In this document: positions 1 to 37,459 of the stretch, piece by piece
Layout of the letters: every line of letters begins with the position of its first letter
How positions within the stretch are numbered: position 1 is the stretch's first letter
Origin: Nitrosopumilaceae archaeon
GTDB taxonomy: Archaea; Thermoproteota; Nitrososphaeria; Nitrososphaerales; Nitrosopumilaceae
DNA: 37,459 nt
Assembly: GCA_900620265.3 (NCBI GenBank)
Contig: UYNY03000025.1
Span: forward strand, 1 to 37,459
Reading direction: 5' to 3'
Notes under the pieces: generated by a model
Databases searched by the model: none
What the model was told of the DNA's origin: nothing
Seen by the model: the letters and a program-made list of their open reading frames with translations, nothing else
Position numbers and translations under genes: made by a program

Positions 1-11
1 GCCGCCGTAGC

Positions 12-2048
12 ATGGATCTGCCCGAGGCCCTGCCTTTTGCGGCCGGCATAGCATCGTTTCTGGTCGCGGCCGGCATGGCCGCCTGGATATCGAGGCAGCC
101 TGCCGGCACCCCCCAGATGGCCGAGATATCAGAGGCCGTCCGCGTCGGGGCCGCCGCGTTCCTGAGGCGCGAGATGAAGATAATCGTGCCGGTGGCCGCC
201 GTCCTCTCGGCGGTCATCGCCGTCCTGCTCCAGCCCTCGAACGGGATAGCGTTCGCGGTCGGCGCCGCCCTCTCTGCGGTCGCCGGCATCATCTCGCTAA
301 AGATAACGGTAAAGGCGGCGGTCCGGGCTGCCAACATGAGCAGCAGCGGCCTCGGCAGGACGTTTGCAGTCGCGTTCCGCGGCGGTGCGACGGTCGGCCT
401 GGCCGTCCCCGCCATGGCACTGCTTGCCATAACCGGGCTGTACCTCGTGTACCAGGACCCGATAGCGGTCGCCGGCGTCGGGATCGGCGCCAGCCTGATA
501 GCCCTGTTCATCAGGATCGGCGGCGGCATATTCACAAAGGCCGCAGACATGGGCGCCGACCTTGTCGGCAAGGTCGAGGCCAACATACCGGAGGACGACC
601 CGCGCAACCCGGCCACCATCGCCGACAACGTGGGGGACAACGTGGGGGACGCGGCCGGCATGGGGTCGGACGTCTACGAGTCGTACATCGTCACCATACT
701 GGCCTCGCTGCTCATAGCTGCCCTCATCGGGGCCCCCGAGCTCTTCCTCTACCCGATACTGGTCGGCTCCGCCGGCATGATAGCCTCGATAGCCGGCGTG
801 GCGATAGTCAGGTCCGGCAACATCACGGATGTGATGCGGCCGCTTGACATATCGTTCTACGTCTCGGCCGCCATCGCGATCGCGCTCAACTATGTCTTCC
901 TGTCCTACGTGGCCGGCCCGTCGCCGGCCTCGCTGGCCCTCTTTGGCACCACCGTGATAGGCGTGGCGCTCGTCCCCGTGATCCAAAAGATAACCGACCA
1001 GTACACGAGCTACAAAAAGGGCCCCGTCTCTGAGATCGCCGCGTCCGCAAAGTGGGGGTACGCCTCGCTCACCCTGATGGGGATCATAAAGGGCATGCAG
1101 TCGACCGGCCCGTTCATGATCGCCATAGTGGCTGCCATCATCGCCTCGTACGTGCTGGCCTCCTCGGCGGCCCCGGAGGGCGCCGACCCCGTCCTGTACG
1201 GGATATTCGGCACGTCGCTCACCGCGATGGCGATGCTGAGCCTGGCCGGGATCGTCCTTAGCATCGACGCGTTCGGCCCCATCGCAGACAACGCCGGCGG
1301 GATAGTCGAGATGACCGGCATGGGGGAGGAGAACCGCAAGGTGACCGACGAGATAGACGCCGTCGGCAACACGACAAAGGCAGTCACAAAGGGGTTCGCC
1401 ATAGCAAGCGCGGCGCTCGCGGCCCTTGCCATGATCCAGGCGTTCCAGTTCGAGGCCTCGCACGTCTTTGGCGGCGTGGACCTTGACTACGGGCTCACCA
1501 ACCCCGCCATCATCGTGGGGCTGCTCGTCGGCGGGCTCGTCCCGTTCATCATCACCGGCCAGCTGATAAACGGCGTCTCGCGCGCGGCGGGGCGCATGGT
1601 CGACGAGGTGCGCCGCCAGTTCAAGTCGGATCCGGGGATCCTTGATGGCAGCTCAAAGCCCGACTATGCAAGGTGCGTCGACATCGCGACGGCCGCCTCG
1701 ATACGCGAGCTCTGGAAGCCGGCCGCCGTCGCCATCGCCGCCCCCATAGTCCTCGGCGTCCTGCTCGGGCCGTCGGCCGTCGCCGGCCTGCTGATGGGGT
1801 CCGTCGTGACGGGGATCCTGCTGGCGTACCACCTTGCCAACACCGGCGGCGCGTGGGACAACGCCAAAAAGCTCGTCGAGATGAGGGGCGAAAAGGGCAC
1901 CGAGGAGCACAAGGTGGCGGTCGTCGGGGATATAATCGGGGACCCCTACAAGGACACGGCGGGCCCGGCGCTCAACACGGTGATAAAGCTACTCAACACG
2001 ATAGCAATCGTCTTTGTCTCCTCGTTCGTGGCGGTCCTGTCCATCTAG
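12..2048 (+). CDS. hppA: Membrane-bound proton-translocating pyrophosphatase
   Basis: This 678-residue polytopic membrane protein hydrolyses pyrophosphate and uses the energy to pump protons out of the cell, recovering energy from biosynthetic PPi. The length and the many hydrophobic segments fit the family. The substrate and Mg-binding acidic motifs are present: DMGADLVGKVE near residue 179, DNVGDNVGD about 30 residues later, and GDIIGDPYKDTAGP near the C-terminus. The motif GNTTKA has lysine at residue 456; in this family a lysine there marks the K+-independent subclass (established knowledge), so this is probably a K+-independent H+ pump. The ATG lies 12 bases into the window, so its promoter is not visible. 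The stop TAG is shared through CTAG with the convergent gene at 2045-2215. Confidence 0.97.
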   Translation: MDLPEALPFAAGIASFLVAAGMAAWISRQPAGTPQMAEISEAVRVGAAAFLRREMKIIVPVAAVLSAVIAVLLQPSNGIAFAVGAALSAVAGIISLKITVKAAVRAANMSSSGLGRTFAVAFRGGATVGLAVPAMALLAITGLYLVYQDPIAVAGVGIGASLIALFIRIGGGIFTKAADMGADLVGKVEANIPEDDPRNPATIADNVGDNVGDAAGMGSDVYESYIVTILASLLIAALIGAPELFLYPILVGSAGMIASIAGVAIVRSGNITDVMRPLDISFYVSAAIAIALNYVFLSYVAGPSPASLALFGTTVIGVALVPVIQKITDQYTSYKKGPVSEIAASAKWGYASLTLMGIIKGMQSTGPFMIAIVAAIIASYVLASSAAPEGADPVLYGIFGTSLTAMAMLSLAGIVLSIDAFGPIADNAGGIVEMTGMGEENRKVTDEIDAVGNTTKAVTKGFAIASAALAALAMIQAFQFEASHVFGGVDLDYGLTNPAIIVGLLVGGLVPFIITGQLINGVSRAAGRMVDEVRRQFKSDPGILDGSSKPDYARCVDIATAASIRELWKPAAVAIAAPIVLGVLLGPSAVAGLLMGSVVTGILLAYHLANTGGAWDNAKKLVEMRGEKGTEEHKVAVVGDIIGDPYKDTAGPALNTVIKLLNTIAIVFVSSFVAVLSI

Positions 2049-2215
2049 GACTGCTTGTCCAGCTCGTCTATCCTGGCCCGTATGTCCGCCTCCAGCGTGG
2101 GGCGGTGCTTTTGGCAGAACCCAAAGTACCCGTCCACCGTCTGGATGCATCCGCACATCCACCTGGTCTCTACGTCTCCCTCGACGGTCCAGCGGGCGTA
2201 CCTGCTCCCTGCCAT
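2045..2215 (-). CDS. Small Cys-rich conserved protein (56 aa), unknown function
   Basis: I do not recognise a named family. The 56-residue product has a CGC motif, then a CQKH motif about 11 residues later, which could bind a metal, and an acidic helical C-terminus (EADIRARIDELDKQ). The frame stays open further upstream to 2425, but that extension runs through the neighbouring gene. The internal ATG at 2213-2215 is preferred because a TATA-like ATTTAAAG at 2239-2246 lies about 28 nt upstream, the leaderless spacing seen across this window. Its stop overlaps that of hppA by four bases. Confidence 0.7.
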   Translation of the reverse strand: MAGSRYARWTVEGDVETRWMCGCIQTVDGYFGFCQKHRPTLEADIRARIDELDKQS

Positions 2216-2254
2216 GCCCGGGCGACGGCGCGCGGCGTGATTTAAAGCATTCAT

Positions 2255-2261
2255 AAAAAAA
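2255..2261 (-). terminator. Oligo-T terminator after the DUF2024 gene
   Basis: Read on the minus strand this is a run of seven T about 20 nt after the stop codon of the DUF2024 gene at 2281-2538. Archaeal RNA polymerase commonly terminates at such T tracts without a hairpin. It lies just upstream of the TATA box of the next minus-strand gene. Confidence 0.55.
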
Positions 2262-2280
2262 TGGGGGGATGGGGGCGTGC

Positions 2281-2538
2281 CTAGTTGCAGCCTTCCATCT
2301 TTTGGATGTAATAGCCCTTTTCGGTGATCTCCTTCTCGACGTGCTCGGGGGCCCCCTGGGAGTGGCAAAAGCTGCACTCCTTTGAGGTCATCTCCGCCCC
2401 GGCCTCGCCTACGGAGGCGAGCCACTCCTTGCCATACGCTATGGCCTTGTCGTGGTCCTTTACGCCGGTGATCACGTCAAAGTGCATCGTGCGGCCGTCA
2501 GAGGCCTTTACGTACGTGTCGTAGACGTGTACTTCCAT
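2281..2538 (-). CDS. DUF2024 family protein
   Basis: The 85-residue product begins with MEVHVYDTYVKA and continues with TMHFDV and an AIAYGKEWL helix, then a CSFCHSQ motif; this pattern matches the DUF2024 family of small proteins whose function is unknown. The CxxCH-like motif might bind metal, which is inference. The ATG at 2536-2538 has a TATA-like TATTTAA at 2561-2567, about 26 nt upstream, so the transcript is probably leaderless and monocistronic. A T7 tract follows the gene. Confidence 0.85.
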   Translation of the reverse strand: MEVHVYDTYVKASDGRTMHFDVITGVKDHDKAIAYGKEWLASVGEAGAEMTSKECSFCHSQGAPEHVEKEITEKGYYIQKMEGCN

Positions 2539-2648
2539 GCGGGGCCCCCGCGCGAGGGGCTATTTAACTCAAAACGCCCCGCGGGGGGGCCGGCACGCGC
2601 CCCCCGCGTCCTAAATCTGCCTTGCTCCCCCTCCCGGATCCGGGGCCC

Positions 2649-3035
2649 CTACGTCCTGCGTATGCCGACCTCCCTCACGCCGCCGGCTGCCTCGTAGGCG
2701 GCAAACGCCCCGTCGACCCCCGAGTAGATGACCCAGGGGACGGCGTTTGCGGCCATGTACCTCTCGTCGGTCGCGGACGGGCGCGCGGCCGAGGCCGGGT
2801 GCGAGTGGAATATCCCGACGACCTCCTCGCCGCGCCCCTCGGCCGCCCCGTATATCTCAAGCAGCCTCTCAGGCCGTATCGAAAAGCTGGCCCCCGACGC
2901 GTCGGCGTTCTCTGCAAGCTCTGCCCGCGCGACCCGCCTGCCCCTCCCGAGCAGCACGGCGCACGCCTCGTGGGGGCTCGACCTCCTGGCGTGCGCCTCT
3001 AGCTCCCCAAGCACGGCGCCCGGTATCTCGATCAT
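2649..3035 (-). CDS. JAB1/MPN/Mov34 (JAMM) metalloprotease domain protein
   Basis: A single-domain JAMM protein of 128 residues. The zinc-site signature HxHx7SxxD is complete: H77, H79, S87 and D90 in the segment HSHPASAARPSATD, with the upstream glutamate E23 in PHEACAVLLG as the likely catalytic acid. Archaeal JAMM enzymes remove ubiquitin-like modifiers from proteins or release sulfur-carrier proteins; which applies here cannot be told. The ATG at 3033-3035 shares one base with the TGA of the cupredoxin gene upstream (TGATG), so translation is probably coupled. A 12-residue longer frame exists but would sit inside the upstream gene. Confidence 0.88.
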   Translation of the reverse strand: MIEIPGAVLGELEAHARRSSPHEACAVLLGRGRRVARAELAENADASGASFSIRPERLLEIYGAAEGRGEEVVGIFHSHPASAARPSATDERYMAANAVPWVIYSGVDGAFAAYEAAGGVREVGIRRT

Positions 3036-4132
3036 CAAGGCGCAGTTACTGTGACGGTCCCTATCATCCACGGGTGCAGCGTGCAGATGTACTCGTACGT
3101 GCCCGGCTCCTCGAACACCTGCTCGAACGTCCCGCCGGCGCTGATGATCCCAGAGTCAAACGGGCCGCCGACGGTCCCGGCGACCGTCCCGTCGGTGGTC
3201 CCCGACGCCGTGTGCAGCGTGGGATCCTCGTTCTCCCATAGCACCTTTCCGCCGGCCGGTATCGACACCTCGGCCGGCTCATAGTACACCTGCCCCTCCG
3301 ATACCGTGGCCGCCCCCTCCGGTATGACCACCACCGCGTCGGGGCCGGCGGGATCGGTGATCTCAAGCGTGCTTGTCATCCACGGGTGCACGATGCAGAT
3401 ATAGTCGTACGTCCCCGCCTCGAGCGCCGACGTGTCAAGCACGTACGTGTCGCCGGTCGCCACAAGCCCCGTGTCAAACGTCTCGCCGAGGTCCGCCGAA
3501 CTGGTGGCAGTATGCGCTACAATGTCGGCGTTGAACCATCCTAGCAGCTGCCCCCGCTCGACCGTGATGCCGTCCGGATCATAGTCGGGCGCCCCGTCCA
3601 CGTCCGACCCCTCGAGCATCGTCACCACGACGTCAGGCTCCAGCACCGGCTCCTCCTCGACGGGCGCCGCCTGGGGCACCATGTACGTGTCGGGACTGAC
3701 GAACCCGAACGCCACCCACATTATTATCCCGGTGGCCGCCGCCATGGCCGTTATCGACCCGATCGGCTTTACCACCTTTGGATGCTTCATCGCAAGGTAT
3801 GCTATGATGATCGCCGGGAAGGCTATCCCCATCAGGACGCCTGCCAGCGTCAGGGTGTAGCTTGACGACCCGTACGAGAGGGCGAACGCCCCGAACCCCA
3901 GCGCTATGGAGAGGATGACGAGGGTGGTCGCCTTTGCCCGGTTGCTGGTCGAGATCCCCCCGTCCAGTATGCCGGCTGCCAGGAAGATCAGCCCCACGAA
4001 CATCGTGAGCCCCGAGAGGGCGTGCATGCCGTCTATGAACGTGTGGGCGATCTCGGCGTAGGAGAGGACCACGCCGGCAAGCCCGATCGACGTGAGTCCC
4101 ATCCCGGGCATCATGAGGTCCCAGTTGCTCAT
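3035..4132 (-). CDS. Membrane protein with two cupredoxin (plastocyanin-like) domains
   Basis: The first roughly 150 of 365 residues form several transmembrane helices (for example GLTMFVGLIFLAAGIL and AGVLMGIAFPAIIIAYLAM). Two cupredoxin domains follow, each with a type-1 copper site: an upstream histidine (VAHTATS; LHTASGT) and a C-x2-H-x2-M loop (CIVHPWM; CTLHPWM). Such copper proteins are abundant in ammonia-oxidising archaea and are thought to replace cytochrome c as electron carriers outside the membrane. A GTG at 4147 would add five residues, but the TATA-like element at 4154-4164 is centred 27 nt before the ATG at 4130-4132 and only 12 nt before the GTG, so the ATG is preferred. The JAMM gene follows with a one-base overlap. 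Confidence 0.92.
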   Translation of the reverse strand: MSNWDLMMPGMGLTSIGLAGVVLSYAEIAHTFIDGMHALSGLTMFVGLIFLAAGILDGGISTSNRAKATTLVILSIALGFGAFALSYGSSSYTLTLAGVLMGIAFPAIIIAYLAMKHPKVVKPIGSITAMAAATGIIMWVAFGFVSPDTYMVPQAAPVEEEPVLEPDVVVTMLEGSDVDGAPDYDPDGITVERGQLLGWFNADIVAHTATSSADLGETFDTGLVATGDTYVLDTSALEAGTYDYICIVHPWMTSTLEITDPAGPDAVVVIPEGAATVSEGQVYYEPAEVSIPAGGKVLWENEDPTLHTASGTTDGTVAGTVGGPFDSGIISAGGTFEQVFEEPGTYEYICTLHPWMIGTVTVTAP

Positions 4133-4232
4133 CTGCCCCGCCCGCACGCACCGATATACTTATTCCTTTTGAAGGGCGGCGCAGGGTGCCGCGCCCGGAC
4201 GAAGGGATTAAAAGGCTGCGCGGGGGGCCCCG

Positions 4233-5120
4233 GTGGGGTTGGGGTTACGAGAGATATCCGAGGTCTCAAAGCCCCGGATCGTGGTGCTGCTGGTGATAAC
4301 CGCCGTGGCCTCGATGTACGCGGCGGGCCAGATCTCAGGCGATCCGCCCGGGGCGTGGGCCTACCTCCACATCGTGGTGGCCGGGGCCGCGGCATCGGCC
4401 GGATCGAGCGCCCTGAACCACTATTACGACCGGGACATCGACCCCCGCATGTCCCGGACCCGCTCCCGGCCCATCCCGTCGGGCCGGATGCCGGCCCGGC
4501 ACGCCCTCGTCTACGGGGTCTCGGTCAGCTGCGCCTCGGTCGTCTACGGGTACTTTTTACTCAACCCCGCCTCGGCCCTCTTTATCGCGGCCGGCATCTT
4601 CTCGTACGTGGTCATCTACACGGCCTGGCTCAAGCGCCTCAACACGTCGAACATCGTGATAGGCGGGATCGCCGGCAGCGCGGCCGCCTGGGCCGGGTGG
4701 GCCGGGGCCACCGGCACGCTCGACCTGCTGGGGTTCCTCGTCGGGTTCTTGGTGTTCGTCTGGACGCCGTCGCACTTTTGGTGCCTTGCAATGAAGATGC
4801 GCGACGAGTACGCGCAGGCCGGCGTCCCCATGCTGCCCGTCGTCGTCGGCATGCAAAAGACCTCAAAGTACATACTCGTCAACACCGCCATACTGCTGCC
4901 GTACTCGCTGGCGCTGCTGCTGGTGCCCGGCGGCCTCGGCGCAGCGTATGCTGCGATAGCGGCCGCCTCCGGCGGGCTGATGCTGGTCTACCACTACCGC
5001 CTCTTGAGGACCCCGACGCCAGAGTTCGCGTGGAAGGCGTACAAGGTGACGGCGCCATACCTTACGGTGATATTCGCGGCCGTCGCCATCGACGCGGCGC
5101 TCGGCGCCCCGCTGGCCTAG
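4233..5120 (+). CDS. ctaB: Protoheme IX farnesyltransferase (heme O synthase)
   Basis: This UbiA-superfamily prenyltransferase attaches a farnesyl group to heme b, giving heme O for the terminal heme-copper oxidase. The 295-residue protein is polytopic, and the prenyl-diphosphate motif is visible as NHYYDRDIDPRMSRTRSRP, with a second conserved region around TPSHFWCLAMKMRDEY, both characteristic of CtaB/CyoE. The start is a GTG at 4233; a TATA-like ATTAAAA at 4207-4213 is about 23 nt upstream. It is divergent from the cupredoxin gene, and both serve the respiratory chain. The stop TAG shares CTAG with the convergent gene at 5117-5395. Confidence 0.95.
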   Translation: MGLGLREISEVSKPRIVVLLVITAVASMYAAGQISGDPPGAWAYLHIVVAGAAASAGSSALNHYYDRDIDPRMSRTRSRPIPSGRMPARHALVYGVSVSCASVVYGYFLLNPASALFIAAGIFSYVVIYTAWLKRLNTSNIVIGGIAGSAAAWAGWAGATGTLDLLGFLVGFLVFVWTPSHFWCLAMKMRDEYAQAGVPMLPVVVGMQKTSKYILVNTAILLPYSLALLLVPGGLGAAYAAIAAASGGLMLVYHYRLLRTPTPEFAWKAYKVTAPYLTVIFAAVAIDAALGAPLA

Positions 5121-5395
5121 CCCCTGCCGACGCCCGGAAAGCTCGCCTCATAGTCGCGCTCGCCGCCGCGCTCCTCCTGCGGCTCGGGGACGCACGCCTC
5201 TATCCTGCGCTCGTCCTTTGTCATCCATGAGACGCGCGCAAGCCCCATTATCTCAAGGTCCAGCAGCGTCTTGTCGAACCTGTCCTGCGGGACGGGATCC
5301 CCCTTTCTTGAGAGCGCCTTTTGCAGGTCGGCATCGGTCATCGAGCCTGCCGCCTTTATCGCCTCATGCATCCGGTTCCTCAGCGGGAGCGTCAT
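5117..5395 (-). CDS. Small winged-helix-like protein downstream of cdc48
   Basis: A 92-residue protein without a family I can name. The segment from residue 7 to 60 (helix, AGSMTDADLQKAL, then FDKTLLDLEIMGLARV) has the helix-turn-helix-wing rhythm of a winged-helix domain, so nucleic acid or protein binding is possible. The C-terminus is charged and probably disordered. The ATG overlaps the TGA of cdc48 as ATGA, so it is co-transcribed and probably translationally coupled with cdc48. A role as a regulator or adaptor of Cdc48 is conjecture. Confidence 0.75.
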   Translation of the reverse strand: MTLPLRNRMHEAIKAAGSMTDADLQKALSRKGDPVPQDRFDKTLLDLEIMGLARVSWMTKDERRIEACVPEPQEERGGERDYEASFPGVGRG

Positions 5396-7548
5396 CCGTA
5401 GAACGCCTCGCTCCTCGGGATCGCGTTAGATATACCTTCCCGCACCGACGAGTACCACCTGTCCACCTCCCTCGTTATGGAGGGCCTGACGCGGCCCAGG
5501 GCCCCGTCAAAGTCGGCGCTCGACACCATGGCCGACCCGCGCCCGATGGCCCCGACGGCCGCCTCCCTGCAGAGGGCCGCAAGGTCGGCCCCCGTGTAGT
5601 TCTTGGTGGCCACGGCTATCTCCCGCAGGTCGACGTCCTCAAGCGGCATGCCCCCTGCCAGTATCCGGATTATCTCCAGCCTGCCCTGCTCGTCGGGCGG
5701 CTCTGCATAGACGGCAAGGTCCAGCCTGCCGGTCCTCAGCAGCGAGCCGTCAAGCATGTCCGGCCTGCTGGTCACCCCCACGACGGCGACGCCGGCCGGC
5801 GCCCCCTCGATCTCGGTGAGCAGCTGGCTGAGCACCGACTCGGCGGCCCCCCCCTCGCCGGTCCTCCCCCTTGCAAGCGAGTCGACCTCGTCAAGTATCA
5901 CGACGCACGGGGCTGACGACTTTGCCTTTTTGAAGATCTCGCGCACGGCCTTCTCCGACTCGCCGGTCCACCTGCTGAACACCTCGGGGCCGCGCACCAG
6001 TATCATGTTGGCGCCCGTCTCGGCCGCCAGCGCCCTTGCAAGCAGCGTCTTGCCGCAGCCGGGCGGCCCGTAGATGAGCGCCCCGCCTGGCGCCCTGACC
6101 CCCATCCTCGAGAACCTGTCGGGGTCGGAGACGGCGGCGGCCAGGTTGTCTGAGAGCGTCTTCTTTGCTCCCGCCAGCCCCCCCACGTCCTTCCACATCA
6201 CGCGCGGCCTCTCGACGTAGAACTCGCGCATGGCCGTCGGGACGATGACGCGCATGGCCTCGTAAAAGTCGACGGCCTTTATCTCCATGGACTGGAGCAC
6301 CCCCGACGGGATCCTCTCCGTCTCGAGGTCTATCTCCGGCAGGTACCTGCGTATCGCCTTGAGGGCCGCCTCCCTGCACAGCGACTTTATGTCGGCGCCC
6401 GTGTAGCCGTGCAGCTCGGCGGCAAGCTCCTGCAGGTCGACCGAGGAGGCCACCGGCATCCCCCTGGCGTGTATCTGGAGTATCTCGAGGCGCCCGTCGG
6501 CGTTGGGGACCGATATCTCAAACTCGCGGTCGAACCTGCCCGGCCTCCGCAGCGCCGGATCCACCCCCTCGGGCCTGTTGGTGGCGCCCAGCACCACCAC
6601 GCCGCCCCGGTCGTCGAGGCCGTCCATGAGGGCCAGCAGCTGCGCCACCACCCTCTTCTCGACCTCGCCGTACGCATCACCCCTCCGCGGCGCTATGGCG
6701 TCCATCTCGTCTATGAATATGATGCTCGGCGCGTGCTCCCTTGCCTCCTTGAAGATCTCCCTCATCCGGGCCTCGGACTCGCCATAGTACTTGTTCATTA
6801 TCTCGGGGCCGTTGACCAGGAAGATCCGCGCCTCTGACTCGCTGGCAAGCACCCTTGCAAGCAGCGTCTTGCCGCAGCCGGGCGGGCCGTACAGCAGTAT
6901 CCCGCCGTGCGGCTCGATTCCGAGCCTCTGGAAGAGCTCGGGGTGCCGCAGCGGGAGCTCGACGACCTCGCGCATGGCGCCCACCTCCTTTGCGAGCCCG
7001 CCGACCTCCTCGTAGGTGGCCCGCGGCCTGCCCGGCCCGCCGCCGCCCTCCGTTATGGCCACCTGCGTGGACCTCTCGATGCGGACGGCGCCGGCCGGCG
7101 AGACCTTTGAGACGACAAAGTCCATCGGCCTTGCAAGGATGGTCACCGATATCTCGTCCCCCTGGACGAGCGGGAGCCCCCTGAGGCGCCCCTTTACGAA
7201 CTCTGTGAACTCGTTGTCGGTGTGCGCCGGCCCGCCCGACGGCGCCAGGGAGACGGACCTTGCCGGCCTCGCCTGCACGCGCCTTGCGCGCACGACGTCG
7301 CCGAGCTGCGCCCCGGCGTTCTTGCGCGTCTGCCCGTCGATGCGGACGACGTCCTGGTGCTTTTCGTCCTCGTCGGCCGGCCAGAGCACGGCGCAGCTGG
7401 TGCCCGATCCCGATATCTCGACGATGTCGCCGGGGGACGCCTTTAGCGCGTCCATTATCCCCGGCCCCACGCGCGCCCTCTTCTTGCCGACGTCGCGCTG
7501 CTTTGCCTCGCCGACGCGCACCTGGAGCGCCCCGATCCCGCGGGCCAT
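5392..7548 (-). CDS. cdc48: Cdc48/VAT-type AAA+ ATPase
   Basis: A 718-residue unfoldase with the full Cdc48 architecture. It has an N-terminal substrate-binding domain (about 1-165), a D1 AAA domain with Walker A GPPGCGKT at 221-228 and Walker B IIFIDE at 276-281, and a D2 domain with Walker A at about 494-501 and Walker B VVILDE. The arginine-finger segment in D1 is RRPGRFDRE; in D2 it reads LLRTGRLD, where threonine replaces the usual proline but both arginines remain. The last three residues, F-Y-G, fit the hydrophobic-Tyr-X motif used by archaeal Cdc48 to dock on the 20S proteasome (established for other archaea; inferred here). It follows the EF-1 beta gene by 1 nt. Confidence 0.96.
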   Translation of the reverse strand: MARGIGALQVRVGEAKQRDVGKKRARVGPGIMDALKASPGDIVEISGSGTSCAVLWPADEDEKHQDVVRIDGQTRKNAGAQLGDVVRARRVQARPARSVSLAPSGGPAHTDNEFTEFVKGRLRGLPLVQGDEISVTILARPMDFVVSKVSPAGAVRIERSTQVAITEGGGGPGRPRATYEEVGGLAKEVGAMREVVELPLRHPELFQRLGIEPHGGILLYGPPGCGKTLLARVLASESEARIFLVNGPEIMNKYYGESEARMREIFKEAREHAPSIIFIDEMDAIAPRRGDAYGEVEKRVVAQLLALMDGLDDRGGVVVLGATNRPEGVDPALRRPGRFDREFEISVPNADGRLEILQIHARGMPVASSVDLQELAAELHGYTGADIKSLCREAALKAIRRYLPEIDLETERIPSGVLQSMEIKAVDFYEAMRVIVPTAMREFYVERPRVMWKDVGGLAGAKKTLSDNLAAAVSDPDRFSRMGVRAPGGALIYGPPGCGKTLLARALAAETGANMILVRGPEVFSRWTGESEKAVREIFKKAKSSAPCVVILDEVDSLARGRTGEGGAAESVLSQLLTEIEGAPAGVAVVGVTSRPDMLDGSLLRTGRLDLAVYAEPPDEQGRLEIIRILAGGMPLEDVDLREIAVATKNYTGADLAALCREAAVGAIGRGSAMVSSADFDGALGRVRPSITREVDRWYSSVREGISNAIPRSEAFYG

Positions 7549-7549
7549 C

Positions 7550-7831
7550 CTACTTCATGTCCACCGACATGCGGCTCATGTTGAGGACCTCAAACTCGCT
7601 CACGCCGCCGGCCCCCCTGGCCGCCGCCTCGAGCGCGTCCATCTGCCCCTCCCTGTCATCTAGCACGAACTCGGCCTTTAGGAACTTTAACCCGAACGCC
7701 AGCGGCTCCTCCGTGTGCCCCCTCATGCTCATCCCCTCCGGCAGGGCCGATCCCACGTCGGCGGCCATCCGCGCAAGGTCCGTCTCGGTCCCCTCCGGGA
7801 GGATCTTTGCGACGACCAGTATCCGGGCCAT
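7550..7831 (-). CDS. ef1b: Translation elongation factor 1 beta (aEF1B)
   Basis: The 93-residue product has the length and pattern of archaeal EF-1 beta, the nucleotide exchange factor that reloads EF-1 alpha with GTP. The segments [10 protein letters not shown], the [19 protein letters not shown] strand-helix and [13 protein letters not shown] all match. It sits 2 nt after the small zinc-ribbon gene, an arrangement that recurs in many archaea, and 1 nt before cdc48, so zinc protein, EF-1 beta, Cdc48 and the winged-helix protein form one operon read from the promoter at 8038-8046. Confidence 0.93.
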
Positions 7832-7833
7832 CC

Positions 7834-8013
7834 TCAGGGCCCCTCAAAGCCGCACTTTGGGCAGGCGTACTCGCGCGCCGCCTCCCTGCAGCTCTGGCAC
7901 CTCCATATCCTCTCCTCGCCGCAGTCGGGGCAGTCAAACTTTACGCACTTGTCGTTGGGCATGACGTGCCTCTTGCAGCAGCTGCACCTTGGCAGCGATA
8001 TCGTCGATGACAT
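7834..8013 (-). CDS. Small double zinc-finger protein (HVO_2753-like)
   Basis: Four paired-cysteine motifs lie in 59 residues (CSCC, CPDCG, CQSC, CPKCG), enough for two zinc ions, and the ending [10 protein letters not shown] is typical of the archaeal family that precedes EF-1 beta. The family is thought to act near translation or RNA, but its biochemical role is not settled. The frame is open up to an ATG at 8040, yet that ATG lies inside the TATA-like element at 8038-8046. The internal ATG at 8011-8013, about 29 nt from the TATA centre, is the credible start and gives the usual family length. Confidence 0.88.
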
Positions 8014-8037
8014 GCGTGGCGCCGGCCCGGCCCGTTT

Positions 8038-8046
8038 CATTTATAG
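8038..8046 (-). promoter_or_regulatory. TATA box of the zinc protein - ef1b - cdc48 operon
   Basis: On the minus strand this reads CTATAAATG, centred about 29 nt before the ATG at 8013. It overlaps the stop codon of the upstream geranylgeranyl reductase gene, so the operon promoter sits at the very end of the preceding gene. Confidence 0.6.
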
Positions 8047-9174
8047 CTTGCCGAGCAGCCGCCTCGCCTGCCCGGCGGCGATCCCGCCGGCCGCCTCGAG
8101 CAGGCCCCCCGCCCCGAGCAGCCCCGCTATGGCCCCGGCGTGAAAGTCAAAGTCCGAGCCGGCCGAGATCGAGGCGGCCGCCTCCGGGGTCACCCTGCGC
8201 AGCAGCCTCTCGATGGCGCCGTTCCCGAGGCGCTCGAGCGCCGCCCTTGCAAGCGACTGGCGGCGGAACTCGGGGCCGAACCTTGACATCCAGGCCCCCC
8301 GGTACCCGTCGAGCGCCCCGGCCTCGCCTGCCAGGCTGGCGGCGGCGGCCCGGCCCGCCATGATCCCGCCCATCCCGCTCGTGAAAATGCCGCCGGCCGT
8401 CGTCGGCTTTGCCTGGCCGGCGGCGTCGCCGGCCACCAGGATGCCGTCCCGGGTGAACGACCCTATGGGGCCGCCGACCCAGATGGGCGCGTGTATCTTT
8501 CTTGTGACCGCGCCGCCCCTCTCTCTTATTATCCGGTCGACGGCGGCCGCGGCCCCGCCGCCCCTGCGCGCGGCGCCCACCCTGCCGCGCCCCGCCCCCT
8601 CCGGTATCACCCACGCAAAGAACCCCGGGTACCTCTCCTGATCCAGCATGACGCGCACCTGGCCGCGCCGTATCCAGGGGGCCGCCACCTCGTACTGGGA
8701 GGACGGGATGACCTGCGACCTGTCCCTTGATGCCAGGGTGCCGGCGCCGCGCGCGTCGACTGCCACCCTGCACGGTACCTCTGACGTCCTCGTGGATATG
8801 GACGAGCCCGTGATCCTCGTCACGGTGCTGCCCACCTCTATCTCTGCGCCCGCGCGCGCGGCCTGCCTTGCCACCTGCTTGTCAAGCTGCCGCCTGTCCA
8901 CCTGGGCGACCCGCTGCCTCTGCGCGTCAAGCTCCACCTCCCGCCCCGACGGCGACTCGATGACGGCCGACGTTGCGTGCCCCCGGAGTATGTCGGGCGA
9001 CGGGATGATCCCGAGCTCCGAGAGCCCGGCCAGGCTGACAAGGCCGCCGCAGTGCTCGGGCGTCCCCACCTCCATGTCCTCCTCGAGCACCGCCACCGAG
9101 AGGCCGGCGCGCGCAGCCTCGCGCGCGCACAGCAGCCCCGCTATGCTGCCGCCGGCGACCGCCACGTCGTACAC
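8041..9174 (-). CDS. Geranylgeranyl reductase family flavoprotein
   Basis: A 377-residue FAD enzyme of the geranylgeranyl reductase family, which saturates double bonds of the isoprenoid chains of archaeal membrane lipids. The N-terminal dinucleotide fold is visible as VAVAGGSIAGLLCAREAA with a glutamate at the end of the second strand (AVLEED), and the second FAD motif as GDAAGQAKPTTAGGI. The GG of AGGSIAG departs slightly from the textbook GxGxxG. The start is a GTG at 9172-9174, supported by the shared TATA box at 9198-9204, which is 27 nt away. The family also contains enzymes acting on quinone side chains, so the exact substrate is not certain. Confidence 0.9.
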   Translation of the reverse strand: MYDVAVAGGSIAGLLCAREAARAGLSVAVLEEDMEVGTPEHCGGLVSLAGLSELGIIPSPDILRGHATSAVIESPSGREVELDAQRQRVAQVDRRQLDKQVARQAARAGAEIEVGSTVTRITGSSISTRTSEVPCRVAVDARGAGTLASRDRSQVIPSSQYEVAAPWIRRGQVRVMLDQERYPGFFAWVIPEGAGRGRVGAARRGGGAAAAVDRIIRERGGAVTRKIHAPIWVGGPIGSFTRDGILVAGDAAGQAKPTTAGGIFTSGMGGIMAGRAAAASLAGEAGALDGYRGAWMSRFGPEFRRQSLARAALERLGNGAIERLLRRVTPEAAASISAGSDFDFHAGAIAGLLGAGGLLEAAGGIAAGQARRLLGKL

Positions 9175-9197
9175 GGGGCCGGGAGGGGCGCGATTGC

Positions 9198-9204
9198 TTT
9201 AAAA
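9198..9204. promoter_or_regulatory. Single symmetric TATA box shared by two divergent genes
   Basis: TTTAAAA lies within GCTTTAAAAGC, which reads almost the same on both strands. It is centred at 9201, 26 nt before the ATG of pth2 (9227) and 27 nt before the GTG of the reductase gene (9174). No other TATA-like element lies in the 52 bases between the two starts, so one element probably drives leaderless transcription both ways. Confidence 0.6.
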
Positions 9205-9226
9205 GCCTTGATCGGGGGCGCCGCCC

Positions 9227-9577
9227 ATGGAGGTAAAGCAGGTCATCGCGGTGCGGACCGACCTCGGGATGGGCCGCGGCAAGCTGGCCGCCCAGGTGGG
9301 CCACGCGTGCGTCATGGGGGCGGAACGGGTCCGGCTCTCAAGGCCCGAGTGGTACGAGGGGTGGCAGGGGCTGCAGATGAAGGTGGTCGTCCGGGTGGAC
9401 GGGATGGACGGCATCGACGACGTGCGCCGCCGGGCCGCCGACGCGAACCTGCCCTGGTCGCAGGTCGCCGACGCCGGCAGGACCCAGCTCGAGCCGGGGA
9501 CGGTGACCTGCATATCCGTGGGGCCTGCCCCCTCGGATCTCGTCGACGGGGTGACGGGGGATCTGCGGCTGCTCTGA
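9227..9577 (+). CDS. pth2: Peptidyl-tRNA hydrolase, archaeal/eukaryotic type
   Basis: The 116-residue protein cleaves peptidyl-tRNA released from stalled ribosomes so that the tRNA can be reused. Family signatures are present: KQVIAVRTDLGMGRGKLAAQVGHA at the start, and DAGRTQLEPGTVTCISVGPAP in the second half, which carries the conserved Pth2 active-site residues. The ATG is set by the shared TATA box 26 nt upstream. A separate promoter with a short leader follows for the next gene. Confidence 0.95.
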   Translation: MEVKQVIAVRTDLGMGRGKLAAQVGHACVMGAERVRLSRPEWYEGWQGLQMKVVVRVDGMDGIDDVRRRAADANLPWSQVADAGRTQLEPGTVTCISVGPAPSDLVDGVTGDLRLL

Positions 9578-9622
9578 TAAAGATATAACGAGGCGCGCCG
9601 GGCCGCGGCCCGTGGTGATACC

Positions 9623-11236
9623 ATGAGGAAGGACCGCCCAAAGCGCAAGGGCCCGTTCATGAAAAAGCAGACAAAGGGGATAGTGATGTTCGCCTTCCTC
9701 GGCGGGATAATGGCCACCTCGGGGGTCGTCATCGGCATACCGGGGACGCAGCCGGAGCAGGGCCCCATGCAGGCCTCGGCCGACCCGTCCGAGTACTATC
9801 CCGTCGAGGAGCGGCCACGCTTCTGCGGGACCGACGAGGCATCGTCCACGCCGTACGTCACAGAGTACGAGATCCCGACCCCGTGCACCAACCCCGTCGG
9901 GATAGCAGTCGACGGGGACGGCGCCGTCTGGTTCGCACAGGCCAACACCGGCTCGCTCGGCAGGTTCGACCCGTCCAACGGGACGTTCACGCAGCTGACC
10001 AACCCGAGCTGGCAGGCCGGATCCGCCACCAACTCGATGATGTGGGGCGCCGCGGCGGCCCCCGACGGGTCCGTCTGGTATACCGAGGACAGGTTCAACT
10101 CGATATGGCGGTACTCTGCCTCTGACGACCAGTACACGAGGTTCGCGCTTGCAAACCCGGGGCAGAACCTGCTGCCGCAAAAGATCGCCTTTGCCGGATC
10201 GCAGATAATAGTGAACGACTTTCTGAGGGAGCTGCCCGCAGGCGACACGTCCGCGAGGAGCGGCCTCATACTCTTTGACCCCGCGCAGGACCCGCTGTCA
10301 GTCTCGTACGTGACGGTCCCCCCGCCCAACTCGTTCGGGCTCACCTCGGGGTTTGCCATCGACGGGAGCCTCATCTGGTATACGAACTGGGACGGCGTCT
10401 CGCCGGGGTTCCTGGTGCGGTTTGACAGGGACGCGTACGAGTCGGCCGGCGCGGCGGCCGGCGAGACGGTCGACACCGTCAGGTTCACGTCAAGCTACAA
10501 CCTGCCGGACGGCCTGCTAAACCCCAACGGGATAACGCAGGCGGCAGGGCGCCTCTGGATGGCCGATACGGCCTCGTCGTACTTTTTCAGCTTTGACCCC
10601 GTGACGGAGCAGTTCACGAGGTACGTGACGTCGGTGCCGAGGCCTGACGCGTACGGCAACCACACCGGGGTCGTGCTGGACCCGCAGAGCAGGCCCTACT
10701 GGATGGTCTCAGACGGGCAGGACAGGGTCGCCTTCAACGAGCAGACGGGCAACGCCATCGGGCTCTTTGATCCGGCCACGGAGGCGCTCGTCGAGTACAG
10801 GGTGCCCTCCTCGAACCCGTTCTGGTCGGACTGCGAGCCGGCCACCGGGCTCCCCATAGAGGACTGCGGGCTGGCCCAGGTGCTCGACATCGCCGCCGAC
10901 GGGGACCGCATATGGTTCACGGAGTGGGTCGAGAACGCACTCGGGATGGTTGACACGTCGGCGCCCCTCCCGTTCGGGATATCGCTTGACGCGTCGTCGG
11001 TGGAGGCCGTACCGGGCGGGTCGGCGTCGGTATCGTATGCGGTCCCGCCGTCTGCAGAGCCGGTCGCCTCCTCGGCGCACGAGGGGATAGGGGTGGCGCT
11101 GGGGATGGAGGGCGGCGCCGCGCGGGCGTCGGTCACGGTGGGGCCCGGCGTGCAGCCGGGCGAGTACAAGGTGCTGCTTGGCGCGCGCGACGCCGATGTC
11201 ACCATATCGCGATACCTGACAGTGGTAGTGCGGTGA
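9623..11236 (+). CDS. Secreted beta-propeller protein (Vgb/SMP-30-like)
   Basis: A 537-residue exported protein. A basic N-terminus and hydrophobic stretch (about residues 18-39) form a signal peptide or anchor. The body repeats a blade motif of the type DGxxWFxxxxxxxxGRFD: AVDGDGAVWFAQ, PDGSVWYTED, GRLWMADT, DGDRIWFTEW and others, as in streptogramin-lyase-like and SMP-30-like propellers. The last 100 residues resemble an immunoglobulin-like strand region. The real function is unknown; a cell-surface role is likely. A TATA-like GATATAAC at 9582-9589 would give a short leader, and GGTGAT at 9614-9619 matches the 16S anti-Shine-Dalgarno three nt before the ATG, unlike the leaderless genes nearby. 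A second ATG at 9659 is possible. truD follows with a GTGA overlap. Confidence 0.8.
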   Translation: MRKDRPKRKGPFMKKQTKGIVMFAFLGGIMATSGVVIGIPGTQPEQGPMQASADPSEYYPVEERPRFCGTDEASSTPYVTEYEIPTPCTNPVGIAVDGDGAVWFAQANTGSLGRFDPSNGTFTQLTNPSWQAGSATNSMMWGAAAAPDGSVWYTEDRFNSIWRYSASDDQYTRFALANPGQNLLPQKIAFAGSQIIVNDFLRELPAGDTSARSGLILFDPAQDPLSVSYVTVPPPNSFGLTSGFAIDGSLIWYTNWDGVSPGFLVRFDRDAYESAGAAAGETVDTVRFTSSYNLPDGLLNPNGITQAAGRLWMADTASSYFFSFDPVTEQFTRYVTSVPRPDAYGNHTGVVLDPQSRPYWMVSDGQDRVAFNEQTGNAIGLFDPATEALVEYRVPSSNPFWSDCEPATGLPIEDCGLAQVLDIAADGDRIWFTEWVENALGMVDTSAPLPFGISLDASSVEAVPGGSASVSYAVPPSAEPVASSAHEGIGVALGMEGGAARASVTVGPGVQPGEYKVLLGARDADVTISRYLTVVVR

Positions 11237-12369
11237 ACGCGGCGGACAGGGCCGCCGGGATGCTCGTGTACGGGACCGGCACGCCCGGGTGCGGCGGCCG
11301 GATAAGGTCGTCGCCTGACGACTTCAAGGTGCGCGAGGTGCTCTCGGAGGCTGCGCTGCGCGAGATAGGGAGGGGCGGAAGATACGCAGTCTACCTGCTG
11401 CGAAAGCGCGGCATCGACACGATGCACGCAATCCGCGAGGCCCGGTCCGCCACGGGGCTGCGCCTAAAGGCGCTCGGGCTAAAGGACGCTGACGCCGCGA
11501 CGGTCCAGTTCGTCTCGTCGACCAGGGCCGGATCCCACGCGCCGGCCTCCGGGGCAAGGTGGTCGCTCGAGGCGGCCGGCTCTGCGCCGCGGCCGCTCTC
11601 TGCAGGCGACATGGAGGCAAACGAGTTTGAGATAACGATCCGGGGCGCCGCCCCCGCGCCGCCCCCCGACGTCTCGCGCCTGCCCAACTTTTACGGCAGG
11701 CAGCGGTTCGGCTCCTCGAGGCCGGTGACGCACCTTGTCGGGCGCCACATCGTGCGCGGGGACCTTGGCGCGGCCGTCGCCGAGCTGACCACCTGGGAGG
11801 GGGCGCCGGACGGCGCCGAGGCGCGCCTTGCCGCCATGCCGCGCTGGATGGACGCGGAGCGGGCCGTCCTCTCGGAGATGATCCGGACGGGGGACCCGCT
11901 GCGGGCCATGCGCGCCGCGCCCGTCCAGTCAAGGCGCCTCTACGTGCAGGCGTACCAGTCGTATATCTTCAACCTGGCTCTGAGCGCGGCAGTCGTGGCG
12001 GGCGAGGACCTCGGGCCCGCGGACGGCGACGTCTGCTACGGGGCCGGGGGGCGGCTCTCAAAGTACTCGGGGGACCCCTCGCAGTCGGCCACGATCCCGC
12101 TTGCCGGCCACTCGTACTATGCGAGGACGCGCTTTGACAGGTACGTGGCGCAGGCGATGGGGGGCGAGGACGTGCGCCACGCCGGCTTTGCGGCCGGGGA
12201 GCTCGGCGAGGCCGCGTGCGAGGGCGGGTTCCGGCAGGCGGCCATGACCTGCACGGGGTTCTCGATGGAGGGGGGCGTGGCCCGGTTCAGGCTCTCGCGG
12301 GGATCGTACGCGACGGTCCTGCTGCGCGAGGTGGTAAAGCCGGAGGATCCCGGCGCAGCTGGGTTCTAG
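11233..12369 (+). CDS. truD: tRNA pseudouridine synthase TruD
   Basis: This 378-residue enzyme converts uridine 13 of tRNA to pseudouridine. The catalytic aspartate is in LKALGLKDADAATVQ, and the TruD hallmark NFYGRQRFGSSRPVTHLVGRH follows about 70 residues later. The GTG start overlaps the TGA of the propeller gene (GTGA), suggesting coupled translation despite unrelated functions. The length is within the range of archaeal TruD. Confidence 0.94.
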   Translation: MNAADRAAGMLVYGTGTPGCGGRIRSSPDDFKVREVLSEAALREIGRGGRYAVYLLRKRGIDTMHAIREARSATGLRLKALGLKDADAATVQFVSSTRAGSHAPASGARWSLEAAGSAPRPLSAGDMEANEFEITIRGAAPAPPPDVSRLPNFYGRQRFGSSRPVTHLVGRHIVRGDLGAAVAELTTWEGAPDGAEARLAAMPRWMDAERAVLSEMIRTGDPLRAMRAAPVQSRRLYVQAYQSYIFNLALSAAVVAGEDLGPADGDVCYGAGGRLSKYSGDPSQSATIPLAGHSYYARTRFDRYVAQAMGGEDVRHAGFAAGELGEAACEGGFRQAAMTCTGFSMEGGVARFRLSRGSYATVLLREVVKPEDPGAAGF

Positions 12370-12445
12370 CTCAGCTTGATTGGCCCCGCGGGCAAGCTAA
12401 CCTTGAGCACGCCCCTTTAACGATCCGGGGGCGAGGCCCGCCCCG

Positions 12446-13138
12446 TTGGACGGGTGGGATGACGGATACGGCGGCCGGGTGGGCGCGCGCGGCCACCTCG
12501 GGCTGCTGGTCTTCGTGGGCGCCGCCCTCGCCTCGGTCGCCGTCTTTTGGGGGCTCTACCCGCAGATAACCGCCGCCAACTCTGGGTCCCCGCTGCTGAT
12601 AAACGCCATGTTCCTGCCGGCGGCGGCCATCGGGTTCCTGTACGGGGCAAAGATAGCCGGGAGGGCGGTGAGCCCCGGCGAGGCGCGCAGCCCCCTCCGG
12701 AGGGCCATCTCAAAGACGTTCCTCTTCTTCTTCGTGATAGGCGGCATGTTCAGCTCCGTAAGCTTTGCGCTCAACGGCGGCAGCGTGCTGCCGGACGGGG
12801 CGGCCCTAGAGGACGGCCTGGTCGCGTGGGCTACAAAGTTCATATCGGCAAACGGGGGCGCCACGTTCCTCATCGTCTCGAGCATCGCCCTGATGGCGGC
12901 CGCCACGCGCCGCATAGTGGGGATGGACGAGGGGGTCATAGGGAGGACGGTGGCGTTCGTCGGCACGTTCATCTTCTTTACCATGCTGTTCCTGAGCTTT
13001 ACGGGGTCCGACCCGACCTCGTCCGGCGTCTACCTCTATACCTTCTACCACGCGGGGATCGTGGGCGGGGCGTTCTACGCGATGAACCGGCTCACGAGGA
13101 ACCAGAGCATGATGGAGGACTATGCAAACGGGTACTAG
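12446..13138 (+). CDS. Six-span membrane protein, unknown function
   Basis: The 230-residue product has about six hydrophobic helices: LLVFVGAALASVAVFWGLYP, FLPAAAIGFLYGA, TFLFFFVIGGMFSSVSFAL, ATFLIVSSIALMAAA, FVGTFIFFTMLFLSF and FYHAGIVGGAFYAM. I do not recognise the family; it shows no transporter or enzyme motif. The chosen start is a TTG at 12446, with TTTAA at 12416-12420 about 28 nt upstream; a GTG a few codons later is possible. The stop TAG shares CTAG with the convergent gene at 13135. Confidence 0.72.
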   Translation: MDGWDDGYGGRVGARGHLGLLVFVGAALASVAVFWGLYPQITAANSGSPLLINAMFLPAAAIGFLYGAKIAGRAVSPGEARSPLRRAISKTFLFFFVIGGMFSSVSFALNGGSVLPDGAALEDGLVAWATKFISANGGATFLIVSSIALMAAATRRIVGMDEGVIGRTVAFVGTFIFFTMLFLSFTGSDPTSSGVYLYTFYHAGIVGGAFYAMNRLTRNQSMMEDYANGY

Positions 13139-13383
13139 TTCCCAAGGTCCACGTAGATGCCCGATATGCGGTTGTTGATGCGGTCCCAGTACTTTTCGCA
13201 CCCCTCGGCCTTGAAGTCGGCCGCCTTGCACTCGTTAAAGTGGGCCGTGTCGGCCCTCTGCATGTTGTCAGCATACAGGACGTCGTCGCCGATCGCCAGT
13301 GCTATGAGGGCGATCGCGACCAGGCTGGCAGAGACTACGATCATCGAATAGCCGACCTTTGCGTGGTTGCGCGGCTCCTTCAC
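13135..13383 (-). CDS. Single-span membrane protein with two C-terminal cysteines
   Basis: An 82-residue protein with one transmembrane helix (YSMIVVSASLVAIALIALAIG) and an extracytoplasmic tail containing CKAADFKAEGCEKYWDRI, where the two cysteines could form a disulfide. The frame is open to an ATG at 13479, but a TATA-like TTTAA at 13408-13412 lies 27 nt before a GTG at 13381-13383, which I take as the start. No family is recognised; being convergent with another membrane protein gives no functional hint. Confidence 0.68.
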   Translation of the reverse strand: MKEPRNHAKVGYSMIVVSASLVAIALIALAIGDDVLYADNMQRADTAHFNECKAADFKAEGCEKYWDRINNRISGIYVDLGN

Positions 13384-13602
13384 GGGCCGGGCGTGACGCG
13401 GGCCGGATTTAACCCTTTCAGCCGGGAAGGTCGCATCCGGGCGCGTATTCCTGATCGGGCCTGGGATGGCGGCTGGCACGGCCCTGCCGGGGGTTCTGTA
13501 ATGCAGCCGGGGTCTGGACGCTGTTCACAGGCGGCGGGAACCGGCGGCGTCCCGGATCGTAGAGCAGGATCTGCCGGATCCGAACTCCGATCACGGCAAG
13601 AC

Positions 13603-13611
13603 ATAATAAAT
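13603..13611 (+). promoter_or_regulatory. TATA box of the Panacea operon
   Basis: ATAATAAAT, centred 25 nt before the ATG at 13632. It marks the left edge of the accessory island. About 190 bases of sequence between it and the preceding promoter show no gene. Confidence 0.55.
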
Positions 13612-13631
13612 GACGGTATTGTACCGGCCCC

Positions 13632-14150
13632 ATGACACAGGCCAGGCAGCAGGTGGAGCAGGGTCCCACCCCGGTGGTCGTCGTAGGGGACTACATCACG
13701 GGCCTCGGCAGGGGGGTCTTTACGCCCATGCAGGTTCTAAAGCTGGCGTTTTTGAGCCATGGGTACACCCTGGCCATAAGGGAAGAGCCGCTGTTCGTCG
13801 AGGAGATCCAGGCATGGAAATACGGGCCGGTTATACCGGCCCTGTACGAGGCGTTACGCGTACACGGCGGCGCCCCCGTTCAACACCTGTATTCCTGCAA
13901 GACGCCTGTCATCAGCCCGGATCTTGACAAACGACTGGAGGAACTCGGTGAAATGTTCCATCCGGATAGCCTCGCCATAGTCAAAAAGACGGTGGAGTCG
14001 TTTGGGGACTACAAGGCGTTCCAGCTTTCATATATCACCCACATGGAGGGGTCTCCATGGAAGACCGCCTACGACAAGGGCGGCCTCTTTACACCGATTG
14101 AGGACGACGATCTGAAGTCCTATTACGCAAAGCAGCTGGAGGAAAAGTAA
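13632..14150 (+). CDS. Panacea (DUF4065/SocA-like) antitoxin domain protein
   Basis: The 172-residue product carries the Panacea/DUF4065 signature: a helix FTPMQVLKLAFLSHGYTLA (30-48), PLFVEEIQAW and then KYGPVIPALYEAL (63-75). Panacea domains are the common antitoxin half of a diverse set of toxin-antitoxin systems in which one antitoxin fold neutralises many unrelated toxins (established knowledge). The C-terminus is charged. The downstream small membrane protein begins 4 nt after the stop, the expected place for a toxin partner. The TATA box is 25 nt before the ATG. Codon use is more AT-rich than in the core genes, as expected for acquired DNA. Confidence 0.85.
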   Translation: MTQARQQVEQGPTPVVVVGDYITGLGRGVFTPMQVLKLAFLSHGYTLAIREEPLFVEEIQAWKYGPVIPALYEALRVHGGAPVQHLYSCKTPVISPDLDKRLEELGEMFHPDSLAIVKKTVESFGDYKAFQLSYITHMEGSPWKTAYDKGGLFTPIEDDDLKSYYAKQLEEK

Positions 14151-14154
14151 TCCC

Positions 14155-14469
14155 TTGAGTGGCCGGGATTTGCCCAGAGACGATAAGGTAAAGGATAATC
14201 TTGCAAGATTGGGCGAGATTGCCCCGATAGGGAAAGACATTGCAAGGGAAACGGATTTCTCAAAAAAGGAGAATGTATTACTCTATGCTAATTTGGAGCG
14301 GGTGCTTGAGGTTATGAACAAACTACTATCAGACAACGCGAACAAGCGAATTTCGCTGATTCCCAAGGACTGGAAGGAGGGAATTGCGGCCGGTGTCACC
14401 CTGTTGGGTGCCGGGATTGCACTCCATGTCGCAACCAAGTGGATCGATACATGGCTGCCGTTCAAATAA
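14155..14469 (+). CDS. Small membrane protein, candidate toxin partner of the Panacea protein
   Basis: A 104-residue product starting at a TTG four nt after the Panacea stop; GGAGG at 14139-14143 could serve as a ribosome site. Residues 1-70 are charged and helical, with a heptad-like LERVLEVMNKLL; residues 76-92 form one hydrophobic, glycine-rich helix (AAGVTLLGAGIALHVAT) followed by an amphipathic end WIDTWLPFK. I recognise no family. Because many Panacea partners are toxins, including small membrane-active ones, this is a plausible toxin, but that is inference from position and shape only. Confidence 0.6.
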   Translation: MSGRDLPRDDKVKDNLARLGEIAPIGKDIARETDFSKKENVLLYANLERVLEVMNKLLSDNANKRISLIPKDWKEGIAAGVTLLGAGIALHVATKWIDTWLPFK

Positions 14470-14547
14470 ATGTCCATCTTATAAGCCACCTTTGGATGAT
14501 CCGCGGGATCTTTAGGGTCCCGTAAGGATATCGTGGCCGGATCCAAA

Positions 14548-14568
14548 CCGCGGCTCCGCGGACTTTTT
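14548..14568 (+). terminator. Hairpin followed by T tract
   Basis: CCGCGG-CT-CCGCGG (14548-14561) can fold into a tight stem, followed by TTTTT at 14564-14568. It lies 80 nt after the candidate toxin gene and could end the Panacea operon. Archaeal termination depends mainly on the T tract, so the hairpin may be incidental. Confidence 0.4.
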
Positions 14569-14652
14569 GTAATGGCTGGCGGTCCGGACCTTGCGCCCCG
14601 GATGATGCATAGGGGTGGCGCCTGATAGGCTAGGCAAGGCGGCCGGGATGCC

Positions 14653-15126
14653 GCATTTCCCCTGCACAAGGCGTCCTCTACCGTATCCGAGGTCGCGCCG
14701 ATCATCCTGCACCTAAAGCACGTCGCGGTGCCCGGCTCGCTGCTCATAATAGAGGAGCCGGAGGCCCACCTGCATGTGGAAAGCCAGATCGTGATGGCAA
14801 GGTATGTCATGAGAATGATACGCGCTGGACTCAACGTTCTGGTCACCACCCACAGTTCCGTCATGGTGGACGTAATGGGCATGTACATGAAGTCCAGCAT
14901 GGCGTATTCCAAAACCAGGCGATCGATGAAGTTTGCCCCGGACGAGTATATTGAGTTTGACGAGGTGTCGGCCTACTCGTTTAAAAAATCCCCCGGGCCG
15001 GGCCATGATATCAGGAAAATAAAAACAGACACGGTGGACAGGATACCGCAGGCAGGATACGTGTCGGCACTCAGGAAGACCTATGATCGTTGCATGCGGC
15101 TCGAATCGGAATTAGAAGGCCAGTGA
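14653..15126 (+). pseudogene. C-terminal remnant of a SMC/ABC-like AAA ATPase
   Basis: The open frame from 14653 encodes AFPLHKASSTVSEVAPI, an ABC-type signature region, then LLIIEEPEAHLH (Walker B, starting near 14734) and VTTHSSVMVDV (switch histidine). This is the tail of the predicted-ATPase families used in OLD-like and other two-gene defence cassettes. The whole N-terminal half with the Walker A loop is missing: the frame is closed by TAG at 14626, and I see no ATPase-like peptide upstream. The fragment may be expressed from a GTG at 14728 but cannot be a working ATPase. Its stop is one base before the nuclease-like gene. Confidence 0.75.
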
Positions 15127-15127
15127 A

Positions 15128-15599
15128 ATGCTAGGCAAAATCAAAAAATTGCATCCCGATGCGGTGGTGGTTCGTGCCGTGAACAAAAATACAAGCTTTT
15201 GATCAGCTCCAGGCACGTCATATTCAGGGCGAGCTGTTGGATGACAGGTCCTCCAAAATGTGTGACTGTGTGATATTCCTGAATGATCAACGAATCGTCT
15301 TTGTTGAAATGAAACGCAAGAACGTCTCGATAAGAGACGTCGAAAAGCAGTTTCTTAACGCCGGAAAAAGATCGCTGGGTATTGCACGTGATGCCGGAAT
15401 TGACTATGAGATAGCATGCATGCTGCTGCTGACGAGATATCGCACTAACCATGCCCTCAAGAATTACATGCTGGCGGTTCCCAATATGCGCATATCTGGA
15501 AAATACTATGCGATCACGAGGGGCAGGTGCGGCTGCCGTCTTGAGGCACTGTTAAAGAAATGCCCTGCCCGCAGGCGCAGATGGAAGGGCGGCCGCTAG
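15128..15599 (+). pseudogene. Frameshifted PD-(D/E)XK nuclease-like gene
   Basis: An ATG at 15128 starts MLGKIKKLHPDAVVVRAV, but the frame ends in TGA at 15200-15202 just after a T4 run (15197-15200). Dropping one T joins it smoothly to the second frame (FDQLQARHIQGELLDD, then CDCVIFLNDQRIVFVEMKRKN), giving a 156-residue protein. The D...ExK arrangement between CDCVIF and VEMK fits the PD-(D/E)XK nuclease fold. The start is one base after the ATPase stop, so the two once formed an ATPase-nuclease operon. The last dozen residues are arginine-rich and coincide with a jump to GC-rich DNA near 15560, suggesting that the true 3' end was replaced. A TTG at 15237 could still start a 120-residue piece. 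Confidence 0.65.
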
Positions 15600-15604
15600 C
15601 GGCC
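15591..15604. repeat. Perfect 14-bp palindrome over the nuclease stop codon
   Basis: GGCCGCTAGCGGCC is self-complementary and contains the TAG stop of the nuclease frame. It sits at the junction between AT-richer and GC-rich DNA. It may be a recombination scar or a chance GC palindrome. Confidence 0.5.
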
Positions 15605-15948
15605 CGGATCGCGTACGGGGTGATGGGGCTCCCCCCGCCCCCCGGCGCATGGTGCCACGGCGTCCACTGCCTGCGTTATACCGTAATTAAGGACGCCCCG
15701 GGGGCGCGGGCCGGATTCGGCTTGGTGACCCTTGGCGGTGCTCAAGTGGACGTGAATTCGTATGATCGGGGCGGTGTTTACCCTGTCCTTATGTGGTATG
15801 GCCACCGTATCATTTCCCGTATATGACATGGCCCAAAAGTTCCAGAATCCTGCCAAATCCTGCGGCAGTGGCCTATTTTGACCGGCAGATGGCGGTTCAA
15901 ATACACGTCATGATAAGGTTATAAAGAGCCTTGTCCGGCACCCTTCTG
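15600..15948. other. Gene-poor stretch, no supported gene
   Basis: About 350 bases with mixed composition. The only long frame (15560-15826, plus) begins inside the nuclease frame, has no TATA box at the right distance and encodes a peptide I cannot relate to anything. The last 30 bases hold the promoter of the next small gene. It is probably debris of former genes. Confidence 0.5.
15919..15925 (+). promoter_or_regulatory. TATA box of a two-gene island operon
   Basis: TTATAAA, centred 27 nt before the ATG at 15949. It supports the reality of the 53-residue gene, which is too short for usual gene finders. Confidence 0.55.
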
Positions 15949-16110
15949 ATGGCATGGCATCCTAGAGTCAGGGGTAACCGCCCAAAGTCGGATGTTCCTA
16001 TGAATCCTCCCGCACCCCCCAAATGGGCCTATTTTCCACCATCTAGGGATAAGATCATACGAGATTTGGATGCGCGTATATATGAGATAAAGAGGATACT
16101 GAAAGAATGA
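15949..16110 (+). CDS. Small protein of 53 aa, unknown, leads a two-gene unit
   Basis: The frame starts MAWHPRVRGNRPK, has a proline-rich middle (NPPAPPKWAYFPPSRDK) and ends with a charged helix (IRDLDARIYEIKRILKE). No family is recognised. Three signs make it a credible gene despite its size: a TATA box at the leaderless distance, an intact frame in a region where other genes are broken, and an ATGA overlap of its stop with the start of the next gene at 16107. Such a small helical protein ahead of a larger helical partner resembles an antitoxin or regulator, but this is only an analogy. Confidence 0.55.
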   Translation: MAWHPRVRGNRPKSDVPMNPPAPPKWAYFPPSRDKIIRDLDARIYEIKRILKE

Positions 16111-16839
16111 GCCTCTTCAAGGACAACGATGAGGATCAAATCCGTAATTCCATACGCTATTTTATGTCACTGGATGCCGCAAAAAAACAGAAGATTGTAT
16201 CGAATCTGGGGAAGCCTGGACGGTGAAGATTACACCAATCTGAGAATTCTTTTCAATATTATATGGTGAGATATTGCTAACTATGACAAAACTTCGATCG
16301 CCGCCAAGCTTGTGTCTCTCGGCATGGATGAGCTGTTCGCCGCGTTACTTGTTGACGAAATGATAAAACAGGTCCCTCCATTCAAATATTATATGAGAGA
16401 AATATCAAAAATGCCTGATGCTGACTTTGAATCAAAGTTTCCACTCGTATTCAAGTATGTGTTTGTTGAGCGCGTTGATCCGGAAAAATTGCCAAAAATA
16501 CTTGATGTTACTCCCAATCTGGTGTCTGTCATGATTTCTGTAACAAGGACTTTTATGAATGATCTTGCTCGTGGTACCGCAACTGAAAAAATGATTGTTG
16601 ATCTGTGCAAAAGCTCTGGACTTTCAGATTCAAAGATTGATGTAATTACCAAAGATCTTATAATTAATTCCGAATTTTGGTACAAGACACTCATGTTTTC
16701 CAACACACAAGATGCCTCTTCGGTATTGGAGGATATAAAAATTCAGAATAATCAGATACTTGATACTTTGACTACGATATCCGACACATTTAAAAAAATC
16801 GTAGAAGGATCTCCAGCGCCTGACAACCCGTACCAATAA
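16107..16839 (+). pseudogene. Helical protein of unknown family, broken by a frameshift and a stop
   Basis: The ATG at 16107 (ATGA overlap with the previous stop) gives MSLFKDNDEDQIRNSIRYFMSL and stops at TGA 16224-16226. Removing one A from the A7 run at 16181-16187 connects it to the next frame, which continues RRLYRIWGSLDGEDYTNLRILFNIIW. That frame meets an in-frame TGA at 16267-16269 and then continues without a break (DIANYDKTSIAAKLVSLGMDEL) to the TAA at 16837-16839. The reconstructed protein is about 240 residues, mostly helical and AT-rich in codon use, and I recognise no domain. A GTG at 16312 could start a 175-residue C-terminal product. Both lesions need checking against reads. Confidence 0.6.
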
Positions 16840-17526
16840 TTTTATGATTGATCTCTTTGTTATTGAAGTTGTGACTAACCATCTCATGGAAATCAGCTAC
16901 AATACCCGTCAGATGCTTGGAAACGGTCTTACATGTGCTCTCTGGCTCACATCTTTGTGGCATCAGGATGTCACAAAAACATGATCTTTTCACCGGATTT
17001 CTAACTTATGGGCTTATCAAAAGAGCCGTTGATTCCATGCGCCTCAAATCAGATGTATGCCAGATGTATGCCACCGCGTACATATACATCAATGCTTGAC
17101 TCGCATATTGTCTCGAAGTCACGTGCGTTTTTTGATCATATATTTTGATATTTTGACAGATTATTGTATATTATATAATTATCTGCGTCAGGTCCTGTGT
17201 GACAGCAAATGTCTCAGCGAATTGTAACCGAGATCTTTTGTGTGTATAAAAAACAGAATCCAAGCGTCCGTTGCCACGAATGCTTTGATATTGGTACGAT
17301 CGCCTCCTGCTGTCATTCGGCGTAATGGATGTCGTATTGCCTGCTCCCTTGATTCTATCTGGGACTCGCGCTACTTGGGTTGACGGTCACGGCCCACCCT
17401 GCTTACGATCCTTCTTTATGTCGCCGGTATCAAGCCGATCTGGTCGCATCCTGCCTGTGTGGTGCCGATCATCCTGTCCTGCATTGGACTGTGTGAGGGC
17501 CCGCCGGCCTTCACTCGTCCGCAAGG
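16840..17526. other. AT-rich then mixed DNA without a supported gene
   Basis: From 16840 to about 17300 the sequence is strikingly AT-rich for this genome, with stretches such as TATATTATATAATTAT near 17167. Short frames exist on both strands (60 aa at 16917-17099 plus; 67 aa at 16790-16993 minus) but lack family resemblance or a placed promoter. Near 17141-17156 the octamer TATTTTGA occurs twice in tandem. From 17300 the DNA grades back to GC-rich with no convincing frame. It is probably the eroded right half of the island. Confidence 0.5.
17050..17071. repeat. Tandem 11-bp duplication
   Basis: CAGATGTATGC occurs twice without a spacer. It lies in non-coding AT-rich island DNA and may be a replication slip or a footprint. 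Confidence 0.6.
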
Positions 17527-17557
17527 TAAAAAAGGGCGCCGCCCCCGTGCCCCGGCG

Positions 17558-17914
17558 GTGGCGTTCCAGATACTCCAGTACGAGTTCCTCGGCCCGGTCC
17601 CCTTCTCGGAGTGGGGGCCCCCGATGGCCGACATCGTCTACCTGGTGCTCTCGCGCAGGGACGACCGCTTTGACGTCATATACGCGGGCGAGTGCGGCCA
17701 CACGGACGACCGGGCGTACCTGGTGCAGCACCCAGAGTTTGCCTGCTGGTCGAGGCACGGCGCAGAGTCGTCCCTGTACCTCGCGGTGCTGCCCGTCACG
17801 GGCGGCGCACCGGCAAGGGCGCGCGTGGTGGACAGGCTCGTCTCGCACTGCCGCCCCCCGTGCAACCCCGCCCCCGAGGCGCCCCCTCCGCCGTACCGGG
17901 TTCGCGGCTCCTGA
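17558..17914 (+). CDS. Conserved-looking hypothetical protein (118 aa)
   Basis: The product starts VAFQILQYEFLGPVPFSEWGPPM and continues with a strand-rich core DIVYLVLSRRDDRFDVIYAGEC and a helical end with VDRLVSHCRPPCNP. The core resembles the opening of small nuclease-like alpha/beta domains, but I see no catalytic set, so I leave it unnamed. The start is a GTG at 17558; TAAAAAA at 17527-17533 is 28 nt upstream, and a longer frame from 17459 would begin before that TATA box. GC-rich codon use marks the return to core genome. Its TGA abuts the stop of the convergent gene (TGATCA). Confidence 0.7.
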   Translation: MAFQILQYEFLGPVPFSEWGPPMADIVYLVLSRRDDRFDVIYAGECGHTDDRAYLVQHPEFACWSRHGAESSLYLAVLPVTGGAPARARVVDRLVSHCRPPCNPAPEAPPPPYRVRGS

Positions 17915-18139
17915 TCAGCGGATCCTGTCCTGGATCTTGAAGATCTGCTCCGTCAGCAGGTCGAGCGCCTTTTTGAGGTGCTCGGCCTCGCGTATCGAGT
18001 GGGCCTGGCCTGCGGCCAGCATGCGCAGCATCCTGATGACGTCGCGCTGCTCTGGGTTTGCCGCCTCCATCGCGTTGAGCCTGGCGAGCGCCGCGTCTAT
18101 CTCGCGGAGCGCCTCGTCGGCGGGCCTGTGTCTTTCCAT
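17915..18139 (-). CDS. Small coiled-coil protein (74 aa)
   Basis: After MERHRPADE the product is one long helix with heptad spacing (EIDAALARLNAMEAA, then HLKKALDLLTEQIFKIQDRI), typical of a coiled coil. There is no membrane segment or catalytic motif. The frame runs open to 18295, but the ATG at 18137-18139 is preferred because TTCATATTTG (18161-18170) is centred 26 nt before it and the longer version would cross the next gene. Function unknown. Confidence 0.68.
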   Translation of the reverse strand: MERHRPADEALREIDAALARLNAMEAANPEQRDVIRMLRMLAAGQAHSIREAEHLKKALDLLTEQIFKIQDRIR

Positions 18140-18171
18140 GGATGTGCGTGCGCGCGGGTTCAAATATGAAG

Positions 18172-18309
18172 CTACATCTCGTCGAGCGCGGCAAACGGCT
18201 CCTCGAAGACGCGGCACGTGCACCCCGGCAGCGAGCACCTGCCGGATCCGGTCATGGACGGGCCCTCCTCGTGCGCCTCGTCGGAGTGGTGGCACCTGCC
18301 GCAGTTCAC
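18172..18309 (-). CDS. Tiny Cys/His-rich protein (45 aa) downstream of the alcohol dehydrogenase
   Basis: The peptide begins at GTG 18307-18309 as VNCGRCHHSDEAHEEGP and contains a second cluster GRCSLPGCTCRVFEE, giving CxxCHH and CxxxxCxC motifs that probably bind zinc. The GTG overlaps the TGA of the dehydrogenase gene (GTGA), so it is co-transcribed with it. A longer frame to 18423 exists but lies within the dehydrogenase gene. No family is recognised. Confidence 0.65.
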   Translation of the reverse strand: MNCGRCHHSDEAHEEGPSMTGSGRCSLPGCTCRVFEEPFAALDEM

Positions 18310-19331
18310 GGTACGAGCACCGCCCTTGCCGGAATCCTCGACTCCTTTAGCTGGCCGAGCGCCTCGTTTGCCTCCTCGAGCGGGAACTCTTGGTAGACCA
18401 CCTCTATCCTGCCGGACGAGCACTCCCTTACCACCTCTGCCATGTCGGCCGGCGACCCTATCAGGGTGCCGCGTATCGTCTTCTCCTCGAACGCCATGAA
18501 CGGCGGCCTGCCGCCGACCGTCGCTATCACTATCATGCCGCCCTTCCTGACCGAGGCGGCGGCCGCCTCGACTGCGCCGTCGGCCGGCGCAAGCACTATG
18601 GCCGCGTCAAGCGGCCCGCCGCCTGACGCGACGCCGGCCGCCACGTCTGGCGGCGCGCCCTCGTATCTTGCCGTGCTCGACGCGCCAAGCCGCCTTGCAA
18701 CGGCAAGGTGCTCCTCGTTCCTGGACACGGCCGTCACCTGGCACCCGCGCGAGGCTGCAAACTGGACCGCCATGTGCCCGACGCCGCCGATCCCGAATAT
18801 GCCGAGCCTCCTGTGCCTGTCAGGCTCTGCGGCCTTTACGGCCTTGTACGCGGTGATCCCCGCGCAAAAGAGGGGGGCGGCGTACCTCGGGTCCATGGAT
18901 CTTGGGACCTTTGTGGCAAAGTACTCTGGGACTGTGATGTACTCTGCATAGCCGCCGCGCAGCGACTCGCCGGTTATCACCGACGACTCGCAGAGGTGCT
19001 CGCACCCCGACTCGCAGTACGTGCACGACCTGCACGAGTCAAGCAGCGGCGTGATGCCGGCCCTGTCGCCGACCTCGAGCCCGGTCACGGCGCCTCCCAC
19101 CTCCTCGACTATGCCGACGACCTCGTGCCCCGGGACCGTGGGGAGGACGGGGGGTATCCCGATCTCCTGCCAGTCGCCCTCGATGCTGTGGAGCTGCGAG
19201 TGGCAGACCCCGCACGCCTCGATCCTCAGCAGCACCTCGTCGGGCCTCGATATCTGGTGTTTCTTTATCTCCTGCAGCCTTAGGGGCCGGGTCTCGATGG
19301 GGGCGCACCTCTCTAGCACCATCGCACGCAT
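18306..19331 (-). CDS. Zinc-dependent alcohol dehydrogenase (MDR family)
   Basis: A 341-residue medium-chain dehydrogenase/reductase that should oxidise an alcohol or reduce an aldehyde with NAD(P). Catalytic zinc ligands are visible in EACGVCHSQLH and PGHEVVGIVEEVG; the structural zinc lobe is CRSCTYCESGCEHLC. The nucleotide-binding loop is GIFGIGGVGHMAVQ near residue 180. The substrate cannot be read from the sequence. The ATG at 19329-19331 has TTTTAA at 19357-19362, 28 nt upstream. It is divergent from the large secreted protein and leads a two-gene operon with the tiny zinc protein. Confidence 0.93.
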   Translation of the reverse strand: MRAMVLERCAPIETRPLRLQEIKKHQISRPDEVLLRIEACGVCHSQLHSIEGDWQEIGIPPVLPTVPGHEVVGIVEEVGGAVTGLEVGDRAGITPLLDSCRSCTYCESGCEHLCESSVITGESLRGGYAEYITVPEYFATKVPRSMDPRYAAPLFCAGITAYKAVKAAEPDRHRRLGIFGIGGVGHMAVQFAASRGCQVTAVSRNEEHLAVARRLGASSTARYEGAPPDVAAGVASGGGPLDAAIVLAPADGAVEAAAASVRKGGMIVIATVGGRPPFMAFEEKTIRGTLIGSPADMAEVVRECSSGRIEVVYQEFPLEEANEALGQLKESRIPARAVLVP

Positions 19332-19433
19332 GGGGGGCGGGGCCGATCTGGCCGGATTTTAAGATTCGGGCCGTGCCTTGATCGCGCATCGTCCAATCTG
19401 TTTATATACTCGGACTCTCACCCCCCGTCAGAG

Positions 19434-21419
19434 ATGGTAGGATGGGCATTCGGGGCTGCGGCCTTGGCCCTGGTAGTGGCCCTGGCGGCGACCGGCCCCC
19501 AGGCGGCAGAGGGCCTTGCGGAGCCGCTGGACGGGCGGGTCAATGAATATGCCAAGTGTGATGATGCCAACGATCCCGCTAATATCGACGACCTCATCGT
19601 TGTAAACTCTACCATCAACGCGGATAACAGCATGGACGTGATACTTCGCACGCACAACGAGGAGTCCGGCGGGATCGGCGGGGCAGCCGGCATCGTCTAC
19701 TTTGAGGTGCGCGGGGACCAGACCTCCGTGCTACGTGTGTACGACTTTGAGCGTATACCGCAGCTCGGCGGTAACAACAACGACTACAAGTTCCGCATAC
19801 CGGATATCACCGAGATATCAAACCACCCCAGGTCAAGCGCCGATCTTCAGCCGGGCGATGTCCGGGAGGATCGTTACTCTGATAAAAAGGCAAACGATTT
19901 CACGCCAGTGGTGTGGGGCATATCCTCAGTCTCCCAGGTGTCTTTCGGGGCGGAGTCCGGCAACGTAAAGTCCATAACCGATGATCGCATCACGGACGAC
20001 GACTATATCACGTACGAGACGTTCAAGACGGATCGCATACCAACTGTGCTCAATGCAAGCGGCGGCACTTACAGGGATTTGGTGCTTCCGCCGTCTCATC
20101 AGAATCCGGGCAAGTCCGATTTAACTATATCGCCTGGCTCCTTTGTTCAATTCCCGCCGACCCCGTGCTGGTCGTTCAAGGCCACCGCTGGCCACATATT
20201 CGGTCCCAAGGTAGTCATTATCGACAAGGACATGCCGGATGAGCCGTTCCCGCACTTTGCGAGAGCGGATAACTTTGGGACGGAGCGCGTCCCGGATCCC
20301 GGGGCGGTCTGCCTTGACACGATCGACGGGATGTTCCAGGCAGAGCTTATCTCCCTGGAAGAGGTGGATAAGTCGCGCAACTTTACTGCCACCTACCAGT
20401 GCACCGACTCCCACGGCAATAGCGCGATCGGCGTCAGGAACGTCGGGCCGGCCGATCCACCTAGGTCCGATGAGGACTGGGAGCTGAACCCCACGTTCGG
20501 CACCGCCTGGAGCAGCAACGAGCCGGTCGTCGAGGACGGGTTCTCCTTCAACGGCCGCGTCTTTGACGTCACTGACAACTACCATGTCGACTTTGAGAGG
20601 ACCACCTCGGTCGTCGGCGAGCCCAACACCGTCTCGGTAAAGGCCTACGCGGAGTGGCCGCTTGAGACCGTAAAGCTCTCCCTCGGGGTGCCGGGCATAT
20701 CCCGCGTGACCGACGCCGAGGCCGAGATCGTGCTGGACCTTGCGTACAGCTATGGGGAGCACCTAGAGTACGAGGTGACCGGCATACGCCACGCGCAGGG
20801 CGCCGACCTCGTGGACCCGGCGTTCACCACCGCGTCGGCCAGCAGCGTCATGTGCAACTCGTCGACCCACGCCGTCTGCCACGAGTTCACCATCAGGTTC
20901 CGCGTCCAGGCCCCGCTCTCGTCCGACGTCCTTGCAATATCTGCGATGGATACCGAGAGGCGCGCGACCACCACCTACATCAACGACGGCGTGGAATTCG
21001 AGGGCGAGTCCCTGCTCGAGCCCGAGACGGTCGAGCTGCCCTTCAAGCGCGGCAACCAGCACCCCGTCGAGACGGTCCGGCTGGTCCAGGACGACCACAG
21101 GTACAACCTCTGGACCGACCAGGACGGCTATGCGTGGATGCGCAACTCTTACGGGTCGTGGTTCCAGCTCACCCACGCGGGCTTTGAGAGGTTCCAGGAC
21201 CCAAAGGTGAACGTCATGACGAGGATCCACACCGACTTTGAGACCCTGGTGCAGCACGAGCGCGAGAGGGCGGCGCTCACGTTTGACGCCGGCGCGATAG
21301 CGTCCGACGGCTTCGAGCCGGACGCGCCCGTCCCCGCCGAAAAGGTGGAGCGGCACCTGCTTGAAAAGCTGCACATAGGCGACCTTGCAAAGATCCAGTA
21401 CCTCGAGTCGGCGGGCTGA
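19434..21419 (+). CDS. Large secreted/surface protein, unknown function (661 aa)
   Basis: A signal peptide is clear (WAFGAAALALVVALAATGPQAAEG). The remainder is acidic and strand-rich, with sequons such as NST, NAS, NFT and NSS that could be glycosylated, a few cysteine pairs, and a helical C-terminus (EKVERHLLEKLHIGDLAKIQYLE). No named domain is recognised; a cell-surface or S-layer-associated role is inference. TTTATATA at 19401-19408 is centred 29 nt before the ATG. Codon use changes inside the gene: from about 19540 to 20520 third positions are much richer in A/T than from 20560 onward, suggesting that the N-terminal half was exchanged. The next gene starts 4 nt after the stop. Confidence 0.75.
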   Translation: MVGWAFGAAALALVVALAATGPQAAEGLAEPLDGRVNEYAKCDDANDPANIDDLIVVNSTINADNSMDVILRTHNEESGGIGGAAGIVYFEVRGDQTSVLRVYDFERIPQLGGNNNDYKFRIPDITEISNHPRSSADLQPGDVREDRYSDKKANDFTPVVWGISSVSQVSFGAESGNVKSITDDRITDDDYITYETFKTDRIPTVLNASGGTYRDLVLPPSHQNPGKSDLTISPGSFVQFPPTPCWSFKATAGHIFGPKVVIIDKDMPDEPFPHFARADNFGTERVPDPGAVCLDTIDGMFQAELISLEEVDKSRNFTATYQCTDSHGNSAIGVRNVGPADPPRSDEDWELNPTFGTAWSSNEPVVEDGFSFNGRVFDVTDNYHVDFERTTSVVGEPNTVSVKAYAEWPLETVKLSLGVPGISRVTDAEAEIVLDLAYSYGEHLEYEVTGIRHAQGADLVDPAFTTASASSVMCNSSTHAVCHEFTIRFRVQAPLSSDVLAISAMDTERRATTTYINDGVEFEGESLLEPETVELPFKRGNQHPVETVRLVQDDHRYNLWTDQDGYAWMRNSYGSWFQLTHAGFERFQDPKVNVMTRIHTDFETLVQHERERAALTFDAGAIASDGFEPDAPVPAEKVERHLLEKLHIGDLAKIQYLESAG

Positions 21420-21423
21420 TACC

Positions 21424-21645
21424 GTGCCGGGGCCGACGCCGGAGGATGTCGAGAGGGTCAGGCTGCTCCGCCTCGTCTCGGGGTCAAGGTCCGAGTTTGC
21501 CAGGCTCTCGCTCGACCAGCTCACCCGCCTGCAGCGCCTGCTGGACCGCAAGGACTATTCGCACGACAAAAAGGCCGCAAAGTCAAAGAAAAAGCTCCTC
21601 CGGCAGATAAACGCCCGGATCTACGAGCTGTCGGAGGCGCCATGA
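21424..21645 (+). CDS. Small basic helical protein (73 aa)
   Basis: Starts at GTG 21424, four nt after the secreted protein, and ends in an ATGA overlap with the next gene, so it is the middle gene of an operon. The sequence is helical ([28 protein letters not shown]) with a lysine-rich patch [20 protein letters not shown], which could bind nucleic acid. No family is recognised. A start at 21385 would lie within the upstream gene and is less likely. Confidence 0.68.
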
Positions 21646-23639
21646 ACCGCCTCGGGTCAGAGAGCAGCCCCTACCTGCTCCAGCACGCGGGCAACCCCGT
21701 CCACTGGCGCCCCTGGGACGACGAGGCGCTCGCAGAGGCCCGCGAGCTTGGCAGGCCCATATTCCTCAGCGTGGGGTACAGCTCGTGCCACTGGTGCCAC
21801 GTCATGGCGCACGAGTCGTTCGAGGACGCGTCGATAGCAGAGTTCATGAACGGGCACTTTGTCAACATAAAGGTGGACCGCGAGGAGCGGCCCGACATCG
21901 ACGACATCTACCAGAGGGCGTGCATGGCCGCCACCGGCCAGGGCGGCTGGCCGCTGAGCGCGTTCCTCACGCCCGACCTGCGCCCCTTCTTTGTCGGCAC
22001 GTACTTTCCCCCGCTCGACTCGCACGGCAGGCCCGGCTTTGGGAGCCTCTGCAGGAGGATGTCGCAGGCCTGGCGGGAGGACCCGGCCGGCGTCGAGGGG
22101 GCCGCCAAGCGGTTCGTCGAAAGGCTGCGCGACGAGGCCCCGCGCCCCGAGGAGGCTGACGGCGTGCTGCTTGACGAGGCCGCCTCCGGGCTGCTGCGCC
22201 TCGGCGACGCCGTCCACGGCGGGTTCGGTTCGGCCCCAAAGTTCCCGAGCAGCGGCTGCCTCTCGTTCCTCATCTGGTACTCGAAGATATCGGGCGCGAA
22301 GGCGCCGGCCGAGTTCGCCCTAAAGTCGCTGCGCATGATGTCGCGCGGCGGCATATTCGACCACGTCGGGGGCGGGTTCCACAGGTACTCTACTGACGCG
22401 AGGTGGCTGGTCCCCCACTTTGAAAAGATGCTCTATGACAACGCGCTCATCCCGGCATCGCTGCTCGAGGCGCACCAGTACTCGGGGGACGCGCGGCACC
22501 TTGACGCGGCGCTGCGGACGATCCGGTTCGTCATGCGCGAGATGTCCTCGCCCGAGGGGGGCTATTACTCTGCGATCGACGCCGACTCTGGGGACGGCGA
22601 GGGCTCGTACTATACGTGGGATGCCCGCGCGGTGCGCCCCCTGCTCGGCGGCGACGCGGACCTCTTTTGCATGCACTACGGGGTCACCGACGGCGGCAAC
22701 TGGGAGGGGCGCACCATCCTCTCAGAGTCGCCGGGGGCGGCGCGGCGCCTCGGCATCGGCGAGGAGGAGGCGGAGAGGAGGCTGGCAGGGTGCCGCCGGA
22801 TACTGCTGGAGGAGCGCGGGTCGAGGCCCCGCCCGGGGACGGACACGAAGATACTGGCCTCGTGGAACGCCCTGTTCATATCCGCCCTTGCAAGGGCGCA
22901 CCGGGCCACCGGGGACGCCGCATACCTTGGGGCCGCCGAAAAGTGCGCAAGGTTCGTCCACGGGATGCGGGACCGTGGCGGCCTGCTTCACACGTACAAG
23001 GACGGCAGGGCGTCGGTCCCCGGGTACCTTGAGGACCACGCGTTCCTCGCAAACGCCATGCTCGACGTATTCGAGGAGAGGCCGTCGGCATGGCTGCTCG
23101 AGGGCGCGCTCGAGCTAGGCGGGACCGTCGCGTCGGAGTTCTGGGACGGGTCGCGGTTCTACATGACGTCGGGCCGGCACGAGCAGATGATAATGCGCCC
23201 GCCGAGCGTGCACGACCTGTCCGTCCCGTCGGGCGCGGCAGAGGCCGTGCGGGCGCTCACGCGCCTGCACAGGCTGGCGCACCGCCCCGACCTTGACGGG
23301 GTGGCCGCCCGCGCCGCCTCTGGCATGGCAAGGCAGGCGGCCGAGAACCCGTTCGCGCACGCGGCGATGCTGTGCGCAATCGCCGGCCGGCTGCAGGATC
23401 CGGGCTCGATACTTGTGCTCAACACGTCCGATGCCGCGGTGGTCGGCCTCGTGAGGTCGGCGTACGTCCCGGGGCGCGCGGCAGTCTTTGCCGACTCGCT
23501 TGACGGGCTGGCAAAGTACCCGCTGTTTGCGGGCAAGGAGGTCGGCCCGTCCACCGAGGTGATCTCGTGCACCGGCCAGTCGTGCTCCGCGCCCGCCAGG
23601 GGCGCCGCCGAGGTCTCAGCTATGCTCGCCCGATCCTGA
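21642..23639 (+). CDS. Thioredoxin-fold DUF255 (YyaL/SSP411) family protein
   Basis: This 665-residue protein has the complete layout of the YyaL/spermatogenesis-associated-20 family. It starts [20 protein letters not shown], then [20 protein letters not shown] with the CxxC of a thioredoxin fold, [14 protein letters not shown] and [13 protein letters not shown] long alpha/alpha-toroid domain (about 180-600) resembles six-hairpin glycosidases ([25 protein letters not shown]). The family is widespread, but its biochemical role is unsettled. The ATG overlaps the previous stop; the 3' end overlaps the convergent gene by 20 nt. Confidence 0.93.
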
Positions 23640-23937
23640 CGCGCACGATGTCGCCGACCCGGGGGCACCCCATGCCCTCGTACCTTGATCTTGGCATGGC
23701 GACGGTGACCTGGGTCTGCTGGTACGTCCTGATGTTGACCGTCGGCTGGGCCTGGAGTATGGCCTCGAGCAGCGGCATCACGTGGGTCTTTGTGTCCTCG
23801 TCGAGCTTTTTGGCCACGTTGTCTATTATCATCTGCTTTTGGGAGACGGGCTCCGTCGAGACGTTCTCTGACAGGGTCAGCTGGACCGTCCTCCCGTTGT
23901 CGGCCATCTGGACCACCTTGAACTCGTCAGTATCCAC
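23620..23937 (-). CDS. Hypothetical protein (105 aa)
   Basis: No family is recognised. The first half alternates strands and polar residues ([21 protein letters not shown]), the middle is helical ([29 protein letters not shown]), and the end ([15 protein letters not shown]) resembles a small beta-barrel strand pair. The start is a GTG at 23935-23937, with ATTTATC at 23962-23968 centred 28 nt upstream. It overlaps the end of the DUF255 gene by 20 nt on the opposite strand. Confidence 0.65.
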
Positions 23938-23969
23938 GGGCGGGGCCTGCCCGCCTAGGCGATTTATCT

Positions 23970-24062
23970 CTATCTGATGGCAAAATACAGGGCGACGGCG
24001 GCAGTCGCGACCGCCGAGGCCACGCCGAGCCCGAATATCACCTTGCTGCCGTCAACCTGCAC
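23970..24062 (-). CDS. Tiny single-span membrane protein (30 aa)
   Basis: A frame missed by length cut-offs: GTG at 24060-24062, VQVDGSKVIFGLGVASAVAT followed by AAVALYFAIR, stop TAG at 23970-23972. Residues 8-28 form one hydrophobic helix with a basic end. The GTG overlaps the last codons of the preceding gene by 11 nt, so it would be translated from the same transcript. No family is recognised. Its intact hydrophobic stretch and position in an operon support it, but 30 codons could arise by chance. Confidence 0.5.
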   Translation of the reverse strand: MQVDGSKVIFGLGVASAVATAAVALYFAIR

Positions 24063-24330
24063 CGCCGACAGCCTCCCTTATCTGGCCGGCCCGGCCCCCG
24101 ATCATCGAACGGAGCTCGCCCATGTCGTCAAGCCCCGGCCCCCCGCCCTCGCCGCGGCGTGACTCCATGAACCCAGAGTAGACGCACCCCACGATGATGC
24201 CAAACGCCACGTCCCGGACCGCGCCGCCCTCGGCGTACTCGCCGGCCATCTGCACGTACGAGCCGGACTCTGCGATGTAATAGTCAAGCAGGCTCTTTAC
24301 GAACGCCCGCTCCTCCTCCTGCAGTGCCAT
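24052..24330 (-). CDS. Hypothetical helical protein (92 aa)
   Basis: The product is largely helical: EEERAFVKSLLDYYIAESGSYVQMAGEYAEGGAVRDVAFGI, a short hydrophobic stretch IIVGCVYSGFM, then a glycine-rich linker and LDDMGELRSMIGGRAGQIREAV. No known domain is seen. The ATG at 24328-24330 has ATTATTTAAC at 24351-24360 centred 26 nt upstream, so it is leaderless. The tiny membrane protein follows with an overlap, suggesting a two-gene unit. Confidence 0.65.
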   Translation of the reverse strand: MALQEEERAFVKSLLDYYIAESGSYVQMAGEYAEGGAVRDVAFGIIVGCVYSGFMESRRGEGGGPGLDDMGELRSMIGGRAGQIREAVGGAG

Positions 24331-24448
24331 GCCGCGCCGGGGGCGTGCCGATTATTTAACTGTCGGCGGGCGGGGGCGCGGGTTATATGCCGGATCCCGG
24401 GGGGTTGGATCCACCGGATCGTGGGAGATCGCGCCACGTTCCAAACAA

Positions 24449-24457
24449 TTTAAATAT
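24449..24457 (+). promoter_or_regulatory. TATA box of the toxin-antitoxin pair
   Basis: TTTAAATAT, centred 27 nt before the ATG at 24480. The 20 bases between it and the start codon are entirely filled by the palindrome described next. Confidence 0.6.
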
Positions 24458-24459
24458 GA

Positions 24460-24479
24460 GGCCCCGGTTCACCGGGGCC
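24460..24479. promoter_or_regulatory. Perfect inverted repeat between TATA box and start codon: probable operator
   Basis: GGCCCCGGT-TC-ACCGGGGCC has two perfectly complementary 9-bp arms and a 2-nt centre. It ends at the base before the ATG of the antitoxin-like gene. Binding of a dimeric protein here would cover the transcription start, the normal way antitoxins repress their own operon. A transcript starting upstream would instead fold into a hairpin hiding the start codon. Confidence 0.55.
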
Positions 24480-24656
24480 ATGGAGGAAGGGAAGAAGCAC
24501 AAGGGTTGGACCGACGGAATCGGCTGGACCGCCGAGGAACTGGTCTGGACCGAGGCTGACACCGAGTGGATGAAGGCGGCAAAGGCTAGGTCCAAGTCGA
24601 GCCGGCCCGTAACGGCCGCCGAGCTGAGGGCCTTACACGAGTCCCTGAAGTACTGA
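24480..24656 (+). CDS. Putative antitoxin (58 aa)
   Basis: A small charged protein: MEEGKKHKGWTDGIGW, a helix around TAEELVWTEADTEWMKAAKAR, and a C-terminal helix RPVTAAELRALHESLKY. It resembles small RelB-type antitoxins in size and in its position directly upstream of, and overlapping (TGATG), a RelE-sized gene. No DNA-binding fold is obvious, so repression through the palindrome is inference. The longer frame from 24387 starts before the TATA box and is rejected. Confidence 0.6.
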   Translation: MEEGKKHKGWTDGIGWTAEELVWTEADTEWMKAAKARSKSSRPVTAAELRALHESLKY

Positions 24657-24916
24657 TGAAGGTAACTTGCTCAGTCGAGTTTGATTCAAAATTCGAATCT
24701 GAATGGCACACCCGGCGGGCCATCGTCCTTCCACTAATAGATAGGATAGAGGAGGCTGAGTCGCTTGCAGACTTGGGGGATATCCTCACGTGCGAGGCCG
24801 GGGCCGACTATTGCGTATACAACAGGATATGCAAGCTGTACTTTGCCTATGATACCAAGAACAACGCGGCCGAGTTAATGGGATACGCCTTTAGGACGTT
24901 CTCAGAGGATGTTTAG
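24656..24916 (+). CDS. Putative RelE-like toxin (86 aa)
   Basis: The ATG shares one base with the antitoxin stop. The order of elements fits the RelE/ParE fold: strand TCSVEFDSKFE, helices RRAIVLPLIDRIEEAESLADL, then a strand-turn series YCVYNRICKLYFAYDTKNNAAELMGYAF. RelE family members cut mRNA on the ribosome. Similarity is at the level of length and secondary-structure pattern only, so the family assignment is tentative. Codon use is less GC-rich than in core genes, as in other acquired modules here. Confidence 0.55.
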   Translation: MKVTCSVEFDSKFESEWHTRRAIVLPLIDRIEEAESLADLGDILTCEAGADYCVYNRICKLYFAYDTKNNAAELMGYAFRTFSEDV

Positions 24917-25156
24917 GACGGCGCCTCGGCTGGAACGGAATCGCCCCTCGGGGATTACGTGCATGGACAGGAATCACATGAATCCGTCCACAGGATCTCC
25001 TCCGGTCGGCACCGGGATCAGCGCCGGCGTCCGGCATGCCTGCCGTCCTACCAACTCACGTCCAAGTTGGAGATCATCTGGGGATCCCAGAGCCGCGAGC
25101 AAATGGCGCGATGGACGTGGTATCACATGTGATGTCAGACGTCCCAGCATGGTGTC

Positions 25157-25437
25157 CTAGCCCGGGATATTTTTCATGATTTTCCTGCATTTCTCCCCGC
25201 TTATGCCGTTTTTCTCCCTCAGGAGCCTCATCAGGCGGGCTGTACTAATAACATCAAAACCCCGTGATTTGGCGTATTTGGCAGCGTGATTTTCGTCTAT
25301 TACACAGTGAACTTGCATACCGGCATGGTTGTACCTGTACGCCATCAACACACCTTCCTATCAATTAATCCCGGAAACATTGGTTCCTCAAATATGGGAA
25401 TTATTACATACGAGTCCAGTATGACGACTTTTGTTAC
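25157..25437 (-). pseudogene. Degenerate PIN-domain toxin
   Basis: Two pieces in different frames can be seen. The first begins at about 25437 as VTKVVILDSYVIIPIFEEP, the typical first strand of a PIN nuclease with its catalytic aspartate, and ends in TGA at 25345-25347. The second (GTG at 25349-25351) carries VHCVIDENHAAKYAKSRGFDVISTA and ends with a charged helix, typical of the PIN C-terminal half. Together they give about 90 residues, where a PIN toxin has 130-150, so a middle part is lost as well as the frame; no normal start codon precedes the first piece. The intact antitoxin-like gene overlaps its 5' end. Confidence 0.55.
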
Positions 25438-26021
25438 ACGGCCACCCTTAACATTTTCCGCATTTCACTGTACGGGATTTCAAGCAATTCTGCCCCGCGC
25501 TGCGATGTTATCTTTTCCTTTTGCACCAGTTTTATTACGTGCTCGGGCAACCTGGGTCTTATTTGATTCTTGTATTTTTCAGAGTTGACGGCCATCTCGG
25601 GGTACATGGAGTCTATATAGGCCAGTAATTCGTCATGGGTCATGCCGTCAAATAATTCATTATATTCGGAAAGCAGGCCTGCAACGTTACCGTCAATTTT
25701 ATCAGCAAATTGATCAAACAGCCCGTTTCCGTATTTTGTAAGACGCATGTATCTATAAGAACCAGATCCGGCATCTGCTTCTATTACGCCCTCGTCTTGC
25801 AGAGTCTTCAAAGTCAACTCCAATACCCGGCTGTACGGGCCGTAGATATCTGGCTCATAATCAAAACGTGACTCAAAACCCGGCACGTCCCTTGATAGTA
25901 AAAAGAACGTCTTGTGGAGCCTGGTCTTGCCGATCGGCTCTTTGTTCTGACCCATCAAGACTACAACATACATCCCTATCTCACTCAGCGGACCCGCGCC
26001 AGGCTTTGGATCCTCTGCCAT
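25434..26021 (-). CDS. Antitoxin-like protein: YwgA/Panacea-like N-terminus plus UPF0175-like C-terminus
   Basis: A 195-residue protein. Residues 15-100 match the YwgA-like pattern related to Panacea domains: GKTRLHKTFFLLSRDV, then DYEPDIYGPYSRVLELTLKTL, GVIEAD and YRYMRLTKYGNGL. The last 40 residues, HVIKLVQKEKITSQRGAELLEIPYSEMRKML, have the pattern of UPF0175 antitoxins, whose usual partner is a PIN toxin. That fits the broken PIN gene directly downstream. The combination is unusual in my experience. The ATG at 26019-26021 is placed by the TATA box at 26042-26051. AT-rich codon use indicates acquisition. Confidence 0.65.
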   Translation of the reverse strand: MAEDPKPGAGPLSEIGMYVVVLMGQNKEPIGKTRLHKTFFLLSRDVPGFESRFDYEPDIYGPYSRVLELTLKTLQDEGVIEADAGSGSYRYMRLTKYGNGLFDQFADKIDGNVAGLLSEYNELFDGMTHDELLAYIDSMYPEMAVNSEKYKNQIRPRLPEHVIKLVQKEKITSQRGAELLEIPYSEMRKMLRVAV

Positions 26022-26041
26022 GCCGGAGTGTACTTTTAAAG

Positions 26042-26051
26042 TATATATAAA
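26042..26051 (-). promoter_or_regulatory. TATA box of the antitoxin-like gene
   Basis: TTTATATATA on the minus strand, centred 26 nt before the ATG at 26021. The adjoining TTTTAAA at 26034-26040 is too close to the start to serve. Confidence 0.55.
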
Positions 26052-26184
26052 TATTCTCGGTGGAATTTCATCCGATCCTGTTGGTAATTCAAGAGCTGGA
26101 CGCAGGCCGGATCCTGCTTCGGGTCGGGGCCGCCCGCGATCCCCCCGCGCCGTTTAATTACGAGCGGGTCCGCGCCCCGCCGCG

Positions 26185-26640
26185 TTGTGGAAGCTCGACC
26201 ACGAGGAGGGGTACTTTCGCGTATACGACTCGAGGAGGACGATCGCCGGCTACTTTGACCCCGACTATGGCCCGCTCCCGGCCGGCGACGAGGGGCAGGA
26301 CATCGTCGACCGGATGATCCGCGACGGGGATCCGGTCCCCGGCGGCACCCTGATGGTGCCCCTCATAAAGTTCGGCCTCTTTGACACGGATCTTGACGCG
26401 CAGATATCGGACGTGGAGGCGAGCGTCGGGGGCGCCGCGGCCCAGCTTGCAAGGTGGAGGAAGTACCTTGCGGATGCCGGCGGCCCGCCGCACTCCGTCC
26501 GCATATCGCACACCGACCAGGACATGCTGACCATATCGTTTCCCGTCTACTTTGAGAGGCCCGTCCCCGTCTCGCCGGGGGAGCTGCTGGGCGAGCTCGG
26601 CCCGATCCTTGATGCCCTGCAGGGCGCCGGCCTGCTCTAG
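26185..26640 (+). CDS. Hypothetical protein (151 aa)
   Basis: A soluble-looking protein: strand-rich opening WKLDHEEGYFRVYDS, then FDPDYGPLPAGDEGQDIVDRMI, a helical middle (AAAQLARWRKYLADA) and a strand pair DMLTISFPVYFERP before a final helix. No family is recognised. The start is a TTG at 26185; TTTAATTA at 26153-26160 is centred 28 nt upstream, and there is no ATG in frame nearby. The stop TAG shares CTAG with the convergent gene. Confidence 0.68.
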   Translation: MWKLDHEEGYFRVYDSRRTIAGYFDPDYGPLPAGDEGQDIVDRMIRDGDPVPGGTLMVPLIKFGLFDTDLDAQISDVEASVGGAAAQLARWRKYLADAGGPPHSVRISHTDQDMLTISFPVYFERPVPVSPGELLGELGPILDALQGAGLL

Positions 26641-27284
26641 GGGAGGTGCCTGCCGAGCCACTCGTCGGCGGCCGCCACGCACTCCTCCAGACCCGCGCCG
26701 CCTCCCGGGTGGTCGGCCGCGCATGCGTCGCGCATCGACTGCGCCGCGCGCGCCGCCCTCTCCGATATCCCCGGCGGCGGTGGCGTGAACGGCGCGTCCG
26801 CGTCCCTGCTGGCGCCGGCCTTTGCGGCCGCAAACTCTGCCAGCCCGAGCAGCTCGTACTCGAGCGACTCCTGCAGCAGCGCGTCGGACCTCGCCCTCGC
26901 CGCCTGGTCGCCGGTCCTCGACCACTCTATGTACCCCTTGTCGCTCTCGAGCTGCGCGGCCGTCGACTCCTTTAGCAGGGCGACGGCGCCCCTGAACTGG
27001 TCGGGCGGATCCAGCGCGTCGTACCTTGCAAGGACGGCGCCGAGCGCTTCCACGTGCCCGTCATACACAGTGTCAAGCTCCTCCGCGGTGATGTCGCCCT
27101 CCTCGCGCATCGCGCCGGCCGAGTAGAACGCGTCCTGCATGCGCCCAACGTCCTCCTGTATGGCCGCAAGCTCCGTCCCGAACTGCTCCCCCCTCTGCCT
27201 CGTCACCTCGGCAGAGTACCCGTAGGTGGCGGCGATCACGGCCACGGCGGCCGCCGCCGCGTACACGTACCTCAGGCCGCGCAC
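26637..27284 (-). CDS. Membrane-anchored helical protein (215 aa)
   Basis: One N-terminal transmembrane helix (YVYAAAAAVAVIAATYGYS) is followed by a long extracytoplasmic helical domain (RQRGEQFGTELAAIQEDVGRM, ALGAVLARYDALDPP, ALLKESTAAQLESDKGYIEW) that looks like a four-helix bundle, then a proline-rich linker (FTPPPPG) and a final helical segment with two cysteines. Such an arrangement resembles sensor domains, but no signalling module is attached. The start is a GTG at 27282-27284, 15 nt after the stop of the upstream gene, with which it forms an operon. Confidence 0.68.
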   Translation of the reverse strand: MRGLRYVYAAAAAVAVIAATYGYSAEVTRQRGEQFGTELAAIQEDVGRMQDAFYSAGAMREEGDITAEELDTVYDGHVEALGAVLARYDALDPPDQFRGAVALLKESTAAQLESDKGYIEWSRTGDQAARARSDALLQESLEYELLGLAEFAAAKAGASRDADAPFTPPPPGISERAARAAQSMRDACAADHPGGGAGLEECVAAADEWLGRHLP

Positions 27285-27299
27285 CTCAAGCAGCGCACC

Positions 27300-27584
27300 T
27301 CACGCGGCGTACTCGCCCCCGTCGTCCAGCTTTAGCTCGATGGTGAACTCTGTCCCGCTGATGAACGACTGGTTGCGCGTCGACCTGACCCTGCCGACGA
27401 CCAGCTCGAACGGCCAGATCTCGACCACCACGTCCCCGACCGACGCCTCCGGCGAGTCCGTGAACACCATGTCCTCCCGCCCCACCCCGTGCATCTCGAG
27501 CACCTTGACGGCGTGCTCCCGCAGGGGCTCGGGGTTGTTGTGGTCCAGCACCCAGACCCTCCCCTCGTACCTTATCTGCCTCAC
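27300..27584 (-). CDS. Hypothetical protein (94 aa)
   Basis: A small alpha/beta protein: VRQIRYEGRVWVLDHNNP, a helix REHAVKVLEMHGV, then strands VGDVVVEIWPFELVVGRV and GTEFTIELKLDDG. No family is recognised. The frame is open far upstream (to 28037, across purS), and an ATG at 27616 overlaps the TATA-like CTTTATC (27606-27612). The GTG at 27582-27584, 25 nt from the TATA centre, is therefore the likely start. It is divergent from purS. Confidence 0.65.
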   Translation of the reverse strand: MRQIRYEGRVWVLDHNNPEPLREHAVKVLEMHGVGREDMVFTDSPEASVGDVVVEIWPFELVVGRVRSTRNQSFISGTEFTIELKLDDGGEYAA

Positions 27585-27605
27585 GCCGGCCCCCCGCCCC
27601 GCCCC

Positions 27606-27643
27606 CTTTATCATCCATGCCCGCGATCCACAATGGTAATTAA
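27606..27643. promoter_or_regulatory. Back-to-back TATA boxes between the 94-aa gene and purS
   Basis: CTTTATC (27606-27612, read as GATAAAG on the minus strand) serves the gene ending at 27300. TAATTAA (27637-27643) is centred 26 nt before the GTG at 27666 and serves purS. An ATG at 27633 would start inside the purS TATA region and is rejected as the purS start. Confidence 0.5.
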
Positions 27644-27665
27644 CGGAGCGGGCCCGGCACGGGGC

Positions 27666-27953
27666 GTGCCAGAGTTCGCGATAACGGTCACCATCCGGAA
27701 CCGGCCCGGGATGGCCGACCCCGAGGGGGAGACCATCCTGAGGGACCTGGTCCTCCGCGGCGGCGGGTCCGGCGGGGCGTCCGGCGGGATCCCTGGCGGG
27801 ATCTCGGCGATCCGCACCGCAAAGGCCCTCGAGTTCAGGGTGTCGGCGGGGGACGCGGCCGCCGCCGAGGACCTGGTCAGGCGCGTCTGCGAGGAGATGC
27901 GCATCTACAACCCGCTGGTCAGCGAGGCCGTCTTCTCGGCCGGTTCGAATTAA
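27666..27953 (+). CDS. purS: Phosphoribosylformylglycinamidine synthase subunit PurS
   Basis: PurS bridges PurL and PurQ in the three-part FGAM synthase complex, the fourth step of purine synthesis. The product starts VPEFAITVTIRNRPGMADPEGETILRDL, the PurS opening pattern, and continues ISAIRTAKALEFRVSAGD and LVRRVCEEMRIYNPLVSEAV. At 95 residues it is slightly longer than usual because of a glycine-rich insert (RGGGSGGASGGIPGG). The GTG at 27666 is chosen by the TATA box 26 nt upstream; an ATG at 27633 would add 11 residues without homology. It is followed by purQ and purL. Confidence 0.88.
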   Translation: MPEFAITVTIRNRPGMADPEGETILRDLVLRGGGSGGASGGIPGGISAIRTAKALEFRVSAGDAAAAEDLVRRVCEEMRIYNPLVSEAVFSAGSN

Positions 27954-27956
27954 ATA
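27949..27956 (+). promoter_or_regulatory. Internal TATA box for purQ overlapping the purS stop
   Basis: ATTAAATA contains the TAA stop of purS and is centred 28 nt before the GTG of purQ. purQ through bioA may therefore be transcribed separately from purS. Confidence 0.45.
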
Positions 27957-27980
27957 CGGCCCCCCGGCGCCCCCCGGATC

Positions 27981-28652
27981 GTGAGGGTCGCGGTGGTGGT
28001 GTTTCCCGGCAGCAACTGCGACCGCGACATGCACCACGTGCTCTCAGAGTTCGGCATGTCCCCAGAGTACCGCTGGCACGAGGACGGCATACCCGGGGGG
28101 ACTGACGCCGTGGTGCTCCCCGGCGGGTTCTCGTACGCCGACCGGCTCCGCGCGGGCGCCATCGCCTCCCACAGCCCCGTGATGGACGACGTGCGCCGCC
28201 TGGCGGACGACGGCGTCCCGGTGCTCGGCGTCTGCAACGGGTTCCAGATACTGGCAGAGGCCGGCCTGCTGCCCGGCGCCCTCGTCTCAAACGACGAGCC
28301 GGGGTTCATGTGCAGGTGGACCGAGGTGGTAGTCGGCAGCACGGGGACGCCGTTCACGTCGCGCTTTTCGGGCGGGGACGTCCTCGGAATACCGGTTGCA
28401 AACGGCGAGGGCAGGTACCACGCTGACGAGCGGACCGTCCGCGAGCTGGAGGACGCGGGGCGCATTGTGTTCAGGTATGCCGGTGATCTCAACGGGTCGG
28501 CCGGGAGCATCGCCGGCGTCTGCAGCGAGGGGGGCAACGTCGTCGGTATGATGCCGCACCCCGAGAGGGCCGCCGAGCCGGACGTCTGCCCGCCCGGTGC
28601 CGCGCCGATGGCGCCCCTCTTCGAGTCGCTGCGCGCGGCAGCGGCGGCATGA
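27981..28652 (+). CDS. purQ: Phosphoribosylformylglycinamidine synthase subunit PurQ (glutaminase)
   Basis: The class-I glutamine amidotransferase subunit that supplies ammonia to PurL. The opening VAVVVFPGSNCDRDM, the oxyanion region LPGGFSYADRLRAGAIA, the nucleophile cysteine in GVCNGFQILAEAGLLPG and the His-Glu pair in MMPHPERA are all present in 223 residues, a normal length. The GTG start lies 27 nt after purS and has its own TATA-like element. The TGA stop overlaps the ATG of purL (ATGA). Confidence 0.96.
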   Translation: MRVAVVVFPGSNCDRDMHHVLSEFGMSPEYRWHEDGIPGGTDAVVLPGGFSYADRLRAGAIASHSPVMDDVRRLADDGVPVLGVCNGFQILAEAGLLPGALVSNDEPGFMCRWTEVVVGSTGTPFTSRFSGGDVLGIPVANGEGRYHADERTVRELEDAGRIVFRYAGDLNGSAGSIAGVCSEGGNVVGMMPHPERAAEPDVCPPGAAPMAPLFESLRAAAAA

Positions 28653-30772
28653 ACCTCGAGCCTGGCGAGCTGGAGGACCTCCGGTCGCGCCTCGGGCGCG
28701 AGCCGAGCGACACAGAGGCCCGGATCGTGGCAGCCGAGTGGTCCGAGCACTGCTCGTACAAGTCCTCAAGGGAGCACCTCTCGATCCTGCCGCGCACGGG
28801 GCCCGGCGTGGTGGGCGGGCCCGGCCTCGACTCTGGCGCGCTCGACGTCGGGGATGGCTGGGTCGTGACGGCGCACATCGAGAGCCACAACCACCCGTCG
28901 GCAGTCGAGCCGTACGGCGGGGCGGCCACCGGCGTCGGCGGCGTCATCCGCGACATACTGTCCGCCGGCACGCGCCCGATAGCAATACTCGACGGGCTGC
29001 GCTTTGGTGACCCGTCAGGCGGCCACGCAAGGTGGCTCTTCCGGTCTGCAGTGTCCGGGATCGCCGACTATGGGAACTGCATCGGGGTGCCGACCATCGG
29101 GGGCGAGGTCGAGTTTGACGCATCGTATGACGGGTACGCGCTAGTCGACGTGGCGGCGATAGGGTTCGGGAGGAGGTCATCCCTCATACGCAACCGGGCG
29201 TCGGCCGGTGATGCCGTGCTGCTGCTCGGCGGGCCGACCGGCCGCGACGGCATCGGGGGATCCCAGTTCGCGTCAGAGTCGCTTGACGCGCAGGACCGGT
29301 CGGCGGTGCAGATACCTGACCCGTTCGCGGAAAAGATGCTCATCGAGGCGGTGATAGAGGCGCGCCGCGCCGGCCTCATCCGCGCCATGAAGGACCTCGG
29401 GGGAGGCGGGCTATCGTGCGCCATATCAGAGACTGCCGACGCGCTCGGCGTCGGGATCGAGGCGGACGTATCAAGGGTGCACCTGCGCGGGGAGCTCGAG
29501 CCGTGGGAGGTGATGGTCTCAGAGTCACAGGAGCGGATGCTGCTGCTTGCCGCGCCGGGCGACGTGCCGCGCATCGAGTCGATCTGCGGGCGCCTCGGCG
29601 TCGCGTGCTCGCAGATAGGGAGGGCGTCAGACGGGGGGCAGATGGTCATAAGGCGCGGGGACGAGGTGATCTCCGACATGCCGGCGCGCGTCGTGGCAAA
29701 CGCCCCGCCGCAGGAGCACGCCGCCTCGCCGCCCGGTCCGGCGCCGGACCCCGGATCGCGCCCGCGCGCCGACCACTCGGCCGCCCTGCTGCGCATGCTC
29801 GGCTCGCCCAACATGTCCTCGAGGGCGTGGGTGTACGGCCAGTACGACCACGAGGTCGGCATACGCACGGTGGTGCGCCCCGGTATGGACGCCTCTGCGC
29901 TGCGCCTTGACAACGGCAGGTACCTTGCCGTCTCGATGGACGCTGCGCCAAAGCACTGCAACATAGATCCGCGCGCGGGCGCGGCCGGCTGCCTCGAGGA
30001 GGCGTGCAGGAACGTCGTCTGCGCGGGCGCCAGGCCCGCCGCCATGCTCGACCACCTCCAGTTCGGCGACCCGCGGGACGGGCGCGTCTTTTGGTCCTTC
30101 AAGGAGTCAGTCGCCGGCATGGCCTGGTACGCAAGGTCCGCCGGCATACCGTGCATCGGCGGCAAGGTGAGCCTCTACAACGAGACGCCGTCCGGCCCGA
30201 TAAAGCCCACGCCCGTCGCGCTCGTGCTCGGGCTTGCCGACAGGCCGTTCCGGCAGGGGTCGGCCGCTGACGGGGACGCGCTGTTCGTCATCGGCGCCAC
30301 GCGCGAGGAGATGGGCGGCTCCGAGTACATGGAGCAGGTCCACGGGACGGCCGACGGCGCCTGCCCGGCGGTGGACCCCGGCGAGTCGGCCGCCAACATG
30401 GACGCCGTCCTGGCCCTGCAGGCGGCCGGCCTGGCAAGGGCCGTCCATGACTGCTCAAAGGGCGGCATTGCGGCCGCGCTCGCAGAGCTGTGCATCGCGG
30501 GCCGGACGGGGTGCCGCGCCGAGCCCGGATCGTTCCCCGGCGACGTGCCGGAGGATGCCGCCCTCTTTTCAGAGTCGCACTCAAGATACCTCGTGGTCTG
30601 CCCCGGATCCCGCGCCGACGCGGCCGAGGCCGAGCTGCGCCGCAGGGGCGTCCGGCACTCCAGGGCCGGCGTCTTTGGCGGCGGCGCCATCCGCGCCGGC
30701 GGGGTTGATCTAAGCGTTGATAAGGCCCGCGCCGCGTGGCTGGGCGCGTTGGGCGGGCTGGTCCATGGTTAG
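28649..30772 (+). CDS. purL: Phosphoribosylformylglycinamidine synthase subunit PurL
   Basis: The ATP-dependent synthetase subunit of the small (707-residue) type that works with separate PurS and PurQ. Diagnostic segments include AAEWSEHCSYKSSREHL, HIESHNHPSAVEPYGGAATGVGG and GGPTGRDGIGGSQFASE in the first half, with the repeated half starting around MSSRAWVYGQYDHEVG. The ATG overlaps the purQ stop, and purF begins 8 nt before the purL stop, so the genes are translationally coupled. Confidence 0.97.
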   Translation: MNLEPGELEDLRSRLGREPSDTEARIVAAEWSEHCSYKSSREHLSILPRTGPGVVGGPGLDSGALDVGDGWVVTAHIESHNHPSAVEPYGGAATGVGGVIRDILSAGTRPIAILDGLRFGDPSGGHARWLFRSAVSGIADYGNCIGVPTIGGEVEFDASYDGYALVDVAAIGFGRRSSLIRNRASAGDAVLLLGGPTGRDGIGGSQFASESLDAQDRSAVQIPDPFAEKMLIEAVIEARRAGLIRAMKDLGGGGLSCAISETADALGVGIEADVSRVHLRGELEPWEVMVSESQERMLLLAAPGDVPRIESICGRLGVACSQIGRASDGGQMVIRRGDEVISDMPARVVANAPPQEHAASPPGPAPDPGSRPRADHSAALLRMLGSPNMSSRAWVYGQYDHEVGIRTVVRPGMDASALRLDNGRYLAVSMDAAPKHCNIDPRAGAAGCLEEACRNVVCAGARPAAMLDHLQFGDPRDGRVFWSFKESVAGMAWYARSAGIPCIGGKVSLYNETPSGPIKPTPVALVLGLADRPFRQGSAADGDALFVIGATREEMGGSEYMEQVHGTADGACPAVDPGESAANMDAVLALQAAGLARAVHDCSKGGIAAALAELCIAGRTGCRAEPGSFPGDVPEDAALFSESHSRYLVVCPGSRADAAEAELRRRGVRHSRAGVFGGGAIRAGGVDLSVDKARAAWLGALGGLVHG

Positions 30773-32195
30773 GGAGAACTGCGGGGTCGTCGGGATACTG
30801 GCGCCGCCCGGCGGGAACGCCGTCCCGGCCGCCATCGACTCGCTGCGGGCCCTGCAGCACCGCGGGCAGGAGGCGTGGGGGATAGCGGTGCCGGGCAGAG
30901 AGCCGCTCCGCAGGCTGGGGCTGGTGTCGGAGTCCTCGCGCGACTTTAAGAAGATAGCCGCCGAGTACCACTCGCCGGCCGTCATCGGGCACGTCAGGTA
31001 CTCTACGATGGGGGGCAGCTCGCTTGAGAACGCCCAGCCGCTCCGCGTGGCCGACCTCTGCGTCGCCCACAACGGGACCATCTCGGACGCCGCCGAGCTC
31101 TCCAACCTGGTGGGCGGCTGCACGTTCACCCCGCAGAGCTCGAGCGACACGCTGGTGGCAGCCAGTAGGCTCGTATCCCTCATGTCGTCAGGCGGCGGCA
31201 TGGGGCGCGCGCTGTCGCTGCTGCGCAACGAGATGGCGGGATCCTACTGCTTTACGTTCATCTCCGACGACGGGTCGGTCTATGCGGCGCGCGACCCGCG
31301 CGGCTTCCGCCCGATGGTGCTCGGGCGGCGCGCGGCGGACGGGGCCCACATGGTCGCGTCAGAGTCCTCGGCGCTCGCCGCCGTCGGCGCGGAGCTGGTC
31401 CGCGACGTGCGTCCCGGCGAGCTGCTGCGCCTGTCAGGCTCCGGCGTCGACTCTGAGATGTTCGCGCCCGGCGAAAAGACGGCCCACTGCTCGTTCGAGT
31501 TCACGTACTTTGCGCATCCCTCGAGCAGGATGGAGGGGACGAACGTCTACGTCGCAAGAAAGCAGATAGGCAGGCTGCTGGCAAAAAAGTTCCCGCTTGA
31601 TGATGCCGACCTCGTGATACCGGTGCCCGACTCTGCGCGGCCCGCCGCGCTCGGGTACGCGCAGGAGCTGGGGCTGAGCTTTGACGAGGGGCTGCTAAAG
31701 GACAGGTACAGCAAAAAGGGGCCGCTGCGCAGCTTTATCGAGCCGCACCAGACGGACCGGGTCGAGATAAACAGGTGGATAATACCCATACGCGAGATAA
31801 TAGAGGGCAGGCACGTCGTAGTGATCGACGACAGCCTGGTCCGCGGGACAAGCTCGAGGGCGATCATAAAGGCGCTCCGGCGCGCGGGCGCAAGGCGCAT
31901 CAGCATGCTGGTCACCTATCCCCCGATCCGGCACCCCTGCTATGCGGGGATCGACTTTCCGTCCAGGGAGGAGCTTGCCGCCCATGCCGCCGACGGGATG
32001 GACGAGGCGGGGGCCACCGAGGTGGTCCGCCGCCACATCGGGGCCGACTTTCTTGGGTACAACGACGCGGCCAACCTGGCGGCCGCCGTCGGGATGCCCG
32101 CCGACTCGATGTGCTTTACGTGCTCAAACGGCGACTATGGGGCGCTGGGGGTGGCGCCAGCGCTTAAAAGCGGGGGCCCCGGGGGAGGGGCATGA
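30765..32195 (+). CDS. purF: Amidophosphoribosyltransferase PurF
   Basis: Catalyses the first step of purine synthesis, transferring ammonia from glutamine to PRPP. With the ATG at 30765 the protein is 476 residues and starts MVRENCGVVGILAPP, which places the nucleophile cysteine at position 6, to be exposed by removal of a short propeptide. The PRPP-binding loop is VVVIDDSLVRGTSSRAI. Cysteines in TAHCSFEFTYFAHP, IRHPCYAGID and SMCFTCSNGDYGALG match the four ligands of the [4Fe-4S] cluster in the Bacillus-type enzyme, so this is probably the iron-sulfur form. An upstream start at 30717 would only add residues before the family's N-terminus. DUF427 follows with ATGA overlap. Confidence 0.96.
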   Translation: MVRENCGVVGILAPPGGNAVPAAIDSLRALQHRGQEAWGIAVPGREPLRRLGLVSESSRDFKKIAAEYHSPAVIGHVRYSTMGGSSLENAQPLRVADLCVAHNGTISDAAELSNLVGGCTFTPQSSSDTLVAASRLVSLMSSGGGMGRALSLLRNEMAGSYCFTFISDDGSVYAARDPRGFRPMVLGRRAADGAHMVASESSALAAVGAELVRDVRPGELLRLSGSGVDSEMFAPGEKTAHCSFEFTYFAHPSSRMEGTNVYVARKQIGRLLAKKFPLDDADLVIPVPDSARPAALGYAQELGLSFDEGLLKDRYSKKGPLRSFIEPHQTDRVEINRWIIPIREIIEGRHVVVIDDSLVRGTSSRAIIKALRRAGARRISMLVTYPPIRHPCYAGIDFPSREELAAHAADGMDEAGATEVVRRHIGADFLGYNDAANLAAAVGMPADSMCFTCSNGDYGALGVAPALKSGGPGGGA

Positions 32196-32470
32196 GGGCC
32201 ACCTGGAACGGCGTCACGCTGGCAGAGAGCGGGGAGACCGTCGTAGTGGACGGCAACCACTACTTTCCGGCCTCGTCGCTAAGGATGGAGTACTTTGAGA
32301 GGTCAAAGACCACGTCCGTCTGCGGGTGGAAGGGCAAGGCCAGCTATTACAGCGTCCGGGCCGGGGGGTCCACCAACCGGGACTGCGCGTGGTGCTATGA
32401 GGACCCCAACGAGGCGGCCGAAAAGATACGCGGCATGGTCGCGTTCTGGAACGGCGTCACGGTGGAATGA
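32192..32470 (+). CDS. DUF427 domain protein
   Basis: The 92-residue product matches the DUF427 family closely: RATWNGVTLAESGETVVVDGNHYFP, a CGWKGKASYYSV segment and a closing WCYEDPNEAAEKIRGMVAFW. The family is widespread, folds as a small beta-rich domain and has no agreed function. The ATG overlaps the purF stop and the TGA overlaps the next ATG, so it lies within the purine-biotin operon. Whether it serves either pathway is unknown. Confidence 0.92.
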   Translation: MRATWNGVTLAESGETVVVDGNHYFPASSLRMEYFERSKTTSVCGWKGKASYYSVRAGGSTNRDCAWCYEDPNEAAEKIRGMVAFWNGVTVE

Positions 32471-32853
32471 TGCAGTATACGGCGCTCCTTTGCGCCGGCG
32501 TGGCCGTGATAGCGGCGATGGGGATAATATTCGGCGCCGACGTGCTGCGGATGGCCGCCCCGGTAGCCGAGTACTCTGTATTCGTGGACCCCGTGGTGGA
32601 GAACCAGAACCTCTTTGTGACAGGCCGCGTAACCATCCACAACACCGGCACGCGGGATCTTACCAACATGGAGGTCGACTTTGGCGGCGGGGACAGGCTG
32701 GAGCTTGGCACGCTGGCCTCCGGCAAGAGCGTCATCGTCTCGCCGCCTGACGGCAACGCGATGGAGTTCGTGGTGGTGAGCGCCGACAACGGCATACTGG
32801 AGGGCAGGTCGTACCGCGAGCCCCCGAAGATGGTCGGCATGATGGGGTCCTGA
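32467..32853 (+). CDS. Secreted or membrane-anchored small beta-sandwich protein
   Basis: A 128-residue protein with one N-terminal hydrophobic helix (ALLCAGVAVIAAMGIIFGA) and an outer domain with the strand pattern of CARDB/immunoglobulin-like folds (NQNLFVTGRVTIHNTGTRDLTNMEVDFG, then LASGKSVIVSPPDG). No specific function. The start ATG overlaps the DUF427 stop, and the stop shares one base with the bioA start, so it is embedded in the operon. A second ATG lies directly after the first. Confidence 0.75.
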   Translation: MMQYTALLCAGVAVIAAMGIIFGADVLRMAAPVAEYSVFVDPVVENQNLFVTGRVTIHNTGTRDLTNMEVDFGGGDRLELGTLASGKSVIVSPPDGNAMEFVVVSADNGILEGRSYREPPKMVGMMGS

Positions 32854-34196
32854 TGGCCGTCTGGCACCCCAACACGCAGATGTCCGAGTGGGCGGGCCTC
32901 CCCGAGGTCGCATCCGCGCGCGGCATGTGGCTGCGCCTCTCCGACGGGTCGCGCCTGCTTGACGGGGTCGCCTCGATGTGGTGCAACGTGTGGGGTCACT
33001 CGGAGCCGCGCCTCGTGCGGGCGCTCGCGTCCCAGGCGCGCGTCCTCCAGCACGCGCCCCTCTTCAACCTGACGCACCGGCCCGCCGAGGAGCTGGCGCG
33101 CGGGATCGTCTCGTTCTCGCCCGGGATGGAGCGCGTGTTCTACTCTGACAACGGGTCGTCGGCCGTCGAGGTCGCGCTAAAGATGGCGCTCCAGCACGCG
33201 CAGGCGTCAGGCACGGGCGCGCGCAGGATAGCGTCGCTTGAGAACGGGTACCACGGCGACACGGCGGGCGCAATGTCGGCCGGGTTCATGCCGGGGTTCT
33301 TTGCTAGGTACAGGGGGCTTGCGTTCCGCGCGGTCCGGCTGCCGTCGCCTGACGGGTACAGGACGCCCCGGTCCATGACGCACGCCGACCACGCGCAGCG
33401 GTGCCTTGAAAAGGCCGAGGCGAGGCTCTCGCGCGGGGACGTGGCGGCGCTCGTGATGGAGAGCGGCGCCCAGGTGGCCGGCGGCGCCCGCGTCTACCCG
33501 CCGCGCTTCCAGAGGTCCCTCGGGCGGATCTGCAGGAGGAACGGCGTCCTGCTCATAGTCGACGAGGTGGCGACGGGGCTCGGGCGGCTTGGCAGCATGG
33601 CAGAGTACCACGCGCAGGGGTGCAGGCCCGACATTGCCTGCTATGGCAAGATGCTAGCCGGCGGCTATGCCACCATCGCGGCGACCGCGGCGACCGGCAG
33701 GATCTACCGGGCGTTCCTCGGCGCGTTCGGGGACAAGAGGCACCTCTTCCACGGGCACACGTTCACGGGAAACCCGCTTGCAGCGGCGCTCGCAGTCGAG
33801 AACCTGGCCATGTACAGGGAGAGGCGGCTGCTGCGGCACGTGCGCGGCATGGCATCCGAGCTTGCAAGGCTGGCAGGGGGGCTGCGCGGGATCCCGCTGG
33901 TGGGGGACGTGCGGTGCGCCGGGCTGCTTGCCGGGATAGAGCTGGTGCGGGACAGGGCGCGCAAGGCGCCCGTCGAGCCGCCCGTGTCGGCCAACAGGAT
34001 CATCTTCGAGGCCGGCCGCAGGCGCGGCGTCTACCTGCGGACGCTTGGCAGCGTGGTGCTGCTGGTGCCGCCGCTTGCGATGGGGCCGGGCGACCTGCGG
34101 ACGCTGGTGGAGCGGGCGGGGGGCGCGATATCGGACGCGGCGCCCGCCCTGCTGGGGCGTGTGGATGCAAGAAGGTACCTGCGCGGGAGGGGGTGA
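32853..34196 (+). CDS. bioA: Adenosylmethionine-8-amino-7-oxononanoate aminotransferase
   Basis: A PLP aminotransferase that converts KAPA to DAPA in biotin synthesis using S-adenosylmethionine as amino donor. BioA traits include the start WHPNTQMSEW, the SMWCNVWGHSEPRLVRALASQ segment, DEVATGLGRLG and the PLP lysine in CYGKMLAGGY, in 447 residues. General class-III aminotransferases are similar, but the N-terminal tryptophan-rich motif and the nearby bioB and bioF support the call. The ATG shares one base with the preceding stop (TGATG). A 21-nt gap separates it from the convergent gene. Confidence 0.93.
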   Translation: MAVWHPNTQMSEWAGLPEVASARGMWLRLSDGSRLLDGVASMWCNVWGHSEPRLVRALASQARVLQHAPLFNLTHRPAEELARGIVSFSPGMERVFYSDNGSSAVEVALKMALQHAQASGTGARRIASLENGYHGDTAGAMSAGFMPGFFARYRGLAFRAVRLPSPDGYRTPRSMTHADHAQRCLEKAEARLSRGDVAALVMESGAQVAGGARVYPPRFQRSLGRICRRNGVLLIVDEVATGLGRLGSMAEYHAQGCRPDIACYGKMLAGGYATIAATAATGRIYRAFLGAFGDKRHLFHGHTFTGNPLAAALAVENLAMYRERRLLRHVRGMASELARLAGGLRGIPLVGDVRCAGLLAGIELVRDRARKAPVEPPVSANRIIFEAGRRRGVYLRTLGSVVLLVPPLAMGPGDLRTLVERAGGAISDAAPALLGRVDARRYLRGRG

Positions 34197-34217
34197 GGAC
34201 TCGGCGCCCCCTGCATT

Positions 34218-35096
34218 TCATGACATCGGCGACCTTACGAACTTTATCTCTTCTTCCGGCGAGCTCGACTCGGTGAAATCCTTGCACTTGAGTGACTCGT
34301 GTATTGCCGCCTCCTCCTCCTTGCTCATCCTTGCCCTCGGTACGGGCAGGTCATCCACGCTGGCTGCAAGCTCTGTGATGGATTTTTCAAGGTCGCGGAC
34401 CGCGTCGTCATGGATGCGTCTCCATTCCGGCACGCGTCCTCTGTAGTATGGGTCGTGGTGGTTCAGCCGGACCTTTGCCACAAACTCGTCCCATATCTTT
34501 TTGTGCGCCTGTAGTGCCAGCCTGAACCTCTCCGGCATCTTATCGTCGTGCCTCGGATCGTTTCCAAGCAGGATGTGGAGTGACATTGAAAAACCGTTAA
34601 AGCGAAGCCCGAACTCTAGGAACTCGTCCGTACTTGGCACCTCTAGCAGGGCTGCCTCGAACAGGTCCAAGATCTCATCACGCTCCTCGCCGGATCCCTC
34701 CCCGGCGGCCCTCTTGCAGTACCCCTCGAACCTGCCCATAAAGTCGACGCCGTATGTGATGAGGAACCCCGACAGCGGGTGGGTTGCAAACATCCTGCGG
34801 GTTAGATCTCCACCTGCCTGCCCCGCGGTCCCGTCCTGCCGCCCGGATCCGTCGCATAGCGCGTACAGGCCTCCGCCCTCTGAGATCTCCCCCGCATCTG
34901 TCATCTCCCCGGCGATCCTGCGCACCACGTCGGATGAGAACCCGTCCGTATCAAGATAGTACGGGAGATCCCGCCTGAGCGGGTCGCCCTCCGGCAGGCC
35001 CGCCCTCTCGAGGTAGACGCGGTGCTCTGTCTCCCTCATCCCCGCGCCGCCCCCGGCCGCGCGCCCTATCATCCTGCGGATCCCCGCGCCATCCAT
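34218..35096 (-). CDS. Unknown protein inserted, inverted, in the biotin cluster (292 aa)
   Basis: No family is recognised. The sequence is helical and charged: ETEHRVYLERAGLPEGD, VVRRIAGEMTDAGEI, then FGLRFNGFSMSLHILLGNDP, RFRLALQAHKKIWDEFVAKV and HHDPYYRGRVPEWRRIHDD, ending in an acidic tail. Codon use seems less GC-biased than in bioA or bioB. An ATG at 35123 lies in the TATA-like ATTTATAC (35122-35129); the ATG at 35094-35096, about 30 nt away, is the likelier start. It is divergent from bioB and convergent with bioA, so it breaks the cluster and probably arrived as an insertion. Confidence 0.68.
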   Translation of the reverse strand: MDGAGIRRMIGRAAGGGAGMRETEHRVYLERAGLPEGDPLRRDLPYYLDTDGFSSDVVRRIAGEMTDAGEISEGGGLYALCDGSGRQDGTAGQAGGDLTRRMFATHPLSGFLITYGVDFMGRFEGYCKRAAGEGSGEERDEILDLFEAALLEVPSTDEFLEFGLRFNGFSMSLHILLGNDPRHDDKMPERFRLALQAHKKIWDEFVAKVRLNHHDPYYRGRVPEWRRIHDDAVRDLEKSITELAASVDDLPVPRARMSKEEEAAIHESLKCKDFTESSSPEEEIKFVRSPMS

Positions 35097-35121
35097 CCGG
35101 CCCGCGGGTCCCCCCGCGTCC

Positions 35122-35153
35122 ATTTATACCGTGCCGGCGCACCCGTTTATAAT
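35122..35153. promoter_or_regulatory. Two TATA boxes between the inverted gene and bioB
   Basis: ATTTATAC (35122-35129) serves the minus-strand gene starting at 35096. TTTATAAT (35146-35153) is centred 26 nt before the GTG at 35176 and serves bioB. The upstream ATG of the bioB frame (35131) lies before this box and is rejected. Confidence 0.5.
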
Positions 35154-35175
35154 GCCGCGCCCCCGGGGCCCCCCC

Positions 35176-36147
35176 GTGGACGGGTTCATAGGGGGCCGGA
35201 TGGAGGCCGTCCTCTCCGGCGAGGGGATATCGGCGGCCGACGCGGCGCGGCTCATCGACGTTCCGGACGACCTGCTCGGCGACCTCTGCCGGTGCGCCGG
35301 CCAGATAACGGGCGCGTTCTGCGGCGACGACGTGGACGTGGAGCAGCTGCACAACATAAAGCGCGACGCGTGCAGCGAGGACTGTACGTTCTGCGCCCAG
35401 TCGGCCCTGTATGACACCGGGACGACGTTCAACCTCCCCGCCATACCGGAGGTGGTCGAGGGCGCGAGGCGCGCAAAGGAGGCGGGATCGCAGTCGTACT
35501 GCCTGGTGGCGGCCTGGCGCGAGCCGCCGCCTGACGGGTTCGAGCAGGTCTGCAGGATGGTCTCGCTGATCCGCAGGGACGTCGGCATAGAGGTGGAGTG
35601 CAGCCTCGGGTTTCTGACGCCCGAGCGGGCGTCGCGACTGAGGGGGCTCGGCGTGAGGCGCTACAACCACAACCTCGAGACGGCGCGCTCAAAGTTCGCC
35701 GAGATATGCACGACCCACACGTACGACGACAGGCTCCGCACGCTGCGGATAGCGCGGGAGGCGGGGCTGGAGCTGTGCACGGGCGGCATAATCGGGCTCG
35801 GCGAGGAGCGGGGGCAGCGCCTGGAGCTGCTGCTAGACGTTGCCAGGCTTGATCCGGAGGAGGTCACGATCAACATGCTGGTGCCCGTCCCCGGCACGCC
35901 GCTGGAGCTGCAGCCGGTGCTCGGCGAGCGCGAGATACTGCGCGTGTTCGCAGTAGCGCGGTTCCTCATGCCCGGGTCCGTGATAAAGGCGTCCGGCGGC
36001 AGGGAGGCGTCGCTGCCCGACGGCGGCGCCGCGCTGCTGCGCTCCGGCGCGAGCGGGCTGATAACCGGCGGCTACCTGACGCGCGGCGGCAACAGCCCCC
36101 GCGAGGACGCGGAGGTGATAAGGCGTGCCCGCGCGGCGGGCGCTTGA
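35176..36147 (+). CDS. bioB: Biotin synthase
   Basis: A radical-SAM enzyme that inserts sulfur into dethiobiotin. The cluster-binding CxxxCxxC is present as CSEDCTFCAQSA, preceded by HNIKRDA, and the family segments RYNHNLETA and TGGIIGLGE follow. With the GTG at 35176 the protein has 323 residues, a normal length; the frame is open to 35131, but the TATA box at 35146-35153 lies inside that extension. The C-terminal half is complete (SGLITGGYLTRGGN). It overlaps bioF by 23 nt. Confidence 0.95.
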   Translation: MDGFIGGRMEAVLSGEGISAADAARLIDVPDDLLGDLCRCAGQITGAFCGDDVDVEQLHNIKRDACSEDCTFCAQSALYDTGTTFNLPAIPEVVEGARRAKEAGSQSYCLVAAWREPPPDGFEQVCRMVSLIRRDVGIEVECSLGFLTPERASRLRGLGVRRYNHNLETARSKFAEICTTHTYDDRLRTLRIAREAGLELCTGGIIGLGEERGQRLELLLDVARLDPEEVTINMLVPVPGTPLELQPVLGEREILRVFAVARFLMPGSVIKASGGREASLPDGGAALLRSGASGLITGGYLTRGGNSPREDAEVIRRARAAGA

Positions 36148-37252
36148 CTGGGTGCCCGACGAGCTCGGGCGCCTGCGCTCAGAGGGGCTCGAGAGGCGCA
36201 TGCGCACCGGGCGCGTCGAGGGATCGCGGATAACCGTCGGCGGCAGGAGCCTGCTCAACATGTGCTCAAACGACTACCTGGGGCTCGGCGGCCCCCCGCC
36301 GGGCGGCGGGCAGATGGCGTCAAGCTCGAGGCTGCTTGCGGGCAGCTCCGAGGAGCACCGCCTGCTCGAGGACGCGCTCGCATCCCACAAGTCGCACGGG
36401 GCGGCGCTGGTCTACCCGACCGGGTACATGGCGTGCATGGGCGCCCTGACGGCGCTCGCAGGCGAGGGCGACCTCGTGGCAAGCGACGCCCTCAACCACG
36501 CGAGCATCGTCGACGCGTGCCGCCTCTCCCGCGCGTCGGTGGCAGTCTATGCGCACAACGACCCCGACGACCTGCGCGAAAAACTGCGCCGCCCCGCCAG
36601 GAACAGGTTCGTCGTCTGCGAGGGGATATTCAGCATGGACGGCGACTATGCGCGGCTCGCCGAGATATCAGAGGCGGCGTCGGGGGCGGGCGCCGCCCTG
36701 GTGGTCGATGACGCGCACGGCGACTTTGCCGTCGGCCCGGGCGGGACGGGGACGCCCGGCGAGCTCGGCGTCCGCGCCGACGTGTATGTCAGCAGCCTCA
36801 GCAAGGCGCTCGGCTCGTTCGGCGGGTACGTGGCGTCGGACCGCGACGTGATCGACCTGTGCGCCAGCAGGTCGCGCCAGTTCGTCTACACCTCGGCGCT
36901 CCCCGCGCAGGTCGCCTCGCACGCGCTGGCGAGGGTGGGGTCGGACAGGTCGGCGGCCCAGGCGTCGCTCGGGCGCGCAAGGTCGTCGCTTGCATCGGGG
37001 CTGCGCTCCCTCGGGATCGACCCCGGGGACACGCACATCATGCCGGTGCGCGTCGGGGACGAGCGCCGCGCAGTCGATCTTGCCGCCCGCCTCGAGGACG
37101 GGGGAGTCTATGCGCCGGCGATAAGGTACCCGACGGTCCGGCGCGGCGCGGCGCGGCTCCGGTTCTCGGCCACCGGGTGGATGACGGGCGGCGATACTGA
37201 CGAGGCGGCCTGCGCGCTTGGCAGGGCGCTGGGCCGGGCCCCGGATCCCTAG
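36125..37252 (+). CDS. bioF: 8-amino-7-oxononanoate synthase
   Basis: The PLP enzyme that condenses pimeloyl-thioester with alanine to KAPA, the substrate of BioA. Features include LLNMCSNDYLGLGG, SSRLLAGSSEEHRLLEDALA, the DDAHGDFAVG aspartate motif and the PLP lysine in SSLSKALGSFGGY; length 375. The GTG at 36125 overlaps bioB by 23 nt, longer than other overlaps in this window; a GTG at 36152 would avoid it. I keep the upstream start because ALDWVPDELGRLRSEGL contains the usual LDW...EL...L...GL opening of the family. The stop TAG shares CTAG with the next gene. Confidence 0.95.
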   Translation: MPARRALDWVPDELGRLRSEGLERRMRTGRVEGSRITVGGRSLLNMCSNDYLGLGGPPPGGGQMASSSRLLAGSSEEHRLLEDALASHKSHGAALVYPTGYMACMGALTALAGEGDLVASDALNHASIVDACRLSRASVAVYAHNDPDDLREKLRRPARNRFVVCEGIFSMDGDYARLAEISEAASGAGAALVVDDAHGDFAVGPGGTGTPGELGVRADVYVSSLSKALGSFGGYVASDRDVIDLCASRSRQFVYTSALPAQVASHALARVGSDRSAAQASLGRARSSLASGLRSLGIDPGDTHIMPVRVGDERRAVDLAARLEDGGVYAPAIRYPTVRRGAARLRFSATGWMTGGDTDEAACALGRALGRAPDP

Positions 37253-37353
37253 CGGAGCGAGTCAAAGCCGCCGAGGCCCGGCGCGCCTATGATTACGGCG
37301 GCCGCCACGATGGCCCCGAGCACGACCCCGACTATTATGAATCGCGAGTTCAC
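37249..37353 (-). CDS. Tiny single-span membrane protein (34 aa)
   Basis: GTG at 37351-37353, NSRFIIVGVVLGAIVAAAVII followed by GAPGLGGFDSLR and a TAG shared with bioF. One hydrophobic helix with a short outer tail. ATAAAAA at 37377-37383 is centred 27 nt upstream, at the standard leaderless distance, which supports a real gene. A longer frame starting at 37431 begins inside the sequencing adapter (first residues MYKRQ) and is an artefact. No family is recognised. Confidence 0.6.
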   Translation of the reverse strand: MNSRFIIVGVVLGAIVAAAVIIGAPGLGGFDSLR

Positions 37354-37376
37354 GGGCGGGCGGCCTGCGGGGCCGG

Positions 37377-37383
37377 ATAAAAA
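37377..37383 (-). promoter_or_regulatory. TATA box of the 34-aa membrane protein
   Basis: On the minus strand TTTTTAT, 27 nt before the GTG at 37353. It lies 34 bases inside the adapter junction, so it is genomic. Confidence 0.5.
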
Positions 37384-37416
37384 CGGAGCGGGCGCCCCCC
37401 ACCGGACCGCCCCGCC

Positions 37417-37459
37417 CTGTCTCTTATACACATCTCCGAGCCCACGAGACTAAGGCGAA
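37417..37459. other. Illumina Nextera adapter (not genomic)
   Basis: Bases 37417-37435 are the Tn5 mosaic end CTGTCTCTTATACACATCT. Bases 37436-37450 are CCGAGCCCACGAGAC, the Nextera read-2 side. Bases 37451-37458 are TAAGGCGA, which I recognise as i7 index N701, and the final base fits the start of the following P7 sequence. This is untrimmed library adapter joined to the contig end and should be removed. Confidence 0.97.

What the first reader, a model, noticed from the sequence alone, without database searches (positions are those of the whole stretch)
15919..16839. Unknown two-gene island unit: 53-aa leader protein plus a helical protein with two lesions
A TATA box, a 53-residue gene and an ATGA overlap into a longer gene indicate a genuine operon. 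The second gene becomes one ~240-residue protein if one A is dropped from the A7 run at 16181-16187 and the TGA at 16267-16269 is read through. No family is recognised. Intact relatives could be a new accessory or defence module.
Basis: partly seen in the sequence, partly recalled or inferred. Interest (0 to 1): 0.55.

Follow-up and report, generated by a model that had tools for sequence, protein, structure and literature searches.

The report
Archaeal COMMD-like double-domain gene pair, broken here
A rare two-gene unit of ammonia-oxidising archaea encodes a small protein and a helical protein whose two halves both look like the helical part of COMMD proteins, which are best known from the membrane-traffic machinery of animal cells; the copy in this window is a broken gene, but intact copies exist in relatives.

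Summary
The two-gene unit is real. The 53-aa ORF (15949-16110), the TATA box and the ATGA overlap are as described. Seven relatives carry an intact downstream gene, and the short upstream gene accompanies it. The second gene is broken in this window by a frame change and an in-frame TGA. 'No family recognised' can be improved. An AlphaFold2 model of an intact relative is all-helical, and its best solved matches are COMMD proteins of the human Commander complex. The N-terminal half, modelled alone, again finds COMMD chains first. Pfam COMM_HN hits the second half in 4 of 6 members (best 5.4e-4; half alone 1.4e-4, 22.8 bits against a cut-off of 23). So the protein is probably a tandem pair of COMMD-HN-like domains plus a C-terminal helix, without the COMM domain. 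It is under purifying selection in two genera, occurs sporadically (8 of 250 and 3 of 70 species genomes) in unrelated contexts, and is often broken. Most likely it is a scaffold that assembles with its co-translated small partner; that function is inferred. The defence-module idea has no direct support, though a broken ATPase-nuclease pair lies next door.

The parts
15919..15926 (+). TATA-box-like promoter element TTATAAAG, about 29 nt before the ATG (leaderless transcript expected)
   Evidence: similarly placed AT-rich boxes precede the short gene in G375/G400/G435 and G244/G245 (by eye)
15949..16110 (+). short upstream gene, 53 aa, intact in the window; conserved hydrophobic C-terminal segment
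   Evidence: relatives' short genes 51-77 aa
16107..16110 (+). ATGA stop/start overlap
   Evidence: seen in the window and in all 6 other genomes of the family whose 5' region is readable
16107..16217 (+). long gene, first segment (profile residues 1-36), frame of ATG16107; this frame then stops at 16224-16226
16216..16839 (+). long gene, second segment (profile residues 39-241), other frame, interrupted by TGA 16267-16269; ends TAA 16837-16839
16107..16362 (+). region encoding the first HN-like half (model residues 1 to about 90, approximate limits), split here by the frame change and the TGA
   Evidence: on an intact relative
16399..16653 (+). core of the second HN-like half: COMM_HN match, profile 13-101 of 103, sub-threshold in the window (E 0.074)
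   Evidence: structural match on the relative
16669..16800 (+). C-terminal long helix (approximate limits), with the conserved F-x-N-x-Q-[DE] and Q-N segments

Best explanation
The unit is a small archaeal operon. Its long protein (238-249 aa when intact) is a tandem pair of COMMD-type HN domains followed by a long C-terminal helix, with no COMM domain. Its first gene makes a 51-77 aa partner whose reading frame overlaps the long gene by ATGA in the family of the window, so the two are probably made by coupled translation and assemble as they are made. By analogy with Commander, where HN domains hold peptide linkers of CCDC22 and CCDC93, the most likely mechanism is a scaffold or adaptor: the HN pair grips the small partner (and perhaps a third protein), and the C-terminal helix makes the complex oligomeric. 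Shown: the operon, its conservation, purifying selection in two genera, and the lesions in this copy. Well supported but not proven: the HN-like fold of both halves. Inferred: binding of the small partner, oligomerisation, and the scaffold role. In the window the long gene is a pseudogene or a mis-assembled gene.
For: Structure: full-length model of the PL23a relative, pLDDT 79.8, pTM 0.49. Foldseek ranks 1 and 2 are COMMD chains, and 6 COMMD chains in the top 34 have probability 0.90-1.00 against 0.15 or less for every other row shown. VIA-align Z 9.8, rmsd 2.5, 107 residues (model 90-202 on 8f2r_C 5-119), then 7.6 and 7.1 for two further COMMD entries, then 6.3 for an unrelated chain. N-terminal half alone: pLDDT 86.6, pTM 0.78; the five best VIA rows are all COMMD or COMMD-like (Z 8.9, 7.6, 6.4, 6.3, 5.7), then 4.9. 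Sequence: COMM_HN in 4 of 6 members, with E 5.4e-4, 0.0033 and 0.0058 in three relatives and 0.065 for a 175-aa stretch of the window copy, always nearly the full profile on the same stretch; second halves alone 1.4e-4, 0.0015, 0.016 and (window) 0.042. In 150 genomes scanned with COMM_HN the two best matches are members of this family, and the window gene is the only match in its own genome. Eight reversed or shuffled controls gave no COMM_HN hit and nothing below 0.04. Selection: dN/dS 0.12-0.135 (three pairs) and 0.063, the last with dS 1.66, near saturation. Gene pair: ATGA overlap in the window and in 6 of 6 other genomes of the family with a readable 5' region; short gene ending 24 nt upstream in G435 and a similar non-overlapping arrangement in G375 and G400.
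Against: COMM_HN never reaches its curated cut-off (best 22.8 of 23 bits). It hits none of the three G375-group copies (G375 and G435 proteins by hmmscan; all three genomes by scan) nor G017. The genome scan also missed the G141 copy, so scores hover at noise level. Foldseek E-values are poor (0.24 at best; 0.30), and the tool warns that helical models can reach Z 13 by common arrangement. The modelled alignments had only 4 rows. Profile searches of PDB sequences found no COMMD. The two halves show little sequence similarity (hhalign E 0.11 over 25 columns, probability 0.5%), and the first halves alone have no COMM_HN hit. The COMM domain that defines the COMMD family is absent. Nothing shows binding. 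The short genes show purifying selection significantly in 1 of 4 pairs only (p 0.013; the others 0.08-0.22), and their C-terminal segment exceeds shuffles in hydrophobic moment clearly in only 1 of 8.
Confidence: 0.5

Rival explanations
1. The COMMD resemblance is convergence: an ordinary all-helical tandem-repeat scaffold unrelated to COMMD, with the same operon biology.
For: Sub-threshold sequence scores; weak Foldseek E-values; VIA-align warns about helical bundles; no COMM domain.
Against: Sequence and structure point to the same family over the same residues, and a second, separately modelled half also has COMMD chains as its five best VIA rows; reversed and shuffled controls do not hit COMM_HN.
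Confidence: 0.3
2. A mobile defence or toxin-antitoxin-like pair: small first gene as antitoxin or regulator, long second gene as effector.
For: Two overlapping genes, sporadic distribution (8 of 250), different chromosomal contexts, frequent decay, repeated copies in G021, and in the window a neighbouring broken ATPase-nuclease pair and a SocA/Panacea protein.
Against: No PADLOC hit for 5 of 5 family proteins, and no antitoxin, nuclease or other enzyme family above cut-off; intact copies are not beside recognised defence genes, except for an ATPase and helicase some kilobases away in G244 (by inspection); no viral-contig, phage or plasmid copy.
Confidence: 0.15
3. In this genome it is only a dead relic with no present function, apart from possible residual expression of the 53-aa ORF. 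This can be true together with the best explanation, which concerns the intact copies.
For: Frame change plus TGA in the window; broken neighbours; G173, G021 and G108 copies are broken too.
Against: Does not explain the intact, selected copies elsewhere; lesions could be assembly errors.
Confidence: 0.8

Closest known systems
COMMD proteins, HN domain (Pfam COMM_HN PF21672; human Commander/CCC complex, PDB 8f2r, 8p0w, 8esd, 4oe9)
   Same: Best structural matches for both halves; best Pfam match for the second half of three relatives.
   Different: Two HN-like units in tandem instead of one; no COMM domain; a long C-terminal helix; a short partner gene; archaeal; sequence score just under the curated cut-off.
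Bacterial COMMD-like protein MBK5214510 of a Flavobacteriaceae bacterium (PDB 9q6a, octameric; only the entry title seen)
   Same: Third-best VIA row for the N-terminal half (Z 6.4, 96 residues); shows that prokaryotic COMMD-like proteins exist.
   Different: 214 residues; not among the 50 rows shown for the full-length model. No paper describing it was found in the library.
Chlamydial CT584/Cpn0803 (reported as the clearest structural matches of Commd9 in PMC6089597; passages read)
   Same: Prokaryotic protein with a helical N-terminal domain resembling HN.
   Different: Has a COMM-like alpha/beta C-terminal domain; not compared here.

Membership tests
COMMD protein family | HN domain at sequence level (PF21672 at or above its curated cut-off) | tested here: inconclusive
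   Best 22.8 bits against 23; 4 of 6 members match below cut-off.
COMMD protein family | HN fold | tested here: inconclusive
   COMMD chains lead Foldseek and VIA lists for the whole protein and for the N-terminal half, at Z 9.8 and 8.9; helical-bundle caution applies.
COMMD protein family | C-terminal COMM domain (alpha/beta, PF07258) | tested here: not met
   The model has no strands; no PF07258 hit in hmmscan of the proteins; no match over the cut-off anywhere in 11 of 11 carrier genomes.
COMMD protein family | Strictly conserved Trp in the COMM-domain C-terminal helix | not tested
   No COMM domain to test; the Trp near residue 191 of several archaeal copies lies after the second HN-like half.
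Toxin-antitoxin module | Member of a known toxin or antitoxin family | tested here: not met
   No hit above cut-off for the long gene in Pfam or NCBIfam, nor a significant one in PHROGs; no hit for the short gene in Pfam (window copy), PHROGs or NCBIfam (window and G244 copies).
Toxin-antitoxin module | Toxicity of one gene neutralised by the other | not testable with these tools
   -
Known anti-phage defence system | Match to a PADLOC model | tested here: not met
   0 of 5 family proteins; the library is limited to systems described by 2023.

The most novel reading that the evidence does not exclude
Nitrososphaeria carry true homologues of the COMMD HN domain in a COMM-less, tandem form that is encoded with its own small peptide partner. 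The HN module and its habit of holding peptide partners would then predate eukaryotes, against the published statement that COMMD proteins have no sequence homologues in Archaea or Bacteria.
Probability: 0.35. Interest if true: 0.8.

Novelty: new variant of a known kind. Interest (0 to 1): 0.55.

Why it matters
Healy et al. [quoted passage not shown] A tandem-HN protein in ammonia-oxidising archaea, with a genetically linked small partner, would give a concrete prokaryotic relative of one half of COMMD and a two-component system in which to test what HN domains do without the COMM ring. It also gives names and coordinates of intact copies for expression.

Tried and rejected

Other weak profile hits (CofD-like ORF, VIT-type membrane protein, histidine kinase, helicase; identified by inspection): looked at and dropped as chance. 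The G288 hit was dropped for that reason, leaving 3 of 70 in the G375 family; not every weak hit was looked at.

DUF2713, RE_MjaI, sRNA_TF_AbmR and PHROG hits: single-member, E above 0.01, dropped.

Viral origin: four viral-contig scans without a relative; phage and plasmid tblastn without a match; the BFVD fold search gave nothing convincing.

Recoding of the TGA at 16267: not pursued; the position is not a stop in the intact relatives, and G021 has its TGA elsewhere.

A PxxR motif (reported for CCDC22) occurs in the window's short protein (PRVR) but not consistently in the others; not used.

The first genome-contig scan with the window protein alone found no relative; the second, with alignment A5, found three.

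Papers: searches found no paper on archaeal COMMD (listings only, apart from the passages); no preprints are held, so PDB 9q6a may have a paper that I could not see.

Full report
OBSERVATION. The window is contig 25 of an unnamed 2.0-Mb, 113-contig archaeal genome. The region 16.0-17.0 kb has 39% G+C in a genome segment that is otherwise mostly above 60%. The frame change is not at the A7 run: profiles made from relatives match the ATG16107 frame over 16107-16217 (residues 1-36) and the other frame from 16213/16216 (residues 39-241). So the gene has a frame change near 16210-16217 and a stop at 16267.

RELATIVES. A single-protein search over 250 species genomes of the same family gave, among its best hits, uninterrupted frames of 41%, 33% and 28% identity. 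A profile search over the same 250 found 8 carriers at E 1e-4 or better: four with an intact long gene (G141, G244, G245, G017) and four broken (the window, G173, G021, G108) (frames). In the family of G375, 3 of 70 genomes carry an intact copy (a fourth hit is a histidine-kinase-like ORF and was dropped). Sampled searches of 400 genomes of the class and 398 of the phylum gave strong matches only in these two families; the remaining hits were weak (E 6.6e-5 to 0.01), and those that I read were unrelated ORFs. No relative was seen in viral contigs, phages or plasmids.

THE PAIR. In all family genomes with a readable 5' region (window, G141, G244, G245, G017, G173, G021) a short frame ends in the ATGA overlap; the G173 short frame is itself interrupted (by eye), and the G245 start is probably GTG (by eye). 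In G435 the short gene (75 aa) ends 24 nt before the long one, and G375 and G400 have a similar arrangement. The short proteins are 51-77 aa, variable in the N-terminal part, with a conserved hydrophobic C-terminal segment. Long gene: dN/dS 0.12-0.135 in three pairs and 0.063 in one (dS 1.66, near saturation). Short gene: about 0.36-0.51, with p 0.013 in one pair and 0.08-0.22 in three.

CONTEXT. Apart from the short gene no neighbour is shared: argS in G244 and G245; methionine-synthase-like genes in the G375 group; a transposase on one side and RNA polymerase genes some 1.1 kb beyond the other in G141; an isopentenyl-phosphate-kinase-like gene downstream in G017 (names by inspection). In the window the unit follows a C-terminal piece of an AAA ATPase (PADLOC PD-T4-4_A 2.2e-16) and a frame-shifted nuclease-like gene. 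It looks like a solitary cassette that is gained and lost, not a fixed part of a defence cluster.

WHAT THE LONG PROTEIN IS. AlphaFold2 on the PL23a protein with a 4-row alignment gives an all-helical model (pLDDT 79.8, pTM 0.49), with two five-helix units of similar lengths, about 100 residues apart, and a long last helix (the repeat reading is mine). Foldseek against the PDB ranks COMMD chains first and second; six COMMD chains have probabilities of 0.90-1.00, while no other row shown exceeds 0.15. VIA-align gives Z 9.8 (rmsd 2.5, 107 residues) for residues 90-202 on a COMMD HN domain; further COMMD entries at 7.6 and 7.1; the first unrelated at 6.3. The N-terminal 100 residues, modelled separately (pLDDT 86.6, pTM 0.78), have COMMD or COMMD-like proteins as the five best VIA rows (Z 8.9 to 5.7, then 4.9), including a bacterial COMMD-like protein (9q6a); Foldseek puts two COMMD chains first (probability 0.97 and 0.69), then an unrelated chain at 0.54. 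Pfam agrees for the second half only: COMM_HN in 4 of 6 members, best 5.4e-4, half alone 1.4e-4 and 22.8 bits against 23. Scanning 150 genomes with COMM_HN, the two best matches are two members of this family and the window gene is the sole match in its genome; none passes the cut-off, and the scan missed the G141 copy. Eight reversed or shuffled controls gave none. Against: no COMMD in PDB sequence searches; no COMM_HN in G017 or G375 proteins; almost no sequence similarity between halves; the tools' caution on helical folds. I put an HN-like fold at about 0.7 and true homology at about 0.5.

MECHANISM. Healy et al. 2023 report that HN domains bind linker segments of CCDC22 and CCDC93 (passages). 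By analogy I propose that the tandem HN protein holds its co-translated small partner, with the last helix for self-association. Binding and function are inference only.

KNOWN OR NEW. It cannot be filed as a COMMD protein: the COMM domain is missing. It is best called a COMMD-HN-like, COMM-less archaeal variant. The literature held here states no archaeal or bacterial sequence homologues; structural relatives in Chlamydia and a bacterial PDB entry are known, so the novelty is the archaeal tandem form and its paired short gene.

Noticed in passing
window 14401-15126 and 15130-15599: Remnants of an ATPase-nuclease pair: a C-terminal AAA_15/AAA_21 piece (PADLOC PD-T4-4_A 2.2e-16) followed by a frame-shifted gene with a weak HSDR_N / PDC-M29B match.
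   Followed up: partly
window 13632-14150: Intact SocA/Panacea-domain protein (Pfam E 3.2e-15) before the broken ATPase; a Panacea gene without an identified toxin partner.
   Followed up: no
L016 9351-9719 (G173): The broken G173 copy runs into a long minisatellite that reads ELLK over and over on the coding strand, apparently an expansion of the C-terminal helix.
   Followed up: partly
L045 1-400, L046 5990-6390, L047 7539-7959 (G021): At least three near-identical (89-98%) copies of the short gene plus the start of the long gene, at contig ends in a repeat-rich genome; two copies share an in-frame TGA at another position than the window's.
   Followed up: partly
L050 851-1144, L044 3568-3885, L043 10629-10922: A 97-105 aa ORF upstream of the pair in all three G375-group genomes, possibly a third gene of the unit there.
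   Followed up: no
PDB 9q6a, matched by the N-terminal half of L065 3106-3825: A solved octameric COMMD-like protein from a Flavobacteriaceae bacterium: bacterial COMMD-like proteins exist, although the 2023 paper held says no sequence homologues were identified.
   Followed up: partly

Follow-up and report, generated by a model that had tools for sequence, protein, structure and literature searches.

A toxin-antitoxin-like gene pair of Nitrosopumilaceae with an inverted repeat between its TATA box and start codon

Overview

We describe two small overlapping genes behind a compact archaeal promoter on a 37,459-nucleotide stretch of DNA from a Nitrosopumilaceae archaeon (contig UYNY03000025.1, here called the window). 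The pair recurs in several genomes and is conserved at the protein level. It probably represents a type II toxin-antitoxin-like operon with a leaderless mRNA, in which an antitoxin would neutralize a putative RelE/ParE-like toxin by means of its helices. Comparative anatomy supports the toxin-antitoxin reading, and a RelE-type fold of the second protein is plausible. An inverted repeat occupies the space between promoter and start codon (Table 1); it is most likely due to chance or peculiar to this locus, as opposed to being an operator of the family.

The genome comprises 2.0 Mb in 113 contigs, and the best relatives of a 665 amino acid protein encoded near the pair place it in the Nitrosopumilaceae. 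The sampled part contains ~836 kb of non-N sequence with a GC content of 64.8%, similar to the 66.2% of the sponge symbiont Candidatus Cenporiarchaeum stylissum (PMC6697440).

Table 1. Features of the locus, in window coordinates
Feature	Position	Strand	Basis and remarks
Archaeal TATA box, TTTAAATA	24449..24456	+	Sequence; distance to the ATG within the genome-wide TATA-start peak
Inverted repeat, GGCCCCGGT-TC-ACCGGGGCC	24460..24479 (arms 24460-24468 and 24471-24479)	.	9-bp arms, 2-nt spacer; putative function
Antitoxin-like gene, 58 amino acids	24480..24656	+	11 copies in the genome; dN/dS; model; core motif WTxxDT...(P)TxxE
Toxin-like gene, 86 amino acids	24656..24916	+	5 copies in the genome; homologues in G072, G310, and G010; conserved C46 and C59

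A recurrent gene pair

The preliminary description of this DNA reported two small genes with a one-base overlap in antitoxin-toxin order, and both points are borne out. The two ORFs share a single base at 24656 (TGATGA), and paralogues as well as other Nitrosopumilaceae have the same order, overlap, and co-occurrence. We compared eight pairs, from contigs C25 (the window), C67, C90, and C23 of the same genome and from three other Nitrosopumilaceae genomes (G072, G310, and G010). The antitoxin-like gene comes first in every one, with an overlap of 1-32 nt, and the genes have the arrangement of type II modules: small, co-directional, overlapping or adjacent, and inherited together. The pairs of G310 and G010 stand apart as a subgroup in which the antitoxin N-terminus is shorter.

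There are ten further copies of the antitoxin-like ORF in the genome and four of the toxin-like ORF (one on C67, two on C90, and one on C23). Only the toxins of the window and C67 are intact; C90:11014 is frameshifted, C90:11567 is broken, and the C23 copy has an in-frame stop, as does a second copy in G072. Several antitoxin copies are solitary, with no toxin gene behind them. Solitary antitoxins and broken toxins are what one would expect if a toxin can be lost and an antitoxin is tolerated. Since some toxin copies are pseudogenes, present activity is uncertain. Comparisons within the genome gave dN/dS values of 0.20-0.43 (toxin ORF) and 0.19-0.62 (antitoxin ORF, six closest paralogues), which is how genuine, moderately constrained proteins behave.

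Evenly drawn searches of ~400 genomes of the phylum recovered no member of the family beyond this genome (G000) and G010. Homologues were not found in viral contigs scanned with the antitoxin and toxin-group alignments, in genome contigs scanned with the antitoxin, or in plasmids and phages searched with the toxin by tblastn. The pair looks like a rare, undescribed, lineage-restricted toxin-antitoxin-like family.

A somewhat unlikely alternative is that the genes are some other small accessory pair, for example, a mobile-element remnant. Copies are concentrated on contigs C90 and C67, the former also bearing an IS-type transposase and small genes in repeated copies, and none of the known toxin families matched at cut-off, all of which would suit such a remnant. 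However, the gene order, overlap, sizes, solitary and broken copies, and RelE-like signal (below) are what type II modules typically show, and we favor the toxin-antitoxin reading.

Other genes near the copies

Contig C90 (L019, G000:C90) has an antitoxin-like copy (3019-3180) that begins within the last codons of a 179 amino acid ORF (2483-3180 for the two); this ORF appears PIN/zinc-ribbon-like by eye and adjoins the IS-type transposase (3572-4663). At 8749-10603 of the same contig there is a 322 amino acid ORF, ADP-ribosyltransferase-like by eye, followed by 371-bp tandem partial copies. These carry 37-39 amino acid ORFs of the type MIVAKRKFDKDEEMAIRNLMKICGYNRELAIHRLERGMQ, a small ORF that is also present on C67. 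The 322 amino acid ORF and the repeated MIVAKRKFDKDEEMAIRNLMKICGYNRELAIHRLERGMQ-type ORFs may form a second toxin-antitoxin family whose antitoxin copies have been amplified. Contig C67 (L020, G000:C67) is small and has three antitoxin copies, a Fic/Doc-like ORF with an HPFIDGNKRTA motif (4406-4741), and a gene for a 1248 amino acid protein with a P-loop-like motif (583-4329).

Within the window, a minus-strand gene (25434-26021) encodes a 195 amino acid protein that resembles part of DarG and PADLOC PDC-M19A. The drop in GC content to 0.47 in this gene suggests acquired DNA. It is followed on the same strand by a gene, broken into two frames, that by eye looks PIN-type (25157-25440).

The toxin-like protein

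The preliminary description expected a RelE/ParE-type fold for the 86 amino acid protein, and this is plausible. No curated RelE/ParE profile (PF05016 or other RelE-type) matched it or any member of its alignment, and a PF05016 search of its own genome was negative. Searches of the pair against Pfam, NCBIfam, PADLOC, and PDB sequences gave nothing significant; the NCBIfam, PHROGs, PADLOC, and PDB hits were weak or irrelevant, and the lowest E-value for the toxin was 8e-4, to phrog_14105, a family of unknown function. R20, V24, C46, C59, and F63 are kept across the toxin homologues. The C-terminus reads GYAFRTF, EYSFKIT, KFVFSVR, or DIEFV in the family, and in PF05016 toxins of the same archaeal family (Nitrosopumilaceae) it is mostly HRxxxY. 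The basic catalytic residues expected of RelE, including the C-terminal HR...Y, were not found in the toxin family, and with the HR...Y segment missing a RelE-kind ribonuclease activity should not be assumed.

A weak likeness was seen between profiles. The toxin-family profile scored 20.8-24.7 against 14 Nitrosopumilaceae ParE/RelE toxins (PF05016), with an hhalign probability of only 14-39%. Three versions of the alignment were each compared with 200 column shuffles and with a reversed control; the score exceeded the best shuffle in all three versions and the reversed control was at background. For the A13 profile, the two sides of the match run co-linearly through residues 5-76.

A single-sequence AlphaFold2 model of the toxin, of low confidence (mean pLDDT 49), has a strand, a helix, a short helix, and then strands, an order that would fit the beta-alpha-alpha-beta-beta-beta arrangement of the RelE/ParE superfamily. 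A Foldseek search of 350,542 PDB chains placed Thermus thermophilus RelE (2khe) first and a chain of a YoeB complex (7v6w) second. Both matches span nearly the full length of the model, with non-significant E-values of 3.4 and 3.6.

The profiles and the model together make a very divergent RelE/ParE-like fold the most likely one for this protein, as a best guess. Like RelBE/ParDE systems (PF05016 ParE_toxin), the pair has a putative toxin of ~85 amino acids preceded by a smaller overlapping gene, and the predicted secondary structure order, the weak co-linear profile match, and the two best, non-significant Foldseek matches would be in keeping with such a kinship. Unlike those systems, the toxin has neither the PF05016 match nor the C-terminal HR...Y; C46 and C59 are strongly conserved, and its first helix has conserved arginines.

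The antitoxin-like protein

W23, D27, and T28, within the WTxxDT motif, are kept across the antitoxin homologues. In the single-sequence model the first 24 residues are disordered and helices are predicted at 25-37 and 46-57. Neither the domain searches nor the model revealed a recognized DNA-binding domain in the 58 amino acid protein. A DNA-binding domain that represses the antitoxin's own operon is usual, but not universal, among type II antitoxins.

The aRelB-aRelE pair of Pyrococcus horikoshii is also archaeal, and its antitoxin, too, lacks a clear DNA-binding domain (PMC4803016). It differs in that aRelB is described as having a potential leucine zipper with N-terminal basic residues (PMC4803016), which was not identified in the window antitoxin, and in that the window toxin matched no RelE chain in the PDB sequence search.

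The 86 amino acid protein may be a growth-inhibiting toxin with a RelE/ParE-like fold, which the 58 amino acid protein would bind and neutralize through its two C-terminal helices. The gene overlap (TGATGA here, 1-32 nt in relatives) may couple translation of the toxin to that of the antitoxin.

Promoter and start codon

Among ORFs of at least 90 amino acids in the sampled genome DNA, the distance from a TATA-like hexamer to the start codon has a sharp peak at 23-24 nt. By the same measure the distance is 24-25 nt for the window pair. The genome-wide peak indicates that leaderless transcripts are apparently the rule, and the window promoter fits this pattern. The leaderless start proposed for the 58 amino acid gene is consistent with this spacing, and the operon would be transcribed as a leaderless mRNA. 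The ATG begins at 24480, the first base 3′ of the inverted repeat. Another in-frame ATG, at 24456, was rejected as the start; this position holds no ATG in the closest paralogue, and the alignment of starts favors 24480. No Rfam family matched at the locus.

The inverted repeat

The repeat was first described as a perfect 20-bp palindrome. Sequence inspection and a repeat search place it as claimed, with its last base directly before the ATG. The central TC is not self-complementary, which makes the element a 9+2+9 inverted repeat instead of a perfect palindrome. Its exact sequence occurs once in the genome, and as single-stranded DNA it folds well (-11 kcal/mol, z -4.2). We rejected its interpretation as an intrinsic terminator of minus-strand transcripts because the tail TCATATTTAA is merely the TATA region; a minus-strand scan found 1 such pattern versus 0.4 expected.

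A repeat with 9-bp arms has p ~0.002 in its own 23-nt spacer by dinucleotide shuffles. The genome is 65% GC, and chance would put 0.39 repeats with arms of at least 9 bp into the 216 TATA-start spacers that were sampled; 2 were seen. As a class, the spacers have no dyad excess versus dinucleotide shuffles. The repeat is unusual locally and barely so genome-wide. The second long-arm repeat is a perfect 20-bp palindrome, GCGGCGCGGGCCCGCGCCGC, with 10-bp arms (L160, G000:C14:20001-40000, at 6974-6993). It lies between the TATA box and the GTG start of a minus-strand gene, the same position as the window repeat. The gene behind it is an apparent DNA polymerase D small subunit, assigned from its sequence without a database search.

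We think it rather likely that the window repeat arose by chance, in a GC-rich genome where the spacers of leaderless promoters are very short and themselves rich in GC. The expectation from the sampled spacers corresponds to the order of one such repeat per whole genome, the spacers as a group match their shuffles, and a longer perfect palindrome holds the same position before the putative polymerase gene. On the other hand, the odds in this spacer are roughly 1 in 500, and the repeat stands before a putative toxin-antitoxin operon, the kind of place where one would look for an operator.

The preliminary description suggested from the layout that the palindrome serves tight autoregulation as an operator, and named its absence from close homologues as the finding that would refute this. 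By that test the operator reading fails, since the palindrome is not conserved in the paralogues. In the closest one (74% identical antitoxin), the DNA from TATA to ATG aligns ungapped with the window and the spacer length is kept, yet 4 of the 9 dyad pairs are broken, 1 has a two-sided change, and 4 are unchanged. The nine other family spacers in the genome, pooled, have no dyad excess, whether compared with dinucleotide shuffles (p 0.18) or with GC-matched background spacers (p 0.21). Several paralogue spacers contain private weak dyads (CCCGC-CAC-GCGGG, TCCCGCGGGA, and GCGGGGG-7-CCCCCGC), so locus-specific operators are possible and a shared family operator is unsupported.

It is improbable, in our assessment, that the repeat is a true operator to which the antitoxin or the complex binds to repress its own operon, with paralogue operators that differ and do not cross-talk. 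Such an operator would account for a repeat that fills exactly the promoter-start spacer and for the weaker, different dyads of some paralogues, and promoter palindromes are the usual targets of type II antitoxins (PMC4803016). Against it stand the broken in-register dyad of the closest paralogue, the nine spacers without excess, and the absence of a recognized DNA-binding domain; moreover, the antitoxin N-terminal half is nearly identical among close paralogues, yet their dyads differ. YoeB, which came second among the Foldseek matches of the toxin model, belongs to the YefM-YoeB system, for which palindromic promoter operators are the paradigm; the YefM palindromes are described as conserved upstream of homologues in several bacteria (PMC4803016), unlike the repeat here.

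We consider very improbable the full combination of a new Nitrosopumilaceae-restricted module family, a RelE-like toxin that is catalytically rewired (two conserved cysteines and no HR...Y), an antitoxin without a known DNA-binding fold, and private dyad operators that single copies evolve between the TATA box and the leaderless start. If the toxin-antitoxin-like pair is autoregulated, the window dyad is not the conserved operator, and unless binding can be demonstrated the repeat should be regarded as accidental or as specific to this locus.

Implications

Where an archaeal genome is GC-rich and its leaderless promoters are short, chance alone yields GC palindromes in the TATA-start spacers about as often as they were observed here, which calls for caution in their interpretation. 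The pair adds what looks like an undescribed, lineage-restricted toxin-antitoxin-like family to the ammonia-oxidizing archaea, and this family explains several small ORFs in the genome, some of them decayed.
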